Below, one piece after another: positions 1 through 47,367 of a stretch of 47,367 nt of DNA. Below the pieces are notes generated by a model. The model was not told the DNA's origin. It did not search any database and saw only the letters and a list, made by a program, of their open reading frames with translations. Source of the DNA: an uncultured Bacilli bacterium (GTDB lineage Bacteria > Bacillota_I > Bacilli_A > RF39 > UBA660); assembly GCA_944358695.1 (NCBI GenBank), contig CALVRM010000029.1:1-47367 (forward strand), given 5' to 3'. Within the stretch, counting starts at the first letter, position 1. Every line of letters begins with the position of its first letter. Position numbers and translations under genes: made by a program.

Positions 1-110
1 ATTTTAGTATTTTTACCTTTAATTGTTTTATTTTTGATAGAATTTTGTAAAATATATATGTTTTTATCTTTAAAATTTAGTAAATTTAATATATAATCAT
101 TATTAGACAT
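1..110 (-). CDS. ISL3-type transposase, N-terminal part (cut by window edge)
   Basis: The reverse strand has an open frame starting with ATG at 110 and running off the window start after 36 codons. A ribosome binding site, GAAAGGA, lies just before the ATG on that strand. The peptide begins MSNNDYILNLLNFKDKNIYI and continues with IKGKNTK; the pattern LLN-KDKNI followed by IKG-TK is what I know from the N-terminus of ISL3-family transposases. Such proteins move insertion sequences using a DDE catalytic domain, which would lie outside the window. Only the N-terminus is visible, so intactness cannot be judged. Family assignment is by recall of the motif. Confidence 0.6.
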   Translation of the reverse strand, partial: MSNNDYILNLLNFKDKNIYILQNSIKNKTIKGKNTK

Positions 111-169
111 AAGTTTGTTCCTTTCAACGGTTTATTCCAATTACATTGTATCAAACTTATGTTTTTTTA

Positions 170-213
170 CTAAACAAAAAATAGTATTAGTGATTTTTCT
201 CACCAACACTATT
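170..213 (-). terminator. Hairpin with T-run inside the IS end
   Basis: AATAGTATTAGTGA (180-193) pairs with TCACCAACACTATT (200-213), with two G-U-compatible positions. Read on the minus strand it is followed by a T-rich tract. It would stop outside transcription from entering the transposase gene, as is common at IS ends. Confidence 0.45.
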
Positions 214-233
214 TATTATAGAACCTTGTATTT

Positions 234-257
234 AGAGAGATTATCTCTCTTTTTTTT
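234..257 (+). terminator. Rho-independent terminator
   Basis: AGAGAG, a five-base loop and CTCTCT are followed by a run of seven or more T. It would end transcription coming from the left, before the cell wall genes begin. Confidence 0.55.
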
Positions 258-379
258 GTAGTAAATGCTAAATAGGTTAATTAAAGCTGTTGGTATATTT
301 ATATTTTGGGATATTAAATACTTACTTCTTTTGTCAAGATTTTATAGGCTAGGACATATAATTAATTGGTGATGAACTA

Positions 380-2284
380 GTGTTTTTTAAAAATATTCAT
401 AGTAGAATGAAGATAGTCCTCGTCATAATTATTTTTTTATTTATTTTAGTGATTGGTAAAGTATTTTATATTCAAGTTATAGATTATGACAAACTTAACG
501 ATTTAGCGTCGAATCTATGGAGTCGTAATTTACCAGTTAAAGCTGATCGCGGATTAATTTATGACCGTGATGGCGCTGTTTTGGCAGATAATATTACGAC
601 AACCTCATTAGTACTTATCCCTAATCAAATAAAGAATAAAAAAGAAACTACTTCTAAATTAGCAGAAATTTTAGGGGTATCTTACGATGAAATGTATAAG
701 CATGTTAATAAGCGAACTTCAATTGAAAGAGTGCACCCAGAGGGTCGGAGATTGTCTTATGAAGTTGCTGATAAAATTAGGCAGTTAGAGTTAGATGGTG
801 TGTATTTAGTTAAAGAATCACAGCGTTATTATCCGTTTGATACTTATATGTCACATACTTTAGGCTACGTGGGAATTGACAATCAAGGGCTTAGTGGGCT
901 GGAGCTTATGTATGATAAATATCTGACGGGCAAAGATGGGGCAATAAAATATTTTAGTGATGCTAAGGGAAATAAATTAAAGCTAACAGAAGTTTACGAA
1001 AAGCCGCAAAATGGAATGAATTTAACATTAACAATTAATAAAGATATTCAAGCTTCAATTGAAAGGGAGCTCGATAATGCGGTAACCAAATATAATCCCG
1101 ATCGTGTTATTGCTTTAGCTATGGATCCTAATAGTGGTGAGGTTTTAGGCATATCAGCTAGACCAAATTTTTCACCGAACAATTATCAGAAGTACACAAC
1201 AGAAGAGATAAATCGAAATTTACCAATATGGGCTACATATGAACCTGGATCGACGTTTAAGATTATTACGTTAGCTGCGGCTTTAGAAGAGGGCAAAGTA
1301 GATTTAGAAAAAGATACTTATAATGACTCGGGGAGTATTAGGGTTGAAAATGCTACTTTACATTGCTGGAAACATGGTGGTCATGGTCATGAGACATTTT
1401 TAGAAGTTGTTGAAAATTCATGTAATCCTGGCTTTGTTATTCTTGGGCAAAAACTTGGTAAGGCTAAATTATTTGATTATATTAAAAAGTTTGGTTTTGG
1501 TAGTAAAACGGGTATTGATTTGAATGGTGAAAGCACGGGAATTTTATTTCCAATTGATAAAGTTGGGCCGGTTGAGCTTGCGACAACAGCTTTTGGTCAA
1601 GGCGTATCAGTAACACCAATTCAACAAGTAACAGCGGTTAGCGCGGCAATTAATGGAGGAATTTTATATAAACCTTATATAGTTAAAAGTATTAATGAGC
1701 CAGAAACCAATACTGTTATTAAACAAACAAAAAAAACAGTAGTGCGGAAAGTCATTAGCGAGAAAACTAGCGAGAAAGTTAGATATGCTTTGGAAAGTGT
1801 TGTGTCAAATGGAACTGGGCGAACAGCTTATATTGATGGATATCGAGTTGGCGGTAAGACCGGAACAGCACAGAAAGTTCAAGACGGTCACTATTTGGTT
1901 AATAATTACATTTTATCGTTTATTGGCTTCCTGCCAGCGGATGATCCGCAAATCGTGGTTTATTTTGCTATTGATAATCCAAAGGGTGTGCAACAATTTG
2001 GTGGGGTTATTGCCGGGCCACCGGCAAAAGCAATTTTATCAGATGCCATAAAAGCTTTAAATATTAAAAAACCTAGCGGAGGAATGGAAAAAGAGTATCA
2101 ATATACTGATAAAAAGTATAAAACGGTACCTGATGTGAGTGGCAAAAGTAAGAAAGAGGCGACCGAAGCACTTAAGGATTTTGAAGTAGTTTTTGAAGGA
2201 TCTGGAGATAAAGTAACATATCAATCACCAGAGGCAGGAGCGCGTATTTATGAAGGAGAGACTGTAAGAGTATTTACAAGTTAG
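380..2284 (+). CDS. spoVD: Class B penicillin-binding protein with PASTA domain (SpoVD/PBP2-like)
   Basis: Transpeptidase that cross-links peptidoglycan outside the membrane. One N-terminal membrane segment (about residues 9-30) is followed by the dimerisation domain (RGLIYDRDG near 57-65) and the transpeptidase domain, with active-site STFK at 291-294, SCN at 347-349 and KTG at 493-495. A single C-terminal PASTA domain starts near 577 (VPDVSGKSKKEA). It opens with GTG, preceded by GGTGATG at a normal distance. It sits 11 bases before mraY, then ftsW/spoVE, as in the dcw cluster, but the usual rsmH and ftsL do not precede it; an IS end lies there instead. The single PASTA domain and spore genes elsewhere favour SpoVD, though it could be the only division PBP2b. 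Confidence 0.85.
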   Translation: MFFKNIHSRMKIVLVIIIFLFILVIGKVFYIQVIDYDKLNDLASNLWSRNLPVKADRGLIYDRDGAVLADNITTTSLVLIPNQIKNKKETTSKLAEILGVSYDEMYKHVNKRTSIERVHPEGRRLSYEVADKIRQLELDGVYLVKESQRYYPFDTYMSHTLGYVGIDNQGLSGLELMYDKYLTGKDGAIKYFSDAKGNKLKLTEVYEKPQNGMNLTLTINKDIQASIERELDNAVTKYNPDRVIALAMDPNSGEVLGISARPNFSPNNYQKYTTEEINRNLPIWATYEPGSTFKIITLAAALEEGKVDLEKDTYNDSGSIRVENATLHCWKHGGHGHETFLEVVENSCNPGFVILGQKLGKAKLFDYIKKFGFGSKTGIDLNGESTGILFPIDKVGPVELATTAFGQGVSVTPIQQVTAVSAAINGGILYKPYIVKSINEPETNTVIKQTKKTVVRKVISEKTSEKVRYALESVVSNGTGRTAYIDGYRVGGKTGTAQKVQDGHYLVNNYILSFIGFLPADDPQIVVYFAIDNPKGVQQFGGVIAGPPAKAILSDAIKALNIKKPSGGMEKEYQYTDKKYKTVPDVSGKSKKEATEALKDFEVVFEGSGDKVTYQSPEAGARIYEGETVRVFTS

Positions 2285-2295
2285 GGGGGGATTAG

Positions 2296-3282
2296 ATGCT
2301 TACAAAATCTATGATGGCAATGCTTATTGGCTTTGTTTTAGCAGTTTGTTTAGCTGTAATTTTAATCCCTTTTTTGAAAAGAATTCACGCTGGTCAAAGT
2401 ATAAGTATTTATTTAAGAAAAAGCCATAAAAGTAAGCAGGGGACACCAACAATGGGCGGTTTAATTTTTATTATTCCGACCTTAGTTATTATGTTGATTT
2501 TGATTGTGATGAATAAGATTCATTTTAGTTATACTTTGGTTATTATTATGTTTACGTTATTTAGTTATACGCTTATTGGTTTTATTGATGATTACTTAAT
2601 TATTAAAAAACACGATAATAAAGGTTTAACTCAAATGCAAAAATTAATGCTACAAATTATAGTAGCAATTATTTTCTTTTATTTATTTATGAAGGGTGGA
2701 AATGAGCCATTACTTTGGGTCCATTCTTTACACTTTAAATTAGATATTGGCTTTTTGTATGGTTTATTTATTTTATTTGTTTTGGTAGCTTCTTCTAATG
2801 CTGTCAATCTGACCGATGGTCTAGATGGGTTAGCCGGCGGGCTTGCTTTAATTGCCTTAATAACGTTTGGAATTATTTCTTGGAATACAGGCTGGCTTGA
2901 TGGTTATGAAGATATCGCAATTTTAGCATTTGTTTTAGTTGGGGCGCTTTTAGGGTTTTTGATTTTTAATGTTAATCCAGCCAAAGTATTTATGGGCGAC
3001 ACGGGGTCTTTGGCGTTGGGAGCGACATTGGGAGCTTATGCGATTATGACGAGACATGAATTGTTATTGGTAGTTATTGGTATTGTCTTTGTTATAGAGA
3101 CAGTTAGCTGCATTATTCAAATTATTTATTTTAAATTAACAAGAAGACGTTTTTTCCCAATGACACCAATCCACCATACTTTTGAGCAAAAAGGAATGAG
3201 AGAAATTGACATTGTCAGACTATTTTGGTTGATCGGATTATTAGCAGCAATGGTTGCCCTTATTTATGGGGTGTTATTATGA
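2296..3282 (+). CDS. mraY: Phospho-MurNAc-pentapeptide translocase MraY
   Basis: Integral membrane enzyme that transfers phospho-MurNAc-pentapeptide from UDP to undecaprenyl phosphate, making lipid I. Family motifs are all visible: KQGTPTMGG near the N-terminus, the DDY aspartates, NAVNLTDGLDGLAGG, FMGDTGSLALG and the PIHHTFE histidines near the C-terminus. About ten hydrophobic segments fill the 328 residues, the usual length. GGGGGG lies just before the ATG. The stop codon overlaps the next gene by ATGA, so mraY and ftsW/spoVE are translationally coupled. Confidence 0.96.
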   Translation: MLTKSMMAMLIGFVLAVCLAVILIPFLKRIHAGQSISIYLRKSHKSKQGTPTMGGLIFIIPTLVIMLILIVMNKIHFSYTLVIIMFTLFSYTLIGFIDDYLIIKKHDNKGLTQMQKLMLQIIVAIIFFYLFMKGGNEPLLWVHSLHFKLDIGFLYGLFILFVLVASSNAVNLTDGLDGLAGGLALIALITFGIISWNTGWLDGYEDIAILAFVLVGALLGFLIFNVNPAKVFMGDTGSLALGATLGAYAIMTRHELLLVVIGIVFVIETVSCIIQIIYFKLTRRRFFPMTPIHHTFEQKGMREIDIVRLFWLIGLLAAMVALIYGVLL

Positions 3283-4358
3283 GAAAAATGAATATTACTT
3301 TATGTGTTGCTGTAATTGTATTATCATTATTTGGCCTTTTAATGATTTATTCATCTTCTTATGTTTGGGCAGATTATAAGTTTGATGATGCTTTTAAATA
3401 TGTAAAAAATCAAGGGATGTTTTTGATTGTTGGAATAGTATTTATGTATTTAGTTAGTAAAATAAATTTTGAAAAATATTATAGTTATGCTAATAAAATA
3501 TTTATCATTTGTTTTATTTTGCTGGTGCTTGTTTTAATTTTTGGAACTGAGCGTAATGGTAGTAAGAGTTGGTTTGGAATTGGGTCATTTGGTATTCAAC
3601 CGTCAGAGTTTATGAAACTGGCGATGGTAATATTTACAAGCAAATATTTATATAATAATCGAAAAGATATTGGGAATATTCGCAAGGGTGTTATTCCAAT
3701 TTTAGGACTTACTTTAGGGGTTTTTGCGTTAATTATGTTACAACCTGATTTTGGAACTGGATTAATTTTAGTTATGGGAGTTATTGGTCTATTATTTGTC
3801 GGTGGCGTTAATATGAAGTTTTTTATAAAGGTTGGGTTACTTGGGGTTGGTGGTATTATAGCGTTAATTGCAGCGGCTCCTTATAGGTTAAAAAGAATTT
3901 TATCTTTTCTAAACCCATGGGAAGATCCTTTGGGAAGTGGCTTTCAAATTATTCAGTCTTTATATGCGATTGGTCCTGGTGGTTTATTTGGCTTTGGTTT
4001 AGGTGGATCTAGGCAAAAACATTTTTATTTGCCAGAGCCCCAGACCGATTTTATATTTTCAATTATCAGTGAAGAATTTGGTTTTATGGGTGTTTTGATT
4101 GTAGCTTCTTTATTTATTACGATCATTGTTTGTGTAGTTAAAATAGCTTTAAAATGTGAAAATCTATTTGGCAAGTATTTAGCCTTTGGAATTGTTTTTG
4201 AACTTGGCTTTCAAGCTTTACTTAATTTAATGGTGGTTGTTGGTTTAATTCCAGTTACAGGGGTAACTTTACCGTTCTTAAGTTACGGAGGTAGTAGTTT
4301 ATTGATTACTTTGGTCAGTATTGGGGTAATTCTTAATGTATCGAGGCATCAACGGTGA
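3279..4358 (+). CDS. ftsW: SEDS-family peptidoglycan glycosyltransferase FtsW/SpoVE
   Basis: Polytopic membrane protein of 359 residues that polymerises lipid II, normally paired with a class B PBP such as the one two genes upstream. SEDS features are GIGSFGIQPSEFMKLAMV, QPDFGTG, the ILSFLNPWEDPLGSGFQI loop and LPFLSYGGSS near the end. A longer frame opens at 3225, but the ATG at 3279 overlapping the mraY stop is the sensible start. In a spore former the protein could be FtsW or SpoVE; the sequence does not separate them. No murG or divIB follows; a terminator ends the unit. Confidence 0.92.
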   Translation: MRKMNITLCVAVIVLSLFGLLMIYSSSYVWADYKFDDAFKYVKNQGMFLIVGIVFMYLVSKINFEKYYSYANKIFIICFILLVLVLIFGTERNGSKSWFGIGSFGIQPSEFMKLAMVIFTSKYLYNNRKDIGNIRKGVIPILGLTLGVFALIMLQPDFGTGLILVMGVIGLLFVGGVNMKFFIKVGLLGVGGIIALIAAAPYRLKRILSFLNPWEDPLGSGFQIIQSLYAIGPGGLFGFGLGGSRQKHFYLPEPQTDFIFSIISEEFGFMGVLIVASLFITIIVCVVKIALKCENLFGKYLAFGIVFELGFQALLNLMVVVGLIPVTGVTLPFLSYGGSSLLITLVSIGVILNVSRHQR

Positions 4359-4370
4359 TGTCTTTTTTTT
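4345..4370 (+). terminator. Rho-independent terminator after ftsW/spoVE
   Basis: GGCATCA, loop ACGG, TGATGTC, then eight T. The hairpin overlaps the last codons and the stop of the gene. Confidence 0.85.
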
Positions 4371-4403
4371 CAAAAATATTATTTTATAAAATCTTTTAAA
4401 TAG

Positions 4404-4432
4404 CTGATAAAATGTTTTAAATTTGATATAAT
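4404..4432 (+). promoter_or_regulatory. Promoter for the oxidoreductase pair
   Basis: TATAAT at 4427-4432 lies 17 bases after a weak -35 CTGATA, about 20 bases before the GAGGTGGA ribosome binding site of the next gene. Confidence 0.55.
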
Positions 4433-4451
4433 GAAAAGGTGAGGTGGAGAT

Positions 4452-5672
4452 ATGAGAATTGGAGTAATTGGTGGTGGTGCTTCAGGCCTGGTAGCGGCCA
4501 TTTATGCAGCTTCATCTTTAAATGAAGTAGTTATTTTAGAACGAAACAATGTTTGCGGGAAAAAGCTTTTGGTTACCGGAAATGGGAAATGTAACTATTT
4601 TAATGAAGATATGACGTTAAATCATTATTATAGTTCTAGCGGAGAAGTTTTGGATAGGATAGTAACTTTAGAGAACCAGAAAGAAGCTTTATCTTTGTTT
4701 ACTAAAATTGGAATTTGGCCGAAGATCAAAAATGGTTACTACTATCCAGCTTCTAATCAAGCCGTAAGTGTTCGTGATGCATTACAGTTGGAAGCTGAAT
4801 TACTAGGTGTAAAAATTATTAATAATTTTTTGGTTGAAGCGATTATTAAAAAAGATGATAAATTTATTGTTAATCCACTTTCTAATTCACTTGTTTTTGA
4901 CAAAATTATTTTAAGTACTGGTGGGAAAGCCATGCCATTATCAGGCTCAGATGGGAAAGGTTATGATTTAGCAAAATCTTTTGACCACACGATAATTGAA
5001 CCTTGCCCGGGTTTAGTAAGCCTTTGCGGGGCTGAAAAGTATTTTAAAGATTGCAGCGGAGTAAGATGTGAGGTTAAACTTTCTTTATATGAAAATAATC
5101 AGTTTATTAAATCGGAAACTGGTGAAGCTCATTTTACAGATGAGGGATTAAGTGGGATATGTACTTTTAATTTAAGTAGTTTAGTAGCCCGGGGGTTAAG
5201 TGAAGGATACCAAGAAGAAATAGTTATTAATTTTATGCCTTGGTTAGACTCTTTGTCAGCTGTTTTAGAATTTTTGGAAGATCGAAGTACTAAAGTAACT
5301 GGTAGAACTTTGTTTCAATTCTTTGAAGGCCTTTACAATTATAAGTTAATAAAAGTATTATTGGCGAAAGCTAAGATTAATCCGGAAAAATATTATGATG
5401 AGTTAAATAAAAAAGAAAAGCATGCTTTAGCTAAGACTATTTATGCATTTAATTTAAAAATTATTGGTACTAATTCTTTTGATAGAGCGCAGATATGTAG
5501 CGGAGGAGTTACTTTAAATGAAATTAACCCTTATACTATGGAATCTTTAAAAACTAGTAATTTATACTTGTGCGGTGAATTATTAGATGTTAATGGTGAT
5601 TGCGGCGGGTATAATTTAGTGTTTGCTTGGATAAGTGGAATGATCGCTGGTAAGGGGGCTATGAATGATTAG
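4452..5672 (+). CDS. HI0933-family NAD(P)/FAD-dependent oxidoreductase
   Basis: Flavoprotein of 406 residues from the HI0933/BaiN-like (aminoacetone oxidase) family. The N-terminal dinucleotide-binding motif GVIGGGASGLVAAIYA starts at residue 4, and VTGNGKCNYFN (about 42-52) is the second family signature. The C-terminal GELLDVNGDCGGYNLVFAW with SGMIAG closes the FAD site. Substrate is unknown for most members. The ATG follows GGTGAGGTGGAG at a good distance. The gene overlaps the next oxidoreductase by eight bases, so the two are coupled. Confidence 0.88.
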   Translation: MRIGVIGGGASGLVAAIYAASSLNEVVILERNNVCGKKLLVTGNGKCNYFNEDMTLNHYYSSSGEVLDRIVTLENQKEALSLFTKIGIWPKIKNGYYYPASNQAVSVRDALQLEAELLGVKIINNFLVEAIIKKDDKFIVNPLSNSLVFDKIILSTGGKAMPLSGSDGKGYDLAKSFDHTIIEPCPGLVSLCGAEKYFKDCSGVRCEVKLSLYENNQFIKSETGEAHFTDEGLSGICTFNLSSLVARGLSEGYQEEIVINFMPWLDSLSAVLEFLEDRSTKVTGRTLFQFFEGLYNYKLIKVLLAKAKINPEKYYDELNKKEKHALAKTIYAFNLKIIGTNSFDRAQICSGGVTLNEINPYTMESLKTSNLYLCGELLDVNGDCGGYNLVFAWISGMIAGKGAMND

Positions 5673-7233
5673 GGTAAGACAGGTTAGAGTAAATTTAAAA
5701 GACGATAATTTAAAAACTAAAGTAGCTTTGAAATTAAAAATTTCTGAAAATGATATTTTAAAGTTGAAAGTTGTAAAGAAATCATTAGATGCTAGAAAAA
5801 AATATGATATTCATTATGTATATGAAGTAGATGTTTTATTGCCTTTTGAGAAGAAAATTTTAAAAAGAAAAAATCCGGATATTTTTTTAACGCCAGATGA
5901 AAAATATCAATTTATTAGTACGGGAGAAAAACAGTTTAAATATCGACCTGTTATTATTGGTAGTGGCCCTGCTGGACTATTTTGTGCTTATTTACTGGCA
6001 GAAAATGGTTATAGGCCGATGGTAATTGAACGCGGTGAAATGGTGGAACAGCGGATTTTAACTGTTCAAAAATTTTGGGAAAATGGAATTTTAAATGAAG
6101 AATCTAATGTTCAATTTGGCGAAGGCGGGGCTGGGACTTTTTCCGATGGCAAATTAAATACTTTAGTAAAAGATAGAAACCATCGGATGCGAAAAGTATT
6201 TGAAACGTTTGTTAAGGCGGGAGCACCTGAAGAAATAATGCAAGAAAATATGCCGCATATTGGCACAGATTTACTTTGTAAAGTGGTTCAAAATTTGCGT
6301 AACCAAATTATACAAATGGGTGGTGAATTTAGATATAACACGTGTTTAAACGATATAAACATTGTTGACGGGAAACTTACTAGCATTATTGTTAATAAAG
6401 AAAAAATTGCTTGTAATGTTTTAGTTTTAGCAATTGGTCATAGTGCCCGTGATACTTTTGAAATGCTTTATAAAAGGGGGCTTTTGATGGAAAGCAAATC
6501 ATTTGCGGTTGGCGTTAGGATTCAACACCCCCAAAAAATGATTGATAAGGCGCAGTATGGAGGTAATTTTTGTTTACCACCAGCTAGTTATAAATTGACA
6601 CATAAGGCTAGTAATGGCCGCGGGGTATATTCGTTTTGTATGTGCCCGGGCGGATATGTGGTAAATGCTTCTTCTGAAAAAGGTAAACTTGCAATTAATG
6701 GGATGAGTAATCATAGACGTAATAGTACGAATGCTAATAGTGCAATCGTGGTTACAGTATCACCTTCGGATTTTGGACATAGTCCACTATCGGGGCTTAC
6801 TTACCAGCGGTCACTTGAAGAAAAAGCTTATCAAATAGGCAAAGGGAAAATTCCCATTCAGCTTTATGGTGATTTTAAAAATCACATTTTATCTAATAGC
6901 TTTGGTCAAATTGAACCGATTTTTAAAGGAAATTATAATTTTGCAGATTTAAATGAGATTTTTCCTGATTATATTATTCAAGCTTTAACTGAAGGAATAG
7001 AAAGTTTTAATACGAAAATTGAAGGTTTCGGAGCCTCTGATGTTATTTTGGCTGGTGTTGAAAGTAGAACTTCGTCACCGATAAGAATTGTAAGAGATGA
7101 AACTTTTATGAGCAATATTTTTGGTATTTATCCATGCGGTGAGGGGGCAGGCTATGCTGGTGGGATTACAACTTCAGCAATCGATGGAATAAAAATAGCT
7201 GAGGCAATAGCTAGTAGATATAAAAAACTATAA
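5665..7233 (+). CDS. FAD-dependent dehydrogenase, COG2509-like
   Basis: A 522-residue flavoprotein. The first ~85 residues form a small basic domain, followed by the dinucleotide-binding motif VIIGSGPAGLFCAYLLAENG, then EESNVQFGEGGAGTFSDGKL, typical of the COG2509 uncharacterised FAD dehydrogenases. The C-terminal YPCGEGAGYAGGITTSAIDG completes the FAD site. It overlaps the upstream oxidoreductase gene by eight bases. The pair probably acts on a shared or related substrate, but nothing here identifies it. Confidence 0.88.
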   Translation: MIRVRQVRVNLKDDNLKTKVALKLKISENDILKLKVVKKSLDARKKYDIHYVYEVDVLLPFEKKILKRKNPDIFLTPDEKYQFISTGEKQFKYRPVIIGSGPAGLFCAYLLAENGYRPMVIERGEMVEQRILTVQKFWENGILNEESNVQFGEGGAGTFSDGKLNTLVKDRNHRMRKVFETFVKAGAPEEIMQENMPHIGTDLLCKVVQNLRNQIIQMGGEFRYNTCLNDINIVDGKLTSIIVNKEKIACNVLVLAIGHSARDTFEMLYKRGLLMESKSFAVGVRIQHPQKMIDKAQYGGNFCLPPASYKLTHKASNGRGVYSFCMCPGGYVVNASSEKGKLAINGMSNHRRNSTNANSAIVVTVSPSDFGHSPLSGLTYQRSLEEKAYQIGKGKIPIQLYGDFKNHILSNSFGQIEPIFKGNYNFADLNEIFPDYIIQALTEGIESFNTKIEGFGASDVILAGVESRTSSPIRIVRDETFMSNIFGIYPCGEGAGYAGGITTSAIDGIKIAEAIASRYKKL

Positions 7234-7274
7234 AAATCCAAGCAAATAATTTATTTTGGATTTTTATAGTTTTT
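7223..7274. terminator. Bidirectional terminator between convergent genes
   Basis: A perfect 19-bp inverted repeat (7223-7241 and 7256-7274) with a 14-base loop, A-rich on one side and T-rich on the other. It overlaps the last codons of both convergent genes and can end transcription from both sides. Confidence 0.85.
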
Positions 7275-8366
7275 TAAAATAAAATTACAAATATCTTTGG
7301 TGGCATTTTTATTAATTATTTTATTTTGACTCTTGGTCATTTTGTTAATTATTTTTTTATTATTTAAAAGAAGGTCAATAGAGATCATTATTTCTTCATT
7401 GGTATTGGCAATTAAAGCCATGTTGTTTTTAGCAAAAAAATTGGCATTATAATTTTCACATCCGGGAATTGGTTTTGTAAAAATAGTTGGAATGTTTTTA
7501 ATCGCGGTTTCTGTACTAGTTAGACCACCGGGTTTAGTGATGATTAAATCACAAGCATCCATAAATAGGTTAATATCTGATCTAAAACCATAAACTTTTA
7601 AATTGGGATCATTGAATTTTTGTTTTAGACTTTTTTGCAGTTTTTCATTATGGCCACAGATAGTAATTATTTCAGCTTGGTTTTGATAAGTATTTAAAAT
7701 GTTAGCAATCGTTGTTTCTAAATTGCCAAAACCCATACTGCCGGACATAATTAAAATTGCTTTTTTATTTTGGGCGATATTTAATTTTTGACGAGCACTT
7801 TTTACAGACATTTTATGGTCATATTTTGAATGAATAGGAATTCCATAAGGTAATAGCTTGTCTTCGGCAATTCCTTTACTAGTATAGTTTTCTTTTAGTT
7901 GCTCACTTGCGATAAAAAAATAATCAGGATTAGTTTCTTCCCAAAGTGGAGTACTTACATAATCAGTAGAAACGACTAAAAAGTGGATGTCAGGATTTTT
8001 CTTTTTGATGCGTGTTAGAGTCTCAGCCGGAAATAGATGGGTAGCTATGGCGACATCAAATTCATTTTTGGCAATATAGTCAGCGAGATTGCGACTAAAT
8101 AAAGCGTTAATACCATATACAGGTGATTTTATTTTGAGTTTTCCATACCAATCACTGAAACTATATATTTTTTTAAATAGACTTGGTCGGTTATTGACTA
8201 TACTGGTATAGGCCTTGTCAATTCTTTTTGAAAGCGATTTGCTTGTAAGCTCAATAGAATCGATCAAGATGCATTCTGCTCCTTTGCTTTCAAGATATTC
8301 TTGGAGTGCTGTGGCAGCAGCATCATGGCCTCCACCGGTACTACAAGATAACAATAATATTTTCAT
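7251..8366 (-). CDS. MGDG synthase/UgtP-like diacylglycerol glycosyltransferase
   Basis: A 371-residue GT28/MurG-fold glycosyltransferase that would add sugar to diacylglycerol at the inner membrane face, giving glycolipids and lipoteichoic acid anchors. The N-terminus MKILLLSCSTGGGHDAAA is the glycine-rich acceptor loop. The C-terminal half has the nucleotide-sugar site: MSGSMGFGNLE, ITICGHNEKL, and ITKPGGLTSTE, where the GG-T-E pattern is typical. It is a single-gene unit with its own promoter. The sugar and number of additions cannot be told. Confidence 0.85.
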   Translation of the reverse strand: MKILLLSCSTGGGHDAAATALQEYLESKGAECILIDSIELTSKSLSKRIDKAYTSIVNNRPSLFKKIYSFSDWYGKLKIKSPVYGINALFSRNLADYIAKNEFDVAIATHLFPAETLTRIKKKNPDIHFLVVSTDYVSTPLWEETNPDYFFIASEQLKENYTSKGIAEDKLLPYGIPIHSKYDHKMSVKSARQKLNIAQNKKAILIMSGSMGFGNLETTIANILNTYQNQAEIITICGHNEKLQKSLKQKFNDPNLKVYGFRSDINLFMDACDLIITKPGGLTSTETAIKNIPTIFTKPIPGCENYNANFFAKNNMALIANTNEEIMISIDLLLNNKKIINKMTKSQNKIINKNATKDICNFILKNYKNPK

Positions 8367-8406
8367 AATACTTCCTTCTTATCTACATTTTTTCATTTAA
8401 TATTAT

Positions 8407-8432
8407 AATATATTTTTTATAAGTTGTTGTCA
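8407..8432 (-). promoter_or_regulatory. Promoter for the glycosyltransferase gene
   Basis: On the minus strand TTGACA (8427-8432) is followed by an AT-rich stretch with a TATTAT-type -10 at 17-bp spacing; an overlapping TATAAT lies three bases further on. AAGGAAG precedes the ATG. Confidence 0.5.
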
Positions 8433-8519
8433 AATATAGGTGGTATAAGATTTTCTAGCGAACAAAGAAGAGATTTTTAATTTTCAAAATCCGTACTAAT
8501 TATATTGAAAATATTATAT

Positions 8520-8548
8520 TTGCTATTTTTTTATTAAAAAGTTATAAT
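8520..8548 (+). promoter_or_regulatory. Promoter for the DUF975 gene
   Basis: TTGCTA, 17-base spacer, TATAAT at 8543-8548, about 15 bases before the GGAGG ribosome binding site. Confidence 0.55.
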
Positions 8549-8569
8549 TATAAAAATGGAGGTAGACGT

Positions 8570-9817
8570 ATGAAAATAAAAAAAGAAACGACCAGAAAGG
8601 TTATAAAAAGATTAGCCTTTGAAGAACCTAAAGGAACTTTAGCAAAATCTTTATTATGTGTATTACTAGTTATGTCTTTAGTAAATTTCGGCTTGGTTTG
8701 TTTATTTAGAACAATTGGGTATAATTTTGATGTAAGTTTATTTGACAATTTAATCATTGGTTTAACTTTAGTTCTAACTTCTCCGTTGTTGCTTAATTTT
8801 GTCAACATGTTTTTAATGAATAGCCGAGATGAATTAATTACATTTAGTGATTTATTTAAACGTGGAAATAGGATTATTAGATTTTCATGGTATTGTGCTT
8901 TAATTATTTTTGGGTATTTATTATTAACTTTTTTGTTTAGCTTATTACCATTTGTTGGTTTTATTATTAATTTAATAATTTTTATAGTAATTATGCCGGC
9001 TTGTTTTTTCTTTCCTTATGTATATTTGGAAAATGAAAAATGTGGATTTAAAGAAATGATTAGTGAATCATTTAAAGTTGTTAGCGGCAAGCGACTAGAA
9101 TTTTATGGAATGATTTTTAGCTTTTCTGGATGGTTTATTTTAGGTTTATTCACTTTGGGTGTTTTATATTTTTGGATTATTCCTTATTTATATATTGCTC
9201 TTACTTACTTATATTTAGAATTTACGGCAAAGAGAGAGTTTAAAAAAAATAAAGAGCTTAGTGATACCGTAGTTGTTTTACTATTTATTTTAGGACTGGT
9301 ATTATTTAATATAATTTCATTTGTTAACGTGCCTGAAAGTTTTGATTCTTTTAAAGATACTTTAATGGGAAATATCCTGCTGGAAAAGAAAAGTGGTGAT
9401 ACGTCTTTGACATATGGTGGAAAGTCAGTTACTTTTGATGCACCGTCAGGGTATAAAATTATGGCAAAGACAGATACTTCTAAGACGTATAGTAATAGTG
9501 AAAATTATAGAGTTTTACAATATTCTATTTATTTATCTGATGTTAATGATAGTTTAGAGATGGATAAAACGATTGTTAATACAATGCGAGATTCGTCAGA
9601 TTATCAAAAAGTAAAAGATGAGGAATTTAAGTTTAAAGTTAAAGGCGAAAAACTTCAGGGATATAAATATCAGGCGACAAAAAAAGATGGCAGTGCTATC
9701 GCATCTATTATAGCGTATTATCCCAAGGGAGATTTTGTAGTGGTGATTAGTTTAACAGATGCTACGGGCGCTGATTTGACAAAAGAAGATATCGAAAAGT
9801 TTATTACGATTTATTAA
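8570..9817 (+). CDS. DUF975-family membrane protein with extracytoplasmic C-terminal domain
   Basis: A 415-residue protein. The N-terminal ~250 residues carry six or so hydrophobic segments and match the DUF975 pattern: an S-DLFKRGNR loop, then SESFKVVSGKRLEFYGMIFS, FSGWFILGLFTLGVLYFW and PYLYIALTYLYLEF. After the last membrane segment (about 230-248) comes a soluble domain of about 160 residues, probably outside the cell, ending in FITIY. DUF975 proteins have no settled function. GGAGG precedes the ATG and the gene has its own promoter. Confidence 0.75.
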   Translation: MKIKKETTRKVIKRLAFEEPKGTLAKSLLCVLLVMSLVNFGLVCLFRTIGYNFDVSLFDNLIIGLTLVLTSPLLLNFVNMFLMNSRDELITFSDLFKRGNRIIRFSWYCALIIFGYLLLTFLFSLLPFVGFIINLIIFIVIMPACFFFPYVYLENEKCGFKEMISESFKVVSGKRLEFYGMIFSFSGWFILGLFTLGVLYFWIIPYLYIALTYLYLEFTAKREFKKNKELSDTVVVLLFILGLVLFNIISFVNVPESFDSFKDTLMGNILLEKKSGDTSLTYGGKSVTFDAPSGYKIMAKTDTSKTYSNSENYRVLQYSIYLSDVNDSLEMDKTIVNTMRDSSDYQKVKDEEFKFKVKGEKLQGYKYQATKKDGSAIASIIAYYPKGDFVVVISLTDATGADLTKEDIEKFITIY

Positions 9818-9820
9818 AGC

Positions 9821-9849
9821 TTGATTTAATTTGGTTATTAATTTATAAT
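9821..9849 (+). promoter_or_regulatory. Promoter for pilin-like gene 1
   Basis: TTGATT, 17 bases, TATAAT. The stretch from the -10 to the start codon is almost the same as that before the second pilin-like gene near 39926-39951. Confidence 0.7.
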
Positions 9850-9866
9850 TAAAATAGGTGAACAAT

Positions 9867-10238
9867 ATGAATAAAAAAGGATTTACTTTAGTAGAATTGT
9901 TAGGAGTAATCGTCATCTTAGGAATTATTGGAATGATTGCGGCACCAATTGTTAGTAATGTTATAAATAAAAGTATGGATGATACTAGTAATGCTCAAAT
10001 TGAAACGATTAAAAGAGCGGCAAAAGCTTGGGCTAATGCTAACGTTTATCAATTACCAGATTGTGGCAGTACTAATTGTGCTGAAACAAAAACTGTAACT
10101 GTCGCTGAGCTTAAAGCTGGTGGATATTTGGATGATAAAGATATTACCAATCCAAAAGATGATAGCAGTTATGAAAATGCGAAAGTAATAATTCAAAAAC
10201 AATCTGGAAAATATACATATACTTTTAAAGAAAAATAA
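9867..10238 (+). CDS. Type IV prepilin-like protein 1
   Basis: A 123-residue protein with the class III signal peptide MNKKGFTLVELLGVIVILG: short basic leader, cleavage before Phe, Glu at +5, then a hydrophobic helix. The mature part has two close cysteines (PDCGSTNCAE) that could form a disulfide. A GTG nine bases upstream is part of the AGGTGA ribosome binding site, so ATG 9867 is chosen. No pilus assembly ATPase, membrane protein or prepilin peptidase is nearby. It could be a ComG/Tad-type minor pilin or pseudopilin; it resembles the second copy at 39949. Confidence 0.8.
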   Translation: MNKKGFTLVELLGVIVILGIIGMIAAPIVSNVINKSMDDTSNAQIETIKRAAKAWANANVYQLPDCGSTNCAETKTVTVAELKAGGYLDDKDITNPKDDSSYENAKVIIQKQSGKYTYTFKEK

Positions 10239-10270
10239 GGTTTGGATCGTGGACAGTAAACCTTTTTTTT
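10237..10270 (+). terminator. Rho-independent terminator after pilin-like gene 1
   Basis: AAGGTTT, 14-base loop, AAACCTT and a run of T. The next gene's -35 lies inside its loop. Confidence 0.65.
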
Positions 10271-10278
10271 GATAAAAT
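10250..10278 (+). promoter_or_regulatory. Promoter for the TrmH methylase–rimM–trmD unit
   Basis: TGGACA, 17 bases, TAAAAT. It overlaps the upstream terminator hairpin. Confidence 0.5.
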
Positions 10279-10294
10279 TAAAAGTGGTGATGAT

Positions 10295-11023
10295 ATGCTT
10301 TATAGTTCGTTAGAAAATAATAAAGTAAAAAATTTGAAAAAACTTTCTTTAAAAAAATACCGTGATAAAACTGATATGTTTTTAATAGAAGGTGAACATT
10401 TAATTAACGAAGCTTATAAAGCTGGGTATTTAATAGAACTTCTTTTAGAAGTTGGTTATGAATATGATATAGATATTGAGACGAATTATGTGACTAAAAA
10501 TGTGATGCAATATATTTCTTCGCTTGACAATCCATCTAAAATGATAGGTGTATGTTTAAAGAAAAGTAATAAAGTATGTGGTAATAAAATTTTAATGCTT
10601 GATGATATTCAAGACCCTGGTAATTTAGGAACAATTATTCGTAGTGCAGTTGCTTTTAAAATTAATACGATTATTTTAAGTGACAAATGTGCAGATATTT
10701 ATAGTTCTAAAGTTATTAGAGCTAGTCAAGGAATGATTTTTAAGGCAAATATTGTCAACGCCGATTTACTTGAGATGACTTTTATGCTTAAAAAACAAGG
10801 TTTTAAGATTATGGGAACTAAGGTAACCGGTGGAAGCGACCTAAAAAAGCTTGAAAAAGCGGAGAAGTTTGTTATAATAATGGGCAACGAAGGAAATGGC
10901 GTTAAAAATGAATTATTGTCTTTATGTGATGAATATATTTATATTAAAATGAGTGAGGCTTGCGAGAGCTTGAATGTGGCAATCGCTACGAGTATTATTT
11001 TATATGAGCTGGGTGGTGACTAA
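10295..11023 (+). CDS. TrmH/SpoU-family RNA 2'-O-methyltransferase
   Basis: A 242-residue SPOUT-fold methyltransferase using S-adenosylmethionine to methylate a ribose in RNA. The N-terminal part (LKKLSLKKYRDKTDMFLIEG) is a SpoU substrate-binding domain. The catalytic domain has the three trefoil-knot motifs: LDDIQDPGNLGTIIRSA, IIMGNEGNGV and SEACESLNVAIATSIILYEL. It resembles YsgA, probably acting on 23S rRNA. The stop codon abuts the rimM start, so it joins the rimM-trmD unit of ribosome maturation genes. Confidence 0.88.
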   Translation: MLYSSLENNKVKNLKKLSLKKYRDKTDMFLIEGEHLINEAYKAGYLIELLLEVGYEYDIDIETNYVTKNVMQYISSLDNPSKMIGVCLKKSNKVCGNKILMLDDIQDPGNLGTIIRSAVAFKINTIILSDKCADIYSSKVIRASQGMIFKANIVNADLLEMTFMLKKQGFKIMGTKVTGGSDLKKLEKAEKFVIIMGNEGNGVKNELLSLCDEYIYIKMSEACESLNVAIATSIILYELGGD

Positions 11024-11500
11024 ATGATTTATATTGGACAAGCAGTAAATACTCACGGAGTGAAGGGTGAAATTAGAATTCTTTCGGATTTTAAGTATAA
11101 GGATTTAGTTTTTCAAAAAGGAAATCATTTATTTATTGACGATAGCGAGCTAGTTATTAAAAGTCATAGAATTCATAAAAATTATGATATGGTGACTTTT
11201 GAGGGTATTGATGATATTGATGCAGTTTTAAAATATAAGGGAAAGGTCGTTTATATTGATCGCAGTGAATATGTTTTTCCTGATGTATTAAATGAAGATT
11301 TAATTGGCTTTAAAGTCTATGGTGATGATAAATTTATTGGTATTTTATCAGCGATTAAAAAAAACGTAAATCAAGAGCTATTAGTTGTTAAAAGCGATAA
11401 AAAAGAATATTTAATTCCTTATGTTCCGGCTTTTATAAAAAATATTGGTGATGAAAAAATTGAAATAAATGTTATTAAGGGGCTTATAAATGAAGATTGA
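11024..11500 (+). CDS. rimM: 16S rRNA processing/30S maturation factor RimM
   Basis: Assembly factor of 158 residues that binds protein S19 in the 30S head. The N-terminal barrel starts IYIGQAVNTHGVKGEIRILS, the family's best signature, and the PRC-barrel half carries LIGFKVYGDDKFIGIL, QELLVVKSDKKEYLIPYVP and an ending in INVIKGL. The gene starts directly after the methylase stop and overlaps trmD by 11 bases, the standard Bacillota arrangement. Confidence 0.95.
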   Translation: MIYIGQAVNTHGVKGEIRILSDFKYKDLVFQKGNHLFIDDSELVIKSHRIHKNYDMVTFEGIDDIDAVLKYKGKVVYIDRSEYVFPDVLNEDLIGFKVYGDDKFIGILSAIKKNVNQELLVVKSDKKEYLIPYVPAFIKNIGDEKIEINVIKGLINED

Positions 11501-12158
11501 TATATTAACAATTTTTCCGGGAATGTTTGAAGGCTTTTTGCGCGAATCCATAATTAAAAGGGCTATTGATAAGGGATTGGTGGATATAGAAATTCATGAT
11601 ATTAGATCATATAGTAAAGATCCCCATCGGAAAGTTGATGACTATGGATTTGGCGGGGGACAAGGGATGGTATTAATGCCACAGCCAATATTTGATGCAG
11701 TTGATGCTTTAAAAAAAGAAAACTCGAAAGTTATTTTGATGACGCCGCAAGGTGAGCCTTATAAACAGACTAGAGCTTATGATTTGTCAAAAGAGAAACA
11801 TTTGATATTGATATGTGGTCATTATGAGGGCTTTGATGAGAGGATTCGCTATTTGGCAGATTTAGAAATTAGCCTTGGTGATTATATTTTAACAGGTGGC
11901 GAGCTTGCCAGCATGGTGATCACTGATAGTGTTGTGCGTTTAATTGATGGAGTAATTGTAAAAGAATCACATCTTCAAGATTCTTTTAATAACAATGTAC
12001 TTGATTATCCGGTGTATACAAGGCCGGTTAATTTTCGAGGTATGGAAGTTCCGGAGGTGTTGTTATCTGGACATCATGCTAATATTAAAAAGTTTAGAGA
12101 AGAAGAAAGTTTGAAAAGGACACGTGAAAGAAGACCAGATTTATTGGAAAAGAGATGA
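11490..12158 (+). CDS. trmD: tRNA (guanine37-N1)-methyltransferase TrmD
   Basis: Makes m1G37 in tRNAs with G36, preventing frameshifting. Signatures are MKIDILTIFPGMFEGFLRES at the N-terminus, DDYGFGGGQGMVLMPQPI, the SAM knot ICGHYEGFDERI with SLGDYILTGGELAS, and HHANIKKFREEESLKRT near the end. At 222 residues it is slightly shorter than usual but complete. It is coupled to rimM by an 11-base overlap and followed by a small hypothetical gene. Confidence 0.96.
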   Translation: MKIDILTIFPGMFEGFLRESIIKRAIDKGLVDIEIHDIRSYSKDPHRKVDDYGFGGGQGMVLMPQPIFDAVDALKKENSKVILMTPQGEPYKQTRAYDLSKEKHLILICGHYEGFDERIRYLADLEISLGDYILTGGELASMVITDSVVRLIDGVIVKESHLQDSFNNNVLDYPVYTRPVNFRGMEVPEVLLSGHHANIKKFREEESLKRTRERRPDLLEKR

Positions 12159-12162
12159 TTTG

Positions 12163-12606
12163 ATGAGCAAGTATTATATTTGCGATAAAGAAAACAACGA
12201 AATAGTTTATGGATATCTCAATTATAATAAAGTTGATGGTTTTAGGATAAAACCGCGCAATAATTTAGAATATGATGGGATAGAGGTTGGCCGATTAATT
12301 TTAGTAGAGCCTACATTAATTGAAAAAGTTTTAAAAAGAAAAACAAAAATTAAACTTAATGCTTATTTGAACTTTTTAATTAGTATTTTAGATTCCGAAG
12401 ATGATGAGTCTAGTGATTTGAGTTTAGTATTAGATGACACGAAGAAATATAAAGCTCTTATTATGAATAAGTATTCTAAGTTTTTAAATCCAATTTATAT
12501 TAAAGAACTATTATATCGAGTAAAATTTGTCGAAGACGAATTAAAAGCTAGAATAAACGAAAATAGCAAGTACATGAAAAATAGTCGTGGAAGAGGCGGG
12601 AAATAG
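12163..12606 (+). CDS. Hypothetical 147-residue protein
   Basis: I do not recognise this family. A longer frame opens at 12124 inside trmD; the ATG at 12163, just after the trmD stop, is the more likely start. The protein starts MSKYYICDKENNEIVYGYL, is rich in charged residues, has no membrane segment and no obvious cysteine motif, and ends with a basic tail (KNSRGRGGK) suited to nucleic acid binding. It follows trmD by four bases, so it is probably co-transcribed with the ribosome maturation genes. Role unknown. Confidence 0.6.
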   Translation: MSKYYICDKENNEIVYGYLNYNKVDGFRIKPRNNLEYDGIEVGRLILVEPTLIEKVLKRKTKIKLNAYLNFLISILDSEDDESSDLSLVLDDTKKYKALIMNKYSKFLNPIYIKELLYRVKFVEDELKARINENSKYMKNSRGRGGK

Positions 12607-12692
12607 AGATTTTATTTTTAAAGGGACTTGAAACTAGTATAGATGTATAATGTTAGTAGCTGTGAAGATAAAAAAAGAATGATTTATAACAA

Positions 12693-12730
12693 ATGCAAGA
12701 AAATGTAGGAATTTTCTTGCATATTCTTTT
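12693..12730 (+). terminator. Rho-independent terminator before rplS
   Basis: A perfect 12-bp stem, ATGCAAGAAAAT with ATTTTCTTGCAT (711-722), a six-base loop and a short T-rich tail. It closes the trmD unit. Its 3' arm contains the rplS -35 box. Confidence 0.7.
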
Positions 12731-12745
12731 AATATATGATAAAAT
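12717..12745 (+). promoter_or_regulatory. Promoter for rplS, extended -10
   Basis: TTGCAT, 17 bases, TAAAAT with TG at the extended -10 position (TGATAAAAT). The -35 is inside the 3' arm of the upstream terminator. Confidence 0.65.
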
Positions 12746-12751
12746 CTTTTA

Positions 12752-12800
12752 TGTCGTGATCCGCTAGAGATTGTTATTTATGATCACAGAATAAGACAAA
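12752..12800 (+). ncRNA. L19 leader (autoregulatory rplS 5' UTR)
   Basis: The short leader between promoter and ribosome binding site contains TCGTGATC, CGCTAGAGATTGTTATTTA and GATCACAGA, a closing stem of GTGATC with GATCAC around a conserved-looking internal part. This matches my memory of the Firmicute L19 leader, where excess L19 shuts down its own synthesis. A covariance search would settle it. Confidence 0.6.
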
Positions 12801-12812
12801 GGAGAGTGACTT

Positions 12813-13151
12813 ATGAATTTAGTTGACCAAATTACAAAGAGTCAAATCAGAACTGATTTACCCGAATTTCGTGTTGGTGATACTGTTAAAGTAAACGTAA
12901 GAATTATCGAAGGTAAACGTGAGAGAATTCAAGCTTTTGAAGGTATTGTAATGGCTATTAATGGTAGCGGTGTTAGTAAAACTTTTACTGTCAGAAAAAT
13001 TTCTGGTGGTGTTGGTGTTGAAAGAATTTTTCCTTTTAATTCCCCTAAAGTTGACAGCATAGTTGTTGTTAGAAAAGGTAAAGTTAGAAGGGCGAAACTA
13101 AATTATTTACGCACATTAAAGGGCCAAGCAAAAATTAAAGAAAGAAAATAA
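12813..13151 (+). CDS. rplS: 50S ribosomal protein L19
   Basis: L19 sits at the 30S/50S interface. The 112-residue sequence shows the family pattern: [56 protein letters not shown] and the basic C-terminus [11 protein letters not shown] good GGAGAG precedes the ATG. A strong terminator separates it from lepB. In related genomes rplS is followed closely by lepB/rbgA; here lepB is next, but rbgA is displaced by about 6 kb of accessory DNA. Confidence 0.97.
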
Positions 13152-13170
13152 GGCTTATTGCCTTATTTTT
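13146..13170 (+). terminator. Rho-independent terminator between rplS and lepB
   Basis: AAATAAGGC, loop TTATT, GCCTTATTT and more T. It overlaps the rplS stop. lepB probably relies on partial read-through. Confidence 0.8.
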
Positions 13171-13186
13171 GCTAGGAGATAAGAAT

Positions 13187-13714
13187 ATGGAAGAGACTAA
13201 AAAGGCGGAAAAGAAAAATATTTTTAAAGAGTTGTTACCGTATATTATTATTATTTTAGTTGTGGTATTAATTAGAACGTTTATTGTAACACCAGTTCAA
13301 GTTGAAGGAACTTCAATGGTGCCAACCCTTGAAGATAATGAAATTTTAATTTTGAAAAAGTACGATCATTCTTTTGAAAGGTTTGATGTGGTTGTTTTTA
13401 ATTATAATAATGACAAACTGATAAAAAGAATAATCGGACTTCCTGGTGAGAGCGTTGAATATAGGGATAATAAGCTTTATATTGATGGTGAATATGTTAA
13501 AGAAGAGTTTTCTAGGAATTCTAATACGTTAGATTTTAAATTAGAAGATATTGGATTAGAAAAAGTACCGGATGATTGTTATTTTGTAATGGGCGACAAT
13601 CGTAACAATTCAACAGATAGTAGGATTATTGGTGTGGTTAATAAAACGTCCATTCAAGGTATTACTAATTTTAGTATTTTTCCATTTAATACTTTTGGTA
13701 AAATTAATGAGTAG
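13187..13714 (+). CDS. lepB: Signal peptidase I
   Basis: Membrane-anchored protease that removes Sec signal peptides outside the cell. One N-terminal membrane segment (about residues 17-35) is followed by the catalytic serine in VEGTSMVPTL, the general-base lysine in DKLIKRIIGLPGE, and box E MGDNRNNSTDSR. With Lys as base it is the prokaryotic SipS/LepB type rather than the SipW type. The start is ATG 13187, well placed after AGGAGAT; an in-frame TTG 18 bases earlier is not needed. A terminator follows. Confidence 0.94.
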   Translation: MEETKKAEKKNIFKELLPYIIIILVVVLIRTFIVTPVQVEGTSMVPTLEDNEILILKKYDHSFERFDVVVFNYNNDKLIKRIIGLPGESVEYRDNKLYIDGEYVKEEFSRNSNTLDFKLEDIGLEKVPDDCYFVMGDNRNNSTDSRIIGVVNKTSIQGITNFSIFPFNTFGKINE

Positions 13715-13732
13715 CTAATATGGCTACTTTTT
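13710..13732 (+). terminator. Rho-independent terminator after lepB
   Basis: AGTAGC and GCTACT pair around a seven-base loop, followed by four or five T. It overlaps the lepB stop and marks the left limit of the accessory island. Confidence 0.65.
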
Positions 13733-13819
13733 GTTATAATTGAAAGTGAATAAGTTTTATTAAAAATATTATTTAATTAGAGTTTTAGGAAGTTTACATA
13801 GACAGTTACGGAGGTATTG

Positions 13820-14215
13820 ATGAAGGTAATAACAATTAAACAGCCATGGGCAACTTTAATAGCAGAAGGTTATAAGGAATATGAATTTAGAACTTGGAAA
13901 ACTAAATATCGTGGTGATATATTAATTCATGCGGGCAAAGGGATAGATAAGAAAGCAATGGAGAGGTTTCAGTATTTAAATTTAGAATATCCTATTGGAA
14001 AGATAATAGCGAAAGCAACTATTACGGATTGTATTAAAGTAGATAATAGTTTAAAAGAAAAATTAAAGGAAAAAGATCCAATTGTTTACCAAGGGATTAT
14101 TAATAGAACGCTTATTGATCGTGCTGAATATGGTTTTAAACTTGAAAACGTTATAAAAATAGAACCGATTGAAATAAATGGTAAGCTAAGCTTATGGGAT
14201 TATGATTATAAGTAA
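13820..14215 (+). CDS. ASCH-domain protein
   Basis: A 131-residue single-domain protein with the ASCH pattern: MKVITIKQPWATLIAEGYKE, EFRTWKTKYRGDILIHAGKG, and IGKIIAKATITDCI. ASCH domains share the PUA-like fold and are thought to bind RNA or modified nucleobases; some cleave N4-acetylcytidine. ATG 13820 lies five bases after GGAGG; an in-frame TTG three bases earlier is too close. It lies between lepB and the first rbgA-like 5' relic. It may be a resident gene or the oldest cassette; its left side lacks the repeat block seen before the others. Confidence 0.8.
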   Translation: MKVITIKQPWATLIAEGYKEYEFRTWKTKYRGDILIHAGKGIDKKAMERFQYLNLEYPIGKIIAKATITDCIKVDNSLKEKLKEKDPIVYQGIINRTLIDRAEYGFKLENVIKIEPIEINGKLSLWDYDYK

Positions 14216-14246
14216 TAGTGGTTTAATTAAGTAAAATTAGTAGAAA

Positions 14247-14294
14247 GTGATAGTAGTGGACAATAACCGGCAAAATTAGGTAAATATCAACTGG
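14247..14294 (+). repeat. rbgA 5'-end relic A (degenerate)
   Basis: AAGTGATAGTA and GTG at 14256, then ten codons and ATCAACTGG (14286-14294) in frame. Codon 8 is TAG, so this copy is dead. It is the leftmost and, on the serial-insertion model, possibly the original rbgA start. Confidence 0.55.
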
Positions 14295-14462
14295 TCTATT
14301 ACGATTTATTGTCCCCAAGAAGAACCTTATAAATAAAGGGAATCTACAATTTTAGATCTTGCATATTTTAGTGAAAAAATGATAATAATCACTCAAAAAT
14401 CAAGAAAGTAAGCATATTTTAATGATTTTTATTAGGGGATTTTAAAAGGTGATTACGACATT
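14286..14462 (+). repeat. Cassette left-end block, copy A
   Basis: Starts at the ATCAACTGG core and runs through TATTACGATTTATT (14297), TTATAAATAAAGG, GATCTTGCATATTTTAGTGA, a second GCATATTTTAATGA, and ends with GGTGATTACGACATT. The two TTACGA motifs are 154 bases apart. Shares this order with copies C and D. A small hairpin (ATCTA/TAGAT) sits just before GATCTTGCA. Confidence 0.75.
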
Positions 14463-14510
14463 TAACCCCATTTATAAAATAATTTTAAAATATAGAAAAG
14501 AGGTGAATAT

Positions 14511-15378
14511 ATGGCAAATAAAATGATTGAAGTTCAAAATATAAAAGTTAACATTTCAAGCATAAATGAGGATGATTATATATGTATTTCAGATATAGCA
14601 AAGGCTAAAAGTGATAAATCACGTGCTGCTGATGTAATTAGAAACTGGTTAAGAAATAGAAGTACTTTGGATTTTTAACTGCCTGGGAGCAAATTTATAA
14701 TCCTAATTTTAAAGTGTTCGAATCTGAACACTTTAGAAAGCAAGCTGGCTTATTACCATTCACTCCTAGTGTTAGTGAATGGTGTGAAAAAACAGGTGCT
14801 ATTGGCATATATTCAAAATCTGGTAAATATGGTGGTACCTGTGCACACAAAGATATAGCATTTGAATTTGCTGCTCAAATTAGTCCTATTTTAAATTATA
14901 TTTAATAAAAGAATTTGAAAGATTAAAAGAGTTAGAAAATCAAAATAGAGAATGGGATGTAAAAAGAATATTAACAAAGAATAATTATTTAATTCATACA
15001 GATGCTATTAAAAATTATATATTACCTGATAATAATTACTTTAAAGATAAAGAATGGCTTAAATATGCAGAGGAAGCAGATATTTTAAATGTAGCATTAT
15101 TTCATACGACTGCTAAAAAGTGGAGAGAATTAAATCCAAAACTTGCAAAAAATTTTAATATTAGAGATTATGCGTCAATAAATGAATTAACGGTTTTATC
15201 TAATTTAGAATCACATAATGCAGAGTTAATTAAAGAAGGTAAAAGTAAAGAAGAAAGGTTTGAATTGTTAAGTGAAATTGCTAAATATCAATTAGATATA
15301 CTTAACAATGCAGAAAAGATAAGATTATTAGGAGATAATAAAAGCGATAAAGAAAAAAGTATAATAATAAAGAACTAA
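14511..15378 (+). pseudogene. KilA-N domain protein, broken by two frameshifts
   Basis: Three frames join into one KilA-N protein of about 288 residues. The first (14511-14678) gives CISDIAKAKSDKSRAADVIR and stops at TAA after LDF; one missing T in the T5 run at 14672-14676 would restore LDFLTAWEQIYNPNF. The second frame continues to 14905 through KQAGLLPFTPSVSEW and GGTCAHKDIAFEFAAQISP. Another one-base loss near 14900 then shifts to LIKEFERLKELENQNREWD and on to 15378. KilA-N proteins are common in phages and bind DNA; function here is unknown. The start follows AGAGGTGA. Both shifts could be decay or homopolymer sequencing errors. Confidence 0.8.
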
Positions 15379-15402
15379 AAAAAATTAGAAGGATGTCGAA
15401 AT

Positions 15403-15549
15403 ATGAAATTAGAAGATGTAACTTTAGATGATGCAGATGTAATTATTGATTATCTAGAGCAATTTAAACCAAGGTTTGTTTCGAATATAAAACAAAATTA
15501 TAAAAAAATTGAAGAATATGTTATAAGTAAAAATAAATTAAATAAATAA
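15403..15549 (+). CDS. Small 48-residue ORF in the KilA-N cassette
   Basis: A short frame beginning MKLEDVTLDDADVIIDYLEQ and ending in a lysine-rich tail. The N-terminal half is acidic, the C-terminal half basic. An AGAAGGA lies about ten bases before the ATG. It fills the space between the kilA-N stop and relic B, whose ribosome binding site follows within four bases, so it behaves like the last gene of its cassette. I recognise no family. It is short enough that chance cannot be excluded. Confidence 0.4.
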   Translation: MKLEDVTLDDADVIIDYLEQFKPRFVSNIKQNYKKIEEYVISKNKLNK

Positions 15550-15550
15550 A

Positions 15551-15647
15551 AGGAGAGTGATTAAGTATGGAAAAGGGTCAAAATTCAACAAACATTAACT
15601 GGTATATACCGCCTTTAATTAACTTCCTTACAAGCCCTTTATTTTAA
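15551..15647 (+). repeat. rbgA 5'-end relic B, still translatable
   Basis: AGGAGAGTGATTA, ATG at 15567, nine codons, then ATTAACTGG (15594-15602) in frame. The frame goes on as INWYIPPLINF and stops at 15647, a 26-codon mini-ORF. What follows the core is not the block seen in copies A, C and D, so the rhuM cassette has a different or eroded left end. Confidence 0.55.
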
Positions 15648-15766
15648 AGGACTTCATTGAATTTGCTTTTTACATTTTGTACATGAAAATTATCAGATAT
15701 TTATAAAAACAGAAGGTAATTATGTCTTAAGTTAACTAATGCAAGAATTTAGAAAGGAGAATTTGA

Positions 15767-16768
15767 ATGCAAGATAATGATTTAATAATATATAAAAATA
15801 GTGAAGGCAATATTATAGTAGATGCTATCTTTAAAGATGAAACATTATGGCTTTCTCAAAAAGGAATGTCAAAAGTATTTGATGTTGGTGTTCCAGCAAT
15901 ATCAAAGCACTTGAAAAATATATTTGAAGAACAAGAATTAAATAAAGATTCAGTTGTTTCTAAAATGGAAATAACTGCAGATGATGGCAAAAACTATAAT
16001 ACAGAAGTATACAGTTTAGATGCTATAATTGCAGTAGGGTATCGTATTAACTCAAAAAAAGCAACAGAATTTAGAATATGGGCAACAAAAATACTAAAGG
16101 AATATATGACTAAGGGGTTTGCATTAAATGATGAACGTTTCATTAGAGGAAATAAATATGATGCAAAATACTTTGATGAATTATTAGAACGTATTAAAAC
16201 TATTAAAGTTAGTGAAAGAATGGCTTATCAAAAAATTACAGATTTATTTATAGCAACTTCAACAGACTATAATCCAAAATCGGAAGAAGCATACACTTTC
16301 TTTAAAATAGTTCAAAATAAGCTTCATTATGCTATTAGTGGACATACTGCTGCTGAACTTATATATGCAAGAGCAAATTCTAAAAAAGAACATATGGGAT
16401 TAACTAATTGGAAAAATTCTCCTGACGGGTTAATATATAAATATGATGTAGTAGTTGCTAAAAACTATTTAAATGAAGAAGAATTAAATAAATTAAACAA
16501 TTTAACTAATATATTTTTAGTTTTTGCAGAAGATGAAGCAAAGGAAAGACATATCATGACAATGCAAGATTGGATAAATGCAACAGATGATTTACTTAAA
16601 TTTAGAAGAAAAGCAGTATTAAATAATAGTGGCACAATTTCTCATAAACAAGCAGTAGAAAAAGCGGAAAATGAATATGAAAAATTTAGAATTATACAAG
16701 ATCAAAAATATATATCTTCAATGGATGAATTTTATAACAAATATTTAGAAGAAAATAATAAAAACTAA
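15767..16768 (+). CDS. RhuM-family protein
   Basis: A complete 333-residue RhuM-family protein. Signatures are ETLWLSQKGMSKVFDVGVPA, with a helix-turn-helix-like N-terminus, YSLDAIIAVGYRINSKKATE, FRIWATKILKEYMTKGF, and the C-terminal MTMQDWINATDDLLKF. RhuM was named as a virulence-associated protein in Salmonella, but its biochemical role is not known to me; homologues are scattered on mobile elements. AAAGGAGA precedes the ATG. It is the sole gene of its cassette and, unlike kilA-N and dinD nearby, is intact. Confidence 0.88.
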   Translation: MQDNDLIIYKNSEGNIIVDAIFKDETLWLSQKGMSKVFDVGVPAISKHLKNIFEEQELNKDSVVSKMEITADDGKNYNTEVYSLDAIIAVGYRINSKKATEFRIWATKILKEYMTKGFALNDERFIRGNKYDAKYFDELLERIKTIKVSERMAYQKITDLFIATSTDYNPKSEEAYTFFKIVQNKLHYAISGHTAAELIYARANSKKEHMGLTNWKNSPDGLIYKYDVVVAKNYLNEEELNKLNNLTNIFLVFAEDEAKERHIMTMQDWINATDDLLKFRRKAVLNNSGTISHKQAVEKAENEYEKFRIIQDQKYISSMDEFYNKYLEENNKN

Positions 16769-16858
16769 AATAGGAGTAATTGAAACATCATTGGAATTAT
16801 TTTTTAGCTTTATAATTTTAATTATTAGCAATAAGATATAGAAATAATTATTAAAAAG

Positions 16859-16928
16859 GAAGTGATTATGTATGAATAATGAAGAAAAGTTAACTAAAGT
16901 CGTTATTAACTGGTTGATTACGATTTAA
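16859..16928 (+). repeat. rbgA 5'-end relic C, still translatable
   Basis: AAGGAAGTGATTATGT, ATG at 16872, eleven codons (MNNEEKLTKVV), then ATTAACTGG (16905-16913) in frame. The mini-ORF ends at TAA 16926-16928 inside the following block. Confidence 0.6.
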
Positions 16929-17083
16929 TTAAACTAGCAAGCACACATCTATAAATAAAGGAATTTCATGAATTCCGATCTTGCATAATTTGATTAAAAA
17001 ATAGCAAAAATCGCTCAAAAAACATAAAAATAAGCATAATTTAGTAATTTTTGTTGGAGAATTTTAAAGGTGATTACGACGTT
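16905..17083 (+). repeat. Cassette left-end block, copy C
   Basis: After the core come TTGATTACGATTTA, TATAAATAAAGG, a perfect hairpin GGAATT/AATTCC, GATCTTGCATAATTT, a second GCATAATTT, and GGTGATTACGACGTT. GATTACGA occurs at 16916 and 17072, 156 bases apart. Confidence 0.75.
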
Positions 17084-17120
17084 TAAGAACACATAAGTAT
17101 TATAACGAAGGAGGACAACA

Positions 17121-17972
17121 ATGAATAAAGATATAGAAAAAAATACTAGTAAAACTTTTGAAAAAATAAAACATATAGATGAATATGGAAATGAATATTG
17201 GTTTGCTAGAGATTTACAAAAAGTTTTAGGGTATAAGGATTGGCGAAACTTTCAAAAAGTAATTGATAAAGCAGTTATATCAGCAAACAATAGTGTTTTA
17301 AATGAAGAAGATTGGGTTGTTGAGGTCAACAAGCCAATAAAAACTGGTAAAGGAAAAGAAGAATTAATAAAAGATTATAAACTTTCTAGATATATTTGCT
17401 ATTTAATAGTTCAAAATGCTGATCCAAGTAAAGAAGTTGTTTCCTTAGGACAAACTTATTTTGCTATTCAAACGAGAAAACAGGAAATAACAGAACAAGA
17501 ATACGATAAATTATCAGACGATGAAAAAAGATTCTATCAGCGAAAATTAACAAAACAAGGAAATTATACATTACAAAAAGTTGCCGCAAATGCAGGTGTT
17601 AAGAATATGGCTGAGTTTCATAATGCTGGGTATAAAGGATTATATAATGGTGAAACTGCAGATGATATTTTTAAAAGAAAAACTTAAGATATAGAGAAGA
17701 TATTTTAGATAATATGAATGAGGATGAACTTGTTGCTAATTTATTTAGAATAAATCAAACTAAACAAAAACTTTTAAAAGATAATGTACAAGGAGAAAAG
17801 GAAGCTAAGGATGTACATTATGAAGTTGGTAAAAAGGTGCGAAAAGCAATTGCCGACATTGGTGGCATGATGCTAGAAGAAATGCCAACACCTAAAAAGC
17901 TTGAAAGAACTAGAAAGAGAAAACAAACAATTAGGAAATAAAGAACAAAAGAAACTAGCGTGGATAAAATAA
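17121..17972 (+). pseudogene. dinD: DinD (DNA damage-inducible protein D), broken by two frameshifts
   Basis: The first frame (17121-17687) has the Bro/KilA-like start EYWFARDLQKVLGYKDWRNF, the LSRYICYLIVQNADPSKEVV stretch and GVKNMAEFHNAGYKGLYNGE, all typical of DinD. It stops after FKRKT; a missing A in the A5 run at 17678-17682 would restore a frame reading LRYREDILDNMNEDELVANL and on through HYEVGKKVRKAIADIGG. A second shift at the A-run 17894-17898 (after PTPK) moves the true C-terminus SLKELERENKQLGNKEQKKL to another frame ending at 17972. E. coli DinD acts on RecA filaments. A strong AAGGAGG precedes the start. Confidence 0.8.
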
Positions 17973-18023
17973 AAGATGAATCAAATAGTGTTACTAATCA
18001 AAAATTAAGAAAGGAGATTGAAA

Positions 18024-18422
18024 ATGGATATTGGAAAAGAAATGTTTGAAAAAGCATTAAACTTTTTGAATTATAGATATGGGGAAGATAAGGCTGGAGG
18101 AGTTGCCGTGTTAAGAATAGAAACCGGTGAGTATTTAATTAGTATTTGGCCTGAATGTTTCAATTCAAGTGCAGATTTATGTGCAGAAGTTGGTGCAATA
18201 TGTGAAGCACATAAATTAAATAAAAAAGTAACTCATTCTCTATGCATATGTAGACAAAATGATAACGAAAACTATGAGATATTATCTCCATGTGGCATAT
18301 GTCAAGAAAGATTATATTATTGGGGTAAAGATGTTAAATGTGCTATTTCAACAAAAGACAATAGTGTAATATTTAAAACATTAGAAGAATTACAGCCTTA
18401 TTACTGGTTGAATAAGCAATAA
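18024..18422 (+). CDS. Cytidine/blasticidin-S deaminase-like protein
   Basis: A 132-residue protein with the zinc deaminase pattern: LCAEVGAICEAHKLN (Cys-Ala-Glu, ligand plus catalytic Glu) and SPCGICQERLYYWG (Pro-Cys-x-x-Cys). This matches the small tetrameric cytidine deaminase fold, closest in pattern to blasticidin-S deaminase-like members. It would deaminate a cytosine nucleoside or analogue; the substrate is unknown. ATG 18024 follows AAAGGAG by a normal distance; a TTG six bases earlier is less likely. It shares a cassette with dinD and lies 35 bases before relic D. Confidence 0.75.
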   Translation: MDIGKEMFEKALNFLNYRYGEDKAGGVAVLRIETGEYLISIWPECFNSSADLCAEVGAICEAHKLNKKVTHSLCICRQNDNENYEILSPCGICQERLYYWGKDVKCAISTKDNSVIFKTLEELQPYYWLNKQ

Positions 18423-18442
18423 ATTATGTACCAAATTATAAA

Positions 18443-18547
18443 GAGGAAGTGATAGTAATGAGTAATGAAGAAAAAAGTTTTTCTAAGACGTTGATTAACT
18501 GGTTGATTACGATTTATTGCAACTCCCAAGAAAAACTTTATAAATAA
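18443..18547 (+). repeat. rbgA 5'-end relic D, still translatable
   Basis: GAGGAAGTGATAGTA, ATG at 18458, twelve codons (MSNEEKSFSKTL), then ATTAACTGG (18494-18502) in frame. The 29-codon mini-ORF stops at 18547. Its first residues resemble the real RbgA N-terminus MSDNKENVLNKS. Confidence 0.65.
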
Positions 18548-18672
18548 AGGAAAAACACAAAAATTGATCTTGCACGTTTTTGCTAAAAAAGAGTAAAAAT
18601 CAACAAAAAATCAAAAAATGAAGAGATTTTAGTGAATTTTATTAGATGAATTTAAGAGGTGATTACGACATT
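18494..18672 (+). repeat. Cassette left-end block, copy D
   Basis: After the core come TTGATTACGATTTATTGCA, a perfect CTTTATAAATAAAG dyad, GATCTTGCA, an A-rich middle and GGTGATTACGACATT. GATTACGA occurs at 18505 and 18661, 156 bases apart, as in copy C. Confidence 0.75.
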
Positions 18673-18711
18673 GAAACCCACTTAATAAAAGTAAGAAAGA
18701 AGGCGATAATA

Positions 18712-19782
18712 GTGAAAAAACAAAATAATATGATAGTAAATAGTAAGAATGAATTAATAAATGTTGAAAGTATTTATCAAGATATTCGAAATAAAATAAT
18801 AACCGCAAGAGAAAAAATGTACAAGCATATTGATACGACTATGACAGAGGTTTATTGGTATGTGGGTAAAATTACTTATGAATTATCTGAAAATAGTACA
18901 AAGGCAAGTTATGGCAAAAAAATAATTGATGCTTTATCTGTTAAATTAACTAATGAATTTGGAAGTGGATTTTCGCCAGTTAGTATAAGAAGAATGCGTA
19001 GATTTTATGAATATTATCCAATATGGTCGACAGTGTCGACCGAATTATCTTGGGCACATTTTCAAGAATTAATAAGAATTGATAGAAAAGAAGAAAGAGA
19101 TTTTTATGAACAAGAATCATTAAAATCTAATTGGGGTTGTAGGGAGTTAAGAAGACAAATCAATACAAAATTATATGATAGATATTTAGTATCACCCGAT
19201 AAGAATAAAATAATAGATGAGTCAAAGAAAGGTTTAATTGAAAAACAACCAAATGAATTATTAAAAAGCCCTTATATATTTGAATTCGCTGGTTTAAAAG
19301 AAAACAAGAATTATTTAGAAACTGATTTAGAAAAAGCATTACTTTCACATTTAACAGAATTCTTGCTTGAACTTGGTAGAGGTTTTTCTTATGTTGCTAG
19401 CCAGCAAAGGATAAAGATAGGTGCAGAATATTATTACCCAGATTTAATTTTTTATAATAGGTTAGCTAAGTGTTTTGTTATAATAGATTTGAAAATAGGA
19501 AAATTAACTCATCAAGATATTGGACAAATGCAGATGTATGTTAATTATTATAAAAAAACACAAATGATTGATGGTGAAAATGAACCTATTGGAATATTAT
19601 TATGTGCTGATAAAGATGATGCTGTTGTTGAAATGACATTAGGTGATGATGTTAAAAATGTATATGCTTCTAAGTATTTAACATATTTACCAACTAAGGA
19701 AGAATTAATAAAGATTATTAAAGATGAGAAAGAAATGTTTGAGTTAGCTAGTCAGAATGAAGAAGGTGAAGAAAATGAGTGA
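18712..19782 (+). CDS. YhcG-family PDDEXK nuclease (DUF1016)
   Basis: A 356-residue protein of the YhcG/DUF1016 family. The N-terminal domain has YWYVGKITYELSENSTKASY, GKKIIDALS and FSPVSIRRMRRFYEYYP; the C-terminal PDDEXK-like domain has GRGFSYVASQQRI, the metal-binding YYPDLIFYN and VIIDLKIGKLTHQDIGQMQM. Members are structure-predicted nucleases found on mobile elements and in defence contexts. The frame is open from 18646 across the repeat block, but GTG 18712 with AAGG eight bases upstream is the likely start. Its stop overlaps the rbgA start, so host rbgA is coupled to this cassette gene. Confidence 0.85.
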   Translation: MKKQNNMIVNSKNELINVESIYQDIRNKIITAREKMYKHIDTTMTEVYWYVGKITYELSENSTKASYGKKIIDALSVKLTNEFGSGFSPVSIRRMRRFYEYYPIWSTVSTELSWAHFQELIRIDRKEERDFYEQESLKSNWGCRELRRQINTKLYDRYLVSPDKNKIIDESKKGLIEKQPNELLKSPYIFEFAGLKENKNYLETDLEKALLSHLTEFLLELGRGFSYVASQQRIKIGAEYYYPDLIFYNRLAKCFVIIDLKIGKLTHQDIGQMQMYVNYYKKTQMIDGENEPIGILLCADKDDAVVEMTLGDDVKNVYASKYLTYLPTKEELIKIIKDEKEMFELASQNEEGEENE

Positions 19783-20674
19783 TAATAAAGAAAATGTTCT
19801 TAATAAAAGCGTAATCAACTGGTATCCAGGGCATATGGCAAAGACCAAAAGGCTGATTAAAGAACAGATCAATTTGATTGATGTGGTTTATGAAGTGGTT
19901 GATGCTAGAATGCCTCTTTCATCAAAGATTGTTGACGTTGAGGAATATACAAAAGATAAACCTAAAATCATGATTTTAAGTAAAGTTGATTTGTGTGATT
20001 TAGAAGAGACAAATAAATGGATTAAATATTATGAAGAAAAAGGTTATAGAGTAATTAAAATGAATCTGGCGGAGAATACTAACATTAAACCCTTGATTAC
20101 TTTAACTGAGGAAATTATGGAAGATTTTAATCAAATGCGAATTGATAAAGGAATGATAAAACGTAAGATAAGAGTTTTAGTAGTTGGAATTCCGAATGTT
20201 GGTAAAAGTACTTTAATTAATCGTTTAGCTGGTAAAAAAGTTGTTAATATTGGAAACAAGCCTGGCGTAACTAAAAATTTGAGCTGGATAAGGGTTAATG
20301 ACGATATAGAACTTTTAGATTCTCCCGGAATTTTGTGGCCTAAATTAGATAAAGCTAATGCATTTAATTTAGCATCCTTTACGGCTATCAGAGAAGAGAT
20401 TTTGCCCCTTTTTGAAGTGGTGGAATATGTTTTAAGTACTTTAGAAAAATATTATCCAGAAATTTTAAAAGCACGTTATAAACTTGAGAAATTAGATGAT
20501 GATATTTTATGTGATTTAGAAAAAATCGGGAAAAATCGTGGCTGTTTGATTAAAGGTGGTGAAATTGATTATGATAAGGTAATGGGACTAATTATGAGTG
20601 ATGTTAAAAATGGTTACATTAAAGGTATTACTTTTGACCGATATAATGAATTTAAAGGTGATGGCGTTGAATAA
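19775..20674 (+). CDS. rbgA: Ribosome biogenesis GTPase RbgA (YlqF)
   Basis: Circularly permuted GTPase needed for late 50S assembly. After a 13-codon leader comes INWYPGHMAKTKRLIKE, the family N-terminus. G motifs follow in the permuted order: G4 as SKVD (69-72; usually NKxD), then G1 GIPNVGKST and G3 DSPGILWP. The C-terminal RNA-binding helices end near GITFDRYNEF. Length is 299. ATG 19775 with AGGTGA five bases upstream is preferred over an in-frame ATG at 19757. The start overlaps the yhcG stop. B. subtilis RbgA begins just before the equivalent WFPGHM, so the first 13 residues are an extension, matching the variable leaders of the upstream relics. Confidence 0.95.
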   Translation: MSDNKENVLNKSVINWYPGHMAKTKRLIKEQINLIDVVYEVVDARMPLSSKIVDVEEYTKDKPKIMILSKVDLCDLEETNKWIKYYEEKGYRVIKMNLAENTNIKPLITLTEEIMEDFNQMRIDKGMIKRKIRVLVVGIPNVGKSTLINRLAGKKVVNIGNKPGVTKNLSWIRVNDDIELLDSPGILWPKLDKANAFNLASFTAIREEILPLFEVVEYVLSTLEKYYPEILKARYKLEKLDDDILCDLEKIGKNRGCLIKGGEIDYDKVMGLIMSDVKNGYIKGITFDRYNEFKGDGVE

Positions 20675-21068
20675 GCAAGAAATTATTGATATTTTAAAAA
20701 AGTATGCTTTTGACAAAAGCGAATATATAGTATTGTCAACAGGGGCTTTAGTTATGCATCAAATTAAAGATAAGGCTCATGATATTGATTTGGCAGTTTC
20801 ACCAACTTTATATGATAAATTGGTAGAAAAATATAATCCTAAATGTAGCTATAAACGGGTAATTGATGGTGTGGAGTTTAAGATGTATTCTTTTGACGTG
20901 TTTGATTTTGGAATGAGTTATTATGATTTAGATAATGTTGATTTTATAGATGGCATTCCAGTTCAAAATGTAGAAACGGTTTTGAAATTAAAACAATCTT
21001 TAGGACGTGAAAAAGATCTGGAAGATATTAAATTAATTGAGGAGTATTGTAAAAATAATGATAGATAA
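20667..21068 (+). CDS. Nucleotidyltransferase-fold protein
   Basis: About 133 residues. STGALVMHQIKDKAHDIDLA has the pattern of a nucleotidyltransferase active site: a Gly-containing turn followed by Asp-x-Asp. The later LKLKQSLGREKDLEDIKLIE is like the helical end of AbiEii/minimal NTases. I choose TTG 20667, five bases after AAAGGTGA; ATG 20661 lies inside that site. It overlaps rbgA by eight bases and mrnC by about ten, so the three are coupled. Its substrate is unknown; it could be a stand-alone NTase without toxin-antitoxin partner. Confidence 0.6.
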   Translation: MNKQEIIDILKKYAFDKSEYIVLSTGALVMHQIKDKAHDIDLAVSPTLYDKLVEKYNPKCSYKRVIDGVEFKMYSFDVFDFGMSYYDLDNVDFIDGIPVQNVETVLKLKQSLGREKDLEDIKLIEEYCKNNDR

Positions 21069-21423
21069 TTCTTTAGCTTTAGCTTATTTAGGCGATGCAA
21101 TTTATGAAGTTTATATAAGGAAACATTTACTTGATAAGGGTATATGTAAGGTAAACGACTTACAAAAAGAAAGTATTAAATATGTAAGTGCGAAAGCACA
21201 AAGTAAGTTTCTAGAAACGATGTGTAATAATGGCTTTTTCACTGAAGAAGAAATTATTGTAGTTAAAAGGGCTCGCAATCATAAAAGTCATGGAAGCCCT
21301 AAAAACACTGATATTATTACTTATAAAAAAGCCACCGGGCTAGAAGCTTTGATCGGTTATTTATACTTAAATAATAATAAACAAAGAATTTTAGAAATTA
21401 TGAATTATATAGTGGGTGATTAA
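21058..21423 (+). CDS. mrnC: Mini-ribonuclease III
   Basis: A 121-residue RNase III catalytic domain without the double-stranded RNA-binding domain; it matures 23S rRNA ends in Bacillota. Visible signatures are SLALAYLGDAIYEVYIRKHL, the KAQSKFLETMCNNG stretch, RARNHKSHGSPKN and ATGLEALIGYLYL. ATG 21058 is chosen; a TTG 21 bases earlier lies inside the NTase gene. The order mrnC–rlmB–sigH–secE–nusG matches B. subtilis, except that yacP is missing. Confidence 0.92.
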   Translation: MIDNSLALAYLGDAIYEVYIRKHLLDKGICKVNDLQKESIKYVSAKAQSKFLETMCNNGFFTEEEIIVVKRARNHKSHGSPKNTDIITYKKATGLEALIGYLYLNNNKQRILEIMNYIVGD

Positions 21424-22116
21424 ATGTATATATATGGTAAAAATGTAGCTGAGGAAGCTCTTTTAAAAAATGAGAAAATTAAACAGGCTTTTATTTATGA
21501 AAACTTTAATGATCGTGCGCTTCTTAATAAAATTTCTAGTAAAAATATTAAGATAAATTATGTGTCCAAATATGATTTAGATCGTTTGCAAAGTGGTAAT
21601 CACCAAGGTATTATCTTGGAGGTTCCTGATTATGACTATGCTTCTTTTGATGAAGTTTTAGAGGAAGAAATAATTGTCATGCTTGATCATTTGGAGGATC
21701 CGCATAATTTAGGGGCAATTATTAGAACTTGTGAAGCTGCGGGAATTAAAAGTTTAATTATTCCCAAAAATAGATCAGTTAGAGTAAATTCGACGGTTAT
21801 AAAGGTTAGTGTTGGCGCTATTGAAAATGTAAAGATCGCCATGGTCAATAATCTTGTTAATACGTTAAAAGAATTAAAAGATAAAGGTTACTGGGTGATT
21901 GGTACAGATATGCAAGGTACTGATTTTAAGAAAATTGATTACAGTGGAAAAATTGTTATTGTAATTGGTAGTGAAGGTCAAGGTTTAAGTAGATTAACTG
22001 AAGAAAATTGTGATTTTATAGCTTCTATTCCAATGAAAGGTCAAGTAAATAGCCTGAATGCTTCTGTGGCAGCAGCTTTAATTATTTATGAGGCGGTGAG
22101 AAATCGTGGAGTATAA
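21424..22116 (+). CDS. rlmB: 23S rRNA 2'-O-methyltransferase RlmB-type (TrmH family)
   Basis: A 230-residue SPOUT methylase. The short N-terminal domain MYIYGKNVAEEALLKNEKI and the three knot motifs LDHLEDPHNLGAIIRTCEAA, IVIGSEGQGLSRL and SIPMKGQVNSLNASVAAALI are clear. It methylates a 23S rRNA ribose (G2251 in E. coli numbering for RlmB proper). It begins immediately after the mrnC stop and overlaps sigH by 11 bases. Confidence 0.92.
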   Translation: MYIYGKNVAEEALLKNEKIKQAFIYENFNDRALLNKISSKNIKINYVSKYDLDRLQSGNHQGIILEVPDYDYASFDEVLEEEIIVMLDHLEDPHNLGAIIRTCEAAGIKSLIIPKNRSVRVNSTVIKVSVGAIENVKIAMVNNLVNTLKELKDKGYWVIGTDMQGTDFKKIDYSGKIVIVIGSEGQGLSRLTEENCDFIASIPMKGQVNSLNASVAAALIIYEAVRNRGV

Positions 22117-22729
22117 GGATTTTAATGATTTTGAGCTTGTAAGTTATGTAATGGAAAATGAGGAAGTTACTGACTTTTTGTTTGAAAAATACCGCCCCTT
22201 AATTAATAGTCTTGCTAAAAAACATTATAATGCTAATCAAAATATTGGACTTGATTATAATGATTTAGTGCAAGAAGGAATGGTTGGTTTTAGTACGGCT
22301 TTGAATACTTATAGTGAGCACAAAGATACTTTGTTTTTTACTTATGCTAAAAAGTGTATAGAGTCAAAAATGATTAGTATGATTGTTTCGGCTAATAGAT
22401 TGAAGCACCAGATTTTGAATAACTCATTATCAATGGAAGCGATTGATAGTGAAGAATTTAATAATAGCTTAGATAAAATCATTGGCGATAGATCTAGTAA
22501 TCCTGAGGATATTGCTATCGATAATGAAAATCTGTTAGAACTTATTGAGAGTTTAAATCAAGAGTTTACTGATTTTGAATCACAAGTCTTTGGAATGAAA
22601 AAAAGTGGCTTTAATTATCGTGAAATAGCTGAGGTACTGGATGTTGATCCTAAGAAAGTAGATAATGCTCTTCAAAGAATTAAAGCTAAAGTTCGGGCTT
22701 ATTTGAGAAAAAGAGTAAATGATAAATAG
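22106..22729 (+). CDS. sigH: RNA polymerase sigma-H (sigma-30) factor
   Basis: A 207-residue sigma-70-family factor. Region 2 shows NIGLDYNDLVQEGMVGFSTA, FFTYAKKCIESKMIS; region 4 shows LTDFESQVFGMKKSGFNYRE-type residues and IAEVLDVDPKKVDNALQRIK. Position between rlmB and secE is that of sigH in Bacillota, where the factor starts sporulation and competence. GTG 22106 follows GGTGAG by five bases. In related genomes yacP lies before it and rpmG after it; both are missing here. Confidence 0.88.
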   Translation: MEYKDFNDFELVSYVMENEEVTDFLFEKYRPLINSLAKKHYNANQNIGLDYNDLVQEGMVGFSTALNTYSEHKDTLFFTYAKKCIESKMISMIVSANRLKHQILNNSLSMEAIDSEEFNNSLDKIIGDRSSNPEDIAIDNENLLELIESLNQEFTDFESQVFGMKKSGFNYREIAEVLDVDPKKVDNALQRIKAKVRAYLRKRVNDK

Positions 22730-22741
22730 ATTAAAGTAACA

Positions 22742-22769
22742 AAGAAAATAAAAGCTGATTTTCTTTTTT
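22742..22769 (+). terminator. Rho-independent terminator after sigH
   Basis: AAGAAAAT, eight-base loop, ATTTTCTT and further T. Confidence 0.7.
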
Positions 22770-22771
22770 AA

Positions 22772-22800
22772 TTGATAAATTATAAGTAAAATGGTATAAT
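22772..22800 (+). promoter_or_regulatory. Promoter for the coiled-coil protein gene
   Basis: TTGATA, 17 bases, TATAAT; the ribosome binding site AGGTGA follows about ten bases later. Confidence 0.65.
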
Positions 22801-22821
22801 TTAACTAGTAGGTGAATAAAG

Positions 22822-23709
22822 ATGTCAGAAACTAGAAGTAGCGTTTCATTAAAGCGATTAGAAACAGTAATGTCAAGTAAAAAGAAGAGGCTAGTTTCGG
22901 TAAATAAAGATTTGGAAAATACGAAGGCTAAAAAGAAAAGGTTAGAAAAATTACTGGTAAATCAAGGTGAGATAATTACTAAAATAGAGACTAAAATTGA
23001 AGCGGCGAAAATGGACCCACATATAGTTCGGATAAAGAAAGAAGAAAGCGATGTAAAGGAAAAAATACTGGCTTTAGAAGAGGAAGAAAAAGAGTTGCAA
23101 GAAAAGCTTTTTGGTTTGAATTTTGAAATTAGCTGCGGAGTAAAAAGAGTTAGAAAAGAAGCTTATAATGACCCTGATTTAATGTTTAGACTTATTAATA
23201 TGATTCGCATAACTGTACCTGGTTGTTGTATGATGGCTGTCACGCCTTTCGCTTCTAATTTATCTATTACTACGATACTTGTAGTTATATTTGGTGGGTT
23301 AGTTTTAGGTGAAGGTGTTGTAAAAATTGCTGAAAGAACAGTGTTTTCTACTTCGGTTTCAAATGCTAAAAGTAGAATAGAAAAGAAATTGCAGGAGGTG
23401 CGTGATTTATTAGCTTCGAATTATGAGTTACAAAAAGAATTTCCCCAAAGAATAATGACGGTAAAAAAAGAACTAGGGATACCAAGTGAAAAAGATTTAA
23501 TTGAAGCTAAGAAAAGAACAAGTGAACTAGAGGCTGAACTAAGCAATATAAATGATCAGCACAATGATTTGCTAGAAGAAAAAATGCAATTAGTGGGTGG
23601 TGTTAATACAATTGAGGCCTTTTTGCCGAATTCCGCACCAGAAAAATCTAGTAGTCAGCAAAAAAGGTGGGGACCTTTAGTGGTTAGGCATCCGGGAAAT
23701 AACATTTGA
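22822..23709 (+). CDS. Coiled-coil protein with central membrane hairpin, unknown
   Basis: A 295-residue protein I cannot assign. Residues 1-110 are a highly charged heptad-rich coiled coil (KKKRLEKLLVNQ, EEEEKELQEKLFG). A hydrophobic pair of segments lies at about 130-172 (ITVPGCCMMAVTPF and TTILVVIFGGLVLGEG). A second coiled coil occupies about 185-265, and the tail is polar. This layout suggests a membrane-anchored scaffold with both arms on the same side. It sits alone, with its own promoter and preceding terminator, in place of rpmG between sigH and secE. Confidence 0.65.
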   Translation: MSETRSSVSLKRLETVMSSKKKRLVSVNKDLENTKAKKKRLEKLLVNQGEIITKIETKIEAAKMDPHIVRIKKEESDVKEKILALEEEEKELQEKLFGLNFEISCGVKRVRKEAYNDPDLMFRLINMIRITVPGCCMMAVTPFASNLSITTILVVIFGGLVLGEGVVKIAERTVFSTSVSNAKSRIEKKLQEVRDLLASNYELQKEFPQRIMTVKKELGIPSEKDLIEAKKRTSELEAELSNINDQHNDLLEEKMQLVGGVNTIEAFLPNSAPEKSSSQQKRWGPLVVRHPGNNI

Positions 23710-23730
23710 TATATTTTTATAAGGAAACGC

Positions 23731-23759
23731 TTGACTTTTGTTTTAATACTTGTTAAGAT
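23731..23759 (+). promoter_or_regulatory. Promoter for secE-nusG
   Basis: TTGACT, 17 bases, TAAGAT. Downstream, AACAC and GTGTT pair around six A and are followed by T-rich DNA (about 23768-23790), a weak attenuator-like hairpin before the secE start. Confidence 0.65.
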
Positions 23760-23823
23760 GTATTTGAACACAAAAAAGTGTTTTTTCTTTGGAAAAAACA
23801 TAATATTAAAAGTAGGTGAGGAT

Positions 23824-24012
23824 ATGCAGAAAATAAAAAAATTTTTTGCTGGTGTTAAAAAAGAGATGGGCAGGGTTAGATGGCCTAAGAAAAAGGATAT
23901 GTTTAAATATTCAATGGCTGTACTGGCTTGTATAGTTGTTTTTGCAGCTTTCTTTGTGGCTTCAGATTTTATTATCGCTGGAGCTAGATCATTAGCGGAG
24001 GGACTTAAATAA
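23824..24012 (+). CDS. secE: Preprotein translocase subunit SecE
   Basis: A 62-residue single-span SecE that clamps SecY in the membrane. The amphipathic helix KFFAGVKKEMGRVRWPKKKD is the family hallmark, followed by one membrane segment (VLACIVVFAAFFVASDFII). An upstream in-frame extension exists, but ATG 23824 after AGGTGAGG is right. The stop TAA shares two bases with the nusG ATG. Confidence 0.95.
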   Translation: MQKIKKFFAGVKKEMGRVRWPKKKDMFKYSMAVLACIVVFAAFFVASDFIIAGARSLAEGLK

Positions 24013-24536
24013 TGCAAAAGGAATGGTATGTTGTAAATACTTATTCTGGGCATGAGAATAAGGTGAAAGAAAAACTAGAAATGCGTGCTAATTCAATGGG
24101 GATGGAAGACTATATTTTAAGAGTGGTTGTTCCTGAACAAAAAGAAATCGATGAAAAAGGAAAAGAAAAGGTAAAAAAAATGTTTCCTGGGTATATACTA
24201 GTAGAAATGATTATGACCGATGAAGCATGGTTTATTGTTCGTAATACTCCAGGGGTAACTGGATTTATCGGTTCTTCTGGGAAAGGAGCAAAACCTTTTC
24301 CATTAACGCTTCAAGAAGTTGATAGAATTTTAGGCACAATGGGCATGAGCAGATTAGATGTAGCTAACGAGCTAGCTGTTGGTGATAAGGTAGAAGTTAT
24401 TGATGGTCCATTTGCCAATATGTTTGGTGTAGTTAAGTCTATTGATTTAGAAAAGGCTAAATTAGAGGTTGCTTTAGATTTGTTTGGCCAAGAGACAATT
24501 GTCGAATTGGAATTATCACAAATTAATAAGGCATAG
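24012..24536 (+). CDS. nusG: Transcription termination/antitermination factor NusG
   Basis: Binds the RNA polymerase clamp and affects pausing and termination. The NGN domain starts KEWYVVNTYSGHENKVKEKL and includes KKMFPGYILVEM and WFIVRNTPGVTGFIG. The C-terminal KOW domain has VGDKVEVIDGPFANMFGVVK. At 174 residues it has the normal length. It is coupled to secE and followed by the promoter for the L11 operon. Confidence 0.97.
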   Translation: MQKEWYVVNTYSGHENKVKEKLEMRANSMGMEDYILRVVVPEQKEIDEKGKEKVKKMFPGYILVEMIMTDEAWFIVRNTPGVTGFIGSSGKGAKPFPLTLQEVDRILGTMGMSRLDVANELAVGDKVEVIDGPFANMFGVVKSIDLEKAKLEVALDLFGQETIVELELSQINKA

Positions 24537-24537
24537 G

Positions 24538-24566
24538 TTTACATTTGTTTTAAAATGTGTTATTAT
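24538..24566 (+). promoter_or_regulatory. Promoter for rplK
   Basis: TTTACA, 17 bases, TATTAT. Confidence 0.55.
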
Positions 24567-24569
24567 GAT

Positions 24570-24647
24570 AGGGCTATATTGTTTTTAAATATAGATATAT
24601 AAGTGGGAGCGTGGAGCATTTTATACCACAACGCGGAAAAATATATT
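24570..24647 (+). promoter_or_regulatory. rplK leader with GTGGGAG motif
   Basis: A hairpin CTATAT/ATATAG (24574-24594) is followed by GTGGGAGC (24603), GCGTGG (24609) and CCACAACGC (24626), which can pair as an imperfect stem. The GTGGGAG start and CCACA return also occur in the rplA leader. This resembles ribosomal protein operators that mimic the L1 (or L11) site in 23S rRNA; the exact binder is inference. Confidence 0.45.
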
Positions 24648-24661
24648 AGGAGGTGTTTTTC

Positions 24662-25084
24662 GTGGCAAATATTTCAAAGAAGATTAAGTTACAAATTCCA
24701 GCAGGGCAGGCAAATCCGGCACCACCGGTTGGAACGGTTTTAGGGCCAGCAGGGATTAACTTGCAAGAGTTCTGCACAAGATATAATGATGCAACTAAAG
24801 ATAAAATGGGAGATATTTTACCAGTTGAAATTACTATTTATGAAGATAGAACTTTTGACTTTGTAATTAAAACTCCGCCAGCTGCATTTTTATTAAAGAA
24901 AGCTAGTAAGGCTAAAAAAGGTGCTGTTAATGGTAAAAATGACACAGTTGGAACTATTACTGAAGCTCAATTAAGAGAAATTGCTGAGACAAAACTTCCA
25001 GATTTAAACTGTTACACAGTAGAAGATGCAATGAAAATTGTTGAAGGAACAGCTTTAAATATGGGAATTAAAATAGAAAAATAA
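24662..25084 (+). CDS. rplK: 50S ribosomal protein L11
   Basis: Stalk-base protein of 140 residues. Signatures are KIKLQIPAGQANPAPPVGTV, LGPAGINLQEFC, the FVIKTPPAAFLLKKA stretch and the C-terminal rRNA-binding domain ending VEGTALNMGI. GTG 24662 is the start, eight bases after AGGAGG; an in-frame GTG at 24653 falls within that site. Confidence 0.96.
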   Translation: MANISKKIKLQIPAGQANPAPPVGTVLGPAGINLQEFCTRYNDATKDKMGDILPVEITIYEDRTFDFVIKTPPAAFLLKKASKAKKGAVNGKNDTVGTITEAQLREIAETKLPDLNCYTVEDAMKIVEGTALNMGIKIEK

Positions 25085-25094
25085 TGTAAAGAAA

Positions 25095-25157
25095 ACATAG
25101 GTTTAACCTATGTGGGAGGAATCCGCAATTGATTTCCACTTGAACCACATAAGGAGG
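25095..25157 (+). promoter_or_regulatory. rplA leader with two mutually exclusive hairpins
   Basis: Hairpin 1: ACATAGG (25095-25101) with CCTATGT (25107-25113). Hairpin 2: TATGTGG (25109-25115) with CCACATA (25145-25151), whose 3' arm touches AAGGAGG. They share TATGT, so only one can form. The GTGGGAGG motif is exposed at the base of hairpin 2. This looks like an L1 autoregulation site controlling access to the ribosome binding site. Confidence 0.5.
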
Positions 25158-25165
25158 TAAGAAAA

Positions 25166-25861
25166 ATGAAAAAAGGCAAAAAATATGTAGCTGCTTTGGA
25201 AAAAATCGAAAAAGGTAAGTTGTATACTAAAGAAGAAGCAGTGAAATTAGTAAAAGAAACTTCTGTTGCTAACTTTGACGCTTCTGTTGAATTAGCGATG
25301 CGTTTGAATTTAGATACTAGAAAGGCTGATCAACAATTAAGAGGAGCTGTTGTTCTTCCAAAAGGAACTGGAAAAACTAAAAAAGTATTAGTTATTGCCA
25401 AAGGTGAAGCAGCAAAAGCGGCAAAAGAAGCTGGAGCTGATTATGTTGGGGATACTGATATGCTTGACAAAATTCAAAAAGAAAATTGGTTTGATTTTGA
25501 TGTTATGATCGCAACACCTGATATGATGCCTGCTCTAGGTAAAATTGGTCGTATTTTAGGGCCTAAAGGTTTAATGCCAAACCCTAAAACAGGTACAGTT
25601 ACTTTAGATACTGCTAAAGCAGTCGAGGAAGTTAAAAAAGGACGTGTTGAATATCGTACAGATTCTTATGGAAATGTACATGTACTAATTGGTAAAGTTT
25701 CTTTTAGTGAAGAAGATTTACTTGAAAACTTAAGTGCCTTTGTATCGTTGATTATTAAGTCAAAACCGGCTGTTGTTAAGGGAACATATGTTAAAAACAT
25801 ATCAATCGCTTCAACTATGGGGCCAGGCATAAAAATTGATGTTAATAGTTTTGACAAATAA
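25166..25861 (+). CDS. rplA: 50S ribosomal protein L1
   Basis: L1 stalk protein and, in many bacteria, translational repressor of its own operon. The 231 residues include [40 protein letters not shown], and [17 protein letters not shown], then [18 protein letters not shown] and the ending [21 protein letters not shown] precedes ATG. The rplJ promoter -35 lies in its final codons. Confidence 0.96.
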
Positions 25862-25879
25862 TTTACGTTATGATATAAT
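25851..25879 (+). promoter_or_regulatory. Strong promoter for rplJL
   Basis: TTGACA, 17 bases, TATAAT, with TG at the extended -10. The -35 overlaps the last codons of rplA. It is the best sigma-A match in the window. Confidence 0.85.
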
Positions 25880-25885
25880 GAAATT

Positions 25886-26000
25886 GTTTTGAAATAATAC
25901 CGTAGACAGTAGGTGCATTAAAAGCTTAATTTCCTACCGAGGGAGCTTATTTAATTAAGTTTTTTTGCCCTGTCTATGACGGGGCTTTTTTACGGATATT
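25886..26000 (+). ncRNA. L10 leader with attenuator
   Basis: The leader has the known L10-leader elements: GTAGACAGTAGGTGCATT, then CCTACCGAGGGAGCTTA, and at its end a terminator (GCCCTGTC with GACGGGGC and six T, about 25967-25992). The TGTCTA segment of the terminator can also pair with TAGACAG earlier in the leader, giving an antiterminator choice. In Bacillota L10(L12) binding to this leader controls rplJL. Confidence 0.85.
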
Positions 26001-26027
26001 ATATTAAATTAAAAGAGGAGGTGTTCG

Positions 26028-26528
26028 ATGGCTAACCAAAAGATTTTAGATAAAAAGCAAGAAATCATTAATGAAATTAGTGAAAAGACTAGTAAGGCTT
26101 CATCAGTGGTGCTTTTTGAATATCAAGGGCTTACAGCAATGGAAACAAACGCTTTAAGAAGATTGCTTAGAGAAAGCGATTCTGAGTTTAAGATTTATAA
26201 AAATACATTAGTAAAAAGAGCTTTAGATACGTTGAAAATTGATTTAGCATCTGAGTTAGAAGGGCCTAAAGCGATGGCATTTGGAACTGATGCAGTTGCA
26301 CCGATCAAAGCGCTAAGTGATTTTGCAAAAAAACATCCAGCTTTAGTTCTTAAAGTCGGAATTGTTGATGGTGAAATTGCTGACGAAGCAAAATTAAAAG
26401 AGTTATCAACTATCCCATCAAGAGAAGGGCTACTTACAATGCTTGCTTCTGGACTTATGGGTACAGTTAGAGATTTATCAATTTGTTTAGACTTATATAG
26501 TCAAGATTTAGAAAGTGAAAAAAATTAA
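26028..26528 (+). CDS. rplJ: 50S ribosomal protein L10
   Basis: Stalk base protein of 166 residues carrying the L7/L12 dimers. It has the N-terminal rRNA-binding domain ([48 protein letters not shown]) and the C-terminal helix that binds L12. GAGGAGGTG precedes ATG. Regulated by the L10 leader upstream. Confidence 0.96.
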
Positions 26529-26541
26529 GGAGGAGAAAATA

Positions 26542-26910
26542 ATGGCAAAATTTACAAAAGATGAATTTATTAGTGGATTAAAAGAAATGACAATTCTTGA
26601 AGTTAAAGAATTAGTAGATGCGATGAAGGAGGAATTTGGTGTTGATCCATCAGCTGTGGCTGTTGCTGCTGCACCAGCTGCTGCGGAAGAAGCTGCTGGA
26701 CCAAGTACAGTTAATGTAGTACTTACAAGTGCTGGTGGAAATAAGATTCCGGTTATTAAATTAGTTCGTGATATCACTGGTCTAGGACTTAAAGAAGCTA
26801 AAGAATTAGCTGATAATGGTGGAAACATCAAAGAAAACGTTAGCGTTGATGAAGCTAATGAATTAAAAGCTAAATTCGAAGAAGCTGGAGCTACTGTTGA
26901 ATTGCAATAA
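26542..26910 (+). CDS. rplL: 50S ribosomal protein L7/L12
   Basis: Stalk protein of 122 residues that recruits translation GTPases. The N-terminal dimerisation helices ([20 protein letters not shown]) are followed by the Ala-rich hinge ([14 protein letters not shown]) and the C-terminal domain [20 protein letters not shown], with VELQ at the end. ATG 26542 follows AAGGAGGAG; a longer frame from 26515 overlaps rplJ and is not needed. Confidence 0.97.
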
Positions 26911-26928
26911 TCAAATAAAATAAGGAGT

Positions 26929-26958
26929 AAGCCTGCATTTAGAAATAAGTGCGGGCTT
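26929..26958 (+). promoter_or_regulatory. Hairpin between rplL and the methyltransferase gene
   Basis: AAGCCTGCA and TGCGGGCTT form a 9-bp stem (one G-U) around twelve bases, with no T-run after it. It may be a processing or partial attenuation site setting rplL above the downstream gene. Confidence 0.45.
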
Positions 26959-26983
26959 TAGCTGTATATTAAAAGGAGAAAAA

Positions 26984-27568
26984 ATGTCTCATTATTTTAC
27001 AAACGATTACATTAAAAGTGATGAAAAGGTAATTAAAGCTAAAATTGGCAACGACGTATATTCTTTTTATGTTGATAATGGGGTGTTTTCTAAAAGAGCT
27101 TTAGACTTTGGTACACGAACTCTTTTAGAAAATTTAGATATAGAAAGAATTGAAGGCGACGTTTTAGATTTTGGATGTGGCTATGGACCAATTGGTATTT
27201 ATATTGCTAAAAATACTAACGCTTATGTTGACATGGTTGATGTGAATGAACGCAGCTTGAGTTTAGCTGGGCGAAATGCAATTGAAAATCAAGTTACAGT
27301 AAACGTTTTCAAAAGCAATGTATACAGCGGTGTTTTAAAAACATATGATTTTATTGTAACTAACCCGCCTATAAGAGTGGGGAAAAAGATATTATATGAA
27401 ATTTTAATGGGGGCTTATGACTACTTAAAACCTGAAGGCGAACTCTGGTTAGTAGTCAATAAAGACCAAGGGGCCAAATCGTTAGTAAGGGACCTTACTT
27501 TGAAATATGAAACCGAGGTAGTAGAAAAAAATAAGGGTTTTTATGTAATTAGAGCTAAAAAGCGTTGA
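26984..27568 (+). CDS. Class I SAM-dependent methyltransferase (YbxB/RsmC-like)
   Basis: A 194-residue methyltransferase with a SAM-binding motif VLDFGCGYGPIGIYIAK, acidic MVDVNERSLSLAGRN and the catalytic IVTNPPIRVGK; NPPxR with KxI is typical of RsmC-type guanine-N2 rRNA methylases. The place between rplL and rpoB is that of ybxB in B. subtilis. AAAAGGAG precedes ATG. The rpoB promoter starts in its last codons. Confidence 0.88.
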   Translation: MSHYFTNDYIKSDEKVIKAKIGNDVYSFYVDNGVFSKRALDFGTRTLLENLDIERIEGDVLDFGCGYGPIGIYIAKNTNAYVDMVDVNERSLSLAGRNAIENQVTVNVFKSNVYSGVLKTYDFIVTNPPIRVGKKILYEILMGAYDYLKPEGELWLVVNKDQGAKSLVRDLTLKYETEVVEKNKGFYVIRAKKR

Positions 27569-27593
27569 CAATTTGCCTAAAAGCATTTATAAT
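27565..27593 (+). promoter_or_regulatory. Strong promoter for rpoBC
   Basis: TTGACA, 17 bases, TATAAT. A small hairpin (TATAC/GTATA, about 27610-27630) follows in the leader. Confidence 0.8.
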
Positions 27594-27664
27594 TATAAAT
27601 TGGCGACGTATACTTTTCTTCGGTATATGAAAAATCCAAAAAACTAGTTTATAGGGGTGAAAGA

Positions 27665-30600
27665 TTGGCTTATACAATACAAAAAATCAATGATAAGCGT
27701 GAGAGAAGAAACTACGCTAAAACAAAAAATGCAATTGAACTTACAAATTTGTTAGACATCCAAAAGACATCATATGAGTGGTTTTTAACCGAAGGTATTC
27801 AAGAAGTTTTTGATGATATTTTTCCAGTGGAGAGTTTCACTGGTAATTTGTCGTTGGAATTTGGTGAATACTCTTTCGAGGAACCTAGATATACAATTAA
27901 ACAGTGCAAAGAGAGGGATGCAACGTATGCTGCTCCACTTAAAGTTGAAGCAAGACTTTTTAATGTAGAAACTGGTGAAGTTAAAGAACAAGAAATTTAT
28001 TTAGGCGATATGCCGATAATGACTGAAAGTGGTTCATTTATTATTAATGGTGCTGAGCGCGTTATTGTGTCACAATTGGTTAGATCTCCTTCTGTTTATT
28101 TTGGTAAAGAAGTAGATAAGAAAAATGGAAAGGTGACAGTTGGTGCTCAAGTTATTCCAAATAAAGGTACATGGCTTGAATATGAAACTGATGCGCGCGA
28201 TGTTGTTTATGTGCGAATTGATCGGACTCGTAAAGTACCAATTACAACTTTACTTAGAGCGATTGGTTTGTCTAGTGATGCGGATATTGTAGATTTATTT
28301 GGTGAAGATGATTATATTATTAAAACAATTGAAAAAGATACAAATAAAAATACTGATGAAGCATTAATCGATATTCATTCTAAATTGCGTCCTGGTGAGC
28401 CTTCAACGTTGGAAAGTGCAAAAAACCAATTAATTACGAAGTTTTTTGACGCATTTCGCTATGATTTGGCAAAAGTTGGACGTTATAAGTTTAATAAAAA
28501 ATTAAATGTTGTAGATCGTTTATTAGGATGCACTTTAGCCGAAAATATTAAAGTCGGCAATAAAATCATTGCTAAAGATGGCGATGTAGTAACAAAGGAA
28601 TTATTAGAAACTTTAAAACCCATTTTGGCAGAAGGTTATGGTCGAAGACAAGTTTTAATTAATTCTGATTTAGATACTTATAACGAGGTTCAAGTAATTA
28701 AAGTTTATTCAAAGAAAGATAGAGATAAGATTGTTAGGATCATTGGTAATGATCAAAATACGGATATTAAACGTTTAACGATTTCTGATATTTATGCTTC
28801 AGTATCTTATTATTTAAATTTATTAGATGGTATTGGAAATTTTGATGAAATTGATCATTTATCAAATAGACGTGTTCGTCAGGTTGGAGAACTTTTACAA
28901 AACCAATTTAGAACGGGTATTGGCCGCATCGAAAGAATGATTAGAGATCGAATGAGTACACAGGATATTAACGAAGTTACACCAAAAAGCTTAATTAATA
29001 TTCGTCCACTTACAGCAGCGATTAAAGAGTTCTTTGGCAGTTCACAACTTTCGCAATTCATGGATCAAATTAATCCAATTGCTGAGCTTACTAATAAAAG
29101 AAGACTTTCGTCTTTAGGACCTGGTGGACTTTCTCGTGATAGGGCTGGAATGGAGGTTCGTGACGTTAATCCATCACATTATGGTAGATTATGTCCAGTT
29201 GAATCGCCTGAAGGGCCAAATATCGGACTTATAACATCTCTTGCTAGCTATGCTAAAGTTAACGAATATGGTTTTATTATGACACCTTATCGAAAAGTTG
29301 TTGATAGTAAATTAACTGATGAAATCCATTATATGACAGCTGATGAAGAATTAGATTATTATATTGCACCAGCAACTATTAAAATTGATAAAGAAGGTAA
29401 TATTCTTAACGAACGTGAAACAGTGCGTTATCACACGGATACAATGATGGTTTCAAAAGCTCAAATCGACTATATGGACGTTAGTCCACAACAAGTAATT
29501 TCTATTACAACAAGTGGTATTCCATTCCTTGAACACGATGACGGGAAACGTGCATTGATGGGAGCGAACATGCAACGTCAAGCGATCCCATTATTAAAAG
29601 CTGAGGCTCCATTAGTTGGTACGGGTATTGAAGCAATTGCGGCTCGTGATTCGGGTGCAGTTATTTTAGCAAAAGCCGATGGTGTGGTTGATTATGTTGA
29701 TGCTCGTAAGATCATTGTTAAAACGGCTAAGGGTGTTGATACTTATTATTTAGATGGTTTTGAGATGAGTAACATGAGTACTTGTTATCATCAAATTCCA
29801 ATTGTTGCTAAAGGTGATAAAATCATTAAAGGTATGGTGATCGCTGACGGACCTAGTACTGATCAAGGAGAACTTGCTTTAGGTAAAAATGTTACAGTAG
29901 CGTTTGTTAACTTTGATGGTTATAATTATGAAGATGCCGTAGTACTTAATGAAAGATTAGTCAAAGATGATGCTTATACTTCAATTCATATTAAAGATTA
30001 TGGGATTGAATGCCGTGATACTAAATTAGGAGCTGAAGAATTTACTCGTGATATTCCAAATGTTAGTGAAGAGGCTCGTAAAAATTTAGATGAAAACGGA
30101 ATTATTCGTATTGGTACAGAGGTTAAAGACGATGATATTTTAGTTGGTAAAGTTACACCGAAAGGTATGGCTGAGCTTACTTCAGAAGAAAAATTGTTGC
30201 ACGCAATCTTTGGTGAAAAAACGCGTGAAGTTAGGGATACCTCTTTAAGAGTGCCACATGGTGGTGGTGGTATAGTTCACGATATTCAAATTTTAACTAA
30301 AGAGAATGGCGATGAACTTCCAGCAGGAGTTAGTAAAAAGATTAGGGTTTATATTGCGCAAAAACGTAAGATTTCTGTCGGTGATAAAATGGCTGGACGT
30401 CATGGAAACAAGGGCGTTATTTCATTGATATTGCCAGAAGAAGATATGCCATATATGGAAGATGGTCGTACGGTTGATGTTTTACTTAATCCACTTGGCG
30501 TTCCTTCACGTATGAATATCGGCCAGATTCTTGAGCTTCATTTAGGAATGGCTGCTAAAGAGCTTAATGTTCATGTAGCAACTCCAGTATTTGACGGGGC

Positions 30601-31309
30601 AACTCGCAATGAAATTATTGAAGCGTTAGATGAGGCTAATTTACCAACTGATGGTAAAATGACTTTATACGATGGTCGTACTGGATTACCTTTTGATAAT
30701 CGTATAGCAGTTGGAGTTATGTATATGGTTAAGCTTGACCACATGGTTGATGACAAGTTACACGCTCGTGCCACGGGACCTTATTCATTAGTTACTCAGC
30801 AGCCATTAGGAGGCAAAGCCCAATTTGGTGGACAACGTTTTGGTGAGATGGAAGTTTGGGCGTTATATGCTTATGGTGCTGCTAACATCTTGCAAGAAAT
30901 GATGACTATTAAGTCAGATGATGTCACTGGTCGTGTTAAGGTATATGAAGCTTTAGTTAAAGGTGAAGAGTTACCTAAATCAGGAGTACCAGAATCATTT
31001 AGGGTAGTTATTAAAGAATTCCAAGCTTTAGGTTTAGATATCACGGTTCTTAATGAAAATGGTGAATTTGTTGAACTTAAAGAACTAGAAGAAGCTGAAA
31101 AAGATAGTTATATTGTCGAATCGGACTTAGAAAGTGAAATTTTGAAATCTAAAGAAGGATCGCAAAATGTCGATAATGCTTTATCTGAGGAATTAGATGG
31201 TGAAGATGATTTGGATGATGAAGAATCAGAAGAAGAAATGTTTACTGATGAATTAGAAAACTCAGAAGTAGATTTTGCGGAAGAAGTTCTGGAAGGGGAT
31301 GAGAAATAA
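27665..31309 (+). CDS. rpoB: RNA polymerase beta subunit
   Basis: A 1214-residue RpoB, complete from the N-terminal [20 protein letters not shown] through the rifampicin pocket ([20 protein letters not shown]), GLTRDRAG-like [46 protein letters not shown] and the rpoC-contacting end [20 protein letters not shown]. It opens with TTG after GGGGTG. The C-terminus is extended by about 55 mostly acidic residues. Residue 477 (codon AAT at 29093) is Asn where E. coli has His526; other pocket residues look normal. The stop overlaps the rpoC start by one base. Confidence 0.97.
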
Positions 31310-34300
31310 TGGATGCAAATAGTTTTGAAGGTTTAAGAATTGCCATTGCCTCGCCAGAAAAAATTCGCTCTTGGTCTTATGGTGAAGTTAAAAAAGCTGA
31401 AACTATGAATTATCGTACATTGAAACCAGAGCGCGATGGTTTATTCTGCGAGAAAATATTCGGTCCAACTAAGGATTTTGAATGTGCTTGCGGGAAATAT
31501 AAAAGGCTAAGATATAAAAATATTATATGTGATAGATGTGGAGTAGAAGTAACTCGTGCAAAGGTTCGCCGTGAACGTATGGGGCATATAGAACTTGCTA
31601 CTCCTGTGTCTCACATTTGGTTTTTTAAAGGCGTTCCTTCACGTATGGGACTTGTACTTGACATGTCACCAAGAGAACTTGAAGAAGTGCTTTACTTTGT
31701 TTCTTATGTCGTTTTAGATCCAGGGGATACTCCACTTGAGAAAAAACAAACTATAAGTGATAAAGAGTATCGTGCTTATATGGAAAAATATGGAACAACT
31801 TTTAGAGTAGGCATGGGTGCTGAAGCGATTAAAGAGCTTTTAAAACAGGTAGATTTAGAAAAAGAAGTTGAAGAAATAAAAAAAGAAATAGATGGTATTA
31901 AGGATTCGGCTAGCCAAAAGCGTATTCGTTTAATTAAAAGGTTGGATGTTCTTGATGCGTTTCTTGAGTCTGGTAATAGGCCAGAATGGATGATTTTGGA
32001 TGCACTTCCAGTTATTCCACCAGAGTTACGCCCAATGATCCAACTGGATGGTGGTCGTTTTGCAACATCAGATTTAAATGATTTATATCGCCGAGTTATT
32101 AATCGTAATAATCGTCTTAAAAAGTTAATTGATCTGAATGCTCCATCTATTATTATTCAAAATGAAAAACGTATGCTTCAAGAAGCGGTTGATGCGTTAT
32201 TTGATAATGGACGTCGTGGTAAAAATATTACGGGTCCAGGTAATAGACCATTAAAGTCTTTATCAAGTATGTTAAAAGGTAAACAAGGCCGTTTCCGTCA
32301 AAACTTACTTGGTAAGCGTGTTGACTATTCAGCGCGTTCGGTTATTGTCGTTGGTCCATCGCTTAAGATGTATGAATGTGGAATTCCAAAAGAGATGGCT
32401 TTAGAATTATTTAAGCCACATGTTATTAACGGTTTAGTAACTAAAGAGATTGCTAGTAATATTAAAGCAGCTAAACGAATGATTGAAAATCAAGACGAAA
32501 GAGTATGGGATATTGTTGAGGAAAAAATTAAAGAACATCCTGTTTTACTTAACCGCGCACCAACTTTACATAGACTTGGTATTCAAGCATTCGAACCAAA
32601 GTTAATCGATGGTAAAGCGATCAGGCTTCATCCACTTGTATGTACGGCATTTAATGCAGATTTCGATGGCGATCAAATGGCAGTTCACGTGCCAATTAGT
32701 GAAGAAGCGCAAGCTGAAGCGAGAATATTAATGCTTGGGGCTAATAATATTTTATCGCCTAAAAACGGGGCACCAATTACAACGCCTTCACAAGATATGG
32801 TACTAGGTAATTATTATTTAACTCTAGAAAAAGCTTCAGAAAAAGGTGAAGGTCGAATTTTTAAAAATAGTAATGATGCAATTATGGCATATCAAAGAGG
32901 CGAAATTACGCTTCATACACGTATTGCTTTAAGGGTAAGTTCATTTAAACATAAAATTTTCCCGGATAAATATATGGATAAGTATTTAGTTACGACACCA
33001 GGGAAATTAATTTTTAATGATGTTTTCCCAGATACTTTCCAATATGTTAATGATGGTAGTGATGAAAATGTTAAAAATGTTACCCCAGCTAAATATTTTA
33101 TTGATAAAGGAAAAAATATTCCTGAAGAAATAAAGAAAATGCCTTTAACAAAAGCCTTGAATAAAAGTGCTTTAGGAGATTTAATTGCCCAAATATATAA
33201 AAGATATCAAACAACCGAAACTTCAGTTATGCTTGATGCAATCAAAGATTTAGGTTTTAAATATTCAACGTTATCAGGTATCAGTTTTTCAATTGCTGAC
33301 GTTGAAGAAAGTAAAGTAAAATCCGAAGTTGTTGAAAAAGCTCAGGCGAAAGTTGATGCGATAAATAAACAATATAAACGAGGTTTAATTACAGACAAAG
33401 AAAGATATGATCGTGTTATTGATACTTGGTTTAAAGCTAAAGATGATGTATATGATGACTTAGAAAATTGGCTTAAAAGTCATCCAGAATCTTCAATTAG
33501 TATGATGATTGATTCTAAAGCTCGTGGATCTATTAAAGAGTATGGGCAGTTAGCTGGTATGCGTGGTATCATGAATAAACCGACTGGAGATTATGTTGAA
33601 ATTCCTATTCTTTCTTCGTTCAGCGAAGGGGTAACGGTGTCAGAGTTCTTTACTTCTACCCATGGTACTCGTAAAGGCGCTGTTGATACTGCACTTAAAA
33701 CAGCCGATGCTGGATATTTGACTCGTCGTTTAGTTGATGTGGTTCAAGATGTTATCGTTAAAGAAGATGATTGTGGAACTGATCATGGCGTTATGGTTGA
33801 ACAAATCTTAAATACTGATGGAACTTTAATTGAATCTTTGGAGGAACGTATTATTGGTAGATATACTAATAAGAAAATTATTCATCCAGAGACTAAAGAA
33901 GTTATGTATGATAAGGATACTTATATCACTGAAACAATTGCTGAAAAAATTGTTCAGGCAGGCATTACCAAGGTGCCAATCAGAAGTGTACTTACTTGTA
34001 GAACTGAACATGGTGTTTGTAAAAAATGCTATGGACGTAATTTAGCTACGGGATTTGAGGTTGAGATTGGTGAAGCTGTTGGTATTATGGCGGCACAATC
34101 AATCGGTGAACCTGGAACACAACTTACTATGAAAAATTTCAATACCGGTGGTGTTGCTGGTGGCGAAGATATTACGCAAGGTCTTCCACGTGTTCAAGAA
34201 ATTTTCGAAGCTCGTAATCCAAAAGGTAAAGCGACTATTTCGGAAATTAATGGTGTAGTTACAAAAATCGTGGATGAAGGTGGTCATTTTAAGATTTATG

Positions 34301-34944
34301 TTAAAAATGATGTTGAAACTAGAGAACATTCAACTAACTATGGCGTTGATGTAATTTGTGAAATTGGTCAGGAAGTTAAAGCTGGTGAAAAACTTACTAA
34401 AGGTGCGGTTAATCCGAAAGAATTGCTAGTAGTTACTGATCCAATTACAGTTCAAGAATATATTTTATTTGAAATTCAAAGAGTTTATCGTTCACAGGGT
34501 GTTGAAGTTAGTGATAAACACGTTGAAATCATTGCAAAACGTATGATTTCAAAAATTAAGATTATTGATTCTGGAGATTCTTTATTCTTACCAGGGACAA
34601 TGGTCGACATAAATCATTTCACTGATGAAAATAAACGTTTAATTTTAGAAGGTAAGCGACCTTCTACTGGAAAACCAGTATTACTTGGTATTACCAAAGC
34701 TTCACTTGAAACTGATTCATTCTTATCAGCGGCTTCATTCCAAGAAACAACACGTATTTTAACTGATGCGGCAGTTCATGGACGCGTTGATCATTTGAAT
34801 GGGTTAAAAGAAAATGTTATTATTGGTAAATTAATTCCCGCTGGTACAGGTGCTAAACAGTATCGTGAAGTTGATTATAGTTTAGAAAATGAGCTTTTAA
34901 AAGATGAGCCTTTAGAAGCTTTAGAACAAGAACTAATGGATTAG
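31309..34944 (+). CDS. rpoC: RNA polymerase beta' subunit
   Basis: A 1211-residue RpoC. The N-terminal zinc site has [19 protein letters not shown], followed by [18 protein letters not shown]. The catalytic magnesium loop [14 protein letters not shown] and [18 protein letters not shown] are intact. The second zinc cluster [15 protein letters not shown] and the trigger-loop/bridge region [20 protein letters not shown] follow. The C-terminus [18 protein letters not shown] is normal. It is coupled to rpoB; a terminator overlaps its stop. Confidence 0.97.
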
Positions 34945-34956
34945 CCATTAGTTTTT
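34931..34956 (+). terminator. Rho-independent terminator after rpoC
   Basis: AACTAATGG, loop ATTAG, CCATTAGTT and further T. It overlaps the rpoC stop. Confidence 0.75.
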
Positions 34957-34987
34957 GTTTATAATAATTAGCTTATTTTTTTTAGGC

Positions 34988-35017
34988 TTGACTCTCTATT
35001 TACTAGAGTGTTATAGT
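34988..35017 (+). promoter_or_regulatory. MerR-type operator/promoter before the ABC exporter
   Basis: TTGACT, 18-base spacer, TATAGT. The spacer holds CTCTA-TTTAC-TAGAG, a dyad within the long spacer that is typical for MerR-family activators. A near copy lies at 36887. Confidence 0.7.
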
Positions 35018-35084
35018 TATGGTGTCGATATTTGTAATTATCGTCTATATAATTATAACAATTGATTAAAAGGAGATAGTGAAA

Positions 35085-36833
35085 GTGGGGAGAAAAAAGG
35101 ATAAAGTAGATTTTAAAAAAATTTTTCATGGTGTTAAAAAAACCTGGCCCTATGCAAGAAAATATAAGAAATATTTAGTTTTATATTTTATAATGATGAT
35201 TTTCTTAATTGTAATAAGTGTAAGTGTGCCACTTTTATCTGCTAAATTACTTTTAAATATTACTGATGGACTATTAGATAAAGTACTCATTGTTAGCGCC
35301 ATGATTTTTATCTTAGAAATAAACCGAAATATTTTTGATTATTTTAGTAGGAAAATGTCAGAGTTATTTTATTTTAATGTACTTAATGACATCCAAATTG
35401 ATCTAGCTAACGAGACATTAAAACTTGATATTCGTGAAATTGATGCGCATTCTTCAGGTGTATTTATTGATAGGCTAAGTAAGGATGCGACTAATATGGC
35501 GGATGTGTTTGATATGTTTGTTTATTATTTGATGAACATTTTAGAAAATATTGGGGTATTAGGAGCAATTTTTATTGTCGATAGAACATTGTTTATTTAT
35601 ACGGTTGTAGTTTTGTTAATTTTATTTGGTTTTGAAAAACTTCGAATTAGTACTTGGTATCGCTATTCAAAAGAAGTTAGAAAGCTTGATGAAAAAAATA
35701 GTGGTTTAATTGCTGAATTAGTTCGGGGAATAAGAGATATCAAGGTTTTAAATTCGACTCAAGACTTTATGACCAAAATTATGTCTAGGGTTCGTGAGGC
35801 TAATATTCAAAGATATAGGATTAATACAGTTTTGCGAAGATATAATTTTTTAACGGGTTCTTTAAAAGATTTATCTGATGTTTTATTTATTGTTTTAGGA
35901 GTATATTTAGTAATGAATAATAAATTAACAATTGATAATTTCGTGGTTATTTATATGTATCAATCAAGGACCTATGGTTTATTAAATGCGCTTACTAATT
36001 TAGCAGAGCAAACTAAACATTTTACTTTAGCGGCTGATCGTGTTTTTGAAATTATTGATGGCGACTTTAAAAAGGAAGTTTTTGGTAAGGTGCATTTAGA
36101 TAAAGTGTATGGTAATTTTGAATTTAAAAACGTTAGTTTTGCTTATAATGAGGGAAGTTTTGTTCTTAAGAATTTAAGCTTTAAAATTAAGGCTAATGAA
36201 ACGGTAGCTTTTGTTGGAAAAAGTGGTGGCGGGAAAACAACAATTTTTAATTTAATTGATCGTTTGTATAAAACTGATTCCGGTGAGATTTTAATTGATG
36301 GCGTAAATGTTAACGAATTAGATAAAGCGAGTATTCGTGATAATATTTCTATTATTACCCAATCACCATATATTTTTAATTTTACAATTAAGGAAAATTT
36401 AAAAATTACAAAGACTGAGGCAACTGATGAAGAGATTATGGAAGTGTGCAAAATAGCTAGGTTACATGATTACATTATGAGTTTGCCAGATGGTTATGAT
36501 ACGTTGATTGGTGAAGGAGGCCTTAATTTATCTGGTGGTCAGCGTCAACGTTTAGCAATTGCTAGAGCATTACTTAAGAAAACCGAAATTATTTTATTTG
36601 ATGAAGCGACAAGTGCGTTAGATAATGAAACGCAAAGAGAAATTCAAGAAGCGATTAATAATATGAAGGGTGAATATACAATCTTAATTATTGCGCATCG
36701 TTTATCAACTGTTATTAATAGTGATAGGATTTTACTAATAGATGATGGCCAGGTTGTAGCCGAAGGAACTCACGGGGAACTTATGAAAAGTAGTAATATG
36801 TATAAACACTTATATGAAACAGAGCTTATTTAG
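35085..36833 (+). CDS. ABC transporter, fused permease/ATPase (exporter type)
   Basis: A half-transporter of 582 residues: N-terminal six-helix exporter domain (about 30-300) and C-terminal ATPase with Walker A VGKSGGGKTT, Q-loop ITQSPYIFNF, signature LSGGQRQRLAIARALL, Walker B IILFDEATSALD and the switch histidine IIAHRLSTV. It works as a dimer and probably exports lipids, drugs or peptides; the substrate cannot be told. The frame opens at GTG 35079, only three bases from AGGAG; GTG 35085 is better spaced. A MerR-type promoter lies upstream and a matching one before the merR gene downstream, suggesting control of this exporter by that regulator. Confidence 0.88.
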   Translation: MGRKKDKVDFKKIFHGVKKTWPYARKYKKYLVLYFIMMIFLIVISVSVPLLSAKLLLNITDGLLDKVLIVSAMIFILEINRNIFDYFSRKMSELFYFNVLNDIQIDLANETLKLDIREIDAHSSGVFIDRLSKDATNMADVFDMFVYYLMNILENIGVLGAIFIVDRTLFIYTVVVLLILFGFEKLRISTWYRYSKEVRKLDEKNSGLIAELVRGIRDIKVLNSTQDFMTKIMSRVREANIQRYRINTVLRRYNFLTGSLKDLSDVLFIVLGVYLVMNNKLTIDNFVVIYMYQSRTYGLLNALTNLAEQTKHFTLAADRVFEIIDGDFKKEVFGKVHLDKVYGNFEFKNVSFAYNEGSFVLKNLSFKIKANETVAFVGKSGGGKTTIFNLIDRLYKTDSGEILIDGVNVNELDKASIRDNISIITQSPYIFNFTIKENLKITKTEATDEEIMEVCKIARLHDYIMSLPDGYDTLIGEGGLNLSGGQRQRLAIARALLKKTEIILFDEATSALDNETQREIQEAINNMKGEYTILIIAHRLSTVINSDRILLIDDGQVVAEGTHGELMKSSNMYKHLYETELI

Positions 36834-36845
36834 CTTTGTTTTATT
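36819..36845 (+). terminator. Terminator after the ABC exporter
   Basis: ACAGAGC and GCTTTGT pair (one G-U) around seven bases, followed by T-rich sequence. It overlaps the stop. Confidence 0.5.
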
Positions 36846-36886
36846 GTGGACTTTTAATCTATTTTATTTTATAATGAAAATAGGTA

Positions 36887-36917
36887 TTGACTCTCTATGT
36901 TACTAGAGTGTTATGAT
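36887..36917 (+). promoter_or_regulatory. MerR-type operator/promoter before merR
   Basis: TTGACT, 19-base spacer, TATGAT. The spacer holds CTCTA-TGTTAC-TAGAG. About 28 of 30 bases match the site before the ABC exporter. The long spacer is the hallmark of MerR-activated promoters. Confidence 0.75.
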
Positions 36918-36935
36918 TAAATTGAAAGGAGGTTT

Positions 36936-36989
36936 ATGCTTAAAAATCATGTTAAGAGAAATTGGCGAGGCATTAAAAGTCAATTTTAA
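36936..36989 (+). CDS. Possible 17-residue leader peptide before merR
   Basis: AAAGGAGG lies right after the MerR-type promoter and four bases before an ATG that opens a 17-codon frame (MLKNHVKRNWRGIKSQF). The ribosome binding site is one of the best in the region, but no gene of normal length uses it. It may be a leader peptide or the relic of a gene. The stretch 36990-37076 up to merR shows nothing else clear. Confidence 0.3.
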   Translation: MLKNHVKRNWRGIKSQF

Positions 36990-37076
36990 ACAATTGCTCT
37001 TGACTACTGAAAGACAAAGATTTATTTAGTTTATAAATTTTGCCATGAATAAGTAAAAGGTGGGTAGAAGACGGAA

Positions 37077-37442
37077 ATGTATAAAATTGGGGAATTTGCC
37101 AAATTATTAGATACATCAATACGGACACTTCGCTTTTATGATAGTATTGATCTATTTAAGCCAGATGATATTGATTTATTTACAGGATATCGATATTATA
37201 GTGAAAAAAAAATAGAAGAATTTAAATTGATTTTGCAATTGAAAAATTTAGGGTTTTCATTAGAGGAAATTAAAGCTAACAAGGATCATTTAACTGATAA
37301 AGTTATGCTTCAAAAAAAAGAAGAGTTATTACATCAGCGGAAAGATCTAAATAAAAAAATAAAACAATTAGATGAAATGCGTCTTAGTTTGGGCAAGAAG
37401 CCAGTTAAAGTTCAAGATGTTAAAGTTTTGAGAAAGTTTTAA
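37077..37442 (+). CDS. MerR-family transcriptional regulator
   Basis: A 121-residue MerR-type protein: winged helix YKIGEFAKLLDTSIRTLRFY-DSIDLFKPD, YRYYSEKKIEEFKLILQLKN, GFSLEEIKA, then a dimerisation coiled coil. It ends soon after the coil, so no effector-binding domain (such as GyrI-like) is fused. MerR proteins bend DNA at promoters with long spacers; two such sites flank the ABC exporter upstream, making that exporter and merR itself the likely targets. It is followed 12 bases later by a VirD4-like gene, in the same unit. Confidence 0.85.
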   Translation: MYKIGEFAKLLDTSIRTLRFYDSIDLFKPDDIDLFTGYRYYSEKKIEEFKLILQLKNLGFSLEEIKANKDHLTDKVMLQKKEELLHQRKDLNKKIKQLDEMRLSLGKKPVKVQDVKVLRKF

Positions 37443-37454
37443 AGAGGAGGAAAT

Positions 37455-38528
37455 ATGAAAAGGACAGTATTAATCAATGGAAAAGCAGGGAGCTTAAAGA
37501 CAAAAGGAGTATTATTTAATGAAGTATCTAATATGATTAACCAAGGTGAAAATGTTTTAATGTTAGATACTAAAGAGGAGTATTATAAAAGATTTAGAAA
37601 AGAGTTTGCGGAAAATGGATACAACATAGTAGTATTAAATTTAAAAAATTTAAAACAAAGTAATGGTTACAATCCTTATACTTTACCACTTTATTATTAT
37701 ATTAATGATGAAAAGGATAAAGCCGTGGAAATGATTGAGACACTTGGTAAAGAGATTTTCTTAGATGGATATGAGGGAGATCCTTTTTGGCCTAATATGT
37801 CAATAGACTTGTTTACGGGACTTAGTTTATTATTATTTAAAGAGGCACCTCATAATAAGGTTAATTTTGGAAGCTTGAGCCTTTGTGCGGATTTAGTTAG
37901 TAATGATAAAGAAGAATTATTAACAAATTATATTAAGAATTTAAATGTGATGGATCCTATTTATGCTTGTGTATCAGGAACTTTATTCGCACCAGCTGAT
38001 ACAAGAGGAAGTATTATTTCAGTATTTCGTGAGAAAATTAAAAAGTATTGTTTAAGAGAAAATTTGATGGCTGTATTAAGTAATACTGATTTTGATATTG
38101 CGAATTTAGGCAAAGAAAAAACGGCAGTATTTATCATTGCCCGTGATGATAGTAAAAATATTAATGAAATTGCGAACTTATTTATCGAACAAATATATAG
38201 TTTAGTGATTTTTGAAGATATTAAATTTAATTTTGTTTTCGATAATATTGAGAAAACTTCATGTATTTTATGTTTAAAAGATATGTTAAACATGCTTAGT
38301 AAAAATATGAAAATTTACGTAGCTACTCGAAATAGGAAAGTATTAGAAGAAATGTATCATGATCCTAATTTATTTGTTAATATCGAAGAAGTTATTGAAA
38401 CTGAAGGGCAGCACATCGAAATTAGCGCTGATAATTTGAAAGAAGAACCAGCGGAGTATCCAACTTTGACAAGCAAGGCTGAGTATTTTGATATTGTTAG
38501 CTTTTTAAGAGAAAAAGATAATGTCTGA
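37455..38528 (+). CDS. VirD4/TraG-like ATPase with degenerate Walker motifs
   Basis: A 357-residue soluble protein similar to the motor domain of conjugative coupling proteins: LMLDTKEEYYKRFRKEFAEN, NIVVLNLKNLKQSNGYNPYT, DPFWPNMSIDLFTGLSLLLF and KTAVFIIARDDSKNINEIAN. The N-terminal membrane segments of true VirD4/TraG are absent. The nucleotide site is altered: GKAGSLKT (9-16) where G-x-x-G-x-G-K-T is expected, and VFDN (Asp263-Asn264) where family members have DE. ATP hydrolysis may be lost. No relaxase or other transfer gene is near. It lies in an operon with merR and overlaps a small ORF by eight bases. Role unknown. Confidence 0.7.
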   Translation: MKRTVLINGKAGSLKTKGVLFNEVSNMINQGENVLMLDTKEEYYKRFRKEFAENGYNIVVLNLKNLKQSNGYNPYTLPLYYYINDEKDKAVEMIETLGKEIFLDGYEGDPFWPNMSIDLFTGLSLLLFKEAPHNKVNFGSLSLCADLVSNDKEELLTNYIKNLNVMDPIYACVSGTLFAPADTRGSIISVFREKIKKYCLRENLMAVLSNTDFDIANLGKEKTAVFIIARDDSKNINEIANLFIEQIYSLVIFEDIKFNFVFDNIEKTSCILCLKDMLNMLSKNMKIYVATRNRKVLEEMYHDPNLFVNIEEVIETEGQHIEISADNLKEEPAEYPTLTSKAEYFDIVSFLREKDNV

Positions 38529-38721
38529 GGAAGAAATTATTAGTCGGCTTTATGAATTAGCCGATTTGAAAACCAAATATTTAAATGTGAAAAGGGCGGC
38601 TTTAGAATTAAAATCATGGATAGATCCTGTGGATAGCCTTCAAAATGAGCAAACGAAAAAGGGAAAAGTTTTGACTTTGTATAAAAAGATTGCTCCGCCA
38701 AATTTGAAACCCAAGGTTTGA
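38521..38721 (+). CDS. Small 66-residue protein coupled to the VirD4-like gene
   Basis: A frame beginning MSEEEIISRLYELADLKTKY and overlapping the previous stop by eight bases. It is helical and charged with a basic tail (LYKKIAPPNLKPKV), no membrane segment. The tight coupling and the strong terminator after it argue that it is real and works with the VirD4-like protein. I recognise no family. Confidence 0.6.
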   Translation: MSEEEIISRLYELADLKTKYLNVKRAALELKSWIDPVDSLQNEQTKKGKVLTLYKKIAPPNLKPKV

Positions 38722-38729
38722 GGATAATT

Positions 38730-38764
38730 AATAACCAAATGCTTAATGTTTGGTTATTTTTTTT
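38730..38764 (+). terminator. Rho-independent terminator of the merR unit
   Basis: AATAACCAAA and TTTGGTTATT, a perfect 10-bp stem with a nine-base loop, then six T. Confidence 0.85.
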
Positions 38765-38831
38765 GGAAAAAAGGAAATTCGTAATAACTAAAGTATAATA
38801 TAAGTGAGTAACTAAAATTGTGGTATTTTAA

Positions 38832-38860
38832 GCATAATAATTCTAGTTTTGTCGAAAGTA
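38832..38860 (+). promoter_or_regulatory. Candidate sigma-F/G-type promoter for spoIIAA-sigF
   Basis: GCATA (38832-38836), 14 bases, GTCGAAAGTA. Against the B. subtilis sigma-F consensus (GYWTA, about 15, GGHRANANTW) the first box is perfect and the second misses one fixed base. It would give autoregulation. A sigma-A-like TATAAT near 38795 lacks a clear -35. Confidence 0.35.
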
Positions 38861-38905
38861 TATAAAACTGAAAAATGATGTGCTAAAGTAAAGAAGGGTG
38901 AGGAT

Positions 38906-39247
38906 ATGTTAGAAATAGATATACAGCCGCTTAGAGGAATACTGTTTGTAAGATTGAAAGGTAATTTAGATCGTCGCAATACGGCTAAACTTAACAGCGA
39001 AGTTGTTAAGTTTTTAAAACGCGTAGGGATTAAAAATATTGTGTTTAATATTAACGATTTAGAATACATGGATAGATATGGAGAAAAAGCTTTAATCAAT
39101 AGTTTCAAAATTTGTCAAGGTAATAAAGGACAAACTCTCATTTGCATTGATGATAATAAAAAGCGGCTAATAAAAAGTGATTATCTTTTTTCGAAAGTAA
39201 AGATAGTTAATGATGAATTAGCAGCGGTTAATTTAATCAATTCATAG
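38906..39247 (+). CDS. spoIIAA: SpoIIAA-like anti-sigma factor antagonist (STAS) lacking the phospho-serine
   Basis: A 113-residue STAS domain: LEIDIQPLRGILFVRLKGNL, VGIKNIVFNINDLEYMD, LICIDDNKKRLI. It aligns without gaps to B. subtilis SpoIIAA, including the MD-x-x-G loop, but the loop reads MDRYG: the Ser phosphorylated by SpoIIAB (Ser58 in B. subtilis) is Arg57, the next Ser is Tyr58. In B. subtilis SpoIIAA binds SpoIIAB to free sigma-F and is switched off by that phosphorylation. GGGTGAGG precedes ATG. sigF starts eight bases after its stop, with no spoIIAB between. Confidence 0.75.
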   Translation: MLEIDIQPLRGILFVRLKGNLDRRNTAKLNSEVVKFLKRVGIKNIVFNINDLEYMDRYGEKALINSFKICQGNKGQTLICIDDNKKRLIKSDYLFSKVKIVNDELAAVNLINS

Positions 39248-39255
39248 GAGGATAT

Positions 39256-39906
39256 ATGCCAGATATAACAGCACTAATTTTAGAAAATGAAGGGCTAATA
39301 TATAAAGTAGCTAATTATTTTAGTAGTTATGGCAGTATAGAAGATTTATATCAAGCGGGTTGCATAGGAATTATGAAAGGCGCAGCAAACTATGATCCAA
39401 ATAAAGGGACAAAATTTTCAACGTATATTTATTCGTATATTGTTGGCGAGATGAAGGCGCTGGTCAGAGAAGATAAACCGCTTAAGGTTAGTAGAGATGT
39501 TAGTAGACTTAGGGGATCAGTAGAAAAAGCAAGAGATGTATTATCACAAGTGCTGATGAGAGAGCCAACGGACGTAGAACTTAGTCAATATTTAGACATG
39601 GATGAATATTATTTGGCCGAAGTGTTGAACTCGGGTATTAAAACGCAAAGTATTGATGCGAATGTCGGTGATACGAATATGCTGATGCACGAAGTTATCA
39701 GTAGTCCTGATGTTAATATAGATGATTTACTTTATTTAAGAACTGAACTTGAAAATTTGGAAGAACCAGAGCGAACAATTATGATTAGTAGATATTATGA
39801 GGATATGACGCAGTCACAGATTGCGGCTAATCTTGGTACAACACAAGTTGATATTTCTAGACGTGAAGGGAAAGTGCTTTCAAAACTTAGATCAAGTGTT
39901 CATTGA
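39256..39906 (+). CDS. sigF: Sporulation sigma factor, SigF type
   Basis: A 216-residue sigma-70-family factor of the sigma-F/G branch. Region 2 has GSIEDLYQAGCIGIMKGAAN, YDPNKGTKFSTYIYSYIVGE; region 3 KVSRDVSRLRGSVEKARDVL; region 4 DMTQSQIAANLGTTQVDISR. It sits directly behind spoIIAA, the position of sigF once spoIIAB is removed, so SigF is favoured over SigG. It would drive forespore genes, probably including spoVA downstream (directly or through SigG). AGGAGG precedes ATG. Confidence 0.82.
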   Translation: MPDITALILENEGLIYKVANYFSSYGSIEDLYQAGCIGIMKGAANYDPNKGTKFSTYIYSYIVGEMKALVREDKPLKVSRDVSRLRGSVEKARDVLSQVLMREPTDVELSQYLDMDEYYLAEVLNSGIKTQSIDANVGDTNMLMHEVISSPDVNIDDLLYLRTELENLEEPERTIMISRYYEDMTQSQIAANLGTTQVDISRREGKVLSKLRSSVH

Positions 39907-39931
39907 CTTTTATTATAAATTTACCTATAAT
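39903..39931 (+). promoter_or_regulatory. Promoter for pilin-like gene 2
   Basis: TTGACT, 17 bases, TATAAT; the -35 overlaps the sigF stop. TATAATTAAAATAGGTGAA and the start region are shared with pilin-like gene 1. Confidence 0.75.
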
Positions 39932-39948
39932 TAAAATAGGTGAAGAAT

Positions 39949-40350
39949 ATGAAATATGGTGGTTTTACGTTAATTGAGCTAATTATGGTTATTACCTTAC
40001 TTGGAATTATTGCTTTAATTGCTGTACCAACAGTGAATACGATAATTAATGACTCGAAGGATAAAGCTTATAATGAACAAGTGAAATTAATTGAGGATTC
40101 AGCTAAAACATATATGTCACGTAATTCATTGGAATTACCTGCGCAAACGGTGAATGCGACTAAATGTGTTTCTGTAAGCAAATTACAAACAGAAGGTTTT
40201 TTAGCTAACAAATCGATTGAAAACCCAAAATATAGAAGTGGCAGCACGGATAGTGAAGAGAATTTCCAGTACTTTACGGGAGCTGTCAAAGTTACTTGGA
40301 ATGGTTCAAAATATAAATATGCATACACAAAAAGTGCAACCTGTGCTTAG
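39949..40350 (+). CDS. Type IV prepilin-like protein 2
   Basis: A 133-residue protein with the prepilin start MKYGGFTLIELIMVITLLG: cleavage before Phe, Glu at +5, hydrophobic helix. The mature part has two distant cysteines (TKCVSVSKL and the C-terminal ATCA). The GTG nine bases upstream belongs to AGGTGA, so ATG 39949 is used. It has its own promoter and terminator inside the sporulation cluster, and no pilus assembly genes nearby. It resembles pilin-like protein 1 in size, helix and control region. Confidence 0.8.
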   Translation: MKYGGFTLIELIMVITLLGIIALIAVPTVNTIINDSKDKAYNEQVKLIEDSAKTYMSRNSLELPAQTVNATKCVSVSKLQTEGFLANKSIENPKYRSGSTDSEENFQYFTGAVKVTWNGSKYKYAYTKSATCA

Positions 40351-40376
40351 AAGATTTTATGTCTTCTTTTTTTCTT
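40349..40376 (+). terminator. Rho-independent terminator after pilin-like gene 2
   Basis: AGAAGA, seven-base loop, TCTTCT and a long T-rich tail. Confidence 0.75.
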
Positions 40377-40408
40377 TTTAATAAATATAATTTATTGGAG
40401 GAGATAAT

Positions 40409-41017
40409 ATGTATAATTTAATGACATTACCATATCCATACAATGGGCTTATACCAGATATTGATGAGGAAGTGGTGACAATTCATTATGATAAGCATCA
40501 TAGGGGTTATGTTAATAGGTTAAATGCAGCGTTAGAACAAGCCAATTATAGTGGTAATTATAGATTGGAAGAAATTCCAAGTCACATTGATGAATTTCCG
40601 TTACCACTACGCGGAGATATTTTATATAATGCTGGTGGAGTGTTAAATCATAATCTTTATTGGCTCAGTTTGAATTCTCAAAAAAATGCGCCAAGTGGGA
40701 ATCTTTTATATAAAATAAATGCCCAATATGGAAATTTTGAAAATTTTCGGAAAGATTTTATTCAAAGAGCTAAACAATTAGTGGGTTCGGGTTATACTTT
40801 TTTAGTTAGCAATAATCGTGGTGATTTAACGATTGTCAATTTAGTAAATCAAGAAACGCCGTTTTCCTATAATTTAATACCACTTTTTACAATTGATTTA
40901 TGGGAGCATGCTTATTATTTGCAATATAAAAATGATCGAGACAGTTACATAAATAATTTTTGGAATAAGGCTAATTTTGATTATGCTAGTAGGAAATATG
41001 ATGAAATAGTCGGTTAA
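40409..41017 (+). CDS. Iron/manganese superoxide dismutase
   Basis: A 202-residue Fe/Mn-type SOD that turns superoxide to peroxide and oxygen. All four metal ligands are visible: His in IHYDKHHRGYVNRLN, His in GGVLNHNLYWLSL, Asp and His in IDLWEHAYYLQYKNDR. The metal cannot be told from sequence. TTGGAGGAG precedes the ATG. Placed between sigF and spoVA, it may serve the spore, where SODs are known as coat-associated enzymes in some Bacillota; that is inference. Confidence 0.88.
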   Translation: MYNLMTLPYPYNGLIPDIDEEVVTIHYDKHHRGYVNRLNAALEQANYSGNYRLEEIPSHIDEFPLPLRGDILYNAGGVLNHNLYWLSLNSQKNAPSGNLLYKINAQYGNFENFRKDFIQRAKQLVGSGYTFLVSNNRGDLTIVNLVNQETPFSYNLIPLFTIDLWEHAYYLQYKNDRDSYINNFWNKANFDYASRKYDEIVG

Positions 41018-41030
41018 GCCGACTTTTTTT
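41008..41030 (+). terminator. Rho-independent terminator after the SOD gene
   Basis: AGTCGG, loop TTAAG, CCGACT and seven T, overlapping the stop. Confidence 0.85.
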
Positions 41031-41060
41031 GTATAAAAAAACAAATTCATTTCCATAATA
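41031..41060 (+). promoter_or_regulatory. Sigma-G-type promoter for spoVAC-D-E
   Basis: GTATA (41031-41035), exactly 18 bases, CATAATA (41054-41060). This satisfies every fixed position of the B. subtilis sigma-G consensus (GHATR, 18, CATNHTA). spoVA is sigma-G-dependent in B. subtilis. The predicted start is very close to AGGAGG, leaving a leader of about ten bases. Confidence 0.6.
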
Positions 41061-41077
41061 AGCATAGGAGGAATATT

Positions 41078-41518
41078 ATGGAAAAAAACAAATATAAAAG
41101 TATGGTTGATCGACATACACCAAAAGAAGATGTTTTATATAATGCAATTATTGCTTTTATAACTGGCGGAATTATGGGGATTATTGGACAAGGGCTGATT
41201 GATTTTTACTCTTATTATTTAACTATTCCTACTAAGGAAGCTACGGTTTGCATGTTAGTGACGTTAATATTTTTAAGTTGTTTATTTACTAGTTTAGGTT
41301 TCTTTGATAAGTGGGTGAATTTTGCCAAGTGTGGTTTAATTATTCCAATTACAGGTTTTGCGCATGCGACGATGAGTGCGGCCTTAGAATATCGTAAAGA
41401 AGGTTTAGTGACGGGAATTGGGGCGAACATGCTTAAACTTTCTGGAGCCGTGGTTATCTTTGGCGTTGTTAGTGCTTGGACTTTTAGTTTACTTAGAACG
41501 CTTTTGGGGGTGATATAG
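41078..41518 (+). CDS. spoVAC: Stage V sporulation protein AC
   Basis: A 146-residue membrane protein with four or so hydrophobic segments, part of the inner spore membrane channel that moves dipicolinic acid. B. subtilis SpoVAC is mechanosensitive. Recognisable stretches are YNAIIAFITGGIMGIIGQGL, GFFDKWVNFAKCGLIIPITG and FAHATMSAALEYRKEGLVTG. AGGAGGA precedes ATG; the stop abuts the spoVAD start. Confidence 0.93.
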   Translation: MEKNKYKSMVDRHTPKEDVLYNAIIAFITGGIMGIIGQGLIDFYSYYLTIPTKEATVCMLVTLIFLSCLFTSLGFFDKWVNFAKCGLIIPITGFAHATMSAALEYRKEGLVTGIGANMLKLSGAVVIFGVVSAWTFSLLRTLLGVI

Positions 41519-42508
41519 GTGACGTTTAAATATAATAATGTATATATTAATGAGACAGCTACGGTCACCGGACCCTATGAGGCTAAAGGACCCTTTAACA
41601 AATATTTTGACCGGAGTTATGACGACTTATATTTTAATGCACCTACTTGGGAGCAAGCGGAAAGTAAATCAATTAGTGATGCAGTGGATATTTTACTTAG
41701 TAAAGCGCGAATGACGCGTTTTGATATTGATATGTTTATATCAGGTGATTTATTAAATCAATTAACGGCTTCAAATTATACCGCAGCTAATATGCCATCG
41801 TCATTTATCGGAGTTTATGCAGCGTGCGCTACCAGTACTTTAGGATTGACTGTGGGTTCTAATCTAATTGAAAGTGGAATGGTTAATAATGTATTATGCG
41901 CAACTTCTTCACATAATAATGGCGCGGAAAAACAATTTAGATATCCAGTAGAATATGGAGGTCCAAAACCTAAGACAACAACTTTTACTGCCACAGGTAG
42001 TGCGGTGGCGTTGCTATCGTCTAAGAAAAGTAATATAAAAATCGAGAGCGCAACGGTGGGAGCTGTAATTGATTCAGAAATTAATGATGTTTTTCATATG
42101 GGAGCAGTGATGGCCCCAGCGGCGGCTGATACGATATATAAACATTTGATGGATACTGGGCGAAGTATTGATTATTATGATTTAGTATTAACCGGGGATT
42201 TAGGGATCTATGGTAAGGAAATTTTAAAAGAGTATATGCTTACGGAATATGGAATTAATTTAGAAAAATATAATGATACAGGAACGATGCTTTATAGTTT
42301 AGAAAGGCAACCAGTTTATGCCGGAGCTAGTGGTGCAGCCTGCGCACCTTTGGTAACATATGGATATATTTTAGAGCAAATGCGTAATAAAAAACTAAAA
42401 AAAGTTTTAGTGGTAGCTACGGGCGCTTTGATGAGTCAAACGATGGCTAATCAAAAGTTAACAATTCCAGCCATTGCTCATGCGATTAGTTTGGAGGCGG
42501 TTAGATGA
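41519..42508 (+). CDS. spoVAD: Stage V sporulation protein AD
   Basis: A 329-residue thiolase-fold protein that binds dipicolinic acid and helps its uptake into the spore. Visible family stretches are TVTGPYEAKGPFNKYFDRSY, FIGVYAACATSTLGLTVGSN, HNNGAEKQFRYPVEYGGPKP and TATGSAVALLS. It starts with GTG directly after the spoVAC stop and overlaps spoVAE by ATGA. Confidence 0.94.
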   Translation: MTFKYNNVYINETATVTGPYEAKGPFNKYFDRSYDDLYFNAPTWEQAESKSISDAVDILLSKARMTRFDIDMFISGDLLNQLTASNYTAANMPSSFIGVYAACATSTLGLTVGSNLIESGMVNNVLCATSSHNNGAEKQFRYPVEYGGPKPKTTTFTATGSAVALLSSKKSNIKIESATVGAVIDSEINDVFHMGAVMAPAAADTIYKHLMDTGRSIDYYDLVLTGDLGIYGKEILKEYMLTEYGINLEKYNDTGTMLYSLERQPVYAGASGAACAPLVTYGYILEQMRNKKLKKVLVVATGALMSQTMANQKLTIPAIAHAISLEAVR

Positions 42509-42855
42509 TTTATTTAAATGCGTTTTTGTTTGCTGGCTTGGTATGTATGATTGGACAGCTAATTTTAGATAATACAAAATTAACTCCAGGGCATATTACG
42601 GTGATATTTGTTGTATTAGGAGCGTTTTTAGATGTTTTTGATATTTATGATAAGTTAATTTTATGGGCTGGCGGTGGAGCACTAGTGCCAATTACAAGCT
42701 TTGGTCATATGTTAACTCATGGAGCAATAATGGGCTATCAAACAGATGGCTTTATGGGACTATTAGTTGGAACCTTTGATTTGACTTCGGCGGGTATTTG
42801 TGCCGCAATTATTCTAGCTTTTTATTTATCATTAGTATTTAAACCAAGAGATTAA
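42505..42855 (+). CDS. spoVAE: Stage V sporulation protein AE (SpoVAEB type)
   Basis: A 116-residue membrane protein, the third member of the minimal spoVAC-D-E set seen in many clostridia. Recognisable are YLNAFLFAGLVCMIGQLILD, TPGHITVIFVVLGAFLD and GALVPITSFGHMLTHGAIMG. It is coupled to spoVAD. spoVAA, AB and AF are absent here. Confidence 0.92.
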   Translation: MIYLNAFLFAGLVCMIGQLILDNTKLTPGHITVIFVVLGAFLDVFDIYDKLILWAGGGALVPITSFGHMLTHGAIMGYQTDGFMGLLVGTFDLTSAGICAAIILAFYLSLVFKPRD

Positions 42856-43590
42856 TTTCTCTTTTTTAATATGGTTTATTTTTATGATTAAATATAGCCA
42901 AAGGGTAGAAAAAATAGTAATTATGATAATAAATAGCATTACATACCAAAACATTCCTACTGTATTAATTAGATTAATTAAAAAATCATTAATAGATGAG
43001 CCATTTAAAAGTGGAAGGTTAAATACTTCAACGTTGACGGCATATGGTAAATGGTAATTGGGGAAAAGAAAGGAATTTAAAAATACGTAGTTAGATCCTT
43101 GTTTAATGGTGATATTGGCTAAAAAACCAACTAAAATTTGGGCATAAATAATCAACATTGTTTTAAAAGAAAAAATTAATTGATAGTGTTTTACTATATA
43201 AGTGCCGATAAAAACTAAAAGACTATGGTATAGATAACAATCTAGAACGTTAAAGCTTAGAAATGGATTTGGGCTTGTTAAAATAATGGCGCTAGTGCCA
43301 TATAGAATTCCAAAAGTGCCTAAGAAACTTAAAATATATTTTTTGGGTTTTGCAAGATAGAATGTGCCAATAATTGGATAGGTGAAGCATAGTTGTAAAG
43401 ATAAATCTTTGTTTATATTGAAATTATTGGTGATAATTAAAAAAGCAATTCTCATTATTTCTAAAAGAAGTAAAATTATTAAACTATATTTTAATATTTT
43501 GTCATTCTTTTTAAGGTTAATAGCCCAGATAATGGGGATTATTAAAAAGGAAAAAATTATGAATATATGTCTTATTGAATAAAAGGCCAT
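42832..43590 (-). CDS. YwaF/TIGR02206-like integral membrane protein
   Basis: A 252-residue protein with about seven hydrophobic segments and few charged residues. The pattern (LSLQLCFTYPIIGTFYLAKP, FLGTFGILYGTSAIILTSPN, CYLYHSLLVFIGTYIVKHY, ending in a basic tail) is like the YwaF family. Function unknown. On its strand GGTGAG lies seven bases before ATG. Its 3' end overlaps spoVAE by 24 bases on the opposite strand, and it diverges from uvrA. Confidence 0.6.
   Translation of the reverse strand: MAFYSIRHIFIIFSFLIIPIIWAINLKKNDKILKYSLIILLLLEIMRIAFLIITNNFNINKDLSLQLCFTYPIIGTFYLAKPKKYILSFLGTFGILYGTSAIILTSPNPFLSFNVLDCYLYHSLLVFIGTYIVKHYQLIFSFKTMLIIYAQILVGFLANITIKQGSNYVFLNSFLFPNYHLPYAVNVEVFNLPLLNGSSINDFLINLINTVGMFWYVMLFIIIITIFSTLWLYLIIKINHIKKEKLISWFKY
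42846..42867 (+). terminator. Terminator after spoVAE
   Basis: AAGAGA, six-base loop, TCTCTT and a T-run. It overlaps the spoVAE stop. Confidence 0.65.
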
Positions 43591-43643
43591 AGTCTCACCA
43601 TTATATTTTATGTTTTAAGAATGATTAAAAGAATTAAGTTTCG

Positions 43644-43672
43644 TTGACAAACTGTTGTTCGCGTGGTAAAAT
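43644..43672 (+). promoter_or_regulatory. uvrA: uvrA promoter with possible LexA (SOS) box
   Basis: TTGACA, 17 bases, TAAAAT. CAAACTGTTGTTCG (43648-43661) overlaps the spacer; the Bacillota LexA site has GAAC-N4-GTTC, so one of eight core bases differs. uvrA is SOS-controlled in B. subtilis. Confidence 0.5.
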
Positions 43673-43752
43673 TAGAATGAATTTGCTTGATAAATGTGTT
43701 ATAATAAAAGGCAAATGGTTATAATAATACCTTTAGATGAGGAGTTAAGAAT

Positions 43753-46563
43753 ATGGATGAAATTGTAATAAAAGGTGCACGGGAAAATAATTTAAAAAAT
43801 ATAGATATTACTTTACCAAAAAATAAATTAATAGTAATGACAGGAGTAAGTGGTAGTGGTAAGAGTTCACTAGCTTTTGATACGATTTATGCTGAGGGTC
43901 AAAGAAGATATGTGGAAAGCTTAAGTGCTTATGCGCGTCAATTTTTAGGTGGTTCAGAAAAGCCATTAGTTGACAGTATTGAAGGGTTAAGTCCTTCGAT
44001 AAGTATTGATCAGAAAACAACGCACAAAAACCCTCGAAGTACAGTTGGGACAGTAACGGAGATATATGATTATTTTAGGCTTTTGTATGCCAGAATTGGG
44101 ATTCCTTATTGTCCAGTTCACCATCAACCTATTTCTTCACAAAGCATTGAAGAGATGGTTAATGACATTTTACGGTTAGATATAGGAACCAAAATTCGGG
44201 TTTTGGGTCCAGTTGCCGCTTTAGAAAAAGGTACACATAAGGATTTATTAGAGAATTTGCGCAAAGATGGTTATGCGAGAGTAGTTATTGATAATCAAGA
44301 TTATGATTTATCTGAAGAGATTATTTTAGAAAAAAATAAAAAGCATACAATTGAAGTTGTTGTCGATAGACTAGTAATCAAAGATGAAATTAGGAGTCGT
44401 TTATTTGAATCGGTGGAAATTGCGACTAAACTTGGTAAAGGTAGAGTATTGATTGATGTTATAGGTGGTGAAAAACTGTTACTTAGTGAGACTTATGCTT
44501 GTCCAGAATGTGATTTTTCACTTCCAGCTTTGGAACCTAGAATGTTTTCTTTTAATGCACCTTGGGGAGCTTGCTCAGATTGTAAGGGTCTTGGAATTAA
44601 ATATAAGATCGATGAAGATTTGGTATTGCCTGATAAGAGTTTAAGCATTAATGAAGGCGCTATTAAAGTTATTAATAATAGCGATGATAGTAATATTACT
44701 TTTACTAATTTGCAAACAGCTTGTAATTATTACAATATTGATATGGATAAACCGGTTAAGGATTTAACTCGTAAGGAATTAGATATAGTTTTATATGGTA
44801 CTAGTGATGTTTTAACATTTAAATATACTTCTAAAAATGGTAATACGAGGATTAGTAAAGGACTATATGAAGGAATTATTACCAATTTAGAACGTCGTTA
44901 TATGGAAACTAAGAGTTCTTGGATTCGTGAATGGATTGAAAATTATATGACGGAACTTGAGTGTCCTAAATGTCATGGTTCAAGACTTAATGATAGTGTG
45001 TTAGCTGTACTAATTGGTGGCAAGAATATTTATCAACTAACGCAAATGAGTGTTAAAGAGATATTCGCGTTTTTTAAGAATTTAAAACTGAATGAGGAAC
45101 AGAAAAAGATTTCTGAACTTATCATTAAAGAGATAAATTCTCGATTAAGTTTTTTAATTAATGTTGGTCTTGAATATTTAACGTTATCAAGAGAGGCGGG
45201 AACATTATCTGGTGGTGAGGCTCAACGTATTAGATTAGCTACGCAAATTGGATCTAGATTAACAGGCGTGTTATATGTTTTAGATGAACCGTCAATTGGT
45301 CTTCATCAACGTGATAATCAGCGACTTATTAATTCACTAAAAGAGATGCGGGATTTAGGCAATACATTGATTGTTGTTGAACACGATACAGATACAATGC
45401 TGGAATCTGATTATTTGGTGGATATTGGACCTAAAGCTGGTGTTCATGGTGGGGAAATAGTGGCCGAAGGAACGCCTGAAGAAGTTATGAAAAATCCTAA
45501 TAGTTTAACCGGAAAGTATTTATCTGGTAAAGAAAAGATTGAAGTACCGGATAAAAGGCGCAAAGGTAGTAAAAAGTATCTGGAACTTAAAGGAGCTTCT
45601 GAGAACAATTTAAAAGGTATTAACATTAAGTTTCCACTTGGTAAATTTATTTGTGTAACTGGTGTTAGTGGTAGTGGTAAAAGTACTTTAGTTAATGAAA
45701 TATTATATAAAGTGGTAGCTAATAATTTATATCGTTCAAAAAGTAAACCTGGAAAATATAAATCAGTTAAAGGATTAGAAAATATTGATAAGGTGGTCGA
45801 TATTTCTCAAGCGCCGATTGGAAGAACTCCTAGAAGTAATCCAGCAACTTATACTGGCGTGTTTGATGATATCCGCGATGTTTTTGCTGAGACTAAGGAA
45901 GCTAAGATGCGTGGTTATGATAAAGGAAGGTTTTCGTTTAATGTTAAAGGTGGAAGATGTGAGGCCTGCTGGGGCGATGGAGTTAAAAAAATTGAAATGC
46001 ATTTTTTACCAGATGTTTATGTACCATGTGAAGTTTGCCATGGAACGCGTTATAATACGGAAACGTTACAAATTAAATATAAGGGGAAAAATATTTATGA
46101 TGTTTTAGAAATGACAGTTGAAGAAGCTTTAGAATTTTTTGAAAATATTCCTAAAGTGAAAAATAAATTACAAGTTCTGATGGATGTTGGCCTTTCTTAT
46201 ATAAAATTGGGTCAAAGTGCGCCTACTTTATCTGGCGGGGAGGCTGCAAGGGTAAAACTTGCTAAGGAATTACAAAAGAAGCCAACTGGCCGAAGTTTAT
46301 TTATCTTAGATGAACCAACAACGGGATTACATAGTGATGATATTAAAAAATTATTAGTTATTTTAAACAGAATTGTTGATAATGGTGATACAGTTTTAGT
46401 TATCGAACACAATTTAGATGTTATTAAAGTCGCTGATTGGATTATCGATTTAGGTCCTGAAGGTGGGGATGAAGGTGGAAATATTGTTTTTGCTGGAACA
46501 CCTGAAGATATTGTTAAAGAAGAAAACAGTTATACTGGTAAATTTTTAAAACAATATTTGTAA
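43753..46563 (+). CDS. uvrA: Excinuclease ABC subunit A
   Basis: DNA damage sensor of nucleotide excision repair, 936 residues. It has two ABC ATPase modules: Walker [15 protein letters not shown] near residue 32 and [14 protein letters not shown] near 637, signatures [14 protein letters not shown] and [14 protein letters not shown], and the Walker [16 protein letters not shown] and [15 protein letters not shown]. Zinc cysteines are seen in [13 protein letters not shown] with CSDCKG, and [16 protein letters not shown] with CEVCHG. GAGGAG precedes ATG. No uvrB is adjacent, unlike in many Bacillota, where uvrB comes just before it. Confidence 0.98.
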
Positions 46564-46602
46564 GAGTATTGGGTATAGAAGTGATATAAATCATTATAAT
46601 TG

Positions 46603-46628
46603 AGAGGATAAAGTGAATCCTCTTTTTA
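46603..46628 (+). terminator. Rho-independent terminator after uvrA
   Basis: AGAGGAT, seven-base loop, ATCCTCT and T-rich tail. Confidence 0.8.
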
Positions 46629-46751
46629 TTATGAATTTGTTAACGCAATAAGTCTTGTGTCAATCTTTATTATTTTGATACCCAAAAATATTGACATAGG
46701 GGTTAATGAGATAAAAATAGTAAAGTCAGATAAAATAAAGGAGAAAAAGAA

Positions 46752-46780
46752 TTGAAATATAAAGAATAATTCGATATAAT
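46752..46780 (+). promoter_or_regulatory. Promoter for the surface protein gene
   Basis: TTGAAA, 17 bases, TATAAT, about 40 bases before the AAGGAG ribosome binding site. The leader is strongly purine-rich. Confidence 0.65.
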
Positions 46781-46836
46781 AAAAGTGAATAAAATAAAAG
46801 AAAAATAAGCAAAATAGAAGTAAGGAGTGAGAGAAT

Positions 46837-47367
46837 ATGAAAAGAATGACAAGTCGCCAAAGAAATATAATAATAGGAGGCTTATGTGCCATAGTATTAT
46901 TAATGGTAGTAGGATATGCAGCTTTTAATAGTGTATTAAATATAAAAGGAACAAGTAATATAACAAGTAGCTGGACTGTTGAAATAACCAATATCGAAGT
47001 ATTTAAAAAAAGTAGTGGAGCATCAGATAATCCAGGAAGCCCAACCTATGATAATACTAATGGATTAACAGCCACCTTTAATACAAACTTAACGAGTCCA
47101 GGAGACTACGTGATATATAAAATAGAAGTAACGAATAAAGGGAGTTTAAACGCAGTTCTTTCAAGTATCACGGGGCCAACGAGTAATAATAGCGATATAA
47201 TATTTTATTTAAATAAAGATCAAAATAATGAAGATATAAGCGATACCTCAAGAATGATAACAACGAATGATATATTAAATAAAGCTGGAGATAGTAATGA
47301 ATTAAATAAAGGATATGTATATGTAACAGTCTTATATAGAGATTACGAAGGACAAACAAATCCAAGT
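46837..47367 (+). CDS. Secreted/anchored surface protein, TasA/camelysin-like start (cut by window edge)
   Basis: An open frame of 177 codons running off the window. It starts MKRMTSRQRNIIIGGLCAIV, a basic start and long hydrophobic segment followed by GYAAFNSVLNIKGTSNI, then SSWTVEITNIEV. The YAAF-x-S start followed by a beta-rich domain is common in TasA/CalY-like or other SipW-type surface proteins of gut Bacillota. The next part (VIYKIEVTNKGSLNAVLSSI) looks like an immunoglobulin-like adhesin repeat. Codon choice is more A-rich (ATA, GTA, AGA) than in neighbouring core genes. AAGGAG precedes the ATG. Confidence 0.65.
   Translation, partial: MKRMTSRQRNIIIGGLCAIVLLMVVGYAAFNSVLNIKGTSNITSSWTVEITNIEVFKKSSGASDNPGSPTYDNTNGLTATFNTNLTSPGDYVIYKIEVTNKGSLNAVLSSITGPTSNNSDIIFYLNKDQNNEDISDTSRMITTNDILNKAGDSNELNKGYVYVTVLYRDYEGQTNPS

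Follow-up and report, generated by a model that had tools for sequence, protein, structure and literature searches.

In Bacillus subtilis the spoIIA operon has the order spoIIAA-spoIIAB-sigF, and partner switching by SpoIIAB and SpoIIE is the textbook answer to the question of how sigma-F activity is limited to the forespore. Five sporulating relatives from the same class as the bacterium studied here keep SpoIIAA-SpoIIAB-SigF together with SpoIIE-type PP2C phosphatases. For RF39, an order of uncultured gut bacteria, it has already been published that spoIIAB and spoIIE are scarce or absent, and its members were predicted to form spores with altered regulation (Microb Genom 2024, PMC10868615). 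We analyzed a stretch of 47,367 nucleotides (contig CALVRM010000029.1, termed the window below) from an RF39 assembly of 1.15 Mb that is 94.5% complete. Candidatus Coprosoma intestinipullorum, placed in the order RF39, GTDB genus CAG-822 (PMC8035907), lies within the genus of the window, a locus of a same-genus genome (L024) having matched L042 at every stretch compared.

The initial annotation of the window had stated that spoIIAA and sigF are separated by only eight bases, with no spoIIAB in between, and that the MDSSG loop of SpoIIAA reads MDRYG. Both observations were confirmed (Table 1); by alignment, Ser58 of the B. subtilis protein corresponds to Arg57 (39074-39076) and Ser59 to Tyr58. 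The ribosome-binding site of sigF overlaps the spoIIAA stop. The order-wide neighborhood follows the pattern dacF - spoIIAA - (spoIIAB) - sigF - spoVA. In the window, spoIIAA is not directly preceded by dacF, and sigF and the spoVA genes are in the expected position, with spoVAC-spoVAD-spoVAE downstream of sigF as in the ancestral spoIIA-spoVA order. The sigma factor is of the sigF type according to its top family matches, SigBFG and spore_sigF, which score below the curated cut-offs, and SigG is a distinct gene on contig C20 of the same genome. A prepilin-type (ComGC-like) gene lies directly 3′ of sigF (39940-40350) and an Fe/Mn superoxide dismutase gene between sigF and spoVAC (40409-41017). 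A prepilin-type gene was also present about 1 kb past the spoIIAA start in 29 of 135 RF39 loci, and the window contains a second one at 9858-10238. Upstream, a 357-aa fragment of a VirD4/CD1115-like conjugal-transfer ATPase (37455-38528) follows a MerR-type regulator; no other transfer genes were noticed near it.

Table 1. Position of the spoIIAA-sigF locus and of associated features in the window
Feature	Coordinates	Strand	Remarks
SigH-like sigma factor	22106..22729	+	TIGR02859/PRK08295 1e-30 to 1e-33, below cut-off
Putative Spo0A box TGTCGAA	38850..38856	+	Inside the order-wide motif CTAGTTTTGTCGAA
Extended -10-like element TGTGCTAAAGT	38879..38889	+	Column consensus TGTGcTAaAtTA about 22 nt past the Spo0A box in 116 aligned promoters; probably sigma-A type
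spoIIAA-like STAS gene without phosphosite	38906..39247	+	113 aa; PF01740 and TIGR02886 matches
Codons M-D-R-Y-G, former phosphorylation loop (B. subtilis MDSSG, Ser58)	39068..39082	+	Alignment of B. subtilis SpoIIAA with 135 RF39 sequences
8-base spoIIAA-sigF gap, expected site of spoIIAB	39248..39255	+	In class relatives spoIIAB-holding, 394-551 nt
sigF	39256..39906	+	216 aa; TIGR02980 1.4e-45, TIGR02885 7.2e-44
spoVAC	41078..41518	+	TIGR02838 8.6e-46
spoVAD	41519..42508	+	PF07451 1.3e-122
spoVAE	42505..42855	+	TIGR02839 4.3e-40, above cut-off

A profile search of the assembly for SpoIIAB yielded only five weak spIIAB matches in frames of 347-612 aa. These were rejected as SpoIIAB since they carry HATPase_c histidine-kinase or GHKL-type ATPase domains; HisKA is additionally present in two of them and a response receiver in one. 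Neither SpoIIE nor a second SpoIIAA or other STAS protein was found in this genome. The genome-wide check for a SpoIIAB/RsbW-type kinase called for by the initial annotation thus revealed no SpoIIAB-type kinase, and the combination that was to speak against a rewired switch, a spoIIAB elsewhere together with a second, serine-bearing SpoIIAA, did not occur. The same holds true for the relatives: none of the 24 genus members and none of the 156 RF39 genomes gave a spIIAB match above the cut-off, and 97 RF39 genomes were free of matches at 1e-20, whereas the same profiles gave 157-186 bits for SpoIIAB in the five class relatives. The four matches at E<=1e-10 among the 156 genomes were frames of 346-416 aa, histidine-kinase-sized as in the genome of the window; the short frames of G007 and G018 that resemble spIIAB belonged to the HATPase_c family and did not recur across the order. 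PF07228 (PP2C, SpoIIE/RsbU type) was absent above the cut-off from the genus, and in the 156 RF39 genomes one strong and two marginal matches to a SpoIIE-type PP2C were obtained; a PP2C phosphatase reactivating the antagonist, as in partner switching, is present in no more than a few of them. With no SpoIIAB in the genome, the genus, or the sampled order, RF39 SpoIIAA is not expected to antagonize this anti-sigma factor. The suggestion that it might be always active is consequently hardly meaningful, since a protein that counteracts an anti-sigma factor is left with no target once that factor is missing.

When loop and operon were compared in relatives, the arrangement of the window was seen in 23 of the 24 genus members, and spoIIAA was located directly upstream of sigF in all 135 non-redundant RF39 loci, at a distance of -5 to 77 nt from the sigF domain, compared with 403-551 nt in the class relatives, in which spoIIAB occupies the interval. 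This recurrence excludes chance, and the identical layout of the 135 loci excludes a frame or annotation error; mis-assembly of the metagenome-assembled genome is excluded as well, as the layout recurs also in DNA from a second collection. No gene that could replace spoIIAB was conserved between spoIIAA and sigF in these loci, whose frequent neighbors are dacF, spoVAC/AD/AE, and the prepilin gene. The proposal that the joint loss of the kinase and its target residue points to a rewired switch is supported and applies to RF39 as a whole, from which SpoIIE has gone too.

SpoIIAA was found in 113 of the 156 RF39 genomes, covering 63 of 78 genera. Among the 43 genomes without a match, sigF stands alone in 25, and in 2 the place of spoIIAA is taken by a strongly diverged STAS-like frame. 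The other 16 have no intact sigF; RpoD only, or nothing, was seen in about half of them. In five genomes without sigF (G039, G046, G083, G098, G128) the Spo0A frames were short or weakly scoring, consistent with a joint loss of sporulation. On the SigF tree the lone sigF state requires about 14 changes, at least 8 of them on well-supported branches. In the simplest history, SpoIIAB and SpoIIE disappeared once, at the root of RF39, and SpoIIAA was lost repeatedly thereafter. As SpoIIAA was dropped in about 8 to 14 lineages that kept sigF, it is dispensable and accessory at most. Some RF39 genomes contain second short STAS frames of 86-88 aa related to SpoIIAA (G133:C11, G151:C11, G168:C43), apparently a paralogue or decaying copy, and in G041:C44 and G050:C15 the STAS frames are broken by one TAA.

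The SpoIIAA protein encoded in the window matched PF01740 (STAS) at 1.2e-9 and TIGR02886 (spore_II_AA) at 3.6e-12, the score of 46.2 bits lying below the equivalog cut-off of 114.75. Its AlphaFold model was confident (pLDDT 88.8) and had the SpoIIAA fold, the top PDB match being 1thn_B, SpoIIAA from the SpoIIAB complex (TM 0.87); profile matches to 1th8, 1tid, and 1auz were obtained at 1e-18 to 1e-20. The phosphorylatable serine of the D-S-S-G loop is missing in the window protein. In the 135 RF39 SpoIIAAs, position 58 is occupied by Ser in 13, Glu in 33, Asn in 21, Lys in 12, and Asp in 11 cases, with many other residues in the remainder, and the structural residues D57 and G60 are kept in 113 and 112 proteins, respectively. 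A phosphomimetic Asp or Glu, present in 44 of the 135 proteins, was rejected as a general explanation; the other 91 have Asn, Lys, Ser, Ile, Leu, Met, and further residues, so that the site looks unconstrained.

Residues E21, D23, G62, R67, S94, G95, and L96, which are conserved in the SpoIIAB-bearing relatives, are mostly lost in RF39. E21 and D23 are equivalent to or near contacts in the RsbV-RsbW and SpoIIAA-SpoIIAB structures (PMC7340262); the window protein has retained Asp at position 23 and lost Glu at position 21. Many RF39 SpoIIAAs, though not that of the window, have a shortened helix 3. G12, C81, and E106 are newly conserved and, together with R17 and N49, near-invariant. Pairwise omega values were mostly 0.05-0.3 (maximum, 0.40), near those of SigF, and RF39 SpoIIAA is under purifying selection. 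A SpoIIAA whose phosphorylation site has been erased must now do something else.

The initial annotation overlooked what appears, from the DNA, to be the more general control of this locus, namely Spo0A-dependent transcription. The sequence TGNCGAA, a putative Spo0A box, occurs in the 250 bp preceding spoIIAA in 127 of the 135 RF39 loci. Almost all copies are on the + strand, and their usual position relative to spoIIAA is -55 to -61. The number expected from Markov shuffles was 6.4, and flanking controls gave 5/124 and 5/132. Alignment of 116 RF39 promoters showed CTAGTTTTGTCGAA followed about 22 nt further on by the column consensus TGTGcTAaAtTA, which resembles an extended -10 element and would point to sigma-A. 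A putative Spo0A box was also located before 21 of the 25 lone sigF genes, and Spo0A itself is present in 147 of the 156 genomes. In three of the five class relatives the box occurs at a similar place (-56 to -71), suggesting that Spo0A control is ancestral and was simply retained.

Besides SigF and SpoVAC/AD/AE, the sporulation genes remaining in the genome of the window comprise those for Spo0A, a SigH-like factor, SpoIIR, SpoIIGA adjoining SigE, SigG on the same contig, and an uninterrupted SigK. RF39 metagenome-assembled genomes from cattle were scored as non-sporulating by machine learning in a study that lists spoIIAB among the genes present in all predicted spore-formers (PMC12536801). 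No cultured RF39 spore-former was found in the literature searched, and sporulation in this order is for this reason a prediction. Before spoIIR, no sigma-F promoter having the -10 pattern of B. subtilis was detected by a regular-expression scan. The ribosome-binding sites preceding sigG (-20.7 kcal/mol; L223:12999-13063 on C20) and spoIIR (-14.5 kcal/mol; L268) would be masked by inverted repeats, and a possible sigma-F/G-like promoter, GMATA-N-CATTATnA, overlaps the hairpin. Similar hairpins occur in several members of the genus. For sigG of B. subtilis, a hairpin that blocks read-through has been described (PMC5942855); the hairpin at spoIIR may be new. The sigE-sigG interval of the same genome also encodes a collagen-like protein with GPTGPT repeats (L223:9051-9929), possibly a BclA-like spore-surface protein.

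The explanation that we consider somewhat probable as a whole is that RF39 gave up partner switching at its origin, leaving sigma-F gated by Spo0A and SpoIIAA as a kinase-independent accessory. The RF39 ancestor would have lost SpoIIAB, the kinase and anti-sigma factor, and the phosphatase SpoIIE and kept the sporulation sigma cascade. Phosphorylated Spo0A is assumed to bind the conserved box, some 55 bases upstream of spoIIAA, and to switch on the spoIIAA-sigF operon, so that sigma-F production would be gated mainly at the level of transcription; we infer that Spo0A is the main gate of sigma-F. SpoIIAA, neither phosphorylatable nor equipped with the SpoIIAB-binding face, would still be functional, be coproduced with sigma-F, and most likely touch sigma-F or the holoenzyme, or else feed back on Spo0A; which partner it has at present is a matter of hypothesis only. 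Several points weigh against this explanation. The box is ancestral and not a new invention, transcription alone leaves the forespore-only action of sigma-F unexplained, the function of a protein lost so often is dispensable, and sporulation of RF39 is only predicted, with one study scoring it as absent.

With regard to the role of SpoIIAA, we tentatively favor a direct action on sigma-F, with feedback on Spo0A ranked next. As a direct regulator replacing SpoIIAB, SpoIIAA would bind, hold, or stabilize sigma-F or the holoenzyme, a reading that we regard as possible but somewhat unlikely. It is supported by the unbroken adjacency to sigF and probable cotranscription in 135 loci, by purifying selection that persists without SpoIIAB, and by the new near-invariant residues G12 and E106. 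Co-variation of SpoIIAA was slightly higher with SigF than with SpoVAD, and 5 of the 12 SigF sites contrasting most between genomes with and without SpoIIAA lie within residues 74-101 (exploratory). However, these statistical signals are weak: in the mirror-tree analysis the distance co-variation beyond SpoVAD had a partial r of 0.18 versus 0.10 for the control, and the site contrast was barely above the null. Moreover, SpoIIAA was repeatedly dropped while sigF was kept, and we know of no STAS antagonist that binds a sigma factor directly. That RF39 SpoIIAA became a kinase-free direct regulator of sigma-F, with cell-type specificity achieved in the absence of SpoIIAB and SpoIIE, is rather unlikely in our estimation; if true, a two-component sigma/STAS switch would replace the four-component partner switch.

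Alternatively, SpoIIAA might keep an older, SpoIIAB-independent role, such as the negative feedback on Spo0A activation attributed to the B. subtilis protein (Arabolaza et al. 2003, as cited in PMC8256260), which would limit the time during which the operon is on. The conserved box before the operon and the near-universal presence of Spo0A suggest that feedback of this kind would be of use after the loss of SpoIIAB, but no interface or partner was identified, and we judge this role unlikely. Equally doubtful is a slow decay, in which SpoIIAA is a relic held by the transcript or by a need for an intact frame in translational coupling. The repeated independent losses, several strongly diverged copies, the loss of the old interface, and the overlap of the spoIIAA stop with the sigF ribosome-binding site in the window agree with this view; yet omega values that are mostly far below 1 and resemble those of SigF, as well as residues that are near-invariant over about 60 genera, argue against it, and coupling would not conserve the amino acid sequence. 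Finally, a diverged GHKL or histidine kinase encoded elsewhere might escape profile searches and replace SpoIIAB, and several histidine kinases are present per RF39 genome, but this is very improbable given that no short SpoIIAB-like protein is conserved in genus or order, no conserved new gene lies beside the operon, and both the phosphorylatable serine and the SpoIIAB contact residues are gone.

A retained, rewired SpoIIAA in RF39 appears to be new. The text of the RF39 survey (PMC10868615) is silent on the retained spoIIAA-sigF pair, the loss of phosphosite and interface, the selection on SpoIIAA, the lone sigF genes, and the Spo0A box, and in the literature searched we found no report of a selected SpoIIAA without phosphosite locked to sigF, of repeated lone sigF, or of the promoter element. 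Rules by which annotation pipelines require spoIIAB may misjudge genomes of this kind. SypA, RbaV, and HmpV, which consist of a STAS domain only (PMC8256260), are similar to RF39 SpoIIAA in that they regulate without, or beyond, a classical sigma partner switch, but they were described with cognate kinases or phosphatases, neither of which was found for the RF39 protein. In the RsbV/RsbW/SigB system the STAS antagonist belongs to the same family as SpoIIAA, but RsbV retains the phosphorylated serine and its kinase RsbW. The closest counterpart is the spoIIA operon of B. subtilis, with which the RF39 locus shares the orthologous position (dacF upstream in many loci, spoVAC/AD/AE downstream), the SpoIIAA fold, sigma-F, a Spo0A box before the operon, and SpoIIR, SpoIIGA, SigE, SigG, and SigK further downstream. 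It differs by the lack of SpoIIAB, SpoIIE, and the SpoIIAA phosphoserine, by the lost SpoIIAB-binding residues, and by the shortened helix 3 of many members. RF39 thus combines the full downstream cascade (SpoIIR to SpoIIGA to SigE, SigG, and SigK) with the absence of the SpoIIAB/SpoIIE switch, which raises as the most interesting question how sigma-F is confined to the forespore and makes testable whether cell-type specificity arises from Spo0A-driven transcription alone or from other control. RF39 SpoIIAA also clearly exemplifies a regulatory protein that has outlived its regulator, and its repeated later losses provide natural controls.
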